64,000 nucleotides of DNA, taken from Willaertia magna. Taxonomy: Eukaryota; Heterolobosea; Eutetramitea; Acrasida; Naegleriidae. The notes under the pieces are model-generated. The model was not told the DNA's origin. It made no database searches and saw nothing but the letters and a program-made list of their open reading frames with translations. Position 1 is the first letter of the stretch. Each line of letters begins with the position of its first letter. Shown here piece by piece: positions 1 to 64,000 of the stretch. The position numbers and the translations under genes are program-made. The DNA is taken from the NCBI GenBank assembly GCA_902984215.1, contig CADWAF010001251.1:62001-126000 (forward strand), in the 5' to 3' direction.

Positions 1-2026
1 GAAGATGATGATGAAACAAATACTAGTAATGAGTTAAATGAACCACTTCCTGCTTTTAAAGATATAACTGAAGAACTACACTATTATGTAAAACATAATA
101 TGATTGATTTACTTAAAGTTACTTTAGAAAAGGAAAAGGAAACAAAAGATAAGGAAAATAAACCTTTTAATATTAGTAACCAATATTTAGAAAAAGATAC
201 TAATAATTGTACATTACTTCATAAAGCAGCTGCTAACAATCGATTTAAAATTATGGGAATTTTAATTGAAGATTACAGAGCTTTAATTGAAAAGAAAGAT
301 ACAAATGGTTCAGTAAGTAATAATTGTTGCCTTATATTTATTTTTTTTACAAATGCGTAAAAAAATACCATTTATAGACACCCTTATTTTATGCTGTAGC
401 TAATAATTGTGTTCGTTCCTGTGCTTATCTGTTAACAAAAGGAGCTAAACCTAATGCTAAGGATAACTTTGAAACAACTCCATTATATTTAGCCTTAAAG
501 AAAGGTTATATTGACATTGCTAAAACATTAATATTATTTGGAGCTGATGTAAATTATAAAACTCAAAAGGGAGCAACTGTTTTACATCTTTGTTGTGAAG
601 AGGGTTCTATAGAAAAAGTTGATTTCTTGTTAGAGCATGGTAAGTATTTTCTTTCAATATTTTAGTTTCTAAAAAGCCTTAAATCATCTTCTATATAGGT
701 GCCTCTATAACAAGAACGAATAGAGATGATCAACATTGTTTGTTCTCCGCTGCCCCTCATCCTGCTTTAATGGAATATCTTTGTAGATATTTATCCAGTT
801 CTAGTGAAGAAGAAGCAACCTTAAGATTAACACAATTAAAAGAAGAGAATAATATATTAATTACTTCAACTACACAAAATAATGAAATTGCAAATCAAAA
901 TAAAAAAGATCTAGAAGTAGTTGGTCAGATTTCATTTGCAAGTACTGTTCCAGCAAGTAAAGAAAAACCAACATTAATTAAATTAGTGAATAGAATGTCT
1001 TCACAAGGAATGTCAATTGTACATTATTGTGCATTCTTCGGATATTTAGCTTCATTAAAAGTAATTGTAAATTATTTACCTGCTGAATCAATGACACAAA
1101 TTTTAAATGAAAAAGAGAAAAAGTATGGAGATACACCTTTACATGTTGCTGTACGTAAGAACCAAAGGGATGTAGCTCAATTATTAGCTAGATCTAGAGA
1201 AGTAGATGTTGACGCTGTTAATGACCATTCAGGTGATACCCCATTACACCTTGCAATAAATAACCAAAATCAAGAAATGGTTACAATTTTAGTTGCTGCT
1301 AATTGTAGTACAGTAATTAAGAATCATGCAAAATTAACAGCAAAGCAAACAGCAAAGAAATTTAATTTAAATTTAAAAGTAGAAGAAGAAAAACAACTAA
1401 GAAGTTTAAAATCTCGTCAATCAATGACATTTTTCCAAAAATTCAAAAGTAAATTTAAAAAAGAAGACCAAGTAGATGAAAAGAAGAGACATACATTACA
1501 AAGTAAAAGACTTTCAAAAACTTTAGGTAATAATAGTCAAAGATTTAGTCGTAATTCTTCCTCAATTGTAACTGTAATGCAAGATGATATTGAGGAAATG
1601 ATAAGGACTCAACCTTACTTAAAATGGAGTGTTAAATTTGAATTTAATGAAGAATTAAATATTCATCACAAAGAAATATTTTATATTATAAACAAATTAT
1701 ATTTCTATTGGGTAGCAGATCAACATTCCATTCAAATACAAATTAGCATTTCAGATTTAATTGAAAAATCAAGAAAGTTTTTTGAAAAACAAGAACATTT
1801 AATGAAGGAAAGAAATTTCACCCACACTGCTTTTGAAAGTCATAAACACGATCATGACTTATTCTTAAAAAGAACAGAAAATTTATTACACAAAATTAAT
1901 ACTGAGGATTATATTATTGATGAAGATGAATTTACTTTAATGTCAACTTGGTGGGTGTCTCACATTATTAGACACGATAAAAAACTTGTACAAGATACTG
2001 CTGCTACTAGTTCTGTAAATAAATAA
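1..2026 (+). CDS. Ankyrin-repeat protein with C-terminal hemerythrin-like domain (5' partial)
   Basis: The frame is open from the left edge, so the start lies outside the window. Two introns (313-377 and 640-698, both GTAAGT...AG) join three exons in frame. The first two-thirds carries ankyrin repeats, with TPLF, TPLYLAL, TPLHVAV and TPLHLAI cores. A basic, Ser-rich linker follows at about 1380-1590. The C-terminus (about 1600-1990) matches the four-helix hemerythrin fold: HHKEIF (His codons at 1664 and 1667), E-H-L-M after the second helix, H-x-x-x-H (1841 and 1853) and H-x-x-x-x-D (1961 to 1976). Six of the seven usual di-iron ligands are present; the helix-B His is Phe. In this family the domain binds O2 or iron, so a sensor or storage role is inferred. 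The next gene starts 138 bp downstream on the same strand. Confidence 0.75.
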
Positions 2027-2164
2027 TAGTGGTTTGTAAACCTTGTTATCTATTGACCTTGTTAATTTTGTGTTATGTTGGAAACTCATCGATTTTCATG
2101 GAATTGGTTATTCATAAATCCTGTCATCAATCGTTGCGAAAAGGTTTATCAAATAAATAAAAAA

Positions 2165-5100
2165 ATGTCTGAACTGAAAGATAATGAAACACCCACAAAT
2201 AACAACAATCAATCAGTGAATATCACTAACAAAGATGAAAGTGAGCTGAAACCTTCCCAATCTACCTCTACAACCGATGTTGCTGTCACCAACAATAATA
2301 ACCAATCTACTGGTGCTAGCAACACAACTTCCACAGCCAACAATGATTCCAGTAATAATAATAATAACAATACAACTGTAATAAATAAGAGTTTAAAAGA
2401 CTTTAAAATTATAAAAAAAATTGGAGGTGGTAATGAAGGAGCAGTTTTTCTTTCGGAAGTAAAGGCTGAAAGTAAGAATAAATTTTCATTAGGCGATGAA
2501 CAATTTGTAGCCATTAAATCCGTATCATGCAGTGATCCAGAAGAAATTCAAAACACAAGAAATGATTTAAATGTACTATTAACCTTAAAACAAGAAAATA
2601 TAGTTAACCACTATGACATTTTTGAAGAAAAGAAGAAGGGTATCATGCAAGAACAAACTGTATTTTATATCGTCATGGAGTACTGTGATGGCGGGAGTTT
2701 AGAAATGGAAATTACAAAAAGAAAAAAAGAACAACGTCCATTTGAAGTTGAAATTGTAAGATTATGGACAAAACAAATGTGTCAATGTTTAAATTATATG
2801 CATTCAGAAAAATTAGTTCATAGAGATCTAAAACCTGATAATATTTTATTAACGAAAAATAGAAGTTTAATTAAAGTTTGTGATTTTGGTTTTACTAGAA
2901 AAGATTCAAAATTAATGAAAAACGTTTTAGGTACAAAACAATATATAGCTCCTGAAATGCAAGATGGTAGATTATATGATGAAGCTGTAGATATTTGGTC
3001 ATTAGGTGTTTTACTATTTCAGTTAGTTAATTTATTTGCTCAAAATGAAATTCCAGATTTAATAACTGAAATTAGACAAAATCCAAATTATGTTAGAGAG
3101 AAATTGCAGTCAACTACAGAATTTAAAGATGAATTATTTATTACGATAATTGAAAGATGTTTAAAAATTGATCCTGTAGATAGAGCTGAAGCAAAAGATA
3201 TTATTCAAATGATTGAAGAGAAACGTAATTTAGAGAAATTTGATGATCAACAACAAATGAACGAATCAAATTCAACAAATGAAAGTGAAAAGAAACCAAT
3301 GGATGATGACGTAAATTATTTACAAGATATTTTACAACTTTTACAAAGAAGAGCTTTAAAACAAATTAAAGACCCATTACTTGCTATTAAGAATGAAAAG
3401 GCAAAACAATTTTGGAAAGCAAATGGTTGGGAAAATAAAAAGGAAGTTACTTGGCCTGATTTTAGAGAAGCTTATCAAGAGTTTATTAATTGGGAAAGAA
3501 TTTCAAAAAATTCAGAAAGAGGATTTAAGAAAATGGTTACTGCAAATTTAGGTTTTGATGTTGATTTAGATGATGACGGTTCTGGTATTGTTACTGTTTT
3601 GTAAGTAGTTATTATTTAATTTATAATTTATTTAAATTAAATATAGGAGTTATAATGAATTGGTAAATAAGGCAGGTTTTCCATTTGATTGGGAGATTTT
3701 AGATTTAATTCAAAATTGTTTAGCAATTGGTGATTTTGATTGGAATATTAAACCTAAAGTATTAGATGAAACTAAAGAAAGAAAAGCACAAATTGAATAT
3801 TTACAAATGATTTGTCAAAAAGAAAAATTATTTGCTGACCCAATTAGTCAAGAAAATTTATATATTGATAAACATTGTGAACCTTTAAAGATATCTTTAC
3901 AAGAAAAAGATTGGATGGATGATTTATTATCAACACCATCAACTAATTCAAGATTTAGTCAATTTTTATCTTCATCTAAACATTCAACACCTACATCAAC
4001 TATTAGTAGATTAACAGAATTTTCAAGTGATAGCTCTCCTAGTGAATTTGAAAATGTTTATAATTTTCAAAAAGTTCATGATGATGCAATGGATAAAAGA
4101 ATTAATGAAGTTGAAAATAACATGAAGGAAGTTTTAAATTTTAATGATAATGATGACGATAATCAAGAAGGAACAACTGAAAATAAACAATATATTGAAG
4201 ATGGTGGTAAATTTATAAGTGATTTAGCAAGTAATACAACAAGACTTTGTTTATTAGGCCAAGCTAGTTTTGGTAAAACTTGTATGTTAAAATATGTAAT
4301 GCTCAAGTTGGCTAAAAGAGCTTTAAGGCTAATGGAACAATCAGCATATAATCATGATAAGATATTAATTCCTTTATATATCCCTGCAGGTTTGTTTGGT
4401 TCATTCCCAAATGACGCTGATATGAAAATTAGATGTATTAGAGCTAGTGCTGGTTCAAATATTAAGAATTTTGTAAGTATTGTTATTTTTAGATTTTATT
4501 TGTTTACATTATCTAAATTAGGGTAAAACTGTTAAATATTTAGATGATTTTGAATATTTTCTTTTAAAAGCAATTGACGATAATCGTGTGTTATTTATTT
4601 TTGATGGTGTTGATGAAATAGCTAGTCCGTTACAAAAAAAGAAATTAATTTCAAGTTTGACAAATTTATTCCCAACACCTGATGATTGTACAGATAGTAA
4701 TGGTATAATTATATGTTCTAGATTAGGTGGTATAGATTTAGATTCAAGATCTAGAGAGTTCTTTTCTCAATTTTCATGTGCATTAGTTGAACCTTTAACA
4801 TTTGATATTCAAAAGAAAATTGCAAGCTCTAGAGGAATTGCAGATGAAACATTTTTAAATTACTTAAAAGGAAAATATAGAGAGTTAGCTAAAACACCAT
4901 TAATATTATCGTTGATTATGACAGAATTTATTCAAAGACGTTCATTACCAGAGGTGAGATGTAAAATATATGAAAATGCATTGGATTCAATAACTAAACT
5001 GCATTATTCTAAAACCACAAGCGATGAACAAAAACAATTGAAAATGCAAAAAACATTAAAAGAATTCTTAAGAAAAGTTGCTATCTTTTTACACAAAATG

Positions 5101-7523
5101 AGAAAATCCAATTTCTCAACAGATGACTTTACAAATGCACTTAATTATTATAGAAAAGTCCAAAGCCAACAAGCAAACGAAAATAAAGATAAAGGATCAT
5201 TATTTGCCTCAATGGGTGAAGAATTGGTAGGTAAAGGTGATGATTGGATATTTGAAGCTGTTAGTGGTAATGATTTCTCACAACAATGGAACAGTTTGAA
5301 AAGAAGTATTGATAGTGGTAAATTCCCTTTAATTGTTGCAACTGGTGAAGGAAAATATAGATTTAGTCACGTTTCTTTCCAAAACTATTTAGTTGGTAAC
5401 ACTTGGGCATGTGGTGATATTGAAACAGATTTTAGATTAAAAGAAAATGCAAAATTTACAAAATCTAAATTTATTTACTTTAAGGAAAGAATTAAACTTA
5501 AAATTGTTGATCCATTCTACAAGTAAGTATACATTTATTATTACCAATAGTATCATCAAATTATTTTAGAGAAACATTTTTATTTTGTGGTGGGGCAATG
5601 AAACAACAAGATTTTATTGCTTTCATTAAGTTTTTAAGAAAGAAATTATTTAAAAGAAATATAACATTAATTGATAGTATAGTGTATAATATGATAATGG
5701 AAAGACCTAAAGAAGAACAATCAGAATATTCTAAGATTGTTAAATCATTAGCTAGTGAAGAAAGATTATCTATTCTTGTAAAGGGTTTATTACATGAATC
5801 TGAAGATTTACGTAAAATGGCATTAGAAAGATCAGAAATGTTTAATCAAGTGTATAATGAGATTGGTGAGGCATTATTAGATCATTTAGAAGATAACGAG
5901 AATGCATCTCAAGCTATTTCAAGTGTTATTCCAAGAGGTGAACAAAAGTATACAAAGATATTATATGAAAGATTATTACAATCACAAAATAATTTAACAT
6001 TAAAAAGAAGAATAATATTTTGTTTAGGTAACTTAGCTGACAGAGGAGATGAATTAATAATTAATGAAATATTAAAAGTAATTGAAAATACACCTAAAGA
6101 ACAACATGTATTAATTGAAACATGTATTGATGCATTATCTAAACTTTGTCATAAAGGTGACTCTAAATTTATTAATAGTTTAATTGGAATGTTGAGTGAT
6201 TATAATTTAAGAGTAATTGCAAGCACAACTTTAGGAAATATTTCAAATGCAGGTGATAAATTAGTTATTTCTGAATTATCTAAGGTTGCATCAAAATGTC
6301 AAGAAGCAGCCTTATCATTAGGTAAATTAGCAGATAAAGGTGACATGGAAATAATTGAAGTTTTACTTGAATGTATTCGTGAAAATTCATTTGATGATCA
6401 TATTGTTAATGAATCAATTATTGGTGTAATTATTCCAGATATATTACCTGTTATTCAAGATAAATTATTAGAAATGTTATTAAATGATAGAAAAGCAATT
6501 GCTTATCGTGTTGCAATTGTATTAGGTTCATTAAGTGAAAGGAAAAATACAAATTTAGTTGAAATTTTATTAAATTTATTAAAGACAACTGAAAAACAAA
6601 AAGATAGAATTATTCGTGCATTAGCTTTTTGTTCTCCTAAAGAAGATCCATTAGTTATTAAAGTTTTATTGGAAGTATTAACATTACCTGTAAAACAATC
6701 TAATTATTTATTTAGAGAACAAGCTGCATTAGCCTTGGGTCAATTAGCGAAAAAAGGAGATGAACAAGTAATTGACGTTCTTTGTAAAAAACTATCATCT
6801 GACCAAGAGGAAGTTGTTGTAGCATGTTCAAATTCATTAGAAAGATTATCACCAATGAATAATGAAAAAGTATTAGATGTATTCTTATTCCTATTAAAAC
6901 ATACAGATATAGGTGTAGTTGAAAAGGCTATTCGATTCTTAGGAAGAAAAGCAGAACGTGGTACAAGAGATATTATAAGAGTACTTTTAGAAAGATTAGA
7001 AAATAAAGAAGCTCCAGAAGTAGTTAGAAGTTTATGTGCAGAGGCATTAGGTTATTTGGCAGATGTAAATAAGGAATCAATTATTAAATCATTAGTAATG
7101 ATTATTAAGAATGAAGGTCCTACATATCCTGTATTAAGATTATTCTGTTTAAAGGCTATTGGTATGTTAAAGACATTTAGAACAAATGATGAAATTTCCT
7201 CTATTATATTTGATAGTGTGATTAGTGTTAGTGGTCATCAAGATATTGATTCAAAGAAGTTTGTTAAATTAGGTATTTCAATATTATCTTTAATATGTGA
7301 TATAAGTTCGATGATTGCTAGATTGAAAAATAGAGTTTACAAAGGAGTTAAACCAATTATATTTTCAATTGTGGTTAAGGCAATAAGGTCGATACGTCAA
7401 AACTCACAAAATTATAAACTGGAAGATGAAGATGTTAATACTTTACAAAAATTAAATGACCTAGAAGCCACTTTTATACTTTTGGAAAATGCTAGTGTGG
7501 ATAATAACATTCCAAAGAAATAA
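2165..7523 (+). CDS. Protein kinase-NACHT-HEAT repeat fusion (STAND/NLR-like)
   Basis: Four exons (2165-3600, 3647-4472, 4522-5522, 5570-7523) with three GTAAGT introns give 1,738 residues in one frame. After an Asn/Ser-rich N-terminus, residues 80-350 are a Ser/Thr kinase with all catalytic parts: Gly-rich loop 87-95, Lys118, HRD 219-221, DFG 240-242 and APE 262-264. An NTPase follows, with Walker A G-x-x-x-x-GKT at 683-690 and Walker B LFIFDGVDE at 778-786; the paired acidic residues are typical of NACHT. Residues about 1110-1700 are HEAT-like helical repeats with recurring (L)ADKGD turns. This effector, STAND ATPase and repeat-sensor order is that of NLR-type switches. A stress or immune role is inferred. 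I chose the ATG at 2165 (AAAAAAATG context) over an upstream ATG at 2075. Confidence 0.8.
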
Positions 7524-7607
7524 AAGACAGATCTGTTTGCAATTTCATACAAATTTTGCTGCTTGCCAACGAAAACACCATGTCGCATTATCGCAAAATA
7601 TCTTGGA

Positions 7608-7680
7608 CGCCTTCCGTGGGGCTCGAACCCACGACCGTTGGGTTAAAAGCCCAACGCTCTACCGACTGAGCTAGGGAGGC
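7608..7680 (-). tRNA. tRNA-Lys (anticodon TTT)
   Basis: The reverse complement folds as a full 73-nt cloverleaf without intron: D arm GCTC/GAGC, anticodon stem TTGGG/CCCAA around loop CTTTTAA (anticodon TTT), and T arm GTGGG-TTCGAGC-CCCAC. The acceptor stem GCCTCCC/GGAAGGC has one C-A mismatch at pair 5:68. No CCA is encoded. Confidence 0.95.
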
Positions 7681-8046
7681 TCGATATATCGACAATAAAT
7701 CTGCTTTTTCTGCAGGTCAACTACAAGGAAATATTGTAATATGCTAAACAACATTAAAAATAAATTGATGGAAATTATAAGATCCATAAACACACTTTCA
7801 TCAATAAATTTCATCTTTTTTTTAGTTGTTTTGGTACGGTTTTGTTTGCTGTACTTAAAATTTTTGGCAGTTTGTATGGATCAACTTTTATTGAGTAGAA
7901 CAGATCATTATTAAATTCTGTCTTGTTAGCGACATTTTTTTTAAATTTAATCTTTTAGGTTGACCATGATCAAAAAGTTTAAAACCGAAAATTCAATGAT
8001 GATAATAAATTATTGTTTTTTATATATTTAACATTTTGTACATGAT
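7681..8046. other. Intergenic region, no gene seen
   Basis: AT-rich DNA between the 5' side of the minus-strand tRNA-Lys and the 3' end of alpha-actinin. It holds T-rich runs and no coding frame or RNA fold I can support. Confidence 0.6.
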
Positions 8047-10620
8047 TTATTGTTTGGCGAATGCATTCTTTGCGTAAGCAATGTAGTCATAACCGTCAGT
8101 ACCTTCTTTTGGTGGCATTTGCTTCAATAAGAATTCAGCTTCTTCTGGTTCCATTACTGATCTTAATTGACCTTCTGTAATGTAATCCTTTTCACCTGCT
8201 AATTGTCTGAATGATTCAATAACATCTTCATATGATGAACCTTCTTCAGATAATCTTCTCATGTATTGGAGGAATTCATCAAAGTTAATGAAACCATCTC
8301 TATCAATATCAAGGTTATGGAAAACTTTTTCAATTTCGTTATCTTCAATATCTTCACCCAATGAACGAACACAAGCCTTGAAATCAGCCTTTGTTAATCT
8401 ACCGTCCTTATCCTTATCGAAATATTTGAAGGTTTCTCTCCAATCCTTTAATTGTTCTTCTGGAATACCTTCATTCTTACTTGCAAGGATTTCAGATTCA
8501 ATTTCAGAAATTGTCTTTTCAATTAACTTTTCTAAGTTATCATAAACTGCTTGCATTTCTGATTGAGTAACACTACTTAATTCAAGAACTTCACGTTCTT
8601 CTAAAACCTTGAATAAATCAAGTAATTTAGAGAATCTTTGTTCGTTTTGTGTCTTAGTTTCTTCTGCTTGAGTCTTAACTTTTTCTAATTGTTCTTCTAA
8701 GGTTGATGATTCTGATCTGAGTGAAATAATCTTTTCCTTTTCATCGAAACTGAATTGGGTGTATTCGTCACAAGCTGCAGCGAATTGTTGTAATAAATCT
8801 TCATTACTAGATAATCTAGCCTTTTCTTGTTCTAAGTTCTTCTTTCTATCTTCAATTTGTTTACCTGCAGTCTTGAACTTATCTTCTAAATCCTTCTTAT
8901 CAATACCAGAATATAGGTTTGGATCACCACCATTATTCTTAATGTCATCATATAATTCAGTAACATTTCCGAGGACTGGTGCATTATCATTGTATCTAGC
9001 ATCGACTGCTTCTAAGATATCAACGAAGACATCAACATCTTTAACACTAGATGCTGTGATTGGTTCAGCTAAAGCTAAGGAAATATCGTCTAAGAACATT
9101 GCTAAGTTTTCTGCTTTCTTTGCATAATCTAAACATTTACCTAAGAGTTCTTCTAATTTCTTTAATCTATCATCTAAGTCTTTTGCCTTTTGTTCACCCT
9201 TATCTTTAACATCTTGTTGACCATTGTTTAGTTTATCCATAGTGTTATTAACTTCAGGTGCTGCTTCATGTTTACCTTCAATGATACGTTTACCGATATC
9301 ACCAGTTTCTTGTAAAGACTTGTCAACTGAACTAACTTCTTCATCGAAAGTTTCATGGATCTTAATCTTAGCTTGTAAAGCACTAATAGTATCTAATTTA
9401 TCTAAATCTTCAGTGAAATAACCATTATTCTTACCATCTTGCCATTCACTAATCTTCTTTGCTCTGATACGGAATCTACTTAATAAGATTTCTAAACGTT
9501 TCATTAAAGTAATATGTTCTCTTAAAGCTTTATCATAAGCATCTTGTTTAGTATTCATATTATTCCATTTATCATTGATAGCATCAGTACCTAATTCAGT
9601 TGGAGGATTATAAATTGGTAAACCTTCATTCTTTTGCTTATTTCTAATCTTAGTTAATAACATTTCTAAGTCAACCTTTTCTGCAGATTGATTTGGTTTT
9701 TCATCATCTTTGAATTGTTTAAATTCTGCCTTTCTTTGTTCAGCCTTATCTAATGAATTACCGAAATGATCAAATGTTGGATCAGATAAGTTATCAGTTG
9801 AGCTATCAATCCAATCAACTAATTTCTTTGCTCTTTGTTCATAATCATGTTTCATATTTTCTAATTCCCTTTCTCTCTTTGCAACTTTAGCTAATTTACG
9901 TCCAGCCTTTTCAGCTCTGTTGGATGAAGCGAATCTCTTCCAATAATAAGCAACATAAGTCATAACAGCCTTATCATCAGGAGTGAATTTAATCATATCG
10001 TCAACGTCTAATAATTGAGGAATATCTAATTGTTTTTCAGCAACATCGAAAGCTTTTTGAAGATTTTCTCTTGGATTTTGTGGATCTAATGAATCAAAGT
10101 CTAAAAGATCAGGTCTATGTTTATGGATTAAAGCACAGAAAGCTAAACCATCTTGCCATGAACCCTTGAAATCCTTAACGTTAACATTAGGATAACCCTT
10201 AGTCTTCTTCTTACACCATAATAATAAACCTTCTCTTGCAGAAAGTTCGTCTTCAGAAATATCTTGAATTTCAAATTTGTGGATCAAACACCAAATCATA
10301 CCCAAGATTTGCGTTTTTTCCTTGTTTAAAATTTGTTCTGCAGAGAACTGTAAACGAATACCAACTTGTTCGATAAAGCTGTTAACCTTGTCGACAACTT
10401 TATTTAAGTTTGCGATCTTGTGGAACTTCATCTTTGGAGCTGGATAAAAGTTACCTAAGCTTTCATCTGAAATAACTTCATATAAATGAATTAAAGGAAC
10501 ACCAGTTTCAAATTCTTCAATCATATCTTCTACAACCATATTACGTTTTCTGAGATGACTATTCACCCACTTGGTGAATGCTCTCATTTGGATACGTTCC
10601 CATTCCTTAGTTTCAGACAT
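8047..10620 (-). CDS. ACTN: Alpha-actinin
   Basis: Actin-filament cross-linker of the cytoskeleton, 857 residues in one exon. Two tandem calponin-homology domains (about 10-115 and 125-235) form the actin-binding head; DFKGSWQDGLAFCALIHKHR is the typical CH2 core. A helical, charged rod of spectrin-like repeats spans about 245-710, shorter than the four-repeat vertebrate rod. Two canonical EF-hand loops start at D735 (DKDKDG) and D771 (DIDRDG), followed by the usual C-terminal EF3/4-like region ending near FAKQ. With intact calcium-binding loops, cross-linking is probably calcium regulated, as in non-muscle actinins. Codons are strongly biased (AAG, ACC, TTC common), as in a highly expressed gene. 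Confidence 0.95.
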   Translation of the reverse strand: MSETKEWERIQMRAFTKWVNSHLRKRNMVVEDMIEEFETGVPLIHLYEVISDESLGNFYPAPKMKFHKIANLNKVVDKVNSFIEQVGIRLQFSAEQILNKEKTQILGMIWCLIHKFEIQDISEDELSAREGLLLWCKKKTKGYPNVNVKDFKGSWQDGLAFCALIHKHRPDLLDFDSLDPQNPRENLQKAFDVAEKQLDIPQLLDVDDMIKFTPDDKAVMTYVAYYWKRFASSNRAEKAGRKLAKVAKRERELENMKHDYEQRAKKLVDWIDSSTDNLSDPTFDHFGNSLDKAEQRKAEFKQFKDDEKPNQSAEKVDLEMLLTKIRNKQKNEGLPIYNPPTELGTDAINDKWNNMNTKQDAYDKALREHITLMKRLEILLSRFRIRAKKISEWQDGKNNGYFTEDLDKLDTISALQAKIKIHETFDEEVSSVDKSLQETGDIGKRIIEGKHEAAPEVNNTMDKLNNGQQDVKDKGEQKAKDLDDRLKKLEELLGKCLDYAKKAENLAMFLDDISLALAEPITASSVKDVDVFVDILEAVDARYNDNAPVLGNVTELYDDIKNNGGDPNLYSGIDKKDLEDKFKTAGKQIEDRKKNLEQEKARLSSNEDLLQQFAAACDEYTQFSFDEKEKIISLRSESSTLEEQLEKVKTQAEETKTQNEQRFSKLLDLFKVLEEREVLELSSVTQSEMQAVYDNLEKLIEKTISEIESEILASKNEGIPEEQLKDWRETFKYFDKDKDGRLTKADFKACVRSLGEDIEDNEIEKVFHNLDIDRDGFINFDEFLQYMRRLSEEGSSYEDVIESFRQLAGEKDYITEGQLRSVMEPEEAEFLLKQMPPKEGTDGYDYIAYAKNAFAKQ

Positions 10621-11438
10621 TCTATATGTTACAAGTTATTATTGTTTTTTTTTTGATATGTTAAAATTTTTTATTTTTATAAGTGTTTAGAAAAAATGCT
10701 GTGTGACGAGTGAAGGCTGGTTTGACAAGTTGTTGACTGACAGGGTTTGATATGAATTGTAATGGGAATGTAGTTAAGGGTTGACTAGAACAAAAAGATA
10801 CTCATCCACTTACTCGTTTTGACTATTCGAGTATCAACTATTTGATTTATTTACAACTGTTTCAATAACTCTTTGACCATTATTGAAAAGTTCAGTCTAA
10901 ATATTAATAACGCAATATAATGTAATGAAAGGGCTAAAATAAATAAAAATAAAGATTTTATTGTTGGTTTTTTGAGGAGTTTAAGGAGAAGGGGAAACAA
11001 GAAATAACACTTGAAATAGAGAAGAAACACCCTTTTCTTAGTAATTAATTTAATAACGAATAAGTCAAATTATTCACCATTAATACATTTAAAGCTACCC
11101 ACTAATTTGCAACATTATACTGCTAGATTAAAAGGTGGCCCTCTACCAATTGTATTATATTTAATGCGCATCAATAATAATAATTTGTGAAATAAACACT
11201 ACAAAAAGGCTAGTGCATGCCACAAAGGATCGTGAACTCCCGTTTTACGTTTCTTTGCGATTCTACTGTCGCAATCTCATACTACAACTTAATGAAAGGG
11301 ATTCAAATCCCATCCAAACAAAACCACAACCTAACTAAATCAGCAAAGGATTAACACTTTGGGATTTATTTAAATTCCACATGCGGCATCAATATTGAAA
11401 AAAGAGAGAAAATAATATACTAACGAGCAACCAAAACA
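10621..11438. other. Long intergenic region, two small hairpins
   Basis: About 820 bp between two divergently transcribed genes, so it probably holds both promoters. I find no coding frame. Near 11265 there is a 6-bp hairpin (TTGCGA/TCGCAA, 8-nt loop), and near 11300 an inverted repeat GGGATTCAAATCCC that resembles a tRNA T arm, but no cloverleaf can be completed around it. Confidence 0.5.
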
Positions 11439-12392
11439 ATGGGGAATAAGAAGAGTACTACTATTAAGCAACAACAAGAGAAGACAACGTCAATAATAAC
11501 GGATGACAGAAGGTCCTTTGAAACAAACTTTTCATTTGATAGTACCAATAATAATAATAACACTAACAATGCTATAACGACACCTAAACGACCAGCATTT
11601 ACAGGTGTCTCTGCAGAAAGAAGAAGAAAGACACATGATAAAAGTGGTAGATGGAAGTCAATATTTAAAGGTTCTTCTTCAAAGAAGAAACAAGCAAAAA
11701 GAAATTCAAAACGACTTTCAAATAGAGTTAATTCATTATATTTTGCTAATGCTCCTCTATTGGAACTAGAAGACCATGAAGATAATATTCCATCTGTATT
11801 TTCAATAACGAAAAACATTCATAAACAATCATTATCTTCACCAACGCTAGAGGATAGAGTTCGTAAAAATCCTTCACTACTACAAATTACATTAAATTCA
11901 AGTAGAAGGAAAAATAATAATAATACAGAAACACCAGTGACAGATGAAGTAGTGACACCAACTAAATATCATCTCTCCCTTAATAGATTTATTGAAGAAG
12001 ATGAAGAATATTCATTACCTCATCAATTTGCTGCAAATTTATCTGCTCTTGTTCATCAACAAACTGATAATGTAAATATAATAGTTAACTGTGCTACACC
12101 AAAGAGTCCTAATGTTGAAAATGTTGTAAATAATATAACGCCTTCTAATAATAAGGAAAAATCTAATATAATTCATGAAAGAAAAGTGTCTTTTCAAGCC
12201 ACCGATGATACACAAACAACAAAAACTTTAAAAACCAGTGTAAGTTCTTCTACCTTCAGCAATTCGGTTTCTATGGATTTTGATAGTTTAGATGATTTGG
12301 ATATAGATACAGATTCACTTCACAACTCAATTCATTTCCTTAAACAATCATTCCACCAACTGAGTTTACTGGATATCGATGAGGAATGTTAA
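11439..12392 (+). CDS. Low-complexity protein with N-myristoylation-type start
   Basis: 317 residues, no recognised domain. It begins MGNKKST, which fits the N-myristoylation pattern (Gly2, Ser6), followed by a basic, Gln/Thr/Asn-rich stretch, so membrane attachment is plausible. A basic cluster (about 65-90, R/K/S rich) is followed by Ser/Thr/Asn-rich disorder. The acidic C-terminus has paired S-L-D-D-L-D and D-T-D-S-L motifs next to a short amphipathic helix (FLKQSFHQLSLL) that could be a docking segment. Ser/Thr-Pro sites (TPKRP, SSPTLE, TPVTD, TPTK) suggest kinase regulation. The start has good AT-rich context after a long upstream region. Real coding status is supported by length and codon use only. 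Confidence 0.6.
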   Translation: MGNKKSTTIKQQQEKTTSIITDDRRSFETNFSFDSTNNNNNTNNAITTPKRPAFTGVSAERRRKTHDKSGRWKSIFKGSSSKKKQAKRNSKRLSNRVNSLYFANAPLLELEDHEDNIPSVFSITKNIHKQSLSSPTLEDRVRKNPSLLQITLNSSRRKNNNNTETPVTDEVVTPTKYHLSLNRFIEEDEEYSLPHQFAANLSALVHQQTDNVNIIVNCATPKSPNVENVVNNITPSNNKEKSNIIHERKVSFQATDDTQTTKTLKTSVSSSTFSNSVSMDFDSLDDLDIDTDSLHNSIHFLKQSFHQLSLLDIDEEC

Positions 12393-12548
12393 TAATAACA
12401 AAAAACAATTTCAATAAACAAATTTTGAGAGCCTATTGAAATTTAAACATGTCCATTCATTCAATTAAAAAATGTCTAAATTAAGAGTATTAAGGTACTT
12501 AAGAGGTAATTTTTTATTTTACAAAGCTTTTTAACAGCAGGTCAACCT

Positions 12549-13274
12549 TTAAACCTTTAACTTTAAAGTCACAGTTGCACTAACAGTAGATTGACCAGAA
12601 ACAACATATGATGCCCCAGAGTAACGTCTAGAGCTTCTATAACTTGATGGTGGAGAATAATAAGGAGAAAAACTAATATCAACAATATGATGTTTCTTGT
12701 TTAAAGTAATTTCACTGTCAATAGAAGATAATGCGGTTTGTGCTTTTCTTAAGGCGTCATTCATTCCGTTTTTAATTGCCAAATCCGTTGCCCTTTCAAT
12801 TTCCTCTTCACTAGCTGTCAACATTACATCGTTAATTTTTGTGACGCCCATTTGAACTAATTCATCTATTAACTGTCCAGCCTTTGAGATTGTAACAATT
12901 TTAAATGCTAAAGAAGTACTTGCAGTATAGGAAACAACCTCAGATCCTACCTCTTCTTCATTTTGTTGGTAATATTTGTTTGGTCGTTTAGGATAGTTTG
13001 GGGTTAAAGTGACAGAAACTGTTTGAATTTCTTTAACGAAAGATAAACCTTTTAAATGTTTGACAACATCACTTGCGATTGATGAAACCTTTGATTGAGC
13101 TGCTTTTGCACTCTTTTGCAAGGATTCAATTGAAATATCAACATTAGCAATAGATTGTGTTGCGAATGCCTTTCCCTGACCCCTAATTGTCATTGTTCTC
13201 TTTTGCTTTTGCAAAGAAAGGTTGACAATAAGGAAGAAAAGAAAGAGAAGCAAGAAAATAGCAGAACACTTCAT
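12549..13274 (-). CDS. Secreted SIMPL-domain (DUF541, YggE-like) protein
   Basis: 241 residues beginning with a strong signal peptide (MKCSAIFLLLFLFFLIVNLS). The mature part starts with the typical SIMPL opening TMTIRGQGKAFATQSIANVDISIES, read in pieces as RGQGKA and A-x-V-x-I-S, and keeps the family pattern of an early helix, NYPKRPNKYY, S-Y-T-A-S-T-S-L and a late I-x-D-V-M-L-T-A-S-E-E segment. SIMPL proteins are mostly bacterial periplasmic or outer-membrane proteins linked to stress defence (YggE) and Brucella BP26; their biochemical activity is not settled. Here the protein is expected in the secretory pathway or outside the cell. It is transcribed away from GPN2 across a shared 325-bp region. 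Confidence 0.75.
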   Translation of the reverse strand: MKCSAIFLLLFLFFLIVNLSLQKQKRTMTIRGQGKAFATQSIANVDISIESLQKSAKAAQSKVSSIASDVVKHLKGLSFVKEIQTVSVTLTPNYPKRPNKYYQQNEEEVGSEVVSYTASTSLAFKIVTISKAGQLIDELVQMGVTKINDVMLTASEEEIERATDLAIKNGMNDALRKAQTALSSIDSEITLNKKHHIVDISFSPYYSPPSSYRSSRRYSGASYVVSGQSTVSATVTLKLKV

Positions 13275-13599
13275 TGAAATCTTAAAAGTTGTTAAAAAGA
13301 ATTTGTTTTTTTTTGAAAGATTGATTTATAAAATTTTGTTTTTTTATAGCTGGGCTTAGTTGACCAAATATTTCTAATTTCCTTTCTTTGGGTGGAACAG
13401 ACTTAGATTTAAGAAACGTAAATTCCTTCACTCTGTTCAAGTTTATGTTTTAGTTGCCAAGTTTTACCTATGTTGTTTTTAATCACCAAGAATTTAAAGA
13501 AGTTAAAAGTAATTTAAATTAAAAAATTTTAACGCAAGTGAAGTTTATGAAAATTAAATTTACAAAAAAAAAATTAAAAAAAAAAAGTCTTAACAACAA
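13275..13599. other. Divergent promoter region, SIMPL protein / GPN2
   Basis: The 325 bp between the two start codons must hold both promoters. It is AT-rich, with a nearly pure A tract (about 13562-13587) just before the GPN2 start. No TATA box or known motif is clear, and I see no gene. Confidence 0.5.
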
Positions 13600-14514
13600 A
13601 TGCCTTTTGGACAATTCGTCATTGGACCACCAGGATCGGGAAAGTCCACTTATTGCAATGGAATGCAACAATTTCTTAACGGAATAGGTCGGAAAGTAAT
13701 TGTTGTTAATTTAGATCCAGCAAATGATTATGATTGCACAATAGATATTCATGATTTAATAAGTTTAGAACCCGTAATGGAAAACCTAAAACTTGGACCA
13801 AATGGTGGATTACTTTACTGTATGGAATATTTAAAAGAACATTTAAATGATTGGTTAATTAAACAAATAAAACCCTATATTGAAGATAAATATTATGTAA
13901 TATTTGATTTACCTGGACAAATAGAGTTATATACACATTATGATGCTATTCGTGTGATAACTGAAACTTTAGTAAAAGAATTACATTTTCAATTATGTGT
14001 TGTTAATTTAGTTGATGCTCATCATTGTAGTGATGCTTCTAAATTTATTTCTGTTTTAATGATTTCTTTATCAATGATGATACGTTTAGAATTACCTCAT
14101 GTTAATATACTTTCAAAAGTTGATTTAATTCAACAATATGGTGAATTAGATTTTGATATTGATTTTTACACAAATGTACAAGATTTAAATTATTTAGTTC
14201 AAACAATACGGAAAAAGAAGAAGAATGAAGAAGAAGAAGAAGAAGAGGAGAATGAAGATAGATTTAGAAAATTAAATTATTTATTAGCTAGTGTTATTGA
14301 AGATTATAGTTTAGTTAGTTTTTTAACCTTAAATATTCAAGATAAAGATAGTGTTTATAATGTATTGAAAGTAATTGATAAGGCTAATGGTTATGTTTTT
14401 GGAGCATGTGAAAAGGATAATACTTCAATTATGGATATTGCTGCGAAAGAATTATCATGGGCTTATGAAGCTAATGATGATGTAAGAAGAAAGTATATTC
14501 ATAAAGAAGAGTAA
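13600..14514 (+). CDS. GPN2: GPN-loop GTPase 2
   Basis: 304 residues, close to the family length. P-loop GPPGSGKST at 9-17, the N-L-D-P-A motif after the second strand, and the diagnostic LGPNGGLLYCMEYL with the Gly-Pro-Asn loop at 66-68 identify GPN2 rather than GPN1 or GPN3. DLPGQIELYTH is the G3 motif. GPN GTPases form homo- or heterodimers and act in assembly and nuclear import of RNA polymerases. An unusual KKKK-then-poly-Glu insert lies around residues 205-220. No intron is needed. The start ATG follows an A-rich leader. Confidence 0.93.
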   Translation: MPFGQFVIGPPGSGKSTYCNGMQQFLNGIGRKVIVVNLDPANDYDCTIDIHDLISLEPVMENLKLGPNGGLLYCMEYLKEHLNDWLIKQIKPYIEDKYYVIFDLPGQIELYTHYDAIRVITETLVKELHFQLCVVNLVDAHHCSDASKFISVLMISLSMMIRLELPHVNILSKVDLIQQYGELDFDIDFYTNVQDLNYLVQTIRKKKKNEEEEEEEENEDRFRKLNYLLASVIEDYSLVSFLTLNIQDKDSVYNVLKVIDKANGYVFGACEKDNTSIMDIAAKELSWAYEANDDVRRKYIHKEE

Positions 14515-14737
14515 AGGTGTGATAGAGGAAATTATTATTTGTAGATTACAATTTATTACAAATTTAAAGAAATAATTAATTAAAGATTTTAATTTCGTTT
14601 GGACGCTTTTCTGAAATGTATAAATGTCCACAATCAATATCGATAGAATGTAAGTCAGTAAAATTACAGTTGTACAAATAAAAATTTACTTTAAAAGCAT
14701 AATAATGGTGTGGCAAGTTTAAAGTTTATTAATTAAT

Positions 14738-15763
14738 TTACCACAATGGCTTATTAATCCATCTATCAATAGGAAAACGAATACTTAAATCAGCTTCTTC
14801 ATCAAAGTTATTATTGACATAATCTTTAACACCAGCTTTTAAGTATGGAAGTGCCTTCTTAAATAATTTACCTAATTTCTTGAAGAATTCTGCATCTGCT
14901 TGTTCTTCATTATCCCAATTCTTATTGACATAATCTTTTGCAGCACCTTTTAAGATATCTAATAAAAAGTTATCAGCTTCAACTTGTTCTAATCTTTTTC
15001 TTAAAATACATCTTCTACTTCTACCAATAAACTTTCTTCTTCTTGGTCCTGTTCCTGTTGGTTTAATAACTGCTAAATCAGAAAGTGGAATTCCCTTTGT
15101 TCTTAAATATGCTTTACCTAATTTTAATCCAATTTTACCAATCTTTTTGAATAATTTACCAAATTTAAAGTCTGCTGCAGTAGTAATTGCTGTTTGTGGT
15201 TTTGTGTATCTAAAAATTGCTGGTTTAATTACTGGTCTTGGGAATTTACAAACAAATCTCCATAACTTTTGAATTTCTGCTTTTGGTAAAGTTAAATCTG
15301 ATTGTGCATCAAAGTTTTGATTAACATATGATTTAATTGCACCCTTTCCAACTTGTTTAACAACACCCCATAATTTCTTCCAGAATTTATCTGCTTGTTC
15401 ATTATCTTCTAATGGAATACCTTTAGTTCTTAAATATGCTTTACCTAACTTTAAACCAATTTTACCAATCTTTTTAAATAATTTACCGAACTTAAAGTCA
15501 GCTGCTTCATCGAAATTATTATTGACATAATCTTTAACACCAGCTTTTAAGTATGGAAGTGCCTTCTTAAATAATTTACCTAATTTCTTGAAGAATTCTG
15601 CATCTGCTTGTTCTTCATTATCCCAATTCTTATTGACATAATCTTTTGCAGCACCTTTTAAGATATCTAAGAAAATATTATCTGCTTCTACTTGTTGTTG
15701 TGCACAACTGACAAATGCGACAGCGAATAGTGCAATTAATAAGATTGCAATGAAGTATTTCAT
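14738..15763 (-). CDS. Secreted precursor of repeated cationic amphipathic peptides
   Basis: 341 residues: a signal peptide (1-21, ending VSCA), then cassettes each ended by an acidic x-x-A-D or S-D spacer (D28, D54, D89, D125, D156, D198, D229, D264, D290, D325). Cassettes: A1 29-54, B1 55-89, C1 90-125, D 126-156, E 157-198 (Pro/Lys-rich, one Cys), C2 199-229, F 230-264 (Arg-rich, one Cys), A2 265-290, B2 291-325, then a 16-residue tail. C carries about +9 with hydrophobics every 3-4 residues, as in an amphipathic helix. A, B and D share the tail G-x-x-K-(D/S)-Y-V-N-x-N-(W/F)-D. This is how multi-peptide antimicrobial or venom precursors are built; membrane-active peptides are inferred. Start at 15763 (A-rich context) preferred over 15805. 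I know no named family for it. Confidence 0.7.
   Translation of the reverse strand: MKYFIAILLIALFAVAFVSCAQQQVEADNIFLDILKGAAKDYVNKNWDNEEQADAEFFKKLGKLFKKALPYLKAGVKDYVNNNFDEAADFKFGKLFKKIGKIGLKLGKAYLRTKGIPLEDNEQADKFWKKLWGVVKQVGKGAIKSYVNQNFDAQSDLTLPKAEIQKLWRFVCKFPRPVIKPAIFRYTKPQTAITTAADFKFGKLFKKIGKIGLKLGKAYLRTKGIPLSDLAVIKPTGTGPRRRKFIGRSRRCILRKRLEQVEADNFLLDILKGAAKDYVNKNWDNEEQADAEFFKKLGKLFKKALPYLKAGVKDYVNNNFDEEADLSIRFPIDRWINKPLW
14808..14962 (-). repeat. 155-bp perfect direct repeat, copy 1 (cassettes A2-B2)
   Basis: Identical base for base, by eye, to 15516-15670 at an offset of 708 bp. Both copies lie in the same gene and encode most of a two-cassette block. Flanking bases diverge at once, which points to recent duplication or gene conversion. 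Confidence 0.85.
15516..15670 (-). repeat. 155-bp perfect direct repeat, copy 2 (cassettes A1-B1)
   Basis: Partner of 14808-14962. The surrounding 61-residue A-B blocks (29-89 and 265-325) differ at only three positions. Confidence 0.85.
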
Positions 15764-15921
15764 TTTGTTTTTTTTTTGATGATTTGGAACTGTTTGCATT
15801 TTCACAACTTTTTAAGTTACCAATTTGATTATAATGAACTGTTAGTATTGTAATGATTATGAAGTGTTAGCCAATTTAGTATTTAATCAATTATTTCTTT
15901 AAGATTATTATAATAAAGTGA

Positions 15922-18903
15922 TTATTGTATTCCAAAAGCCTTTTCTATTATTTCATCGTCACTTGTTTCATCACCCAATGCACTAACCATCACACCACCA
16001 AATAGAGGTGACGATGTTATTGTTGTTGTGTTTTCTTCTTTATCATGATGATGCCTTATAGGATTATTTGTGTTTGTATGATTATTTACTTGTCCAACAT
16101 TTGCTTGTTGACCTACACCACTCTGTTGTTGTTGAATATTATCTATTACATCTCTTACTTGATTATTTCTAATTTCTTCTTCTTCTCTATCTTGTGCATT
16201 AGATGCTTGTTGTACATTTCTATTCCTCAAAACATCAACAAAACTACCATTCTTTGTACAACAACTAAAACAACAACAAGAAAATAATTTCCAACAATAA
16301 TTTACTTTTCCTTTCAGTAACATGTATCCTCTTCTTTCTTTTCTTGGTACTTGTTGGAAACATGAAATGGTTAAACAAATAAATAAAATTGTAAATAAAA
16401 ATAAAAAACAAATAATTGAACATATTAAACCAATTACTAAAAAATAATAATTTACAACACTAATTAAAGGACCATCTTCCCAAATATTTGTGTAATGATG
16501 ACCAAATATCATTCTAGCAATATATAATTCTTCATATGACCATATACTTGTATTAAATAATTGATTTCTATAAAGTATTGGATCACCATTTGTTGTAAAG
16601 ATATAATCAGGATACATTTCTTGTAAACATGTTGTTGTAAAGTTTTTACCATTATTTCTAATAAATGAAATTAATATTTGTGAACCACAAGTGTTCATTA
16701 AATTTGGATATTTTTGATAAATATTTTCATTACTATCTTCTATATTACGATTATCATAATTAATTTCCTTTTTTGTTTCATTTATAAATTCATTAAAATG
16801 TGTTTTATAATCTGGAATATAAGAAGATAATAAAATCTGATGTCCAACCAATGGGAATTTAATAAAATATTTATCATTATTTTTATAAATTAAATCAAAT
16901 AAATCATAACTTCCATTTTTAATAAAATAATTTCTCCATTGTAAACTATTTTCATATAAAGTATGTGCATCTAATGTTCCCTGCATCATTAACATTTCAC
17001 CATCAAATTTCTTTACAAAAAATGAATCTTCATCATTATAAATATTATAGCTATAGCTTTTATAAGTATCACTATAATTATTCTTTGTAATATTAAATAC
17101 TTCAGTATCATTATAAAATGCATTCCCTGTATTAATCCTAGCTATAAATGAGTTATATAAATAATTTGACATTTTTGTTAAAAATAACATTTCATTAAAA
17201 TTATAAAAACTTTGTGTATCATAATCCTCTACACTTGATCTGTCTATTAATTCTGAACTTCCAATATTCCTTTCAGTTGCCCAATAAGATACATATGCTA
17301 AATTTAGGTTATTTAAATAATTATTATTTTTTAAATTATTTTTTAAATTATTCTTTCTATAAATTTCTATTTGTTCTCTAATTTGTTGTTCATTTGGTTT
17401 AAAAAATAAAAAGTATGAATGATTTATATGATATAATAAATCTGTAATAAAATTAAAATCAATTTTATTACAACGATTAATTCTATAAATAATTGGTAAA
17501 ATAAATTTCCTTAAATTTGTATGTCTATACATTTCACTTAAAATATCTCTAACTTCTATTGGTGTAATTCCTTTATAACATTGTTGTAAACTTTGTAAAT
17601 AAAAAGAAATTACAAATTTTTTTGTAATCCCACTACTGTGATGTTGTTCTAAATTTTTATTTTCAATTTTAGTATTATTATTTTTAGTATTATTATTACT
17701 TTTAAAATTATAATTATAAAATTTATGATCAAAAAAAAATGGATTTGTGTGAAAATGTGACACAATTTCAGAATCTTTTTTTGTAAATTTTTCTTTACAA
17801 AATTCATCTTTATCACATTCATTTAAAAATAAATCTGAAACAGCATGATTAAAATTTTTACAATAATTTAATAAACTAACTTTTGGTGTATATGGTGACA
17901 TTAAAGAATCTAAAATTATTTTATCAATAAATTTTTTAATTATAAAATTTAAATTTCCAAACTTTTTTAAACGTTTTTTTTGTATAATATCTTCTAAAAT
18001 TAACATTCTATTTAATAAATATGTATTATAACCAAATGCATAATGATATGTTACAAAATTATTTAAAATTTCAGTTAAATTTCCATTTTGTAAATTATTT
18101 TTTAAATTATTTTGTAAAGTTCTTTGTAAATATTCACCAATAGTCAACCTAGAAAGATATAACATATCTAAACCAAATACAGTTGTAGAAAACGCAATCC
18201 CAAACTTTTCATGTTCAGTATCAGGTGATTTCATTGAATGAACTAAACAACTAGTTAACTCACTTATTGTATTCATCCTAATCCTTAATTGTCTTTCTCT
18301 ATAACAACTAAATAAAGGTCTACTTAATAATGTACCTCTAATATGTGGTATTATAATTTGTATTTCACCTTTTAATTTAAAGAATAATTCTAATGAATAA
18401 AGTTCCATTGTTGGTGAAATTAAATTTATTCCAGTTCTTTCAGATTCAAAGAGTGGCGTTAGATGGAAGAATAATTGTCCTTTTGTTTTTACGGTATTGT
18501 TTTTATCTTCCATGTGTTTTAAACGAATTCTTTTGACAAACATAAAGAAAATTGTTTTTGGATTTTCAGTTGATTGTAAACTCCAAAGTTGTGGAATGGG
18601 GATGTACGCACATTCAACGATTGGTTTAAATTTTATAACTTCACCATCCGGAAAATAATCTTTAATATTATTTAAAATTGTTTCTAACTGTAATTTTGGT
18701 TTTCTACTAATTAAATTACATTCATACCAATCTATAATTGGTTTTAAATTATTATTTGTATTATTATTTAAAAAATAATAATCATCTTCGAAAAAGGATA
18801 GAATTTTAGGAATTTCTCTGGTTGGGTCAACTTGTTCGCATTTTAAATTATTTTGTAAATAAATATTTATTATTATAAATATGGTAAGTAAAATAATTTT
18901 CAT
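15922..18903 (-). CDS. Membrane-anchored S33-type alpha/beta hydrolase relative, probably inactive
   Basis: 993 residues with a signal peptide (1-20), a large Asn-rich lumenal or extracellular part with many N-x-S/T sites, one transmembrane segment near 850-880, and a His/Asn-rich cytosolic tail. The layout follows tripeptidyl-peptidase-like S33 hydrolases: V-E-C-A-Y-I-P-I-P early, RGTLLSRPLFSC at 189-200 in place of the usual D-x-R-G-x-G-x-S-x-x-L-x-C, a nucleophile-elbow position reading G-Y-N-T-Y (291-295), L-M-M-Q-G-T-L-D-A-H-T late (acid position), and a V-G-H-Q motif (His position), then Cys-rich TAP-like C-terminal segments. Asn293 stands where the catalytic Ser should be. The family assignment rests on pattern only. 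If right, this is a binding or receptor-like pseudoenzyme. Confidence 0.5.
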   Translation of the reverse strand: MKIILLTIFIIINIYLQNNLKCEQVDPTREIPKILSFFEDDYYFLNNNTNNNLKPIIDWYECNLISRKPKLQLETILNNIKDYFPDGEVIKFKPIVECAYIPIPQLWSLQSTENPKTIFFMFVKRIRLKHMEDKNNTVKTKGQLFFHLTPLFESERTGINLISPTMELYSLELFFKLKGEIQIIIPHIRGTLLSRPLFSCYRERQLRIRMNTISELTSCLVHSMKSPDTEHEKFGIAFSTTVFGLDMLYLSRLTIGEYLQRTLQNNLKNNLQNGNLTEILNNFVTYHYAFGYNTYLLNRMLILEDIIQKKRLKKFGNLNFIIKKFIDKIILDSLMSPYTPKVSLLNYCKNFNHAVSDLFLNECDKDEFCKEKFTKKDSEIVSHFHTNPFFFDHKFYNYNFKSNNNTKNNNTKIENKNLEQHHSSGITKKFVISFYLQSLQQCYKGITPIEVRDILSEMYRHTNLRKFILPIIYRINRCNKIDFNFITDLLYHINHSYFLFFKPNEQQIREQIEIYRKNNLKNNLKNNNYLNNLNLAYVSYWATERNIGSSELIDRSSVEDYDTQSFYNFNEMLFLTKMSNYLYNSFIARINTGNAFYNDTEVFNITKNNYSDTYKSYSYNIYNDEDSFFVKKFDGEMLMMQGTLDAHTLYENSLQWRNYFIKNGSYDLFDLIYKNNDKYFIKFPLVGHQILLSSYIPDYKTHFNEFINETKKEINYDNRNIEDSNENIYQKYPNLMNTCGSQILISFIRNNGKNFTTTCLQEMYPDYIFTTNGDPILYRNQLFNTSIWSYEELYIARMIFGHHYTNIWEDGPLISVVNYYFLVIGLICSIICFLFLFTILFICLTISCFQQVPRKERRGYMLLKGKVNYCWKLFSCCCFSCCTKNGSFVDVLRNRNVQQASNAQDREEEEIRNNQVRDVIDNIQQQQSGVGQQANVGQVNNHTNTNNPIRHHHDKEENTTTITSSPLFGGVMVSALGDETSDDEIIEKAFGIQ

Positions 18904-19266
18904 TAATTGTTTAGTTAGTTACTTGACAATGATAATAACAATGTTTTTTTTTAAAATTAAAAACTATCAAGTCGCAAAATTATCTTAATGTTATTACAAT
19001 TTTGACAACTTGCTTCGTTATGTACTTTTATTATTGCAAAGAAAGTAGATAACAACTAAATAATCGTGATACTAACAAAAGTAAATTTCCTTTTCTTTCC
19101 GCAACATCTATTCATAAACTGGAAACATTTTGCTTGCTTTTAGGCGCTCATTTTTTTTGGCAGCGTGCCTTTGTTTTTTTTTAATTGTGACGTTATAGAG
19201 TTAGGAGATACAAAAAATTAAATAAATTTATTTTAAAAATAAATATTTTTGTTTATTTTACAAATC
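18904..19266. other. Intergenic region, no gene seen
   Basis: About 360 bp between the 5' end of the hydrolase-like gene and the 3' end of the USP gene, both on the minus strand. It holds T-rich tracts and a short inverted repeat GGCAGCGTGCC near 19158. I see no coding frame. Confidence 0.5.
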
Positions 19267-22200
19267 TTAGTTAGTTGCAGCAGTATTTGTTTCTTCAGTC
19301 TTTAATTTCTTTTTAGGATTTTCTTCTTGTTTTAAGGCTTGTTCTGGTGGTGAAGCAGTATTGTTGGTGGTACCATTATTTGTTGCTGCATCTTCTGTTC
19401 CATTTACATTTTGTTGTTGTTTATTCTTTTCTTCTTCCTCCTTTTTCTTCTTTTCTTCTTCTAACTTTTGTTCTGTTTCTTTATCTAAAACTTGGATTGT
19501 TAATGCCTTTTCAACTCTATTGGTATAACCACTTGTAGCAGAACTAGTTACACTCTTATATTTATTCCTTAGTTCTTGTAAATCATACTTTTCACTGTCA
19601 TCTTTCATTTTCACAATAAGGGCATCATCAAACTTTAAAATAAATGGAGGTTTGAATATATCTTTGATAGATTCGGTTTCTTCATAATCCATAACACCAA
19701 TTTGAACACATTCTTTAATTTCAAAATATTCAAATTGTGAAGGAGCCTTAGCAATACCCATATTTTCAATTCTATCAATTGTTACATCATCAAAACAATC
19801 TTCTTTTAATTCATTATAAATAATTTCCTTTAACTTCTTTATATCAATTGCTTGATTAGGTTCTTTTTTAATGACAACTTCATATTTCTTATCAACACCT
19901 CCTTTAAATTTCCATTCATTTGGTAACCATCTTTGAACACTAACAATAATATCATTTTCGTTTAATTGTTCTGGCTTGTTTAATATTTGAACAGTTAATT
20001 GTTTGTTATGTGTTAATTCTGGAACATTTTCTTTTAACGTTTTATCATTGTGTATTAATACTTTTTGTAAAAATATTCCAGTTTTTAATCTAAGTCTCAT
20101 TGATTCAATATTTGGAATATTATATTCTTGACTAAATTTATCAAATATTTTTTGCTTTAAATCAATTAATTTATCTGTTTGGTTAACTACTAATTTATCA
20201 ATTTGTTTAAAATTATCTTTCATCTTTTTCATCTTTTCAAATAATGGAATATTTACATTTAATACAGGTCCTTCTTGTTGGACAGGCACAATTGCAGTAC
20301 AAGTAGATGATGGAGGTGCTGGAATATTTGCATCTCCATTAGTATTGGCAACATTATTTACTTCCTTACTTTCTTCCTTACCATTAGTAGTTGTTGTTGT
20401 AGCTTGGTCAACAGTAGGTGATGGTGGTACAGTTGCAACAACAGAAGATTCACTAACAACTATATCATTATTACTTTGATTTGAATTATTAGTTAAATGA
20501 TTTGGTAAATGAATAAATAATTGAATAAGATATTCACCTTCCTTTAGAGAAGGACCATCTTCAACATGTAATTGAGCATTTTCATAAATTGAAGAACATT
20601 CAGTAATTAATAAATCTTCTTTTAAAGGTTGATAAGTAAGACGTTCACATAATCTAAAGCTATCAACATCAACTTTAAATAATTTAGCAATCTTTTCCTT
20701 TAGATCCTTAACCTTCTTTCTTTTATCACATGAAATATAATTAACATATTCACCACGCTTCTCAAAACTATCAACATAGACATCAAAACAATATTTCATT
20801 TCTTCTAATTTTGTAAATAATTTTGAACCTTTTGTTTTTAATTCATCTAAAGAAATAAATTCAAAATATAATAAATCTGTAGATAAAATATCTAATCCAT
20901 TTTCAATACTTTTATCTGCTTCTTTTTCATTATCAAATGTTATCATTTGTTCATTTCTTAAAATAATTATATTAACATTATTATATTTATCTTTCATTTC
21001 ATCATTATAGTCTTTTAAAATTTCTTTTTTAATATCTGTCAATGTCATATCAGTTGCTAATTTTAAGGCTTTAGGTTGTTCAAATTCTAAACTTTCTGAA
21101 TTAAAAGGACAAATATAAACAGATACAACTTCTTTAATTTCTTTCCATTCTTCATCATTCTCTTTTGTCTCTAAATAAAATAATTTCCCAGAAAAGAAAT
21201 TAAAACTATCAACCCTTCTATCTAAAAACCTTTGAAATGAATTTGTAGGTACTTGTTTCATAAGATCATAATTTCTTAATCTACAGTTCTTTAATCCAAA
21301 ATAGAAATTCTCTCTTTTAGAGAATTCAGTGTGAATCTTTTCTAAAACTGTTTGCATATTATCTTCTCTTAAAACATTAATATTTAAAATTGGTTGATTA
21401 TCTGCTTTAATTCTTAATGATAACATTTTCTTTGCATCTTCAATTCTTTTAATTTCTTCTTCAATTAATTTATTATCTTGTTCAATTTCTTCTTTTAATT
21501 CATCTGGTATCATATCTACTTCTACATTATTAATATTTAAATTATTATCAATCCTTCTATATAATAACATGTATGCATTTGTTGAACTGGCATATCTTCC
21601 AGTTGTTGGTTCAGTTGCACCATACATCTTCTCTACCTCCTTTTCATCAATCTCACTTACATTACTATCATTAAAATTAAACCACTTTCCACTACCTAAT
21701 GATTTAATATAACAATAATAGTGACCACCAAGTGCAGATCCACTATGAATTAAAACACCAAATAATTCATATTCAAGGCTATTACTCTTATTATCACAAT
21801 AAGGTGACATATCTAATTGAAATGGAAAAGTAACTCTATTTCCTAACTTAATTCTAGTCCATGTAGTATAATCGTAATCAAATCTTTTTAAATGTAAAGT
21901 TAAAATATAAGGTAATGTTTTAAATTTTAATCCTTTTATAGCATCTACTTTTTTATTTAATTCTTCACAATTCCATTGATTATCATTATCCATAATTTCA
22001 GGTTTAATAAAATTTGTTAATGCTTCTTCAACTGAATTTACATCTCTAATAACTAATTGAATATCCATATAGATATCTTCTCTATTTCTACCATATGGTT
22101 CTCCATTATCACGTTTTTCATTCTTTGCATGAATATAATCAATCATTTTACCACTATACAAGTCACTAACCATTAAATTATTAAAATTACTAAAATCTAA

Positions 22201-22758
22201 AATATTATCTTCATTATCATTATTAGATTGTCTTTGATTATTTTGATGAATAGCTTTATCAATAGCATCAAATAATATTCTATTTAATTCTTGTACATCA
22301 TGTTGAACAAAAGAATCACTTCTATTCCATCCAAATGATGTTGTTAATCCATTTGTTGGAACTGCTTTTCTTTTAGATAAATTTAAATAAGAAAATAATT
22401 TTTGTAATTGATACGGAATACAATTTTCTTTCTTTACATCTTTTTCAGGGTTATATCTCCAATTGAAAATTATTTTTCTAAATTCTGGAGTATGATATAG
22501 AGATTGAATTAAACTATTTAAATAACAAGTACAACCTTGGTTTGATAATCCAACAAATCCTGTAGATGATTGATGTATTAAAGAATTATTAGTTCCGTTA
22601 GTTGTTGTTGAAGTAGTGTTACTATTGTTGTTTGAATTAGTTGCAGAGGATTGATTATTATTTCCATTAGCTGCTACAGTTGAAAGTGCAGACGAAAGGC
22701 TACCTACAGCCGAAGATATGATCAATTTGTCGTTATTAGATGGAGCGTTTGCACTCAT
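19267..22758 (-). CDS. USP47: Ubiquitin-specific protease, USP47-like
   Basis: 1,163 residues. After an Asn/Ser/Thr-rich start, the USP catalytic domain has the Cys box GLSNQGCTCYLNSLIQSL (catalytic Cys78), the QHDVQEL block at 152-158, P-Y-I-L-T-L-H-L-K-R-F-D-Y-D-Y-T, and the His box HSGSALGGHYYCY (His346) followed by W-F-N-F-N-D-S-N-V-S. These blocks match USP47 more than USP7: PYQLQKLF, SFGW and F-D-Y-D-Y-T-T are USP47-like. The finger Cys pairs are absent, so the zinc finger is probably not metal binding. The C-terminal 700 residues look like ubiquitin-like folds mixed with Thr/Asn-rich linkers, ending in a basic EEKKKKEEEE and KKKLK tail. It removes ubiquitin from proteins; substrates cannot be read from sequence. 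Confidence 0.85.
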   Translation of the reverse strand: MSANAPSNNDKLIISSAVGSLSSALSTVAANGNNNQSSATNSNNNSNTTSTTTNGTNNSLIHQSSTGFVGLSNQGCTCYLNSLIQSLYHTPEFRKIIFNWRYNPEKDVKKENCIPYQLQKLFSYLNLSKRKAVPTNGLTTSFGWNRSDSFVQHDVQELNRILFDAIDKAIHQNNQRQSNNDNEDNILDFSNFNNLMVSDLYSGKMIDYIHAKNEKRDNGEPYGRNREDIYMDIQLVIRDVNSVEEALTNFIKPEIMDNDNQWNCEELNKKVDAIKGLKFKTLPYILTLHLKRFDYDYTTWTRIKLGNRVTFPFQLDMSPYCDNKSNSLEYELFGVLIHSGSALGGHYYCYIKSLGSGKWFNFNDSNVSEIDEKEVEKMYGATEPTTGRYASSTNAYMLLYRRIDNNLNINNVEVDMIPDELKEEIEQDNKLIEEEIKRIEDAKKMLSLRIKADNQPILNINVLREDNMQTVLEKIHTEFSKRENFYFGLKNCRLRNYDLMKQVPTNSFQRFLDRRVDSFNFFSGKLFYLETKENDEEWKEIKEVVSVYICPFNSESLEFEQPKALKLATDMTLTDIKKEILKDYNDEMKDKYNNVNIIILRNEQMITFDNEKEADKSIENGLDILSTDLLYFEFISLDELKTKGSKLFTKLEEMKYCFDVYVDSFEKRGEYVNYISCDKRKKVKDLKEKIAKLFKVDVDSFRLCERLTYQPLKEDLLITECSSIYENAQLHVEDGPSLKEGEYLIQLFIHLPNHLTNNSNQSNNDIVVSESSVVATVPPSPTVDQATTTTTNGKEESKEVNNVANTNGDANIPAPPSSTCTAIVPVQQEGPVLNVNIPLFEKMKKMKDNFKQIDKLVVNQTDKLIDLKQKIFDKFSQEYNIPNIESMRLRLKTGIFLQKVLIHNDKTLKENVPELTHNKQLTVQILNKPEQLNENDIIVSVQRWLPNEWKFKGGVDKKYEVVIKKEPNQAIDIKKLKEIIYNELKEDCFDDVTIDRIENMGIAKAPSQFEYFEIKECVQIGVMDYEETESIKDIFKPPFILKFDDALIVKMKDDSEKYDLQELRNKYKSVTSSATSGYTNRVEKALTIQVLDKETEQKLEEEKKKKEEEEKNKQQQNVNGTEDAATNNGTTNNTASPPEQALKQEENPKKKLKTEETNTAATN

Positions 22759-22952
22759 TATTCAGTCTTTTTTTTTAATTTATTTATTGTAATAACAGGC
22801 CTAATGTTCATCGCTTCAAATTAATAATTGTTTGATGCAAACAGTTCTTAGTCTTTCTTCAACAGAATGGCAGTTCAACTTGGACAAGTAAGTGAATAAA
22901 TGGAATAGATTTATTGTGAAGACATTGATCATGGATAATGGATTAATATTAT

Positions 22953-23923
22953 TTATTCAGTTTTCCAAAATGGATCAAACTTATTGTCACTTACAGCATT
23001 GTGTAAATTAATAGCCTTTGCATATTCTTTTCTTCCTTCTTCATCATTAGGTGTTTCTTGATATGTTTGAACTTTTCCAAATTCCTTTAAATCATTAACA
23101 ATCTTTTGGTGTGAATGCCATCTAGGATATTGAAATACTTTATGATGTTTAAATGGTGGTAAAACCATATGAAGATGTAAATGTTTGACACTAACTGGCC
23201 AATTATATCCTGCAATTACATCTCTTCTTAAATCAAATCCTTCAACAGAATCAAATCTAGATAAATCTCTCTTTTGGAATTCTTCAATACCTCTATCAAA
23301 TAATTTCTCTAAAAGTGGAATGTGTTCTTTAGTTAATGATAAAACATCTTCAATTTCTTCAATTGGAATTACGTCAATGTGATCGTTAGGAATACTAACT
23401 CCAAATTTATCATTAAATAAACAAATTTCGTCATCTCTATAAAGAACAGTTGTTTCAGTATATCTACCATGAATTATATCTAAGAAAATGTTGTCTGGTA
23501 ATTTTTGAACATCTTGTTCAACTAAAGGGAAACTACAACTGTTATTTTTAAAGAAGCAAATTATTAATTAGATCAAAAATAAAGAGATAAAACGTACCCA
23601 GTACAAAATTCAACATTTGGAGTGTTTGGTTTGGAACAAGCTGGACAAATTTTACCATATTGATGTTTAGATAATTGTTCAATAATTCCTCTTTCACTTC
23701 TCTCCTTTTCGATTTGATCTAAATCTTCTTTTGTGAATTCTCTCCAATGTGATTTTCCGAAACGATATTGTGTAGTCATTCTATTTTTTTCAATTAGTGA
23801 TTTGAACTGTAACTTTGGAGAACTTTTAGTTCCATGGGTTGATGGTAAAATAAATGGGTTTGCACGGAGAAGATTGGTTGTTATTAAAATAATAAGTATT
23901 ATTAAGAGAGTAAGATGTTTCAT
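22953..23923 (-). CDS. HIT-family protein with N-terminal zinc ribbon
   Basis: Two exons (23923-23598 and 23538-22953) joined across a 59-nt intron with a GTACGT donor give 303 residues. The splice completes a zinc-ribbon pair: C-P-A-C before the junction and C-T-G-C across it. The HIT domain follows, with Y-R-D-D-E-I-C-L-F and the catalytic triad motif H-L-H-L-H-M-V-L-P-P near 23160-23180. HIT proteins hydrolyse or transfer nucleotides on phosphoramidate or dinucleotide substrates; the exact substrate is unknown. The first ATG gives a hydrophobic N-terminus (LLIILIILITT) that would act as a signal or anchor. An alternative ATG at 23779 (MTTQYRF) would make a soluble protein. The start lies 73 bp from the divergent PWWP-TFIIS gene. 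Confidence 0.75.
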
Positions 23924-23996
23924 CTTGTTGTTAGTAGTATACTTTCGGAAAGTAAGATGATAGAAAGATTATGCATTTTCTTTTTGACAATAAAAA

Positions 23997-25726
23997 ATGA
24001 GTGAATCTTCATTTAATGTGGGCGACGTTGTGTGGGTGAAAGTAGGAGATTATCCTTGGTGGCCAGGACTTGTAAGTATTTATTAATAACAAGAAAAGAC
24101 TTAATCTTCTTTTATTAACTTAATTAAATTTATAAATAATTATTAAATAACATTATTAAAAAGGTAGCGGATGCAAGTGATAAAACTCTTTCAAAAGAAG
24201 TATTAGCAGAAAAACAACCTTTTAAGAAATTAATTAGATTTCTACAAGCCCGCAAAGGAGAAGAATATTATTGGGCAGATCCTTCCCATGACCCAATGAA
24301 ATTATTTAAAGATGAACCAACTCTTATGGACAACAATGCCGAAACAAAGAAGGATGCAAACCTAAGAAAAGGTATTCAAGAAGCAAATGAATTATGCGGA
24401 TTAAAGAAAAGAAAGAAAGAAACTGAAACTGAAACAAAACCAAAAGAAAAAGTTAAAAAAGTTAAGCAAGACACTTCTTCTAATGTCACCACCACTTCCA
24501 CTACAACTAAATCCTCAAAAACAACTAAAGCCTCAAAACCGCCAAAAACCGAATCAAAACAAACTACAAGTACTTCTAATAATAATAATACAGAAACTAT
24601 CGTAAATAATAATACAAATGAAACTGAAAATATTGGAGTACTTTCAAAGGCTAGTAGTGATGAAGCCTTAATTGCTTTAACTGATGATGAATTAAATGAA
24701 ATTGATACAGAAATTAATAAAGCATTAGAGAAAGGTCAAGCAAATACTGTTAAGAAATATTTAAGATTTTTACATGATAAATGTTTAAGTATTACTGTTG
24801 AACAATTAAAGAAAGTTAAAATTGGAAAAACTGTCAATACTCTAAGAAAAAGCCTTGATGATGAAGAAATTAAAGGATTTTCAAAAGAATTAGTTAAAAG
24901 ATGGAAAAATAATGTAGGTGGAAATAACAATAATAACGAGACAACTACAAGTGAAAAAGTTGAAAAAAAGAAACCTAAGGAAGAGAAAAAACCTAAAGAA
25001 GAAAAGAAACCAAAAGAAGAGAAGAAAATAGAGCCAATTAAGAAAATTAAAAAGGTTGGTAAGACACCAAATGTTTCGACCACACCTGGATCTAGTAGTA
25101 GTTCTAATACACCTAATACTTCTAATACATTAAATAGCCCAACAACTCCTTCATCCCCTGCATTATCTAAATCATCTTCTACTGCCTCTTTACCAACTGA
25201 AATATTGGAAAGAATTCCATCAACAAATGATCGTACACGAGATGCTTGGAGAAATAAAGTAATAACTGGCTTGTTAAAAGTCGCAAATGCTGATGAAGAT
25301 AGTGCAATTAATTTGGGTGTTGAAATTGAGACAGCAATATATGATTATTATCATCAAAATAGTATGAATCCAATGGGAGATTACAACAATCAATGTAGAA
25401 CTATTCAAAGAAATTTAAATGATGATAAAAATAATGATTTTAGAACAAGTGTATATTTAGGAATGATAAAATTGACAGATTTACCAGCAATGAAAGTAAG
25501 TGATATGGCATCTAAGGAAAGACAAAAAGAAAGACAAATTTTACAAGAAAGAAAGAATAATGAAAGTATGATTGCAAAACCAATGGAGGTAGAATCTAGT
25601 ATGTTTAGATGTGGTAAATGTAAACAAAATAAGTGCAGTTACTTTGAAATGCAAACTAGATCAGCTGATGAACCTATGACTGTATTTATTACTTGCAGAA
25701 ATTGTGGTAATAGATGGAAGCAATAA
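23997..25726 (+). CDS. PWWP-domain transcription elongation factor TFIIS
   Basis: Two exons (23997-24071 and 24164-25726) across a 92-nt intron, the longest assembled here, give 545 residues. The first exon and start of the second form a PWWP domain (VGDVVWVKVGDYPWWPGL, then W-A-D-P), a histone or DNA reader. A long Lys/Thr/Ser-rich disordered linker with three K-K-P-K-E-E repeats follows; a TFIIS LW-type helical domain is embedded at about 24680-24905. The central domain starts R-T-R-D-A-W-R-N-K, and the C-terminal zinc ribbon has C-G-K-C ... C-R-N-C with the acidic hairpin R-S-A-D-E-P-M-T that enters the RNA polymerase II active site to trigger transcript cleavage. PWWP-TFIIS fusions are known from trypanosomes. 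The first small exon is easy to miss. Confidence 0.88.
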
Positions 25727-26367
25727 ATATTTAAATACAACCTTTAAATAAATTTATTGAACCTACCATAAATTGGATTTGATAAAAATACCACAAAAAT
25801 TACAGTACTATTTTTATCCATTCCAACTTAAATAGCGATGTTAATTATTATTGAATGGAAGTTTAATACTGTTGTAAACTTCTCTTTAATACTTAACTAT
25901 ATACAATTGTTGTGGAATGAACAGCACTGTGGTTGTATAGAAAACTATTGAGCCCGCAATGAACACAAACATTCAAGACAATCAATACTATTTTATACAA
26001 TTAGAATTTTATACAATGGAAGGATGAAAATAACACAAGGAATAACAAAAAATCAAAAGCTATCTTTTAAACATTTCAGTAATGATTCTTCCCTTTCAAA
26101 ACCATAAGAATAATTTAAAGATAATTTAACTAAAATCAATTTTTTGACTTCTTTTTTGTGCTTGCCCTATAAATTTATTTAGTTTTAGGATAGTTCAATC
26201 AGTCATTTCACATTCCTAATTGACTCAAAGATTACAATACAATAAATAAAACAACAAACAAGAAGGAAATCAATCACGAACCAAGAAAAACAATTCAGAA
26301 AAGAATAGCTAGAAATCAATTAAGCAACCATTTGATTATAACAACAAAGAGACTATCTTTAAAGAAA
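25727..26367. other. Intergenic region upstream of PKA-like kinase
   Basis: About 640 bp between two plus-strand genes. The last 150 bp is A-rich with few T and no ATG, as in a 5' leader. An upstream stretch repeats ATACAAT (near 25911 and 26007-26017). No gene or fold seen. Confidence 0.45.
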
Positions 26368-27459
26368 ATGGAAGTAGATAGTGAAGCATATGAACAAGTA
26401 CTAGTTAAAGAATTACAAAACTTTCGTTTTGGTTCATCATCAATAGATGAAGAAAGTAATCAAAATGATATTTCTCAATGGAGATTATCAGATTTTGAAT
26501 TCTTAAAGATTATAGGTGAAGGAACATTTGGTTGCGTAAGAATTGTTAAACGTTTCAATCAATATTATGCAATGAAGATTATAAAGAAAATAGATATCAT
26601 TAAATTAAAACAAATATCTCATATTAAACAAGAAAGAGATATCTTATTACTAAATGATATGAATCATCCATTTATTATTAAATTATATCAAACCTTTCAA
26701 GATGAAAATTACTTGTACTTTGTTTTTGACTACACCAATGGCGGAGAATTATTTACGCATTTAAGGACTCATGATCGATTCCCGGCCGAGATGGTTAAAT
26801 TTTATGCAGCTGAAATTATTTTAGCATTGCAACATGTACATAAAAGAAATATAGCTTATAGAGATTTAAAACCAGAAAATATACTTTTAGATAGTGATGG
26901 TCACGTAAAACTAATTGATTTTGGTTTTGCTAAAATTATACCTGAAACAACGAATAGAACGTGGACAACTTGTGGCACTCCAGAATATATGGCCCCTGAA
27001 ATTATCCAACAAAAAGGTCACGGTAAAGGAGTTGATTATTGGGCATTAGGTATTTTAATTTATGAAATGTTAGTTGGTTATCCACCTTTTAATGATGAAA
27101 ATATAATGGATCTATATGATTCTATTTTACATAATCAAGTTACTTTTCCAAACTTTTTAGATCCTCTTGTTATTGATTTAATTTCAAAATTATTAAATAA
27201 AGATAGATTACATCGTTTAGGTTGTAGTACTAGAAATGGTATTGAAGATATAAAGAATCATGAATGGTTTAAAGGTATTGATTGGGTTAAATTAGAGTTA
27301 AAACAATATGCTCCTCCTTTAAAGATTAAATTAACTGATATTGAGGATTGTAGATATTTAGAGGAATATGAAGAACCAAAGGATGGAAGTATACATCATA
27401 CTGGAAAGGTTACTAATTCTTTAACACCTCAACAACAAGCATTGTTTGAGGGATTTTAA
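26368..27459 (+). CDS. cAMP-dependent protein kinase catalytic subunit-like (AGC kinase)
   Basis: 363 residues. Kinase motifs are complete and AGC-type: G-E-G-T-F-G-C-V at 50-57, Lys70, YRDLKPEN (Asp166), DFG 184-186, and the activation loop R-T-W-T-T-C-G-T-P-E with Thr200 at the PDK1 site. The C-terminal tail ends exactly in F-E-G-F, the terminal F-x-x-F of PKA catalytic subunits. It phosphorylates R-R-x-S/T-type sites when released from regulatory subunits, by family knowledge. The frame continues upstream of the ATG only from a TTG, so the ATG at 26368 is taken as start; there is no N-terminal myristoylation Gly. PRKX-type kinases are the main alternative. Confidence 0.88.
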   Translation: MEVDSEAYEQVLVKELQNFRFGSSSIDEESNQNDISQWRLSDFEFLKIIGEGTFGCVRIVKRFNQYYAMKIIKKIDIIKLKQISHIKQERDILLLNDMNHPFIIKLYQTFQDENYLYFVFDYTNGGELFTHLRTHDRFPAEMVKFYAAEIILALQHVHKRNIAYRDLKPENILLDSDGHVKLIDFGFAKIIPETTNRTWTTCGTPEYMAPEIIQQKGHGKGVDYWALGILIYEMLVGYPPFNDENIMDLYDSILHNQVTFPNFLDPLVIDLISKLLNKDRLHRLGCSTRNGIEDIKNHEWFKGIDWVKLELKQYAPPLKIKLTDIEDCRYLEEYEEPKDGSIHHTGKVTNSLTPQQQALFEGF

Positions 27460-27533
27460 AACTAACGAGAAATTTACTAATATTTTGTGAATAATAAAAA
27501 ACTGTAAATTTTGTAAAAATAGGTTTACTTGAA

Positions 27534-28211
27534 TCAGTTTATTTCTTTAAAAGTTTTACCGTCTAAAACGAAGCTGTTATTGTCAACAATGGTGAATACC
27601 TTACATTCATCAACTGTTAAGGTCATGTTCCTTAAATCAATAGTATAGTTAAATGTATTAACACTTTCTATTTTATCTCTAACGCCTAAATGACTTGCTG
27701 TAATATAATTAATCTCTGTCATCTTTCCTTGTAAAATTTCACTGGAACTCTCATCATTATCACTAACAGGCTCTTCAGGAATTGAAAAGATTAATTCTTT
27801 TGCATATTTTGCATCATCACAACGGTATTTATTAGTAGAGGGAAATTTAATCAGATTTTCCTTAATACTTCTGTGTAGATTACTTGAACAGTCTATTCCA
27901 AATAAACCATCAGCAATGTTTTCTAAAATAATTTTGTAATCAAAGGGAAAAACTTTAATTTTTTCTAAATTCAATACTGTCATCCCCATTTTCTTTCTTA
28001 ACAAATAAATTACAATTTCTTCGAATAATTTGACACATGTAAAAAAAATACTTTTGGAATTAAGATATCTTTTTCCATTTAAAACTAACTGAATAATATT
28101 TTCGGGTGTGGAAGCAAGATCATTTTTTGTAAAGTGCTTTAAAGTTTCCATCAAACAAGAGTTTTCATCAATTTCTTTGTCAAACAAGTTGCTGTAATTT
28201 ATAATATTCAT
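27534..28211 (-). CDS. Hypothetical protein, 225 residues
   Basis: I do not recognise this gene. The protein is intron-less, starts with ATG in good context, and looks folded rather than low complexity. The first half is helical (KLFEEIVIYLLRKKMG), with an acidic linker V-S-D-N-D-E-S-S-S in the middle and a beta-rich end (F-N-Y-T-I-D-L, M-T-L-T-V, F-V-L-D-G-K-T-F). No signal peptide or membrane segment. It sits 93 bp downstream of the DRC10-like gene on the same strand, which may be coincidence. It is convergent with the PKA-like gene. Confidence 0.6.
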   Translation of the reverse strand: MNIINYSNLFDKEIDENSCLMETLKHFTKNDLASTPENIIQLVLNGKRYLNSKSIFFTCVKLFEEIVIYLLRKKMGMTVLNLEKIKVFPFDYKIILENIADGLFGIDCSSNLHRSIKENLIKFPSTNKYRCDDAKYAKELIFSIPEEPVSDNDESSSEILQGKMTEINYITASHLGVRDKIESVNTFNYTIDLRNMTLTVDECKVFTIVDNNSFVLDGKTFKEIN

Positions 28212-28304
28212 ATTTTATTTAAAGTGGTTTTTCTTTTTGTTTATTTTTAACAGGTTAAAATTAAAAAACAGTTTTTTAATAAACATTTCACTGTTAACTC
28301 GAGT

Positions 28305-29474
28305 TTATCTTCTTTTAGTTTCTGTCTTCTTAGTTGTTGACTGTTTTGTTTTAGTTGTTTTTTCGTCAGTTTTTTTAGGGTTTTTAGATTCCTTTGCCTT
28401 AGCCACTTTTTCCAAAATATTGTCATAATTTGTTAAAAAAATCAATTTATAAGCTCTTCTCCACAATCTTTGGTACCTCATATGAACTCTCTGCCTTAAA
28501 AGTTTTTCTTTTTCTCTTTCCTTTTTCTCTCTTTCTTCATTTCTTTTCTTTTTTTCTTCTTCTATTTCAGCAATGGCTTTCTCTAAAAATTGTACCTTTG
28601 CATCATCCTTATTGTAATCGAAAACCAATTGATTATATTTATACGTATGTTCACTCATAAAATTGTCATATTTAGTGACAAAATCATATACTTGTTGTTC
28701 TGCTGTAAGTCTGTTCAATTTCTTATTTCCCTCCTCTTTATGGTGGGATACCTTTAATTCTGTCAAAAGATTTTCACATTGTCTTATTTGTTCTTCCAAC
28801 ATACTTTCGAACTTTTTATATTTTAATTGAGATGTATTTTCCCTCTCTGTCATTTGATTATTAAACTCCTCTCTTTGTATTTGAGTTGATTGTTTTAATT
28901 CTATTAAATCTTGATCAAGTTTTTTAATAGTATCCTCTCTTATACTAACTTCCCTTTCTTTAGATCCTTTTATTGTAGCCAACTCACGTTGAAGGGCTTT
29001 TAGATCCGCATTTGCCTTTTTTTCTCTTGCTGCCTTTTCATTCTTTTGGTCATTCATACTTTGTTCTTCTTCCTTAGTAGTATGAAGTTTGTCAGTGTAG
29101 ATAACAACCATATCTTTCATTATATTTACAAATTTTTCCAATTTATCATCGTTCTTTAAGGGACTTGCCTGCTCTACTGAAAAATTATATTGTTTTAGTA
29201 TTTTACAAATCTGCATTAATGTTTTCTTTACTTTTGTACTTATTTCCTCAATTACTTTATGATCAGCATTTTCCTTAATTTTTAATTCTAAAGTTCTTTC
29301 ATGTTCGAATAATTCTGTTATCAACTTTTGAGCTTGTTGAGGATATAAAGAAAACAATTCCGTAGATATTTGAGTAACATAGAGTGGTAAGTACTGTAAA
29401 AGCTTTATGTGGTAGAGATGTTCATCCAAAACCCTCGCAATCCTTTCTCTTTCCTCAGATAGTTTCTTGTTCAT
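28305..29474 (-). CDS. DRC10: Coiled-coil protein, probable dynein regulatory complex subunit 10 (IQCD-like)
   Basis: 389 residues, almost entirely coiled coil from 90 to 340. The C-terminal third fits DRC10/IQCD: a conserved aromatic stretch (Y-D-F-V-T-K-Y-D-N-F-M-S-E-H), a long E/K-rich helix, then an IQ-like segment R-Y-Q-R-L-W-R-R-A-Y-K that could bind calmodulin, and a Lys/Thr-rich tail. The nexin-dynein regulatory complex links outer doublets in motile flagella and sets the bend. That suits an amoeba that can grow flagella. The assignment rests on pattern over a coiled coil, so other flagellar coiled-coil proteins are possible. A palindrome TTGGCGCCAA lies 16 bp before the start codon. 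Confidence 0.6.
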   Translation of the reverse strand: MNKKLSEERERIARVLDEHLYHIKLLQYLPLYVTQISTELFSLYPQQAQKLITELFEHERTLELKIKENADHKVIEEISTKVKKTLMQICKILKQYNFSVEQASPLKNDDKLEKFVNIMKDMVVIYTDKLHTTKEEEQSMNDQKNEKAAREKKANADLKALQRELATIKGSKEREVSIREDTIKKLDQDLIELKQSTQIQREEFNNQMTERENTSQLKYKKFESMLEEQIRQCENLLTELKVSHHKEEGNKKLNRLTAEQQVYDFVTKYDNFMSEHTYKYNQLVFDYNKDDAKVQFLEKAIAEIEEEKKKRNEEREKKEREKEKLLRQRVHMRYQRLWRRAYKLIFLTNYDNILEKVAKAKESKNPKKTDEKTTKTKQSTTKKTETKRR

Positions 29475-29490
29475 TTTTTGTAATTAAATA

Positions 29491-29500
29491 TTGGCGCCAA
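29491..29500. promoter_or_regulatory. TTGGCGCCAA palindrome (E2F-like site)
   Basis: A perfect 10-bp palindrome 16 bp upstream of the DRC10-like ATG. It matches the E2F/DP core TTSGCGC on both strands. A second identical copy sits 17 bp upstream of the kinase start at 47387. Confidence 0.45.
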
Positions 29501-29541
29501 AGTACGCTTTCAAAATGTTATTAATTTATTTAAACTCACCA

Positions 29542-32500
29542 TTAAACAATGAGTCCTCTGCTACCAGAATTACTTTCATGGAGGAATGTTGGACTTAAAG
29601 CATCCTCTTCTTTCATTTGTAATGGTTGTTTATACATTTGAGAGTTAGATGTCTCAATGGCCTCCCTCAATTTTCCATACAATTTCTTTTGATTACTGAA
29701 ATATTTGTTTGAACCAATAATACGATGAATTGCCTTAATTATTGGTCTGAATGATATCATTTTCAACCATTTCAATCCATAACCAACAATGAAAAATCTT
29801 TCAAATGCATAAACAATTACTAAGTGAAGAAGTACCAAACCGAAAATAAAGTTTCTATAGTATTGTGGAATGGTTACCAAACGTAAAAATTCACGAGTGT
29901 AATAGTCTGGATAAAGGATTGCATAACCGCAAAGAATGTATAAGATAACTAAAGCAGCAAAGTAAATTCTATTGGTATGTAAAGGACGTTTGAATGGTCT
30001 ACTAATACTGAATGCTAAACCACAATTTAAAGTATGGAATGTTGACATGGTAAACATGGCAGTTGTTTCAAAACATTTAATATTATCTTTTGTGTCTGGC
30101 TCTGGGTTAAGTGGCACAAACCAAGATTGAGATTTCATATTAAACCAAACAATGACTTGGAAAATGTATGTCACCAATAATTGGAAACCCATAGAAATAA
30201 ATACTTCCCTAGAAACAAGTGATCCGGAAGGTTCTTCCTTAACTAAAAAGCGATTTGCAGCAGTTCTTCCCATTAAAATTGAAGTTGTCAAAATAACAAA
30301 CAAATCAACAGCAAGAAATTGGTTATCGCCAAGATTACTGTTGATTTCATAAAGTAAAATAACTGTGAAAAATTGAATCAAACTATAAACTGACATATAC
30401 TTAAACATTTGGAAACTTGTTGCAAGACTGGCTTTACCTTCCTTAATAACCTCAGGTACACAAGCAATAGTTGGTTTCAAACTAGTAAATGGAGCAGCAA
30501 TAGAAGCTTCACATTCACTTAACGAAACACCAATATGAGCAGCCTTAAGTGCAATAGAATCCTAATAAAATGTAAATCAAATAAACAAAAGCTAAAAGTA
30601 CTTACGTTTGAACCATCTCCACACATACCAACAAAGTATTCTAGTTTTTGATATTCTTCTACAAGTTGCATCTTTTGTTCAGGAGACATTCTGGAAAATA
30701 TGTGGCAATTCATTAAAACTCTATGGAACAAAGAAGGGTTATCAAGGTTAACATACTTGTCACTCCTTGTCATTTCATACTTAAATTTGTGGTCACCCAA
30801 AAGTTTTCCAAATACATCCCCAGTAACAGCCAATTGGTAAGCTTCATCATTTTCTTCTGGGAGTAGACTCTCTGGGTTAAGTCTTGCGCCTTCATCTACT
30901 TCTTTCCAATCCACATTCTTTTGATTTGTGGCAGCCTTGTCATTTTCCTTTAACTCTCCAAGATAAATCTTACATGACTTTGGAACAATTCCACATTGAC
31001 GACTAACAGCAATAGCAGTGTAAGGATTGTCACCAGTTACCATTACATTTCTCAATCCAGATGTCTTTAATTGTCTGATTACGTCCTTTGTGTCTGATTT
31101 GAGTTTGTTTTGCATACATATGAATCCTAAGAAAACCAAATCACATTCAATTTCCTCTCTTGTGCTCTTTTGCAATTTGTTCCATGGTAAATTGACTACC
31201 TTTACACCAACACTGATAACTCTTAAACCTTGGTGTGCATACTCATATAAAATTTGAGAGTAATTTGGAGGAAGAGATTCTGGTAAACAAAGTTTCATCA
31301 TCATTTCAGGTGAACCCTTAACAAAGCAGTATGTTTTATCTTCCTTTAAATTCTTAGCAATTACAGACATTCTTTGTAAACTAGACTTAAATTCGAATTT
31401 CTTTAAAATACCAAGTTCCAATGGCATTTCGGTGATATCAATATCATTAGCCTCTTCTTGGGATAACTCTGTCTTAATATCTTGGTGTGGAGGGTGAACA
31501 ATAGTTGGAATGACAGATTCAAATAAATAATCTTCTGTTTTTGGTTCCTTTAACTTCCATCTAGTTGCTTCAAAAATCTTTACTTCTAGAGGATCACCAA
31601 CCAATTCAAAGTTAACATAAGTTAAAGCGTGACATGAAGCCATAGCATACAACAATAATTTCTTCTTTTCTGGCAAATGTTGGTAATCACACAAGTTATC
31701 ATGAATTTGTGCCTCTAAAATCTCTTCTTCAAAGTCATACTGTTGTCCCATTGGTTTTACACCCATTAAATCTAAACCTTCCATAGTTAAAGTTCCTGTT
31801 TTATCAAAACACATAAGTTCCAATTTACCACCAACATTTACTCTGTTAGGACTGATACAATAAATACGTCTCTTTCTCAAACGTGACAAAGCAAATGCAG
31901 TACCTGCACTGGTTGCTACTGGAAGGGCAGGAGGAACAGTAATAGTAATGACATCAGCTGCTCTCAAAAAGATCGAAAATGCTGGAACCCCCATCAATGC
32001 CAATTTAATGATTGAATAAATAATACCAGCAATACCTAAAACAAACATGACCCCAACAAATCGAAAAGCATCTTGATAAAATTTAAAAGTAGAAGGTTTT
32101 GGATATAAAATAGATAACATAAGTTTTCCTTTAGCTGTATCAAATCCTGTCTTTACAACAGTACCAAGTATCTTTTGTCCGCCAAACTTACGTGTTTGAA
32201 CAATAGTTGTACCACTGTATAATGTGTGTGACTTATCCTTATCTGGAGAATACAATTCCTTGCCCTCTAGAGGTAAACCAGTTTTTACAACAGGAATAGA
32301 TTCACCTGTAAGCATAGATTCATTCAATATGCATTGACCACTTAAAAGTAAAACGTCACAAGGTAACAATAAACCATCCTCCAGCTCAACAATATCACCT
32401 GGTACTAACATTTCAGAAGATACTCTTTCCACAGTATTTCCATAATATCTATTAATTTCACAAGCATAATGAGCCATATCCCTCAATTTAATCATATTTC

Positions 32501-33508
32501 TTCTTGTTTCCACTAAACTTACAATTGCAGAAAGTGTTGAAGAAACAACAATACATGTAGCATAAGAGAAATATTCATCCATACACCAAATAATAACTGA
32601 AACAATTTGGAAAATGTAAAAAGGGTGCAAAACTTCATCCAATAATAATGATACAACATTCTTCATTGGAACATCAATTAAATTCTTTCCAAATAAAACT
32701 CTTCTTACAGTATGAATATTTTCCGATAAACCATTAGAAAAATTCTTGTGAATAAAATCGTATGGTAAACTTGTATTAAATTGTAATTTTCTAAAGATTT
32801 TTAATTCTACATCATAAATATATTTAACGTGTCTATAAGTAAATACTCTAACTGAAAAGTGGTTACCATTCGCGAAACCACGTATCTTTTGTTGAATCTT
32901 ATCCAAGTCATATGTTTTAATTTTGCATGTTGTCAAAGCCTTGGTTGCAGCATTCTAAAATATCTTTTTTAATTTCCGATAAGTAAAATAGATACTTACT
33001 TTAATTAAAACTAAATCCGCTTCTTCAAAAGTTGAAGGTAAATGGGTCATAACATCTCTTAAATACTCAAACCATCTTGAAATAATTAATAAAATTCCTA
33101 ATGAAATAACTGCTAAAATATAATAAAGAATAGCTAAATAAATGTTAAACTTTAAAGGTTTGCAATATTCCATCTTGTGGATTTCATCTAAATCTTTTTG
33201 CGATGCTAAACCATCTCTATCATCTGATTCTTTTTTTTCGTCTACAGTATAGTTTTTAATAATATTTTCATAACTAATAATTTCTTCATTGTTATTATTA
33301 CTATTATTTTTAACGTCTTCTTTTAATTCATACTTATTATCTCCAAAATCTAATTGACTATCCGTATTGACTTTAAAGAATTATAAACATACTTCTTTAT
33401 CTTATACTTACAATCGCTATCAATATTATTGTTAGTTTTGTCCAGTAATTCTTCTCCAAAAGCTAAGAGCTTGTTGTTATTATTATTCAATTTGTTGGTT
33501 TCAAGCAT
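29542..33508 (-). CDS. P5B-type ATPase (ATP13A family transporter)
   Basis: Four exons (33508-33412, 33370-33000, 32954-30606, 30561-29542) with introns of 41, 45 and 44 nt give 1,278 residues. The transmembrane helix-4 motif VPPALPV is diagnostic for P5B (P5A has PPELP). The phosphorylation motif C-F-D-K-T-G-T-L-T, the TGES loop (L-T-G-E-S-I-P-V-V-K), V-K-G-S-P-E in the nucleotide domain and the hinge M-C-G-D-G-S-N-D-S-I-A-L-K are intact; the last is interrupted by the third intron right after the Asn. An N-terminal hydrophobic hairpin near 33010-33160 is the P5B hallmark. P5B pumps are late-endosomal or lysosomal; characterised members export polyamines. The Asn-rich start encoded by the short first exon is typical of this genome. 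Transcribed away from the ALKBH gene. Confidence 0.92.
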
Positions 33509-33868
33509 CAATCATAGAGAGATTTTTTTCGAAAGCTCTTTTCATAAGAGTGTTGTTATTGGAGCAGTCATCGAAAATGGTGGGCGAAGAAAAAAATACC
33601 TCCGAATTTTATGAAGATCTTTCTTAATTACCTTTTGGGTAAATCTAAGGCAACAGCTGTTAACTCCATGTAGTTGTTTTTTAAGTATGAGGCAAACTGT
33701 AGATAATGGAAACTTTAAGAAAATGAAGAATGTTATCTTTACAGTTTTATTTCCTAATAATATATTTTATTTAAATTACCATTATCTTCACTTATTTTAT
33801 AAACAAAACGCTGGTTCTGTTTGGAATTTACACTAGTCTTTCAAAATTCTTTTCATTGTAAACAAAAA
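33509..33868. other. Divergent promoter region, P5B ATPase / ALKBH
   Basis: 360 bp between the two start codons, AT-rich, with no supported gene. A short frame near 33578 (MVGEEKN..., 16 residues) is too small to call. Confidence 0.45.
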
Positions 33869-34708
33869 ATGTCTCAACCTCAACCTTCACCATTGTCCTG
33901 CAATGTTGTTTCTCAAAATATTGACACCTCAAGAAAATTTCCGATATATCAACCACCTAGTCATTTAGTACCTAAAGTATACAGTACAAATCCTTCTATT
34001 CAATCAATTCCAGGATTATATGTCTTTCCAGATTATATTTCTAAAGAAGAAGAACAAGATATTTTAAATAATATTTTAAACGCAAATAAATGGTGTGAAG
34101 GACAGATTTGTAGAAGACAACAACATTATGGATATTTGTATTATCATACTAGACATCATTTACCTGAATTACAACCAAAAGGACAAAATATCACTCCTTT
34201 AGAAAGTTTACCTTTTGAAAATTGGAAATTTTTGTGGGATAGATTAAATGAAAGAGATGAAATGTTTAAAGATGACACAGCTGTTGAAAATGGTCAACCA
34301 CAATGTTTAGTTAATGAATATGTTGGAAGTCAAGGTATTTCAAGTCATGTAGATAACACAAATGCATTTGGTGATATTATTATTGGTATTTCTTTAGTCA
34401 ACCCAATCTATATGACATTTCGTAAAGTAATAACAAGTGAAAATCAACAAGAAGAAGAAACAAAAGTTTTATTAATGCCAAGAAGTTGTTATGTATTAAG
34501 TGGTGAAGCAAGAAATCTATGGAGACATGGAATAACACATATGAAACAAGTTTTAATACCAGATGAATATTTAAATGAAGAATTTAATAAGAAAGCACTT
34601 TTAAGAACGAATGACTACCAAAGAATAAGTTTAACTTTTAGATATATTAAGATTGAAGGAACGAAACAAGTTAATGAAGATGATCCTAACCCTGAAAGGC
34701 TTTGGTAA
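33869..34708 (+). CDS. AlkB-family Fe(II)/2-oxoglutarate dioxygenase (ALKBH8-like)
   Basis: 279 residues from the first ATG (the frame upstream opens only from TTG). The double-stranded beta-helix ligands are present: N-E-Y-V-G-S-Q-G-I-S-S-H-V-D (His160, Asp162) and W-R-H-G-I (His220), with the 2-oxoglutarate-binding R-I-S-L-T-F-R (Arg252, Arg258). An early R-R-Q-Q-H-Y-G-Y and the P-G-L-Y-V-F-P-D-Y-I-S opening resemble the AlkB domain of ALKBH8, a tRNA-wobble hydroxylase. The RRM and methyltransferase domains of animal ALKBH8 are absent. Fe(II)-dependent oxidative demethylation or hydroxylation of nucleic acid is expected; the substrate is not certain. Confidence 0.85.
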   Translation: MSQPQPSPLSCNVVSQNIDTSRKFPIYQPPSHLVPKVYSTNPSIQSIPGLYVFPDYISKEEEQDILNNILNANKWCEGQICRRQQHYGYLYYHTRHHLPELQPKGQNITPLESLPFENWKFLWDRLNERDEMFKDDTAVENGQPQCLVNEYVGSQGISSHVDNTNAFGDIIIGISLVNPIYMTFRKVITSENQQEEETKVLLMPRSCYVLSGEARNLWRHGITHMKQVLIPDEYLNEEFNKKALLRTNDYQRISLTFRYIKIEGTKQVNEDDPNPERLW

Positions 34709-34750
34709 GAAAATATGGAACTAACTTTAATATATTTACAATTTTGTTAT

Positions 34751-35347
34751 TTACATCTTTTGAGCTTTTAGTTTTGCAAGCCTTTCACTTAGTTCATCAA
34801 CTTGTACTGTTGTTATATCATCTTTCTTTGTCTTAACTCCTCCTAATTTTTCGGAAACATCTAATCCATGTTCGTCAGCAACTTCTGCCATTAATTGATT
34901 AACTTCATCTTCTGGTGTTGAAAGAGATGATGTTTGTTGCATTGAACTTTCCATATATTGGCTTGTCACATCTAAATCTTCAAATTGTTGCTCAAATTTA
35001 TCCAAAATTGCACCAATCTTTGATGCATCCATTGCTCCTAATACTTTATCCATTCCTTTAACTATTCCTCCCATAGTTGATGTTACTCTATTCATTTTGA
35101 TTGCAGTATCTAGTCTAGAAGCTACGGCATCAATTCTTGAAGAAAGACGTAAAAAGTTTACAGCTTCATTCTTTTTACGGATTGCTGTTTGTGCGTGTAT
35201 TCTGGCACCTTCAATATTACCCTTTTCCATTGCTGCCTTTACTTTTTGTTTTTCTTGTTTCTCTTCCTTTTCGGCTTTCTTACTTGCTCTTTGAAATTGT
35301 TTACTAGTAAACTTTAAATTAAAAACTAAATCATCCATTGATGGCAT
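34751..35347 (-). CDS. CHMP1: ESCRT-III protein CHMP1 (Did2)
   Basis: 198 residues. The basic N-terminal helical core (M-D-D-L-V-F-N-L-K-F-T-S-K-Q, many Lys/Arg) and acidic C-terminal half follow the ESCRT-III layout. M-G-G-I-V-K-G-M-D and L-D-K-F-E-Q-Q-F-E-D-L-D-V are CHMP1 features, and the terminal E-L-S-E-R-L-A-K-L-K is an MIM1 helix for VPS4 binding. It acts at endosomes and the midbody, recruiting VPS4 to disassemble ESCRT-III. The start at 35347 is chosen because the family begins at this point; an upstream ATG would add 20 hydrophobic residues. The first codons read MPSMDDL, so a further ATG at 35338 is possible. Confidence 0.9.
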   Translation of the reverse strand: MPSMDDLVFNLKFTSKQFQRASKKAEKEEKQEKQKVKAAMEKGNIEGARIHAQTAIRKKNEAVNFLRLSSRIDAVASRLDTAIKMNRVTSTMGGIVKGMDKVLGAMDASKIGAILDKFEQQFEDLDVTSQYMESSMQQTSSLSTPEDEVNQLMAEVADEHGLDVSEKLGGVKTKKDDITTVQVDELSERLAKLKAQKM

Positions 35348-35489
35348 TTTGTTATAATAAATTGAGTGAATAATTAGATAATAATTAGATGAAATATTAT
35401 ATAACACAGATGATAGGATTAACCTTTGATCTATACAATTATTTTTTTATTGAAGTAAATTTAAAAAATTGATAGCTATTAATCAGTAA

Positions 35490-35770
35490 GGAAAACTGAA
35501 GACCATCGGGTTTATGACTTTCGAACATTGAATTAGAAGAAAAGAGGTCAAAAGGACATGAGAAGAAAAAAGAATGTAGAAGCTGACGTGAAGGAAAGCA
35601 GAGGAACAATTAGTCTAGGGGACAAGTTCTTCTTTCCCTATACTTCACAGACTTCGTGTATCGGGAGGTTATGACTCGGTAACTTCAATGTGGTTCCTCT
35701 AACATCCAAGGATGAAGCGAGGTATGAAGTGATCTTAAGGACCTAACTTAAAGTTTATTCTACGCTCATG
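35490..35770. ncRNA. Candidate structured non-coding RNA
   Basis: A 560-bp gap holds a stretch clearly richer in G+C (about 40 percent by eye) than other gaps and without a coding frame. It folds into a row of hairpins: 35600-35607/35626-35633 (8 bp), 35636-35643/35658-35665 (CCCTATAC/GTATCGGG, one mismatch), 35665-35671/35680-35686 (GAGGTTA/TAACTTC, one wobble), and a two-step stem 35696-35699/35719-35722 enclosing 35703-35706/35711-35714. RNase P/MRP RNA, SRP RNA or another polymerase III RNA are the classes to consider. I could not match a conserved box, and the strand is unknown. Limits are approximate. Confidence 0.4.
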
Positions 35771-35907
35771 CCCAGCAAGAGAAAAACCTTCAACAAACAT
35801 TCTACATTTTATGGGTTGAAATTTATTTTTATTTTTTATTATTTACATATTTACATTTCAATATTACCCAGTAATTAATTGTTGCACATTAGAAATTTAT
35901 AATTTGG

Positions 35908-36313
35908 TTAATGTTTTACTTCTTGTTGTCTTCTTCTCCACTTGATTAAATAACCCAAACCTTAAAATTTGGTTAGTCAATTAGGTAAAAGATCAAAATA
36001 ACTTACCCAAGCCTAATACTACGCCGGCTCCCATTAAGCTATAGCCAATTCCTGTTGCTCTTCCAATTTGCGCACTAGTTGCTTGTATTGTTTTTGGATT
36101 AGTGATTGTTTGTCGTACAACATTTTGTAATTTAACATCTTCGGGATTGACATCAATTTTTTCTTTGTTACCTTTAATTTCAGGTTCTATATATTCATCT
36201 TTTATGGCTGAATTGAAGAAGGGAATTTTAGCTGATTCTTCATTGATTTTATTAATTTCTTCTTCTGAAAGTTTTGGTGGAACAAAATTATCATCATCAT
36301 CTCTTCTTCCCAT
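35908..36313 (-). CDS. Small tail-anchored membrane protein, unknown function
   Basis: Two exons (36313-36007 and 35960-35908) across a 46-nt GTAAGT intron give 119 residues. The second exon encodes only the end of the membrane segment and a basic tail (I-K-W-R-R-R-Q-Q-E-V-K-H). The N-terminus is acidic and soluble (MGRRDDDDNFVPPKLSEEE); a Gly-rich hydrophobic segment (G-I-G-Y-S-L-M-G-A-G-V-V-L-G-L-G-L-G-Y-L) lies near the C-terminus. Basic flanks on a short C-terminal membrane segment suggest a mitochondrial or peroxisomal outer membrane. I do not recognise the family. The splice removes an early stop, which supports the gene model. Confidence 0.65.
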
Positions 36314-36534
36314 TTTTATTTTTTATAATTTACAATGTTTACAATTTACTTTGTGTTTAAAATAATTGTGCCCAATTTTATTAAAAATAAGAAATATTTA
36401 TAGATGTTTTATATAAGACAGTACAAATTTGCCAAAAATCAACTTTAAAGGTGGACACCAAAATTAATTAGCCAAATAATTGAGATAGGTACACCGCTAC
36501 AACTTCCTAAACAATACAGAAAATCAAAATATAC

Positions 36535-36617
36535 TGGTCAGGGTGGGATTTGAACCCACGAACCCATGCGGGATTAGATCTTAAGTCTAACGCGTTTGAC
36601 CACTCCACCACCTGACC
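36535..36617 (-). tRNA. tRNA-Leu (anticodon TAA)
   Basis: 83 nt on the minus strand with the long variable arm of class II tRNAs (CCCGCATGGG). Anticodon stem GTTAG(A)/TCTAA(T) around CTTAAGA, T arm GTGGG-TTCAAAT-CCCAC and acceptor GGTCAGG/CCTGACC all pair. No intron. Confidence 0.95.
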
Positions 36618-36722
36618 GGCTCGGAAAAGATGGTTTTATTAAACAAGTAATATCTTGTTTGTACCCAAATTGGGATTCAACACAAACGTAAATTCCTGGC
36701 TTAACACAACAGCAAAAAATAC

Positions 36723-37841
36723 ATGATAACATATGGCCATGCGCTTGGAGATAATGAATTGATTATTCATTCTCTTTTTGAATTTAACAGATGGGTTGCA
36801 AACTCCTTTCCATCTGTTCACTCTTCCCTAGAGGAAACAAAATCTGAGACCTTTAACTGTTTAAATGATGATTTTAAACATATTAATGAACCATCTCCTT
36901 TTTATACTTGTAAATTCAAAAGAGAAAACTTTCTTAATAATAACTTTCCTGTTTTACTTAAGAATGTTAAAAAACAATCAGAAAAAACTTATGTCTATTT
37001 GTTTTTACCAGATTGTGACACAAAGAACAGTAAAAAGAGATTAGAAAAATATAATTTTATTTATGAAATGTTTCCTTATTCACATGTTTGTGAAATTAAT
37101 TATGGAATGAGTTTAAACATTGATAAAAATCAGTTTGGGTTATTAGATTGCACTAATGATTATTATGTTACAACTAAAAATTTGATGAAAAACGAAATGA
37201 ATTACAATGGAGTTTCAATTGGTGATATTATTTACGCAGAAAATAAAGATTTTATTTACAAAAAGATTGAAACTAAAAAGGAATTGGGTGAAATTTCAGA
37301 TACCTTATTAGATGGTTTTTGTAATATTAATGCAAGTGAAGAGGAAAAACAGATTTATTCAGATTGTAGTTTAGATGTATTTCACAAGAATTGTGAATGG
37401 GTTATTGTAAAATCTAAAAAAGATGATCAAGTTATTGCCTGTGCACAATTAATTAAGGGGGAATATTGTGCAGCCATATTTAGTTTAGCTGTAAGAACAA
37501 AGTATCAAAGAAAGTTTGGAATTGGAAAATGTTTAATGGTTATGATGATTGACCTTGCAATAGCTAATGGATATAATAAAATTGTAATGCAATCAACTAA
37601 ATTGGGACGTCCTCTTTATGAAAAACTTGGATTTGAATATAATTTTGATTTTCAAATAGTTTCCATTTGTCAAAATGATTCTGAAATATTTTGGAAATGT
37701 GTTTTTGGATTGAACGATGAAGATTGGAATGAGAATTATTTAACTAAATCTAATATTCTTAAGGTAACTGGTATTGGAGTAGGGATTGCTTCTATTGTTG
37801 GAGTGATTGGTTATTCTTTGTGGAAAAAATTACAACAATAA
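36723..37841 (+). CDS. GNAT-family acetyltransferase with C-terminal membrane anchor
   Basis: 372 residues. The last third is a GNAT domain: a beta strand A-I-F-S-L-A-V, then motif A R-K-F-G-I-G-K-C-L-M for acetyl-CoA binding, and the closing G-R-P-L-Y-E-K-L-G-F-E. The N-terminal 170 residues (F-Y-T-C-K-F, Y-V-Y-L-F-L-P-D) look like a second, degenerate GNAT-like fold, though this is weak. Residues about 347-366 (T-G-I-G-V-G-I-A-S-I-V-G-V-I-G-Y) form a tail anchor with a short basic end, so the enzyme likely faces the cytosol from an organelle membrane. The acceptor substrate is unknown. It starts about 105 bp from the tRNA-Leu gene. Confidence 0.75.
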   Translation: MITYGHALGDNELIIHSLFEFNRWVANSFPSVHSSLEETKSETFNCLNDDFKHINEPSPFYTCKFKRENFLNNNFPVLLKNVKKQSEKTYVYLFLPDCDTKNSKKRLEKYNFIYEMFPYSHVCEINYGMSLNIDKNQFGLLDCTNDYYVTTKNLMKNEMNYNGVSIGDIIYAENKDFIYKKIETKKELGEISDTLLDGFCNINASEEEKQIYSDCSLDVFHKNCEWVIVKSKKDDQVIACAQLIKGEYCAAIFSLAVRTKYQRKFGIGKCLMVMMIDLAIANGYNKIVMQSTKLGRPLYEKLGFEYNFDFQIVSICQNDSEIFWKCVFGLNDEDWNENYLTKSNILKVTGIGVGIASIVGVIGYSLWKKLQQ

Positions 37842-37944
37842 ATTATTGAGCTAGTCAACCAAATATGATAATTTTAACAAAATACGTTTATTTTTAAATA
37901 GTGTTTGTCTTAGACTTTCTTAGAAATTCTAATAAGAATTAAAA

Positions 37945-39909
37945 TTAAAGAATAGTACACCAATCAGAAATACCTCCATTGTTATTGTTATTAATGGTTC
38001 GTTGTTGTTGTTGATTAGGAGTAGTACTTGTTCTTCTTTGTTGTTGATTATTCAATGTGGTACTTGAAACACTTCTTCTATTATTTGATATAGTTGGTGG
38101 TGCCACTTGTGTTAATGAAACCCTAGAGGAAGTTCTACGAGAAGTTGCAGTACTACTTGTTGACTTTATAGAGGTAGTAGATCTTCGTGGTTGTCTTTGT
38201 GTACCTTCAACCTTTGTTTCTACCTTATTAATCACTCCCTCACTTTCATTATTATTATCATTTATAGTAGTAGGTAGATTATTAGTTGGTATTGGAGGTG
38301 CATAAGTAGAAGGTTCAACTAAATCTACAACCATTGTATCATGTTTACTTTCCTCAGCTGTTGCCACTGTTGTTGGTATAATTGTTGTTGTTGCTGTTGC
38401 TGTAACATTAGTGACAATAGGTGGCATTGGATTAAAAACAGCAAACGGTAAATTATTATTATTAGCACTACTACTAACATTCGCATTATTCATCATTGCA
38501 AATGAAGGTATTCCATTATTATTCACATTATTATTATTAAATACTTGTTGTTGATTAATATGTGGTTCATAAGGTAAACGTTTCATCTTCTTCTTATTAT
38601 TAAGATTAAATACAGTAACATTATTTGCAGGTTCTTTTCTCTTTTTAGCTAATCTTTCTTCTTCATCATCAGAAAAATATAACTCATCATCTGCACTAAC
38701 ATCATATGATTTTAAATGTGTATTAATAATTTCATCTGTATTAACTATTTGTACAAAAGATGGATGATAATAAATATATTTATCTTTTAAATAATTAATT
38801 TCTATATTTGTTAAATTATTTTCATTTTGTTTTTTATTTTGTTGTTTCTTTGTAAATAATGGTTCTTCATCTTCTTCATCTTCATTATCTTCTAAAATGA
38901 TTTGAATATCATCTTCTTCTTCGGAATCGCTACTTATATCACTTTCATTATCTTTCTCTTTTAAAAGATGTTCTTCTTGTTGAGTTGTTGGATTTAATTT
39001 ATTATTTTCAAATTTAATTAATCTATTAATTAATAATTTTCTCTTTCCCCAAGTTTCTAATCCTCTTTTAGATAATAAAGATTTTAATTGAATAGTTGGT
39101 AATGAATCTAAATTATTTAAATCTAATTCATTCTTTTCTTCTTCTATACTATTATTCTCTTGTTGTTTTTCAACATTTTCTTCTTTTAATTCTTCTTTTA
39201 ATTCTTCTTTTAATTCATCCTTTACTTTATCATTTCCTTTATCCTCTTGTTTTTCTTCTGTTATTATTTTATCTTTTAAATCTAAAGGTATCTCAAACAC
39301 TTCCTTAATAGTTTTAACATCAGGATAAATTAAAACATAAAAAGGATTAATTATACTTCCCATAATTTCAACAATTTTACCAATTGCTTTACCATTTTCA
39401 TTAAATAAAATTGAACCTATATCAATTTTAATTTGTTCTTTTAAAAAGTTTTTATCTAATTGAATAATTTCTTTAAAATTTGTTTCTCTTTGAATAACTT
39501 GATTTTTATTTATTTTATTTTTATTTTTATTATCAATTAAAATTTGAATAATTATTTTTTTATCAACTACATTTAAGATTTTACCAATTGGTTTTAATTC
39601 AGTTAAATTTTGAATGGTAATTGATTTAATACTTGGTGGATAACTATGTGTTATTATTGGTGGTGGAAAGAAATCATTATTTGTTGTTCCTTTTGTTGTG
39701 TTATTGTTGTTGGTATTGGTGTTAGTTTGTTGTTGGTGTGATTTAACATTTTCTATCATTACACTATCTTCTTCTACATTAGTAATGGTAGTAGCAGTGA
39801 TAGTTGTTGCATTAGGAATATAGTTCAACAAGGCTGTTGAAGGCAAGTGGTTGTTGTTATCGGAAGGAGTTGGAATGTTGTTGTTATCTTCCATTTTAAT
39901 TTCAGACAT
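37945..39909 (-). CDS. NAF1: H/ACA snoRNP assembly factor NAF1 with a SAP domain
   Basis: 654 residues, mostly low complexity at both ends. Residues about 100-205 match the Gar1/Naf1 beta-barrel: L-K-P-I-G-K-I-L-N-V-V-D, I-G-S-I-L-F-N-E-N-G-K-A-I-G-K-I-V-E and the G-S-I-x-N-P-F-Y-V-L strand. A SAP motif (I-Q-L-K-S-L-L-S-K-R-G-L then K-R-K-L-L-I-N-R-L-I) lies at about 265-305. Further on, D-V-S-A-D-D-E-L-Y-F-S-D-D-E-E-E resembles the conserved segment after the NAF1 core (K-G-S-D-A-S ... F-S-D-D-E). NAF1 brings dyskerin to nascent H/ACA RNAs and is later swapped for GAR1. The SAP domain is not usual for the family and could tie it to chromatin. The C-terminus is Thr/Ser/Arg/Asn-rich. Confidence 0.78.
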   Translation of the reverse strand: MSEIKMEDNNNIPTPSDNNNHLPSTALLNYIPNATTITATTITNVEEDSVMIENVKSHQQQTNTNTNNNNTTKGTTNNDFFPPPIITHSYPPSIKSITIQNLTELKPIGKILNVVDKKIIIQILIDNKNKNKINKNQVIQRETNFKEIIQLDKNFLKEQIKIDIGSILFNENGKAIGKIVEIMGSIINPFYVLIYPDVKTIKEVFEIPLDLKDKIITEEKQEDKGNDKVKDELKEELKEELKEENVEKQQENNSIEEEKNELDLNNLDSLPTIQLKSLLSKRGLETWGKRKLLINRLIKFENNKLNPTTQQEEHLLKEKDNESDISSDSEEEDDIQIILEDNEDEEDEEPLFTKKQQNKKQNENNLTNIEINYLKDKYIYYHPSFVQIVNTDEIINTHLKSYDVSADDELYFSDDEEERLAKKRKEPANNVTVFNLNNKKKMKRLPYEPHINQQQVFNNNNVNNNGIPSFAMMNNANVSSSANNNNLPFAVFNPMPPIVTNVTATATTTIIPTTVATAEESKHDTMVVDLVEPSTYAPPIPTNNLPTTINDNNNESEGVINKVETKVEGTQRQPRRSTTSIKSTSSTATSRRTSSRVSLTQVAPPTISNNRRSVSSTTLNNQQQRRTSTTPNQQQQRTINNNNNGGISDWCTIL

Positions 39910-40149
39910 TTTTTTATCAAGTTCAAGAAATTGTTGAACGTTGTAAAGTTTTTATGTCACAAAATTCGGTTAAATTATTAAACTTTTCTTCATCTTTGAT
40001 ATTTAAATGAAATATTGAGAAAAACGAATTATATGTTTGTCAAAGTGTGCATTCCACTTGCAAATCCTTAAAGGCAATGAAATTCCACCCACTTTTTTAA
40101 ACGAAACCGATTTTTTCTACCAACCGTTGTACCAATAAAAAAATACATC

Positions 40150-42354
40150 ATGAGACCACTTTCCAAAACGTTGCTAAACACCTCCTTCAAAGTAAAGGCA
40201 CATAAACAAACAACATTCCTCCGTTCAACAAGTAATATTAGTTTTGCAAAATATAGTACATTATTCGGACCAGAAGATATACCAAAATTAATACCTAGTG
40301 AATATAGAACCTATCCTGGCTGGAGCACGCAGCAAGTGTTTGACGTACTTTGCTCACCTGTGAAGGATGGAGGAGCAAGTATTGATAAACAAGATATTCA
40401 ACCACTATTGGAAAGGAAATTTGGAGGAGAGAATTTGGTTTGTTTGGTAAATTTAATGAAAAACAACAATTCAAAACTAGCTAAAGAATATTTGAATTCT
40501 TATTTTGAGAATGTCGACATACCTTCAGTGGATGTCACATGTTTTAAAATTCTTGTATGGATCCAAAACAAATTAATAGATGGCTTAATAAATCCTTCAA
40601 GAAAAGTAAAACTCTTACGTGATTTTTTTGGATGTGGCAATCAAATTATCAACAAAACTCCAACTAAAGGGCTAGTTCAGTCATTTGGAAAAGATTTCTT
40701 ACTTAAAAACGTGGAAGAAAAGGTTGCAAACTTTTCCTCAACAATCCACAAAATGATCAAACATTTAACAGAAACAAAAGATATAGACAAGCAAATATTT
40801 CAAATATTCTTTATTGCCTCTGCTCCAGGAACTGGAAAATCAAGATTAAATCAAGAGTTGCGTAGTCTTTCAATAGAATACTTAAAAAGCAATATGAACC
40901 TTTCAGATAAACAAAAAAAGTATCTTGATAACTCAGTTCATATAATGACATCTTTTAAAAATAGTACACCATACTATATGAACAAGGAGACATCCCCTAT
41001 TAATATATTAACTAGTAGGATATTATATTCTTACTTTTCAAGAGAGAGAGAGTCCTTTCCTTTTACACGGTTTGTTGCACATTGTCAAGATTTATATTTT
41101 TGTTCCATTTTGGAAGCAATTTCTGTTGTAAGAAAAGACAGAGAAGAATCAAAGTTATTAGAAAAAGAGGAACCATTAATAATATTTTTTTCTATTGACG
41201 AATTTCAAGATATGATTAATGGTCGACAATTCCTTGACACACAAGTGAGAGAATTATGCTCAACGATGTATTCTTCCTGGAAAGATATAAAAGTAATATT
41301 AATTCCTATATTCTCAGGTCTTTCCTGGTATGAAATGGACAGATTACTGAGGAAATCAACATTTAGTTATCAAGATATACCAACAAGTAGTATAGATATG
41401 GTGGGAATAGAAGAAATTGCCAAACATGTATTCAACAAATATGGCATACCTGAAAGACTTGTATTTGAAGATAAGTTAGTTTATTCTTATCTTAAAAAAA
41501 CATACGGCCATCCTAGATTACTTGAAAAAACATTAGAATTCCTTGTTTTTAAATATACTCAAAATCCATCACACCATTTTGGCAAAGATGACACCTTTCA
41601 ATTAATTGACCTACTAAACCAATTCAATTTAGCAGATATTTCTGTTGATGTTGCTAAAATCATTCTAGCACACACTATTATAGGTACTAATGTCACATAT
41701 GAATTAGAGATTGGGGATTACAAGATTAAAGATTTGGATGACAAAGGTATACTTAAATTAGAAAAAAAAGGTGGCTCTTATAATATTGTGATGTCTTGGT
41801 ATCAACTCACAAGCTTGGTTAGTTTATTGCCAGATAATAAACGTAAATTGTGGTTACAATTTTTAAAGAGTATGGATGATTGTATGACCTTTCCAAACAT
41901 CAATTTATATGATTACCCATTTAAAAAATTTCACGTGTTGTTTGATATGATTTTGAACGAATGCTTTTGCTATTTGGGTTCAGATAGATTGCCAGTTGAA
42001 GACAGATTAAGGGGATTCAGTTATTCTTTAAACGAAACAAATCTTTGCAATAAGTTAGAATTAGGTGTTGAGAAATTTGATACCGAAGATTACAGAACAG
42101 ATATGGAGATATACTTTGGAACCTACGTTTACAATTTAGTATTTACTTATCTTCCAAAGAAAATTCATTTCAGTAATTTAGATTCTAACATGGTTTCACG
42201 TTTATTTGGGGTGTCTGTAAAAAACATGGATAAGCGTGTTCTTAACCAATCTTTCTCAAATTTGGATGAATTATTGGATTACTTTAACACTCACACAAAA
42301 AATAAGAATGAACAAATAAGATTGCTTTATGATGTTGAAATCATTTTCGATTAA
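40150..42354 (+). CDS. Crinkler/RHS-like P-loop NTPase with mitochondrial-type presequence
   Basis: 734 residues, no intron. The first 35 residues are rich in Arg, Lys, Ser and Thr with no acid, as in a mitochondrial targeting peptide. A P-loop A-S-A-P-G-T-G-K-S ends at 231; Walker B is I-I-F-F-S-I-D-E-F-Q-D (Asp350, Glu351). The spacing, the F-x-x-D-E-F-Q-D form and the following I-P-I-F-S-G-L strand resemble NTPase modules of Crinkler effectors and trypanosome RHS proteins. The C-terminal 250 residues show no domain I know; a nuclease cannot be confirmed. Helical winged elements near G-H-P-R-L-L-E-K-T-L fit a STAND-like C-lobe. A generic AAA/STAND ATPase is the alternative. Confidence 0.55.
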   Translation: MRPLSKTLLNTSFKVKAHKQTTFLRSTSNISFAKYSTLFGPEDIPKLIPSEYRTYPGWSTQQVFDVLCSPVKDGGASIDKQDIQPLLERKFGGENLVCLVNLMKNNNSKLAKEYLNSYFENVDIPSVDVTCFKILVWIQNKLIDGLINPSRKVKLLRDFFGCGNQIINKTPTKGLVQSFGKDFLLKNVEEKVANFSSTIHKMIKHLTETKDIDKQIFQIFFIASAPGTGKSRLNQELRSLSIEYLKSNMNLSDKQKKYLDNSVHIMTSFKNSTPYYMNKETSPINILTSRILYSYFSRERESFPFTRFVAHCQDLYFCSILEAISVVRKDREESKLLEKEEPLIIFFSIDEFQDMINGRQFLDTQVRELCSTMYSSWKDIKVILIPIFSGLSWYEMDRLLRKSTFSYQDIPTSSIDMVGIEEIAKHVFNKYGIPERLVFEDKLVYSYLKKTYGHPRLLEKTLEFLVFKYTQNPSHHFGKDDTFQLIDLLNQFNLADISVDVAKIILAHTIIGTNVTYELEIGDYKIKDLDDKGILKLEKKGGSYNIVMSWYQLTSLVSLLPDNKRKLWLQFLKSMDDCMTFPNINLYDYPFKKFHVLFDMILNECFCYLGSDRLPVEDRLRGFSYSLNETNLCNKLELGVEKFDTEDYRTDMEIYFGTYVYNLVFTYLPKKIHFSNLDSNMVSRLFGVSVKNMDKRVLNQSFSNLDELLDYFNTHTKNKNEQIRLLYDVEIIFD

Positions 42355-42398
42355 TGTGAAATTTAATATTTAACTTTAATTCAAGCATTCTCCTTTAG

Positions 42399-43490
42399 AT
42401 CCAAGATATTGTATGGAAAACAGAAAGCAAATTATCGCCAAATTTAATTCAAGAGAAAATTAAATTTTTAAAGTACTCTAGCGATAAATTTATAATTGTT
42501 ACAACAAATAACATTGTCTATATTTACGGATCGGATGCCAATGAATTAATTAAAGATAATAATTTTGGAAATATTAAATTCTTAGAAAGTGGAAATAGTC
42601 ATTCCATTATTATAAATGATCTTAATGATTTTTATTTTTATGGAAATATTTATGAAAATTTTAATTCAAAAAAGAAATTTATTTTTAATCCAAGTGTCAT
42701 TTTCAAAAAAGAAATTAAAGAATTAAGAATAGGAGAACAACATGTATTTATTTTAACAAAAGATAATTTAATTTATGGTTTTGGAAGTAATGAAAAGGGA
42801 CAATTAGGGTTATCTGAAGATATTGAATTTTGTAAAGATTTTACAAAAATTAATTTTAATTTAAAAGTAAAAGATTTACAATGCGGATATCAACATTCTT
42901 TATTGTTAGATTTTTATGGAAATATTTATGTCACAGGAAGTAATGATTATAATGCTTTAGGATTTGATAGTTCAGTAAATAAATTAAATACATTTACAAA
43001 AATAGAATTACCATTTAAAGTTATTAAAATATATGGGGATATGTGTAGTAGTTTTGTTTTATCTGAAAATTATGAACTTTATGGTGTTGGTTATAATTTA
43101 GAATGTCAACTTGGTTTGGGGGATTCCATTCAAAGAAATGAGTTTACAAAAATTAATTTACAATGTTCAATGAAGAATATTAACGTTTTAAAATCATATA
43201 ATGAATTCTGTTTTATTAAAGATAATAATGATTTTTATTTTAGTGGATTTTCTAAACATAACTATTTAATTGATAAAAAAGAGGCAAGTACGTTTGTTAA
43301 ATTAAATATGAAAGATAAACAGAATTTAAAATATGTATATCCAATATTTATGTGTTTTAGTATTTATTTATTATTTATTGATTATAAAATTAATGGTGAA
43401 GATGAGGAAATTAACTTTCTAAGTTTAAAACTATTACAAATATTAAAAAATTGTAAATTAATTGACATTGATTTTGCCTTCATAAATTAA
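42399..43490 (+). CDS. RCC1-repeat protein, first exon uncertain
   Basis: A continuous frame from 42399 encodes about 363 residues of RCC1-type blades: Y-I-Y-G-S-D, I-Y-G-F-G-S-N-E-K-G-Q-L-G-L, I-Y-V-T-G-S-N-D-Y-N-A-L-G and L-Y-G-V-G-Y-N-L-E-C-Q-L-G-L-G-D. There is no in-frame ATG until 43041, which would cut off half the propeller, and an in-frame TAG sits directly before 42399 as part of an acceptor-like TCCTTTAG. So a short upstream exon is needed. One option is ATG 42329 or 42332 to 42355, overlapping the end of the previous gene in another frame, with a weak GTGAAA donor. RCC1 propellers bind proteins or chromatin; the role is unknown. A 5'-truncated pseudogene is possible. Confidence 0.6.
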   Translation: MQDIVWKTESKLSPNLIQEKIKFLKYSSDKFIIVTTNNIVYIYGSDANELIKDNNFGNIKFLESGNSHSIIINDLNDFYFYGNIYENFNSKKKFIFNPSVIFKKEIKELRIGEQHVFILTKDNLIYGFGSNEKGQLGLSEDIEFCKDFTKINFNLKVKDLQCGYQHSLLLDFYGNIYVTGSNDYNALGFDSSVNKLNTFTKIELPFKVIKIYGDMCSSFVLSENYELYGVGYNLECQLGLGDSIQRNEFTKINLQCSMKNINVLKSYNEFCFIKDNNDFYFSGFSKHNYLIDKKEASTFVKLNMKDKQNLKYVYPIFMCFSIYLLFIDYKINGEDEEINFLSLKLLQILKNCKLIDIDFAFIN

Positions 43491-43537
43491 TTAAAGTTGT
43501 AAAAACCTAAAGCTTTGCGGCGTGACAATAAAAAAAA

Positions 43538-45211
43538 ATGATTAAATTAAAACCAACAATCATTTTTTTAATTTTTATTTTTTTAATTGTTAATCTCTAT
43601 TTTCTTTTACATTTACTTTCCACTTATGATAAATCATCAAATAAAAAACTAAAACAACAAGAACAACCAATATTAATATCATCGGAAAATGATCAAATTA
43701 ATGAAAAACAAGTAGAAAAACAAGAAGCTAAACCAATAATTATTCCACAACAACCATTTACTGAAATTAATAATATAAAGAATAATGATAACAAAAATGA
43801 AGTAATAAATATGAAATTGGGTTGTTTAATGAATGATAATGAAATAAAACCAACTTTTCAATCAAATGTTTGTTTTAAAGAATATGATTGTGGATTTTTA
43901 AATGATTGGAAACAACAAAAATTAATCATGTGTGATAATCCATTATCCACAACAACAATCTCTAATAATGATATCATTACTAACATGAATGATATAAATT
44001 CCAATTTAATTTGTTATTCAACAATAAATAAACATATTCCAGTACCTACTAGACCACATACAATATGTGAATCTAATCAATTAATAATTGATTTTACAAA
44101 ATTATCTTTAGCACAATGTTTAAAATACAGACCTGGATATTTATGTAGAACATTTACATATTATAATTATAAAAATGGTGCTTTAATGGGTAATTGTAAA
44201 GTAAATGAAAATAATTTTAAATTAGATAAATTTTCAAATGATTTTGGAAAAGATATTTTTAGTTCATTTCAAAATAATTTAAATAATTTAAATAAAATTA
44301 AAATTGAAAAGGGGATTACAATCTTTTTAACAAGAGAAGTAGATGAACATGTTAATATGTTCCATGCAACAAGTGATTTCTTTAATACTTATTTAATGTT
44401 AGAGTTCTTTCAAATAAATAATCAAGAAGATGTACAGATTGTTATTTTAGATGATCATAAAGATGGACCTTTTGATATGATTTGGGATAATACATTTTCT
44501 TTTAAGAAACCTATGCGTAGAGCTAGAGATTTTAAAGATCAAGTTATTTTATTTGAGAGAGCTATATTTCAGATGGCTGGGTATGCATCTCCTTTATTAT
44601 CACATTTATTGGATTTTAATAAGAATAATAAAGGTCAATGTAGTGATAGATTAGTGACAATATCATTATTTACTGAAAGAATTATTAAAGGATTTAAAAT
44701 ACCTATAAGAGATTTAAATAATAAGGTTATTAAGGTTTTATTTATTAGTAGAAAACCATATAATTTAAATGGAATACAACATTCTTTTATGGGTAGACAA
44801 ATATCTAATGAAGATGAAATTATGAAATCTTTAAAATCATTAGAAAAGGAAAATAATTTTCAAGTTGAGAAAATTGATTTTGCACATTTAACATTTAAAG
44901 AACAAATTCAAAAAGTTTATTATTCTGATTTTTTAATTGGTTTTCATGGAGCTGGTTTAACTCATGCTTTATGGTTACCAAATAGTAATGCAGCTGTATT
45001 AGAATTATGGTCAAAAGAAAGTGTTCAGAATTGGCAATGTTTTGAACAAATTACTTTATGGAAAGGTAATCTTTATGATATTTGGAAGAATAGAGATGAT
45101 AAGAAACATTGGAAAGATGCTAATGGTGATTATACAGAAGTTAATGTTAATGAATTTTTAGAGAAATTTATGAATTTATTAAAAGAATTAAAAAATAAGA
45201 GAAATATTTAA
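43538..45211 (+). CDS. GT61-family glycosyltransferase (type II Golgi membrane protein)
   Basis: 557 residues with a short cytosolic start, one transmembrane segment (about 8-28, I-I-F-L-I-F-I-F-L-I-V-N) and an Asn/Gln-rich stem. The lumenal domain ends in the GT61 hallmarks: K-V-L-F-I-S-R-K, F-I-G-F-H-G-A-G-L-T-H read here as LIGFHGAGLTH, then A-L-W-L-P-N-S-N-A-A-V-L-E-L-W. GT61 (DUF563) includes EOGT and plant xylosyl- and arabinosyltransferases. Sugar and acceptor cannot be told from sequence. Several Cys in the first third may form disulfides. The ATG follows a run of A, and the gene is convergent with the MEKK-like kinase, only 4 bp apart. Confidence 0.82.
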   Translation: MIKLKPTIIFLIFIFLIVNLYFLLHLLSTYDKSSNKKLKQQEQPILISSENDQINEKQVEKQEAKPIIIPQQPFTEINNIKNNDNKNEVINMKLGCLMNDNEIKPTFQSNVCFKEYDCGFLNDWKQQKLIMCDNPLSTTTISNNDIITNMNDINSNLICYSTINKHIPVPTRPHTICESNQLIIDFTKLSLAQCLKYRPGYLCRTFTYYNYKNGALMGNCKVNENNFKLDKFSNDFGKDIFSSFQNNLNNLNKIKIEKGITIFLTREVDEHVNMFHATSDFFNTYLMLEFFQINNQEDVQIVILDDHKDGPFDMIWDNTFSFKKPMRRARDFKDQVILFERAIFQMAGYASPLLSHLLDFNKNNKGQCSDRLVTISLFTERIIKGFKIPIRDLNNKVIKVLFISRKPYNLNGIQHSFMGRQISNEDEIMKSLKSLEKENNFQVEKIDFAHLTFKEQIQKVYYSDFLIGFHGAGLTHALWLPNSNAAVLELWSKESVQNWQCFEQITLWKGNLYDIWKNRDDKKHWKDANGDYTEVNVNEFLEKFMNLLKELKNKRNI

Positions 45212-45215
45212 TAAT

Positions 45216-47387
45216 TTATTCAAAAAAGGAATTAGTAATTGCCATTGGTGGAGGAGATATATCCCCAAATAATTCTTTTGTTAATGATTTAAAGGTAGGA
45301 AGTTTTGCTAAATGTAGTTTGTTATACTCATCTCTTATGGAATCAATAATTTTATAAATGTCACACATTTCCTGATTTATATTCGAAAATTGTATATTTA
45401 AGAATTCGTGTTTAAGCAACTCACTTGCCTTAGGTCGTTTTTCAGGATTTCTTTTAAAGTTAATAAGTAATTACAACAATTAAAATTCAGATACTTACAC
45501 ATCCAAACATTTCAGTATTAAATCTGATAATTCCTTAGAAACATATTTTGGTATGAATTCTTCGTAAATCAAATGTATATTTTTTACCATGAACTCTACA
45601 TAATGAAATTCAGTTGCCAATTCCTTGGGGTAATGTAAGAACCATGGGTTTTTGCCGTATATCATTTCCAGTATTGTTATGCCTAAGGACCATATATCAT
45701 TGGCATGAGATCTTTTGTAAATTACTTCCCCTTTTAATTGTTCAATGCTCATGTAAGGGATAGTGCCCGTCATTGCTTTTGTTTTTGTAATAATGGATCG
45801 AGATTTTTCCAAGTGCCTCCTACATATAAGCTTTGATTCTCCAAAATCCCCAAGTTTTACCGTTTCAGCGTTCTTCAACAGTAGATTGTCACATTTTATG
45901 TCTCTATGAAAAATAGCTTCTTCTCTTTCTTCATGAAGATACTGTAATGCCTTTAGAATTTGCCCTAGATACAATTGGATTACTCCCTCGCTAAACCCTC
46001 GTTTCATTTTGGTCAAAATTTGTTTTAGAGATCCACCACTCATAAACTCCATCAAAATGTAGCAAAAATCAGTTGAAAACTCAACCCCTTTGTATTGTAC
46101 AATATGTTCGTGGGTCAGTGTCTTCATAATGCTAACTTCCCTTTCAATTTTAGCCTTAATTGACGTCTCTGAAGAGTGTAGAATTTTCTTTACAGCTATC
46201 ATTTGGTTGTTGACAGAATCGAAACACATGTTGACAGTACCAAAAGATCCAAATCCTAGAGTTTTCATTACTACCCATCCTTTGCAAGCTTCAAATGAAA
46301 CAGCGTTACTCGATGATGATGGATTTACAACAACAGCCTCCTCCTCCTTCCACAATGTTACCCTCACTCTTCCACCATTCAAATTTTTAGTGCTATCTAC
46401 ATCCAACCACTGTTTATATTGTTTATCAAAGTACATTAACCTTATCTTTTCTTTCCTATCAATCTGGAATTTTTCCTTAATTTTTCTCTCAATCGCATGA
46501 AGTGCAGAAATAGAACTTCCAGCAGCATACTCAATCTTTTTTTTTCTTCCCTTGTATTCTGTAAGGAAGGAGTTTATTGGATAATTTGGTGGTAGTGTTT
46601 TAGCCAAAGGAGGAGAAAGTTTTTGTGCAACTTTTAATAAGTTGCTCGATGTATTCGTAGAAGTTGGGGATGTATCCGGTTTTAACGGGATTGAGTCAAT
46701 CTTTTTCTTAACAGGTTTCCTTATGGTGGGTGCTATAGAGGAAGAAGTGGAAGATGAAGAAGATGATGAGGAAGTTTCTTTTTCTTTTGAAGGTCTTTTT
46801 GGAGGAAATAAGGATGTACCACCAATTGATTTTAAACTAGTTCTGGGCGTAATTAGGGAAGAAGATTTAGTAACAGGGAAATATAAAACAATTCCTTTCT
46901 TTGGATCGCTAACAGTCTGGGTACTACTAGCGTTATTGTTATTATTAAGTTTAAGAACTGGTTTTTGTTTGATTGTTGGTTTTGCTGTTGAAGTTGCTGT
47001 TGTTACTGACCTAACGTTTGATAACGTTGGTAATCTTGAAGAAGATATACCCTTGCTTTTAGTGGAATAAGTAGGGATTGGAGGGATAGAAGAGGATTTT
47101 TCAGTATTGTTTGGAATAGAATCAATAGAAACAACTGAGGCAAGGGAGTCTATTGAATTTTCAATGAATGTAGTAGAAGTAACAACGGTAGAAGGAGGAG
47201 AAGTATCTAGAATAGTTTTATCTAATTCCTCAAGACTTTTAGATATTTCGTTACTCAAGTCCTCATGTTTGAAAGAAAAAGGAATATTAGCACTAGGCTC
47301 CCTTTCATCTTTAATTTCACCTTCTCCCTCAAGAACTTCTTCCTTAAGAACAGACGTAAAGGAGCTTAGAGTTGCCGGTTCAATCAT
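45216..47387 (-). CDS. MEKK-like protein kinase (STE11/MAP3K type)
   Basis: Two exons (47387-45499 and 45450-45216) across a 48-nt intron give 707 residues; the junction rebuilds the kinase end L-D-V-N-P-E-K-R-P-K-A. The kinase has L-G-F-G-S-F-G-T-V, I-A-V-K-K-I, E-F-M-S-G-G-S-L, HRDIKCDN, DFG, and G-T-I-P-Y-M-S-I-E-Q, like STE-group MAP3Ks. Before it lies a beta-grasp-like stretch (K-K-I-E-Y-A-A-G-S-S ... I-R-L-M-Y-F-D) that could be a PB1 domain, as in MEKK2/3. The N-terminal 280 residues are Ser/Thr/Pro-rich. Start 47387 is preferred because TTGGCGCCAA lies 17 bp upstream; an ATG at 47432 is possible and would put that motif inside the coding region. Confidence 0.8.
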
Positions 47388-47404
47388 TTCTTTGCTAGTG
47401 GTGA

Positions 47405-47414
47405 TTGGCGCCAA
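47405..47414. promoter_or_regulatory. TTGGCGCCAA palindrome (E2F-like site)
   Basis: Identical to the palindrome at 29491 and nearly the same distance (17 bp) from the presumed ATG of the MEKK-like gene. The 343-bp region 47388-47730 is shared with the divergent RGS-SAM gene. Confidence 0.4.
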
Positions 47415-47730
47415 AAAAAAGGCAACAACCATAAACCACCACCAACTAGTTCGATTAGTACATAAAGAATTGGGAAACGCATGAAAGTATATTAGAATAG
47501 TATCATAAAAAGATTGATAACCATAATGCAATGAATATTCTAGTATTGCTGTTGGATATTGCCCATCCTTGTTGGCTTCATCTTATCAAAAGTACGTCTG
47601 TTCGACAAATTGAACAAGCAATGCATAGATTCTTTTTTATTCAAGAGACCATGCCGCACAGTATAAATTGCATGGAGTTGGAAAAGAGACAAGTGAAAGC
47701 AAAAAAAAAGTACTTAAAAACACAGCGAAA

Positions 47731-48405
47731 ATGAAAGCAGCAAACATTGTGAAACAATACAATACATTTGAAAGTTGTTGGCAACAAAGAGACGGTAGAG
47801 AACAAATACACATCTACCTAAAAGAGAGATTTAATGAAGAATTACTATTGTGTTTAGAAATGACTGAAAGAAACATGACCACTTTAACAGTTTTTGACAA
47901 AAACAATAATGAGCTTGTGATAATACAGTTTAAAGAACTTTATAACCAATTCGTATCTAATTCTGCTCAACAATGTGTAAATATTTGTGGTCGCCTCAGA
48001 GATAAATTTACTAAGGAATTCATAGCAATAATAGACACAACCAATAATTATGAAATTAAAACTGAAAAACTAAACAAACTTTATTCATCATTAAAGAAAG
48101 AACTAATAATACAATTTAAAACTGAAATATTTCCTTCTCTAAAGAAACTTGAAACTTTTCAAATCTTTTTACTTTCAAAAATAATAGAAGCAACAACAGA
48201 ACCAGAAATTGAAATTGAAACTGTTTTAAAAACAAATGAAATGGAAGAATATTGTAAATTATTTTCAAAGAAAAAATTAATGTATTTATCACAATTAAAA
48301 GAATATACAAGTGATGATTATAGGAAGCTTGGAATTAAAAAATTAGGTCATATTAAAAGGTTATTGAGAATTGTAAAACAACAACCTTTAACGACAGCAA
48401 ATTAA
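47731..48405 (+). CDS. Small RGS-like plus SAM domain protein
   Basis: 224 residues from the first ATG of the frame. Residues about 5-145 fit an RGS helical bundle: Y-N-T-F-E-S-C-W-Q-Q-R-D-G-R-E-Q-I-H-I-Y-L-K, F-N-E-E-L-L-L-C-L-E-M, and a helix ending in I-F-P-S-L-K-K-L. Residues about 170-220 form a SAM domain (L-S-Q-L-K-E-Y-T-S-D-D-Y-R-K-L-G-I-K-K-L-G-H). RGS domains speed GTP hydrolysis by G-alpha; SAM domains dimerise or bind other SAM proteins. The combination hints at a scaffolded G-protein regulator. The RGS call is weaker than the SAM call. Transcribed away from the MEKK-like kinase. Confidence 0.6.
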   Translation: MKAANIVKQYNTFESCWQQRDGREQIHIYLKERFNEELLLCLEMTERNMTTLTVFDKNNNELVIIQFKELYNQFVSNSAQQCVNICGRLRDKFTKEFIAIIDTTNNYEIKTEKLNKLYSSLKKELIIQFKTEIFPSLKKLETFQIFLLSKIIEATTEPEIEIETVLKTNEMEEYCKLFSKKKLMYLSQLKEYTSDDYRKLGIKKLGHIKRLLRIVKQQPLTTAN

Positions 48406-48566
48406 ATCAGTAAATTGATGGTTTTTGAATAAATATAATAAAATACTATACGGAGCGTCATGCTTCCAAAATAAAGAATTTCCGTTTTTACTAATTCCGT
48501 TCCGGTTGAATTACAGATTAAAAAAAATTATACCCATTATTTTTAGAACACAAACAATTGTAAAAA

Positions 48567-49736
48567 ATGTTAAATACACTAACCCCTGTTGCTAGCACTA
48601 CAGAGTTGACTGCAATAAATATTTTTCAAGAAAATAATCAATCAAACAATACCGATCCTACAATAATTGAAAATGAATTATTAATAACGAAATTAGTTAC
48701 ATTATTTGCAGTTTTATTTTCTAGTTTTATTTGTTCTTTATTACCAATAGTTTTTGCCAGAGTTGACTATTTTAAAAGAAAATTTAAGGAGAAAAATATC
48801 CTTCTTGTTTTAGATCAATGTAATGGATTGGCAGGTGGCGTTTTATTAAGTGGAGGATTATTACATTTACTTCCAGACGCAATAGATTCAATTCAAGATG
48901 GTTTAACTAATTTACTAGGAAAAAAACATGGATTAACAAACTACCCTTTAGCATCTTTATTGCTGTGTTTAACGGTTTTATTTTTATATTCAAGCGAATT
49001 TGTTTTTATGGCGATTTTAGGTTCTTTACAAAAAGAAAGAAAAGAGAAAAATGGCAGCCATCATTCTGTAAATCACGGTTTTGGTCAACCAGCAGAAAAT
49101 TGTAACGAAACAACAGTTTTATTGAAAAAAGAACACCACCATCACAATGAAAAGCATCATGAACATCACCACCATGATCACGAAGAACATGGGAATTGTG
49201 GTCATGTCGAAATTACTAATTTAATTTTTGAAAGAAACATTAAACAAGGAATACCCTTCTTACTAACCTCAATTATACTGTGGATTGCATTATCTTTACA
49301 TTCTATATTTATAGGATTGGGATTTGGGGCTCAGTCAGATGTCAACAAGATGTGGGGAATATTTGCAGCAATCGTTTCTCATCAATTAATTGAAGCATTT
49401 TCCTTAGGCTCTATTGTTAACAAGGGTTGTAAAAAGATATCCTTAGCTGTTGCATTGTTATTCTTGTACTCTATTGCCGTTCCCATTGGAATTGCGATTG
49501 GAATGATTGTTTCACATTACGCTAACAGCGAAGATCATGGACAACAGCAAAAGGATAGCCCTGGATTATTAGTGACAGAAGGTGTGTTTTTAGCATTAGC
49601 TGCTGGTGCTTTTGTTTATGTTGCCTTACTTGAGATTGCCATCCATCAACCAAAAAACAAGTATTTAAAACTCACAAGATTGGGGTTAATGTTATTGGGT
49701 TTTAGTGCAATGTCAGTGTTGGCCATATGGGCTTAA
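48567..49736 (+). CDS. ZIP-family zinc/iron transporter
   Basis: 389 residues with eight predicted transmembrane segments. The long loop between segments 3 and 4 carries a His-rich metal-binding stretch (about 190-215, with HHHH and H-D-H runs). Segment 4 has H-S-I-F-I-G-L-G-F-G and segment 5 has H-Q-L-I-E-A-F-S-L-G, the ZIP signature of the metal path. ZIP proteins move Zn2+ or Fe2+ into the cytosol from outside or from vesicles. This form is closest to the plant and ZIP1-3-like group. No signal peptide is needed; the N-terminal 40 residues face the lumen or exterior and carry N-glycosylation sites. Confidence 0.92.
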   Translation: MLNTLTPVASTTELTAINIFQENNQSNNTDPTIIENELLITKLVTLFAVLFSSFICSLLPIVFARVDYFKRKFKEKNILLVLDQCNGLAGGVLLSGGLLHLLPDAIDSIQDGLTNLLGKKHGLTNYPLASLLLCLTVLFLYSSEFVFMAILGSLQKERKEKNGSHHSVNHGFGQPAENCNETTVLLKKEHHHHNEKHHEHHHHDHEEHGNCGHVEITNLIFERNIKQGIPFLLTSIILWIALSLHSIFIGLGFGAQSDVNKMWGIFAAIVSHQLIEAFSLGSIVNKGCKKISLAVALLFLYSIAVPIGIAIGMIVSHYANSEDHGQQQKDSPGLLVTEGVFLALAAGAFVYVALLEIAIHQPKNKYLKLTRLGLMLLGFSAMSVLAIWA

Positions 49737-49857
49737 TAAATTACACGAGTTTTTTTACACTAAAAATCAGGGAATTAGTTTATTATTAAATATTGTTCTA
49801 ATAATTATTTTCTAACAGCATAATTCCTTTTTTAAGTAGTGTTGTTGGTGTTACAAA

Positions 49858-51034
49858 TTATAATTCTGGAATGCCAGACCAAACCTGCAGAAATTACAAA
49901 AATGCTCAATTAAATTATACATTAATAATAAAATTACTTACGTCTTGTTCTACACCACATTCGTTGGTTCCTCTCTTCATGTAGAAATAACCATTAATAC
50001 CCTAATTAATTGTTACAATCACTTTGTGACAATTAAAAAAACAAAAACTTACCCAATCAGTTCCCCAAGAATTTGCAATAATCCAATAATCAACTCCATT
50101 TAAAACTCCCCATCCAATAATCTGTTTAAATTTTCAAGAATTAAATACACAACAATTAAAAGGACTTGACTTACCTTAATTGCATGTCCACCAAGTTGCT
50201 TACCAGTTTTATGAGTGTACACTCCAGATTTATAACTCATAAAATCTTCATACACGGTAAATCCTGACTGAACTGGCCCATTTGCAATAATTTCATTTTG
50301 AATTGCAGCTGCTCCTCTTATACCTTTTGCAGTTCCTTTCTTAACTTTATAAAGTGAAAGATTGGCATTTCCTGATGGACATTTGCTAGTAGATGTTTTT
50401 CCTGGACATTTACCTAAAACCTTTCCATTTCCAGAGATATAAGGTGCACAAGTGTCAGGAACTGTACCAACAGTTGTTAAGAAAGACCATGTGTAACTTA
50501 AGTAACCACCTTCACAGCCAAGGTTAGAGGTGTCACATTCTAACATGTATTCTGGGGATAAAACTGTATTAACTTTACCGTTAGAAGCAATACAGAATCT
50601 ATCTGCTAAGGCTGCTGAAGCAGAGAATGCCCAGCAACTTCCACATTGTTGTTGATTACGACTGACATTTATGTTAAAAAAGAAAATAATAAAACAACTT
50701 ACATTGGATGAATACATGTTGGCCATTGAGTTCTAGAATCAAAACTACTTGGAACAGCCTTAACAATATTTTCATCTACAATTCCATTAACTTCCTTGTT
50801 GTCAACAATTGGTGAGCTTAACCTTGCACCAAACAATCCTCTGATATCTCTAATAAATTTCCCTTCGAATTGTGGGTAAATTGTTGCGTTCCATGTGCTA
50901 GATGGGTCAGAATTGATTTGTTTAACTAAATCTCTTTGATTTACTGGTTTGCTTAATAATGCTTCATCGATTGGGAAAGAAGAAGCTACCACTATTAATA
51001 CAGATAGAAGTAACAAAGAAAGGATGGATTTCAT
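49858..51034 (-). CDS. Cathepsin B-like cysteine protease (C1A), secreted
   Basis: Five exons (51034-50703, 50661-50175, 50121-50053, 50001-49942, 49884-49858) with introns of 41, 53, 51 and 57 nt give 324 residues. Signal peptide 1-18, then a propeptide with N-P-S-S-T-W-N-A-like spacing ([10 protein letters not shown]). The catalytic set is complete: Q-C-G-S-C-W-A-F (Cys120), G-G-H-A-I-K (His270) and N-S-W-G-T-D-W-G (Asn290). Overall order is cathepsin B, but the His-His pair of the occluding loop is missing, so endopeptidase activity is favoured over dipeptidyl carboxypeptidase. Expected in lysosomes or secreted. It is the most intron-rich gene here; the last exon encodes only eight residues. 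Naegleria cathepsin B-like enzymes are known. Confidence 0.9.
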
Positions 51035-51314
51035 TGTTTTAATTTTTTTTAGGATGATGGAAAAGGTGATTGACAAAAAGTGTCATTTTGTAATCATTAG
51101 ATTAGAGTGATTCCTAAAACCCAAAATGCCAAACAACTCCTCTTTTAACAAATTAAATTACTAGGTCGGTATTTACCATTATCAGACTTAAAACGTTGTA
51201 ACGACTCATTCGAACCTCGTTTTTTAAAAGTTTTTGTATAAACTATGTTTACAATAATTTCTCTTTAATTTATTTATTTAAATAATAATAAATACTAATA
51301 TTATTATAAAAAAA

Positions 51315-51731
51315 TTATTCCATTCTTTGTACAGGACCTCGCGTTCTAATTTCTCTTAAAATTTGTGCATTAGAACAACAACTACAAAACGTTCCAGTAC
51401 AACAATCAGTAACTACATTAGAATCTATATTATATTTCTTACTAGCATATATTCTAGTAATAGATGGAGGAATAAAAGGAATTAAACAACTAGCACAACA
51501 AACAGAGTACCAAGCACATTTCGAAGTGTTGTCATTAATTAATTGGAAGATGTCAGCGATGGAACATGGAAAACAACAACAAGTATAAAGTAAATCATTA
51601 AAAGAAGGCGAGTTATTGATATCATGTGAAATATCACTTGCATCATCTTCATGTTGTTTTAATGGTTTATAATCGGAATGATCGTCATTATTAGATTTAA
51701 ATTCAAACAAGCCTGTAGTCCATCGTGACAT
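51315..51731 (-). CDS. PLAC8-family cysteine-rich membrane protein
   Basis: 138 residues. After a polar N-terminus, two Cys-rich hydrophobic stretches (L-Y-T-C-C-C-F-P-C and Y-S-V-C-C-A-S-C-L-I-P-F) are followed by the family signature C-C-T-G-T-F-C-S-C-C ... R-E-I-R-T-R-G near the end. Plant members influence cell size and metal resistance; animal members act in differentiation. In protists the role is unknown. The protein probably sits at the plasma membrane through its Cys-rich segments. Confidence 0.85.
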   Translation of the reverse strand: MSRWTTGLFEFKSNNDDHSDYKPLKQHEDDASDISHDINNSPSFNDLLYTCCCFPCSIADIFQLINDNTSKCAWYSVCCASCLIPFIPPSITRIYASKKYNIDSNVVTDCCTGTFCSCCSNAQILREIRTRGPVQRME

Positions 51732-51851
51732 TTTTATTTTGTGTTGACAGCAGAATTTTTTTGGTTACAATTTTCACTTAGCTCACGAATTTATTTTCAA
51801 CTTTTTAGTTTTGCCAAATGATGAAGTATTGTGTTAAATATTTTCTTTGTT

Positions 51852-53259
51852 TTATTTGTGCATCATTGAGCCACTGATTAAATATACTGTTGGAAGCTCA
51901 TCTAACATTTGTTTCGCCTCAGTAGCCTTCAAGTTACTTGGAAGTAACAAAGTAATTGTTTTATTGTTCTCATCAAAAGACTTTAAAACAACTAACATCA
52001 TAGTATCAGCGTCTATAACTTCTTTTTCATTAGTAGCTCTAACTATTGAACAAATTCTGTTTAAAGATTTATCAGTAACATTTAAGTTTCTCTTTTTTGA
52101 ATTATTATTATTTAATAATTTAAAATTAATAACTTACCACCTTATTATCATTAGTAATCATTGTCACTTTTACTTTTGATAAATCCAAAGTCAAAGTATT
52201 CGTACGTAAATGAAAATGATTATAAATTGATGTCTCCCTTGTATTCTTTCTGTAATCTTTACTTCTTTTCTTAACAAAAGGACTCTTCTCTAAATGAATA
52301 ACTTTTAAGGAATTTCTATTGATATAATCCTTATTTAATTGATTTGTTGTTGGACTATCTAAACTAATAACATGAGTAATTTTAAAAGCATCAATTGCAT
52401 GTTTAATTAATTGATAACCTGTACCCTCTACCCAACCACAAGTATTAACAAGTAACATACTTGAATTATCTAAAGATGTTGAATTATTAGTTAATTCTTC
52501 GTTTGTAAATTGTTTCTTTAAAATAGTTTCATAACTATAATTTAATCTATTACATAAATGTTTATAAAAATTAACACTTTTAGGAGAAATATCTCCAAAG
52601 AAATAAGAAATCTTATTTTCAATTAAAGATAATGGATTTTCATTAGTAATTGCAAATTTTGAAGTATAAGATTTTAAATCTTCTTCTTTTGTTGTTAAAT
52701 TATAAACTAAATTCATTGTTCCTGGAATTGATAATTGATTTTGACCAACATCTATATCAATAAAAGAGTAACAAGCCTTTTTAGAGGTACTATTGTTACC
52801 AAACCATGCAAGATGGAATAAGATTTTAGATAGGGTTGACTTGCCAACATCTTGTGGACCAACAATTAATATTCTTGAATGTGAACATTCCTTCTTGATA
52901 TTATTATAAAGTTCATGTACTTGGTTAATAAAAGTACAAGCATTATCCTTAATATTTGAAATCATATCATTGGAATCATGTTTAACTTTGAGTACTGTAG
53001 TTTGATCTTTGTTATTAACTAACAAAACGTAAAAAGGTTTATATTTCGAAAAAGATAAAGTTGTACCTTCTTTCATGTCAATTCCGAAACTATGAATAAA
53101 ACCTTGTTCTACAGTCACTTCAACATCTTGTTTTTCATTTCTAAATAATATACCATCACCATTAGATAAATTAAATGAAGTTTCTATCATTTCCGATATC
53201 TTCTCTAAGCTTTTCTTTTTATTGTTTTTATTATAGTATTCTTCTAGTACGTTTTCCAT
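51852..53259 (-). CDS. CLP1: Pre-mRNA 3'-end processing factor CLP1
   Basis: Two exons (53259-52138 and 52091-51852) across a 46-nt intron give 453 residues, about the family length. The P-loop V-G-P-Q-D-V-G-K-S-T spans 133-142. I-D-V-G-Q-N-Q-L-S-I-P-G-T-M, N-T-C-G-W-V-E-G-T-G-Y-Q and K-R-S-K-D-Y-R are CLP1 marks rather than GRC3/NOL9. CLP1 is part of cleavage factor II (with Pcf11) in 3'-end formation; in animals it is also a 5'-OH polynucleotide kinase with the tRNA-splicing endonuclease. Without the second exon the protein would lack its C-terminal beta domain. Start 53259 is preferred over upstream ATGs because the family begins there. Transcribed away from PUM3. Confidence 0.88.
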
Positions 53260-53523
53260 TCTCAAAAATTTAGCAAAAGAAGGAAAGGAAAGAAAAAGTT
53301 TTTTTTGAATTTGCATTGTGAAAGAAATAAGCCTTCCTTTCCAATGCTTTCCTATGTAAACTAGGCTACGGATGAGTTGAGATTTATATCTATGTCCCAT
53401 TTCATCATCTTACTTGAAATACTTTGTTGTTATTAAATCAATAGATTCCATAAATTATTGAATTTAATAATGTTGTTCAACTTTTTCTTCAACAACTTTG
53501 TGAAATTTGCGAATTCAAAAAAA

Positions 53524-55377
53524 ATGGAAAACAACAAACAAAAATCTAAGGTTGCTAATAATAAAAATTTTAAGAAGACCAATGATAAAGGAACAACAGA
53601 CGGTAATGATAAAAAGAGAAAATTTGATAATGCTAAATTAAATACAAACAATAATAATTATAACAATAATTTTAATAATAACAATACCGATAATAAATTC
53701 AAAAAGAGAAAAGGAGATGAAGCAACAAAACAAGCTAAGAAATTACTAGATCAATTTTTACAAGTAGCTCCTAAAAAGAGAAAAACTAAATTAGATATTT
53801 TACAAAAAGTAATTGAATTAGTAGAAGGTAGAATGTCAAAACAAGCATTAAAACCTGATATGAGTAGAGTTATTCAAACATTATTAAAATATGGAAATGA
53901 AAATCAAAGATCTTTAATTTATAAAGAATTAAAAGATGATTTAAAACAATTATCATATAATATTTATGGACATAAATTAGTAGTTAAAGTTTTAAAATAT
54001 TATATTTCACGAGAAAAAGATTTTACAACTAGATTAGAATTATATAAAGAAATATTTTTCGGTAATATGAAAGATTTTATCTCTTCTAGATTTAGTGGTG
54101 AAGTACTTGATTATTGTTATGTTAGATTATGGAACTCTGAAGAACGTAGATATTTCACTCAAGAGTTTTATGGATCTTCATTCTTATGGAATAAAGAAAA
54201 TTCATCTGATTCATTAAAGGATTCTTTAGATAAAAATACAGAAGGAGCTATACCTGTAATTACAAAGAATTTAAATACAATTGTCAGTGGTGCTATTAAA
54301 AAGGAATGTTATGAGTTAGCACTTGTTCAAAAATTGATAATTGATTTATTCCAATGTGCTGAACCAGATGTTGTTAGATTTTTAGCTTTTGATTTATGTG
54401 AATGTGGTGCTATTCCACGTATTTTACATACTTCAACAGGTTGTAGAATTTCATTGTATTGTATTGCATATGGAGGTGCAAAGGAGAGAAAGATGATAAT
54501 TAAATCATTAGGTAGAGCTAGACAAGATGCTGGTAATGTAGAACAATTAGAAGAAGGTGTTAATGCAACTGAAATTAATAATGAATTATTAAATGATGAT
54601 CCACATAATAATTTAGCAGTGTTAGCTGCAGAAAATTCATTTGGTTCAGTTGTCATTTCTTATCTATTTAAAGTAATAGATGACACTGTTTTAATGAATG
54701 CAAAGATTTTAAAACATTTTCGTAAAATATTATCTGAATTATTAGTTCATCAACATGGAGTTAAACCTATACTATATATTTTATCTGGTTCATCAAAATT
54801 CTTAAATATTAAAGAAGCAATTACAATGTTTGATGAATTAGATTTAAGAACTGAAGTTTTACATGATGGTGTTTTAACAAAGAAAGGTTCTGACAAGATT
54901 AGAGAAGAAATTTTACTTTCATTTGGTCCTTCTATTGCTACTGCTATTACTGAAAACTTTGAGACTCTTATTAGTGATCCTCATGGTCATTTAGTTGTAA
55001 GAGAAGCTGTTTTACAATATCCAACGAATAAGGATTTCGAAAAGGTTGCTAACGCCTTAAAATCTTTATTAGAAAAAGGAAAGTTTGATCCATCTAATAA
55101 GAATATAAGTTCAACATTATCTAGTGCAATTTTAAATAGTAAGGAAGGTGGATTTAGTGACATGGCTTATGAAGTAGTTAAGGGTAAATGTTCAAAATAT
55201 ATTATTGAGAAAAATCTATCATTTGTTATTTCAGCTCTTTTAAAAACTAGTCACGGATTAAGTGTTTATAATGAAATTAAAGATTTGCAAATATTAAAGG
55301 GAGAAACGACTGATAAAAACATTATTTTCTTACAAAAAGTATTTAAAACAAAAGCTGAAGAATTTAAAGGAAAATAA
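53524..55377 (+). CDS. PUM3: Pumilio-family ribosome biogenesis protein PUM3 (Puf6)
   Basis: 617 residues from the ATG after A-rich DNA; the upstream ATG at 53470 would add a hydrophobic leader not seen in the family. A Lys/Asn-rich nucleolar-type N-terminus (K-K-R-K, K-K-R-K-T-K) precedes helical Puf repeats, beginning K-P-D-M-S-R-V-I-Q-T-L-L-K-Y-G and N-I-Y-G-H-K-L-V-V-K-V-L-K. The C-terminal CPL-type region (H-Q-H-G-V-K-P-I-L-Y-I-L-S-G, then D-P-H-G-H-L-V-V-R-E-A) identifies the PUM3/Puf6 group rather than classic PUF mRNA regulators. It binds nucleic acid without base specificity and works in 60S subunit maturation in the nucleolus. Confidence 0.9.
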   Translation: MENNKQKSKVANNKNFKKTNDKGTTDGNDKKRKFDNAKLNTNNNNYNNNFNNNNTDNKFKKRKGDEATKQAKKLLDQFLQVAPKKRKTKLDILQKVIELVEGRMSKQALKPDMSRVIQTLLKYGNENQRSLIYKELKDDLKQLSYNIYGHKLVVKVLKYYISREKDFTTRLELYKEIFFGNMKDFISSRFSGEVLDYCYVRLWNSEERRYFTQEFYGSSFLWNKENSSDSLKDSLDKNTEGAIPVITKNLNTIVSGAIKKECYELALVQKLIIDLFQCAEPDVVRFLAFDLCECGAIPRILHTSTGCRISLYCIAYGGAKERKMIIKSLGRARQDAGNVEQLEEGVNATEINNELLNDDPHNNLAVLAAENSFGSVVISYLFKVIDDTVLMNAKILKHFRKILSELLVHQHGVKPILYILSGSSKFLNIKEAITMFDELDLRTEVLHDGVLTKKGSDKIREEILLSFGPSIATAITENFETLISDPHGHLVVREAVLQYPTNKDFEKVANALKSLLEKGKFDPSNKNISSTLSSAILNSKEGGFSDMAYEVVKGKCSKYIIEKNLSFVISALLKTSHGLSVYNEIKDLQILKGETTDKNIIFLQKVFKTKAEEFKGK

Positions 55378-55428
55378 AATTTCATCTTTTTCATCAAATA
55401 AATTTATTCAATTAATTATTAATAAAAA

Positions 55429-56682
55429 ATGCAAAAACAACAACCACCTTTACCCTCACATATAAAAAGAACAGAGTTGCAACTTGTGAAAGCTGCTTCA
55501 TCAAAGTTATATTACATATGTAAATTTCCAAAACCATTACCATTTAATGAAATGACAGCACCTGTTAAAGTCCGATTGAAGGGACAAGAAGATGAAGAAT
55601 TAGATATTTTAGATCGACCAAAAGAAGAAGAAGATCAACCATTAACTGAAGAAGAATTAGCTAAACAAAAAAAAGTTAGAAGAAAACAAAAGAATGAATA
55701 TATTTTAGAAGATTCTGCTACACCACGTAAAAAATCATTTGAAGGACAACCAGAAGAAACTCAAGATGCAAAATATGCATTATTTATCATTCAAAACAAT
55801 GCCCTAACAGGACAACAAGAATTTGGAGTATTGCCTGTTAGTAGTCAATGGATTAATTTCAGAACAAGAATAACTAAACCAGGATTAGGCTTGACAGCAG
55901 ATGAAGCTGAAAAGTTTATGAAATCAAGAGAAGATGCAATGAATAAAAGATGGCAACATATTAAACCTGAAATAGCTGAAGAAAATAAAAAGAATAGAAG
56001 AGTTAAGAAAGAAAAAGAAGTAAAAGATGAATGGGATTTCGAAGAAGTTGTAGATGACGATGAACAAGGTGAATTTGTTAAAAAGATTAGTCATGATGCT
56101 AGAGTTGAGGCCCAATCAATATTTGGTGAAGATGATGAAGAAGAAGGTTCTTCATCAAGTTCTGAGGATGAAGACGATGAAAAGAAAAGAGCTAAAGAAG
56201 AATTAAAGAAACAAAGAGATGAATATAAAAAATTATTAAAGAAAGAAAAGGGTGAAGCTGTAGATGATGAAGAAGAGAATGAAGATTCAATGTTACAAGA
56301 AAAGATTAAGAACGCTAAGAAGAGGGCTCAAGAAGAAATTAAAGTGGAGGATCAAGACAATACAAAAAAGGTCAAGACAGGCACTCCAACAACATCAGCA
56401 GCAACTTCTTCCTCCTCTTCACTACCTTCTATTTTACCTATTAATGTTAAACAAGAACCTGGTACTGGTAGTGAATTAGAAAAATTGAAACAACAAATGT
56501 TAAAGTATATTAAGAAGAAAGGTGGTTCAGTTAAAGTTGGAAGATTTAAAAAGAAGTTTTTCAAAGGTTATAAAACAGATCAAGAAAAGGAAGCAAGAAA
56601 AGATATTGTTTTACAAGCAATGAAAGAAATTGGTGCTAAATCCTTTGAAGAAAATGGAAAGAAAATCGTTAAAATTGAATAA
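55429..56682 (+). CDS. GTF2F1: TFIIF alpha subunit (RAP74)
   Basis: 417 residues. The N-terminal dimerisation barrel shows Y-I-L-E-D-S and Y-A-L-F-I-I-Q-N-N-A-L-T-G ... W-I-N-F-R. The middle is highly charged and disordered, with acidic S-S-S-E-D-E-D-D-E runs. The C-terminal winged helix (L-K-Y-I-K-K-K-G-G-S-V-K-V-G-R-F-K-K-K-F) ends in K-K-I-V-K-I-E and is the FCP1/TFIIB-contacting domain. TFIIF joins RNA polymerase II in the pre-initiation complex and aids elongation. It lies 51 bp downstream of PUM3 on the same strand, so the intergenic region must hold both a terminator and a promoter. Confidence 0.92.
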   Translation: MQKQQPPLPSHIKRTELQLVKAASSKLYYICKFPKPLPFNEMTAPVKVRLKGQEDEELDILDRPKEEEDQPLTEEELAKQKKVRRKQKNEYILEDSATPRKKSFEGQPEETQDAKYALFIIQNNALTGQQEFGVLPVSSQWINFRTRITKPGLGLTADEAEKFMKSREDAMNKRWQHIKPEIAEENKKNRRVKKEKEVKDEWDFEEVVDDDEQGEFVKKISHDARVEAQSIFGEDDEEEGSSSSSEDEDDEKKRAKEELKKQRDEYKKLLKKEKGEAVDDEEENEDSMLQEKIKNAKKRAQEEIKVEDQDNTKKVKTGTPTTSAATSSSSSLPSILPINVKQEPGTGSELEKLKQQMLKYIKKKGGSVKVGRFKKKFFKGYKTDQEKEARKDIVLQAMKEIGAKSFEENGKKIVKIE

Positions 56683-56805
56683 ACTATTGTACAATAAAAT
56701 TATTAGTCAACTAGGATATGGCAGATGTAAATAAAAAACTTGGCTCCCAAAATAATTCTTAGCCTGTCCGCGTTATTTTGGTAATTAAAAAATTTATTAA
56801 AAAAA

Positions 56806-57315
56806 ATGTCAAAATTTGGATATTTAAAGACATTGATAAATACTAAACTTTCGCTACTAGACGATTTCAAGAAATATGGTTATTGGGAAACATTAAAAAA
56901 ACTCTTTATTTTAAGAGAAGTATGGTGGGAAAAACAAAATAAAGTTCTTGTTGGAGTTGATAAATTAGGTAATAAATACTGGGAAACAACAGAGCCAACT
57001 GAACTCCATCGTAATCGTTGGGTAGAATTAGCTAGAAAGGATATAATTTATGATGCTTCTGATGTACCTGCAGAATGGCATATGTGGCTTCATAGAGTTA
57101 GAGATGAACCTCCAAGTGAAGATGAAATTAATAGAACAATGTTTGCTGTAAAAGGAAAACATCATCCAAACTATACAGGAGACCCATTAAAAAGATATTA
57201 TCCTCCAGGACATTTCTTCAATCCTAATCATGTAGATGTTTCAACTATTGATTATGGAAGAAATCCAGAAGAAAAAATAAAGGAAGAATTAAAGAAGTAT
57301 CAAGAACAAAAATAA
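56806..57315 (+). CDS. NDUFA12: NADH dehydrogenase complex I subunit NDUFA12 (B17.2)
   Basis: 169 residues, slightly longer than the usual 145. The conserved core is K-V-L-V-G-V-D-K-L-G-N-K-Y-W-E, H-R-N-R-W-V-E-L and P-A-E-W-H-M-W-L-H, then P-P. B17.2 is a supernumerary subunit at the joint of the membrane and matrix arms of respiratory complex I. It confirms a canonical mitochondrial electron-transport chain. No presequence is expected or seen. The end is a Lys/Glu-rich helix. Confidence 0.95.
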   Translation: MSKFGYLKTLINTKLSLLDDFKKYGYWETLKKLFILREVWWEKQNKVLVGVDKLGNKYWETTEPTELHRNRWVELARKDIIYDASDVPAEWHMWLHRVRDEPPSEDEINRTMFAVKGKHHPNYTGDPLKRYYPPGHFFNPNHVDVSTIDYGRNPEEKIKEELKKYQEQK

Positions 57316-57607
57316 GGCTTTTTTCGGAATCGTTTTTTGTAGAAATAATAATATAAAGGATTTGTTTTAATTATATTCATTGGGATTGTGTTTGTTACAA
57401 TAATAAATTATGTACATTTATCAATTCCGATAGTATGATAATAAATTGTGAATAATTTAACACTAATTTACTTGCTTATATGCCCACAATAAAAGATTCA
57501 TGCAACGTTAGCTAACATCCACGTACCTTCCTCAAATTAAATTGCACTAGTGCGTGTTATCCTATTTTCCTCTGCCATTAATTGTACATTAAACAAGAGG
57601 CTTGAAG

Positions 57608-58387
57608 ATGACAAAAAATAAAATGTCTAAACAACCAAACACAACAACAAGTAACAATTCCGAAAAGAAAAGATATTTCTTTTTCGATTTAGATGATTGT
57701 TTATATCCAAGATCTAGTGGTGTAGATATTTATGTAAGACAAAGAATTAGTCAATATATGAGAGAATTATTAGGAATTGAAAATGCAGATGAAATGAGTC
57801 AAAATCTTTATATTACTCATGGTACAACTGTTAGAGGATTAATTGCAGAAGGATATAAAGTAGATCCACTTGAATTTTATCATTATTGTCATTCAGGATT
57901 TGATATTGATAAATTATTATTAAAAGATGATTCAGAATTAATTTCATTGTTAACAAAAATTAAAAAGAATGTTGACAAAATGATAATCTTTACAAATTCT
58001 GATTCACAACATGCAAATAGAGTTTTAACACATTTAGGTATCAAACATTTATTTGATGAATTTGTTTGTTATGAAGATTTAGAGTTATCTGTTAAACCAC
58101 ATAGACATGCTTTTGAGATTGCTTGTGAGAAAGCTGGATTACCAACTATTTCATCAACTGAGAATCAACACAGTTTAAGTTGGAGAGAGTTAATTGATGA
58201 AGGAAGGTTAGAGATTTATTTTGTTGATGATAATATAAGGAATATTAAAAGTGCAATTGAAATGGGTTGGAATGCTTGTTGGATTTCAGAAAATGGAGTA
58301 AAACCGCTCCCTGAAGATGAAATACCGTTTACAACAACTGTAAAACAGATTCACCATGTTTGGGATCATTTGTTTAATAATCAATAA
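57608..58387 (+). CDS. HAD-family pyrimidine 5'-nucleotidase (SDT1/PHM8-like)
   Basis: 259 residues from ATG 57608; ATG 57623 is also possible. HAD motif I is F-F-D-L-D-D-C-L-Y-P, with both Asp; motif II is F-T-N-S; Lys in S-V-K-P-H is motif III; and F-V-D-D-N is motif IV. The helical cap with T-H-G-T-T-V-R-G-L places it with the yeast Sdt1/Phm8 and plant pyrimidine 5'-nucleotidase group, which dephosphorylate UMP/CMP or lysophosphatidate. Cytosolic. The upstream 290 bp has no gene. Confidence 0.85.
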   Translation: MTKNKMSKQPNTTTSNNSEKKRYFFFDLDDCLYPRSSGVDIYVRQRISQYMRELLGIENADEMSQNLYITHGTTVRGLIAEGYKVDPLEFYHYCHSGFDIDKLLLKDDSELISLLTKIKKNVDKMIIFTNSDSQHANRVLTHLGIKHLFDEFVCYEDLELSVKPHRHAFEIACEKAGLPTISSTENQHSLSWRELIDEGRLEIYFVDDNIRNIKSAIEMGWNACWISENGVKPLPEDEIPFTTTVKQIHHVWDHLFNNQ

Positions 58388-58444
58388 AGTTTAAGCCATA
58401 TATGATTGTCTGAAATAGAAATTGAGAGTGAATTGTAATTAAAT

Positions 58445-58563
58445 GTCTACGGCCATACCACTGTGAAAGCACCTCATCCCGTCCGATTTGAGAAGTTAAG
58501 CACAGTAGGGCTACATTAGTACTGAGATGGGAGACTTCTCGGGAACCTGTAGTGCTGTAGATT
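58445..58563 (+). rRNA. 5S rRNA
   Basis: About 119 nt beginning GTCTACGGCCATACCA, with the conserved GAAGTTAAGCAC and the AGTACTGAGATGGGAGAC box-C-type region, ending GTGCTGTAGAT, which pairs with the 5' end to close helix I. A short T run (TTTTT) follows, as for polymerase III termination. A single copy is seen here. The 3' end may be off by one or two bases. Confidence 0.95.
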
Positions 58564-59261
58564 TTTAATTTTCTTTGTTGTTGAAGTGTTTTATAACAAA
58601 ATAAACAAAATAAATTGATTATGGATATAATTATTGTTTTGTTGAATTTTATTTTTTACCAATACTCATTAAAATTTCAGTAAAAAAAAGTGTCAACTTT
58701 AAGTAAAAGAAAGTACTTTAGATAACGACAGTTCTGTCTATGAGTTTTGTAAGTTTTGCCTTTTAAGTAACTTAAATAGGTTAACGTGTTTTCTGATGAC
58801 AAACTGTGCAATATAACAACAAATCCATGCATGCATGTATATGCAACGTCCATTATACTTTCTTTTAATTTATTTAAAAATAATTTGCTCGACATATACA
58901 AAATGAAAATTGTTTTAACAATTATGGGTGGTATTTTCACGTTCAGCAAAAATTTGTGCGTCGACCGAATCGAAAAATATAAATAAAAAACAGTGTCCAA
59001 CTATTAATCTAACTCAACAACAACAACAAACAATTTATAAAAATTTGTTTATTTTGTGACGTATTTTATATTGTACAAATGGTTATTTAGTTTATAATTG
59101 AGTAGAAAATACACTATTTATCAATTATAAAATCTAAATAAGGAAATTCAAACATATGATCTTACTAATAGACTTGTTTTTTATTATATACAAATAAGGA
59201 GATTTCAACATATGAATCTTACCAATAAGTGGGATTGTTTTGTAAAGTACATATTAGTTGA
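58564..59261. other. Long intergenic region, no supported gene
   Basis: About 700 bp between 5S rRNA and squalene synthase, which is on the opposite strand. Very AT-rich, with an AACAACAAC run near 59018. A 107-residue minus-strand frame (58677-59000) is rejected for its composition. It contains the direct repeat listed separately. Confidence 0.5.
59136..59241 (+). repeat. Degenerate tandem repeat, two units
   Basis: Two imperfect units, 59136-59180 and 59192-59241, both start AAATAAGGA and share CAACATATGA-like, TCTTAC and AATA motifs. They lie just downstream of the squalene synthase stop codon, so in the 3' region of that gene. Confidence 0.45.
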
Positions 59262-60567
59262 TTATTGTGTTGCTGGTGTTTGTTTGAGACCTAACGAGCT
59301 TAAATTGGAAGCCAACCATGACCTGTTACTGACGGCATAATAAACCAATCCACCTATTATACTCATAAGAGCTGTAGTTTTAAAAACACCAAAACCCTCA
59401 CTTTCAACTTTATCTTCGCATTTAACTCTAATTTCTTTACAGATTTTTCTCGTTTCTTCAGCAGAAGGGTCATTACAGGGAATTTTTCTTTCTATTTCTT
59501 TGGCAAAATAACAAAACATTGACTTGACCGCATTAATATCCTTAGAGTGTAATAATATTCTACAAGTTAATCCTTTTCTTATCTTAACATTTTTCTTCAT
59601 AACATCTCTATTATTATAAATTTCATTTAAGGTAGCAATAGCCATCACTTGTGGAATAGCACAAAAACTAAAAATCTTTGGATCTTTAATTTTGGTCATA
59701 TATTCTAAACTGTCAACAGCCTGGCTTAATGCATTAGTAACTAATGCATTTAAAGTATGAACTGCTGCTTTAATGTTCTTTGCATCCTTTAATTCTTCTA
59801 CTTTCTCTATTCCAAAACGTTGAAAAACTTCTGATGGCCAAAAAGCTCTATTTTCATCAATATCTTCCGCTAAATCTCTAATAATGTTTGTCTTTTGCAA
59901 AAACAAACCCATTAAATTTGATAAACTCTTTCTTTCAGCATCCTTACCAGTTCCACTTTGCCCTTCTTTATTTAATAACTCAGCCTTCTCACCATACGCA
60001 ATAAACATGTCTGTTAAACCAATTCCTACTAATCCAGCAACATAGTGACAGTATTCATCAAATTCTTCAATAGAAGTAACCCCTTTCATATTAATAGTAT
60101 CAGCCATTCCTTCACCCATTCTTTTGGTGACATCTTTTATAACTACTTTATATTTCATCTAAAGTGACATAGGCCCTACAAACATGGTGGAATTTCATCA
60201 TTAATTCTTCATAATGAGGACAAGCTTTTAATGAAGAACCACAATTGTCTAAATGAAAATTAGAATCTTCTATTCTTTCGTGGAAAGTTCTTAATAATTC
60301 ATCCTTTTCTTTTGTTTTATCTTTCAAGTATTCGGTATCGTCTTCAACAGTATCTAGTCCTCTAAGAACTAGATAGAATATGCATATCTAATCTGTAAGG
60401 CTTCACATTCAACAATAAAAACTTACTGGTTCTTTTAATTCTTCGGGAAGCTCTTGAATAACAACGGCAAAACTGCGAGTAACTTGGTTTAACTTTTCGT
60501 AACAAAAATTCCAATCTTCATTACTAGGGGGAGGTGGCAACATATGGAAAAACTTTAAGTAGAGCAT
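59262..60567 (-). CDS. FDFT1: Squalene synthase
   Basis: Three exons (60567-60427, 60387-60184, 60158-59262) give 413 residues. The first intron is 39 nt (GTAAGT...ATTAG); the second appears to be only 25 nt (GTTTGT...TTTAG). Both splices restore conserved blocks: the first joins to I-C-I-F-Y-L-V-L-R-G-L-D-T-V-E-D-D, and the second to M-K-Y-K-V-V-I ahead of the Arg-Met-Gly motif. Asp-rich motifs D-T-V-E-D-D (59-64) and R-D-L-A-E-D (209-214), and the core Y-C-H-Y-V-A-G-L-V-G-I-G-L, are intact. It couples two farnesyl diphosphates to squalene, the first committed step to sterols, at the ER. A C-terminal hydrophobic segment (about 385-400) anchors it. Confidence 0.9.
60159..60183 (-). other. Candidate 25-nt intron in squalene synthase
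   Basis: Between the second and third exons the direct read-through reaches a stop within a few codons. Removing these 25 nt (GT...AG) keeps the frame and the family alignment. This is well under the 39-92 nt of the other introns here. Confidence 0.6.
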
Positions 60568-60716
60568 GGAACTTAGCTCTTGAGTCTTTGGAATGGGAGC
60601 AATGGCATCTTCTTTTTTTCATAAAGTTTCGGACAGATGCCAGGTAGAAATGGTTTAGAAGGAGAAAGAGTGGCATTGTAAATTGATAGATTTCTGGCAG
60701 GCTAAAGGATTATCAT

Positions 60717-60956
60717 TTATTTCTTACAGTTAGTTAATACAAAAAACAACCCCAATAAAACCCCTGGAAGCCATAAACGCACTGTTGCACAACACGTTAT
60801 TCCCAACCACAAGTACCTTCCAACATATGCACTATCATTATCGTCACTATCTTCGTCTGGCGAAACAAAGAAACTGATATAAACAGCGGCTGGTGGAAAC
60901 ACAAACGTCAGCAAGACAAGAAGGAAAGTATAGAGAGGTGTTTGTTCTGTGGTCAT
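60717..60956 (-). CDS. Small two-helix membrane protein, possibly Pmp3-like
   Basis: 79 residues with two hydrophobic segments (about 8-28 and 50-75) around an acidic Asp/Glu-rich loop. F-P-P-A-A-V-Y near the first helix and W-L-P-G-V-L-L-G near the second recall the Pmp3/UPF0057 pattern (P-P-x-x-V ... I-P-G), but the loop is longer, so membership is uncertain. Pmp3 proteins affect membrane potential and salt tolerance. The ATG is in a usable context. Confidence 0.5.
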   Translation of the reverse strand: MTTEQTPLYTFLLVLLTFVFPPAAVYISFFVSPDEDSDDNDSAYVGRYLWLGITCCATVRLWLPGVLLGLFFVLTNCKK

Positions 60957-61051
60957 TTTTAAATCCTTGGTTTTGCTTTTTAGTTTGTTTCAGAACTCAC
61001 TAGAAACATACCCCACTAAGGCAAAAAGAAATGATTGTACGGTAAAACCTT

Positions 61052-61980
61052 TTATTTCAATAAATTGCTTACAAGGTCTTTAAAGCTAGGCAGGGAAAAG
61101 GTTGTATTGCCTGTGGTGTTTGTTGTTAGTTGTGGTTGTGTTACTGGACTGTTTTGTACATATAACCCAAAATTCATGTGAGGAGGGGACATTAAATTGT
61201 TTTGAGAATAATACCTGCTTATTCCTGGTTGTTGTGGGGGTATCAGAACAACTGAATTATTATTATAATAATTACTATTATTTTGAATGCAATTAGGAGG
61301 TATCAGCGAATTCGTGTTATTAGGATTTGAAAAGTGAGAATTGTATATCATCGAGTTAGAATGGTCATCTTGTAATATATTACTGTTACTATTATTATTC
61401 AAATTATAAGGATAATTATAATATTGTAAATTTGGAGAATATTGAGGAACATATTCTACTTCTTTTTTGATATTACTGTTATGATTACTTTTTAGTTGAG
61501 GCATGTTATTACTATTGTTGGGTATTAGATTATCTGGTTGAAAAGAGTTTGTAGTGCTGCTTGCATTATCCGAGTTAGATGAAGAAATATCTTCTTTTAA
61601 CAAAGATTTCTTTGGTGGTCTTCCTCTCTTCTTGCCTGTTTCTAAATCTACACACTCAACACCTAACTTTGTACATCTACTACATGGACGTTCATGTGAA
61701 CATCTTTTCTTTGCTTGTCTGCAACCTTTACATGCCTTTATAAATAAATTTATTAAGATTAATGGAAAATGAAATATTTAATGTAATTACTTACAATTTT
61801 ATTTCTCTTGTGTTTCGTTGAATTTTTCTTTGTTTTCTTTTGTTTTGTTATTCCTGAAAAATCTAAACTGTTATCAACCAAAACAATAGTTGGAGCAATT
61901 GTTGAATGATTGTTATTATTACATGTATTGTTATTGCAGCAAGTAGCAGTGTTGAAATTATGACAAACACTTGGGGACAT
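61052..61980 (-). CDS. Zn2Cys6 zinc-cluster transcription factor with AT-hook
   Basis: Two exons (61980-61795 and 61735-61052) across a 59-nt intron give 289 residues. Directly after the splice lies a canonical binuclear cluster: Cys at 64, 67, 74, 80, 83 and 90 (C-x2-C-x6-C-x5-C-x2-C-x6-C) with R-Q-A-K-K-R between. A Lys-rich run precedes it and an AT-hook-like K-K-R-G-R-P-P-K-K follows. The rest is Asn/Ser/Pro-rich, typical of an activation region, ending F-S-L-P-S-F-K-D-L. These factors bind CGG-type half-sites as DNA-binding regulators, best known in fungi. No fungal-type middle homology domain is present. Neither exon alone shows the full zinc cluster with its basic flank, so the gene is easy to miss. 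Confidence 0.82.
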
Positions 61981-62268
61981 GGAGTAAATAAACAATGAAT
62001 AGTCTTTTTAATTGCTTTTTTTTGTGGGAATTGGTGGCTACTGGAAAGTACCGCCAAGTAGGCATGAACTACTTTTTTTGTTGTCGGTTAGCACCCGAAT
62101 AAATCTTACGTCATTAAAACTTAAATCCGTAAATATAAAACTTTTGTAATTTAGTAAAGCGAATTGTTGATTTTGATGTATTCTTCTGGCTATGGTAAGG
62201 CGGTTCTTTCAGTTTTTTATGTCCTTGTGAGGGATTTCTACAAAATTTTCTACGATTTCTAACAATTT

Positions 62269-63243
62269 CTAACAGTCTATAAAGTCACCAACTGTTTTAA
62301 TAAAATCTTTTGGGTTATCTACGTGAGTCCAGTGTCCTGCTTTATCTATGGTCTTTAGTGTGTGTTGAGGAAAGAAATGATTTGTTGTTTCTTCGTATTT
62401 ATCTGTTACATACATAGATTTAGATCCCCTCATCACCAATATATTGTCCTTATTGTATTGAACAGTAGGAAATAATTCAGCTAAATGATTTTCTTGTAAT
62501 TTGAATGGAAATCCACCAATTTCGATCAAGTATTGTTCAATTATATCCAAATTACATCTCCATTTCCAACCAATTGCTTCAATATTTGAGTTACTATCTG
62601 TTGTTACCCTTGTTAGGTTCATTAATAAAAACCCTCTCACATCACTTGTTATTGTTCCATTGCTTAATTCTTTCAGTTGTCTATCTGCATCAGCCCTTGT
62701 TTTAATTTTACTTAAATTCATTTGTTTCATTGCCTTAACATGATTATGTATTGACCATCTATTATCCCTTGTATAATCAACAGGAGAAATATCTACAACT
62801 ATTGCTTTTTCAATTCTATTTAAAAAACTTGTATTATTATTTAATTTTTCTCTTAATAATAAATTCATTGTAGCCTTTCCAGACATTGAGTGACCAACTA
62901 AATTGACTTTCTCAATATTTAACTCGTCCATTAAGTTCATTATATCATCTGATAGGTCATCATAGGTCATACTATTTACATGTTCACTTCTGCCATGATT
63001 TCTAACATCAAGTAAGAAAGCTCTTCTATTGTATTTAGACAACAAAGTGGAGCAATAAGTATTCATTAGTGAGATATAATTTTGACTACTTCCTAATAAA
63101 CCATGCATTAAAATTATTGGACTAGCTTCATATTTTTCTTTCATTCCTATTGTACTTATGTACTGTTCCTTTGTTAATAAGTTTCCGACCTTGTCAATTG
63201 TTAAATAAAACAACTCGTTCTTCTTTGCAACGCTTTTTAACAT
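62269..63243 (-). CDS. Alpha/beta hydrolase, ABHD11-like
   Basis: 324 residues. I-I-L-M-H-G-L-L-G-S-S-Q-N-Y carries the oxyanion-hole HG, and L-L-D-V-R-N-H-G-R-S is the second family motif. The nucleophile elbow G-H-S-M-S-G, an acid in the D-K loop and G-H-W-T-H complete the triad. R-N-H-G-R-S with G-H-S-M-G-G-like K-A is typical of ABHD11 and related mitochondrial thioesterases or lipases. The short N-terminal lead with Lys (MLKSVAKKNE) may be a weak mitochondrial signal. The substrate is not known. Confidence 0.85.
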   Translation of the reverse strand: MLKSVAKKNELFYLTIDKVGNLLTKEQYISTIGMKEKYEASPIILMHGLLGSSQNYISLMNTYCSTLLSKYNRRAFLLDVRNHGRSEHVNSMTYDDLSDDIMNLMDELNIEKVNLVGHSMSGKATMNLLLREKLNNNTSFLNRIEKAIVVDISPVDYTRDNRWSIHNHVKAMKQMNLSKIKTRADADRQLKELSNGTITSDVRGFLLMNLTRVTTDSNSNIEAIGWKWRCNLDIIEQYLIEIGGFPFKLQENHLAELFPTVQYNKDNILVMRGSKSMYVTDKYEETTNHFFPQHTLKTIDKAGHWTHVDNPKDFIKTVGDFIDC

Positions 63244-63403
63244 TTTTTAAAGACAATTTTTACAAAACAAGCCTTCAAAGATGATGGCAATTTATTTTAG
63301 GCGGGATTCTTCCCTTCTTTTAAAAAAAATTGAATAAACAACAGAACATTACTCTATTGTTACTTTATGTCAATTAAAAGGTACAGTCATAATTAATACC
63401 AAA

Positions 63404-64000
63404 ATGAAAGAGGATATAGATACGAATGTAAAAAACGAAAATAAATTAATTATTCCAAAATCACCTAGTGTATCATTTAGAAAAGAAGTTAATGATTCAA
63501 ATGATATAGTATTTACAAAAATATTAATGATTTACACAGGTGGTACAATTGGTATGAAGAAAAGTAATGAAGGATATGTTCCTGCAAAAGGTTATTTAAA
63601 AAAGAAATTATCACAATTGTCACAATTTAATGATGAAAAACATCGTAAAATTTATTTAAAATCTGTTGGAATTATAACAAATGAAGATACTCCACAAACT
63701 GAACAAGTTAAATTAGAACAATGGTTTGCTACACCAAGAAGTGATGAAGGAACTGTTGCTTTATATCAGTTACTTGAATTTGATCCAATTTTAGATTCTA
63801 GTAATATGGGTAATTATTTTTAAAATTAAATATAAGTTTATTAATATTTATTAAATTGTAGGATATAAAGATTGGGTTAAAATTGCAGAATGTATTTCAG
63901 ATCATTACAATTTATTTGATGTTGTAAGTTTTATATTAAGATATTATTAATTTACAAAAATATATTTTAAAAATAGTTTATTGTTTTACATGGAACAGAT
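63404..64000 (+). CDS. L-asparaginase, cytosolic type I (3' partial)
   Basis: Three exons are visible (63404-63809, 63862-63923, 63977 to the window end) with introns of 52 nt (GTAATT donor) and 53 nt. The first catalytic Thr lies in Y-T-G-G-T-I-G; the second block F-I-V-L-H-G-T-D is reached exactly at the edge, and D-S-S-N-M-G joins correctly across the first intron. The enzyme hydrolyses Asn to Asp and ammonia. Vertebrate cytosolic members of this type (ASPG) also carry ankyrin repeats, which would lie beyond the window. No signal peptide, so it is cytosolic. Confidence 0.88.

Follow-up and report, generated by a model that had tools for sequence, protein, structure and literature searches.

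What kind of product does the amoeba Willaertia magna make from a reading frame in which nine short segments follow one another behind a signal-peptide-like start, and what would it be used for? The frame lies in a stretch of 64,000 nucleotides (the window) whose first-pass annotation proposed a secreted precursor of many peptides for killing, defence or signalling. It appears probable that the gene product is a polyprotein, either secreted or stored in granules. Cutting after a short recurrent mark would free membrane-active peptides, to which some paralogues would add a wall-cutting enzyme, in order to kill and digest bacterial prey.

The precursor gene

The minus-strand frame is intact from ATG to stop and does not require an intron. 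Splitting its product at each Ala-Asp or Ser-Asp (the [AS]D mark) yields a first piece of residues 1-28, nine cassettes that occupy residues 29-325 and an end of 16 residues (Table 1). This bears out the earlier description of a signal peptide, called here by inspection, followed by nine cassettes that end in A-D or S-D. Types A, B and C are each present twice, the two copies being identical at 75/78, 101/105 and 80/93 nucleotides, respectively. The tail G-x-x-K-(D/S)-Y-V-N-x-N-(W/F)-D, said to be common to A, B and D, is indeed present in them. The charge of about +9 attributed to cassette C is correct for its helix part, FKFGKLFKKIGKIGLKLGKAYLRTKG (nine Lys or Arg and no acidic residue), but not for the whole cassettes, which carry +5 and +8.

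Table 1. Features of the precursor gene in the window, listed in reading direction; the last line concerns another contig of the same assembly and gives positions on that contig
Feature	Positions	Strand	Type and sequence	End	Remarks
Whole precursor gene	14738..15763	(-)	single ORF, 341 aa		identical to database protein P0001 (366-kb contig)
Signal-peptide-like start (by inspection) and short pro-segment	15680..15763	(-)	aa 1-28	VEAD
Cassette 1	15602..15679	(-)	A, NIFLDILKGAAKDYVNKNWDNEEQAD	EQAD	net -3
Cassette 2	15497..15601	(-)	B, AEFFKKLGKLFKKALPYLKAGVKDYVNNNFDEAAD	EAAD
Cassette 3	15389..15496	(-)	C, FKFGKLFKKIGKIGLKLGKAYLRTKGIPLEDNEQAD	EQAD
Cassette 4	15296..15388	(-)	D, KFWKKLWGVVKQVGKGAIKSYVNQNFDAQSD	AQSD
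Cassette 5	15170..15295	(-)	Pro-containing, one Cys	TAAD	net +6
Cassette 6	15077..15169	(-)	C, second copy	PLSD	net +8
Cassette 7	14972..15076	(-)	Arg-rich, one Cys	VEAD	net +8
Cassette 8	14894..14971	(-)	A, second copy	EQAD	net -3
Cassette 9	14789..14893	(-)	B, second copy	EEAD	single helix predicted, residues 2-34; mean pLDDT 90.3
C-terminal end behind last A-D	14741..14788	(-)	16 aa
Unrelated cassette gene, C540 (L079; G000:C540)	4770-5504	(-)	cassette of ~35 aa, seven tandem copies, e.g. IPIGAILSGIKLGIKGYQFGKQQGWWKDA...	x-E/Q-S-D

The [AS]D mark

The window protein holds ten [AS]D where 2.4 are expected, a number never reached when the same residues were shuffled 2000 times. In a set of 20 ORFs or fragments from the same genome, 124 are found against 29.9 expected (shuffle maximum, 46 in 2000). 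Five of the 20 have no significant excess individually at 0.05 (C359a, p 0.08; C95, 0.12; C221, 0.22; C361, 0.16; C754, 0.79), and the marks of paralogues, since their ancestry is shared, are not independent events. The commonest context is E/V/T, E/Q, A/S, D, and the residue that follows is mostly K, L, I, F or A. In 11 of the 16 cassette ORFs that have a start, the first mark falls at residue 26-31, directly behind the signal peptide; the largest number of marks in one chain is 15 (C739).

A general excess of [AS]D in this genome is not seen. The 26 other window ORFs of at least 250 aa, picked mechanically, contain 59 against 83.8 expected. At the DNA level, a pattern of two E-E-[AS]-D-type marks one cassette apart occurs at three places in 19.2 Mb, all of them in the cassette family, and at none when reversed; because its codons and spacing are fixed, this pattern overlooks most family members, the window gene included. 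Three saposin-like precursor ORFs likewise show no significant excess (6 versus 2.9 expected, p 0.064; 1 versus 2.7; 0 versus 1.5). Nowhere in the 20 ORFs or fragments is an [AS]D preceded by a dibasic pair, whether immediately or with one residue in between. When relatives are compared (five overlapping pairs), the boundary Asp is retained in 45 of 54 cases and other Asp in 51 of 72, a modest difference.

Charge, selection and predicted structure of the cassettes

When the cassettes of this genome were sorted by pattern, C361 and C754 being left out, 26 C, 20 B, 20 D, 5 A, 9 basic-rich, 6 Cys-containing, 26 other, 11 short and 16 start pieces were obtained; one further A copy, from the window gene, escaped the pattern and is counted under 'other'. 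The first 22 residues of most B, C and D cores carry +5 to +8; the exceptions, most of them in C739, C358 and C164, reach as low as -1. Acidic tails are found on most B, C and D cassettes, while several C cassettes continue into Arg-rich stretches instead. Compared with 1000 shuffles, the first 18 residues are amphipathic (p<0.05) in 60 of 66 cassettes, i.e., 24/26 C, 16/20 B and 20/20 D, and in 0/5 copies of type A. The cassettes had been described as both cationic and amphipathic. This holds for B, C and D, which qualify as net-positive amphipathic helices with mostly cationic cores, but not for type A, with its net charge of -3 and p ~0.23 in the tested copy.

Some other pieces have a composition of their own. 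The last pieces of C782 (L013) and C164 (L027) are Cys-rich, with a C-x3-C ... C-x3-C spacing reminiscent of alpha-hairpinins. C266 (L010) and C865 (L026) have blocks very rich in Arg, Lys and His between [AS]D marks, 159 aa long with net +69 in the former and 151 aa long with net +63 in the latter; their composition is protamine-like.

Judged from the coding DNA, the main cassette types B, C and D are under purifying selection. Pooled dN/dS is 0.135 for C (24 copies), 0.095 for B (15) and 0.20 for D (20), at dS of 0.63-0.98; the pairs are not independent, and copies off the anchor were excluded (2/26 C, 5/20 B, 0/20 D). Such ratios at this dS indicate that the peptides are old and have been kept.

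For the whole precursor, AlphaFold2 (12 sequences) predicts helices along much of the chain and no confident fold (mean pLDDT 38.6, pTM 0.25). A single B cassette, modelled without an alignment, is predicted to form one helix (mean pLDDT 90.3), the acidic tail alone being less confident. A confident single helix and a whole chain with no confident fold would be compatible with beads on a string, the low confidence of the chain being no proof. Neither the precursor nor single B, C or D cassettes have a relative in the PDB below E 0.5.

A gene family in Willaertia and its relatives

W. magna is a heterolobosean of the Naegleriidae; the host genus is Willaertia and not Naegleria, in whose proteomes the first-pass annotation wished to look for paralogues. 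The assembly searched comprises 19,240,052 bases in 894 contigs, the window gene lying on C342. The precursor gives 46 matches in it and, together with further cassette searches, at least 16 gene loci: C342, C699, C50, C760, C739, C357/C358 (counted as one locus by comparison with P0010), C266, C268, C782, C359, C95, C762, C626, C865, C164 and C221. C855 is a weak additional cassette locus. On C813 (L063), two similar stretches with D-type cassette fragments and no start are likely pseudogene pieces in a local duplication.

Protein searches each scored the 8000 candidates that share most words, at E <= 0.1 in the first search and E <= 0.01 in two later ones. The first returned 15 matches, namely the query, ten W. 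magna proteins, one of Naegleria lovaniensis (P0007) and three other records; the later two returned 4 and 13, adding P0016-P0018 and P0019. No N. gruberi or N. fowleri protein is named among the matches from these candidates. The first-pass annotation would have given up its reading if homologues were lacking; the W. magna and N. lovaniensis proteins and the loci listed above show that they are not.

P0003, P0008 and P0011 recur letter for letter in single frames of C50, C268 and C762. The other seven of the ten W. magna proteins have no such frame among the fetched loci, being different, split or outside these loci. The annotated P0002, P0006 and P0010 lack stretches that are open in the corresponding ORFs of this assembly (C699, C739 and C358), which may reflect false introns or strain differences. 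The order and number of cassettes vary between paralogues, and the mark persists. One scan of viral contigs, in which 203 stretches matched the pattern, confirmed no viral relative. Likewise, one pattern scan (330 matching stretches) confirmed no prokaryote relative of the fused NlpC proteins, which says little on a bacterial donor because the two short patterns came from a cassette and the enzyme start.

Fusion of cassettes to enzymes

In two W. magna proteins, P0010 and P0014, and in the JGI protein P0019, one or more cassettes are followed by an NlpC/P60 domain (PF00877; 51.7, 51.6 and 49.3 bits, respectively, the cut-off being 23). The stretches FDCSGL and GHVGIYVG of P0010 align with solved NlpC/P60 enzymes, the catalytic Cys and His regions being kept. 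Two of the five NlpC/P60 matches in the W. magna assembly (C358 and C762) lie in or adjoin cassette ORFs. The C762 match spans an in-frame stop, possibly an intron, and in P0011, the early-ending protein of this locus, Pfam itself finds no NlpC/P60. The gene model of P0013 puts a C cassette in front of GH45. This fusion depends on the annotation, since the C cassette and GH45 are separate ORFs on C95, the cassette locus at which the sole GH45 match of the assembly sits. The cassette part meets the following part at LAD or LSD in P0010, P0011, P0013 and P0014, and at EEESD in P0019. An assembly-wide scan for these two enzyme families gives no match at 13 of the 16 counted loci, among them that of the window. 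C754 (L032) encodes a secreted-looking SH3b and NlpC/P60 protein with an EESD mark and no cassettes, possibly a relative of the fused enzymes.

Other precursors with similar marks

The unrelated cassette of C540 bears the same [AS]D mark as the window family (Table 1). Its precursor looks secreted; it has a Pro/Arg-rich stretch at the N-terminus and ends in a Cys-rich peptide, CVALC...CLRRC. C361 (L035) combines a signal-peptide-like hydrophobic start, an NNNLSD mark and a Pro/Arg/His-rich stretch, similar in appearance to proline-rich antimicrobial peptides, with a weak NlpC/P60-like match behind it (20.4 bits, below the cut-off). In P0015-P0018, similar marks accompany different helices as well as cassettes rich in Gly, Lys/Arg or Cys. 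In P0015 and P0016 (JGI), related marks flank a Gly-rich cassette of ~90 aa that resembles insect attacins but has no Pfam family support.

Since C540, C361 and P0015-P0018 carry similar marks on other cassettes, acidic-x-(A/S)-D might be a general code by which heteroloboseans mature polyproteins that kill prey. A single protease would then free linear helical, Arg-rich and Cys-rich peptides, and also complete peptidoglycan hydrolases or glycosidases, from the products of many interchangeable cassette genes, and the acidic tails would serve as a safety catch released by acid in the phagosome. We offer this wider proposal tentatively, the balance tipping somewhat against it.

The processing protease

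The family predicts a protease with unusual [AS]D specificity. Legumain was considered and rejected, the sole Peptidase_C13 match of the assembly being a GPI transamidase (1.9e-105, against 2.1e-30 for the best legumain), and caspase/metacaspase C14 has no match in the assembly. This absence is weak evidence because the 19.2-Mb assembly may be incomplete; the published W. magna C2c Maky assembly is given as 36.5 Mb (PMC6892926).

Alternative explanations

Several observations go against the polyprotein reading. A cut after [AS]D would leave an acidic tail on the peptide, and type A is itself acidic and in no copy amphipathic. A quarter of the ORFs or fragments have no significant [AS]D excess individually, and the boundary Asp is only modestly better kept than other Asp. 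Moreover, the C13 and C14 scans gave no processing protease. This last result, together with the AlphaFold2 helices along much of the precursor, would suit a protein that stays uncut, a long polycationic chain of many helices with a role in coating or clumping bacteria, LPS or DNA, or as a building material of wall or matrix. Such a chain seems unlikely. The model gives it no compact fold, in contrast to the confident single cassette (although low confidence is no proof); the mark persists while cassette order and number change among paralogues; and it is also found between cassettes and enzyme parts. The latter position, ahead of NlpC/P60 and GH45, as well as the finding of the sole GH45 match at a cassette locus, could mean that the cassettes are removable pro-regions, or sorting or membrane-anchoring tags, of secreted hydrolases, enzyme-free precursors being by-products or chaperone-like. 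We consider this less likely again, given that most counted loci lack a match to either enzyme, that a chain can hold up to 15 marks and that the cassettes are under purifying selection.

Repeated copies within one precursor are typical of peptide signals, and to this extent the cassettes could be pheromone-like or development-related. The diversity of cationic cassettes, the Arg-rich and Cys-rich pieces and the fusion to bacterial-wall hydrolases make signalling very improbable. The secreted multi-peptide precursor first proposed for killing, defence or signalling is supported by its homologues, by purifying selection and by the hydrolase fusions, and bacterial killing is favoured over signalling because cassettes are fused to peptidoglycan hydrolases across the same mark. 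The window protein also scores 32.9 with the Pfam model of the frog ocellatins (PF08110; cut-off 22.7, E 6e-8), but its membership of that family seems highly improbable. The best stretch covers 10 residues of the 19-position model, and the score is raised by repetition, since two stretches each pass alone. The relatives P0002, P0003 and P0006 score 16.6-18.0, below the cut-off, and the host is an amoeba. Homology was set aside, the likeness being probably due to convergence.

Comparison with known systems

The membrane-active effectors named for Naegleria in PMC9928731 and PMC6723116 are the saposin-like naegleriapores. A related amoeba is reported to make several pore-forming peptides from one precursor (PMC6723116), and this the polyprotein proposed here would have in common with naegleriapores and saposin-like amoeba precursors. 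Unlike naegleriapores, it would consist of linear amphipathic helices with few Cys and [AS]D marks. A saposin-like identity or link was rejected: in a Pfam search up to E 10 the window protein matches no SapB family (SapB matches of the genome sit on other contigs), it has few Cys, and the genome's saposin-like precursors lack a significant [AS]D excess.

Insect multipeptide precursors, as described for apidaecin and ant hymenoptaecin, have a signal peptide, tandem antimicrobial units and short acidic spacers; EAEP and a dibasic RR/KR site border the ant units (PMC3415428). The window precursor resembles them in its signal peptide, its short acidic spacers and its tandem units, antimicrobial-like by charge and amphipathicity. 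It differs in its [AS]D mark with no adjoining dibasic pair, and no Pfam insect peptide family matches the window protein. With frog ocellatins and linear helical skin peptides it shares short helices, and a 10-residue stretch of type A fits the ocellatin model, but the match is confined to this one short stretch and falls below the cut-off in three matching relatives. What is left of the frog- or insect-type logic proposed at first is the tandem array of antimicrobial-like units behind a signal peptide, whereas dibasic borders are absent and kinship with ocellatins is improbable.

The link between enzyme and bacteria has a precedent in Trichomonas vaginalis, which is reported to use laterally acquired NlpC/P60 peptidoglycan hydrolases against bacteria (PMC6299479). 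The difference, which concerns the W. magna layout only, is that here NlpC/P60 stands behind cationic cassettes across the mark.

In the paper on the transcriptome and proteome of W. magna, section 3.7, which deals with defence, lists BPI/LBP, lectins, lysozymes and cathepsins and names no such peptides (PMC7285305). The accessible text of the Naegleria pangenome paper refers to antimicrobial peptides in general and to naegleriapores (PMC9928731). Among the titles and abstract openings listed for W. magna, Naegleria, N. gruberi, Heterolobosea or protist antimicrobial peptides, subscription papers and preprints aside, none describes the cassette family. W. magna is described as non-pathogenic (PMC7168187, PMC7350332). 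A lysate of it is under development for crop protection; the origin of its activity is given as still unidentified, and lipopeptides are suggested by the authors (PMC7463879, PMC10609735).

Proposed mechanism and significance

According to the polyprotein reading, the signal peptide would direct the precursor into the secretory pathway. A putative protease would cut after the mark, most commonly (E/V/T)-(E/Q)-(A/S)-D, and free several different peptides of ~26-42 residues. Those of types B, C and D would have a cationic amphipathic N-terminal helix, possibly kept quiet by a usually acidic C-terminal tail, which would be trimmed, or protonated in the acid phagosome, to release the helix. The freed peptides would disrupt bacterial membranes. 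In some paralogues, a peptidoglycan hydrolase or glycosidase would be delivered along with peptides of this kind, so that the set as a whole would serve for the killing and digestion of microbial prey; defence would be a side effect.

In a lineage known for saposin-like effectors, a multipeptide precursor made up of linear cationic helices, punctuated by [AS]D and in part fused to enzymes, appears to be new; its antimicrobial activity we infer from sequence. Amoebae are efficient killers of bacteria, and these features suggest a home-made arsenal with which this amoeba kills the bacteria on which it feeds. With linear cationic peptides encoded by many genes, a punctuation of its own and direct genetic ties to bacterial-wall enzymes, the family makes testable how such an amoeba kills its prey, and it would enlarge the pool of antimicrobial candidates by dozens of conserved peptide sequences.
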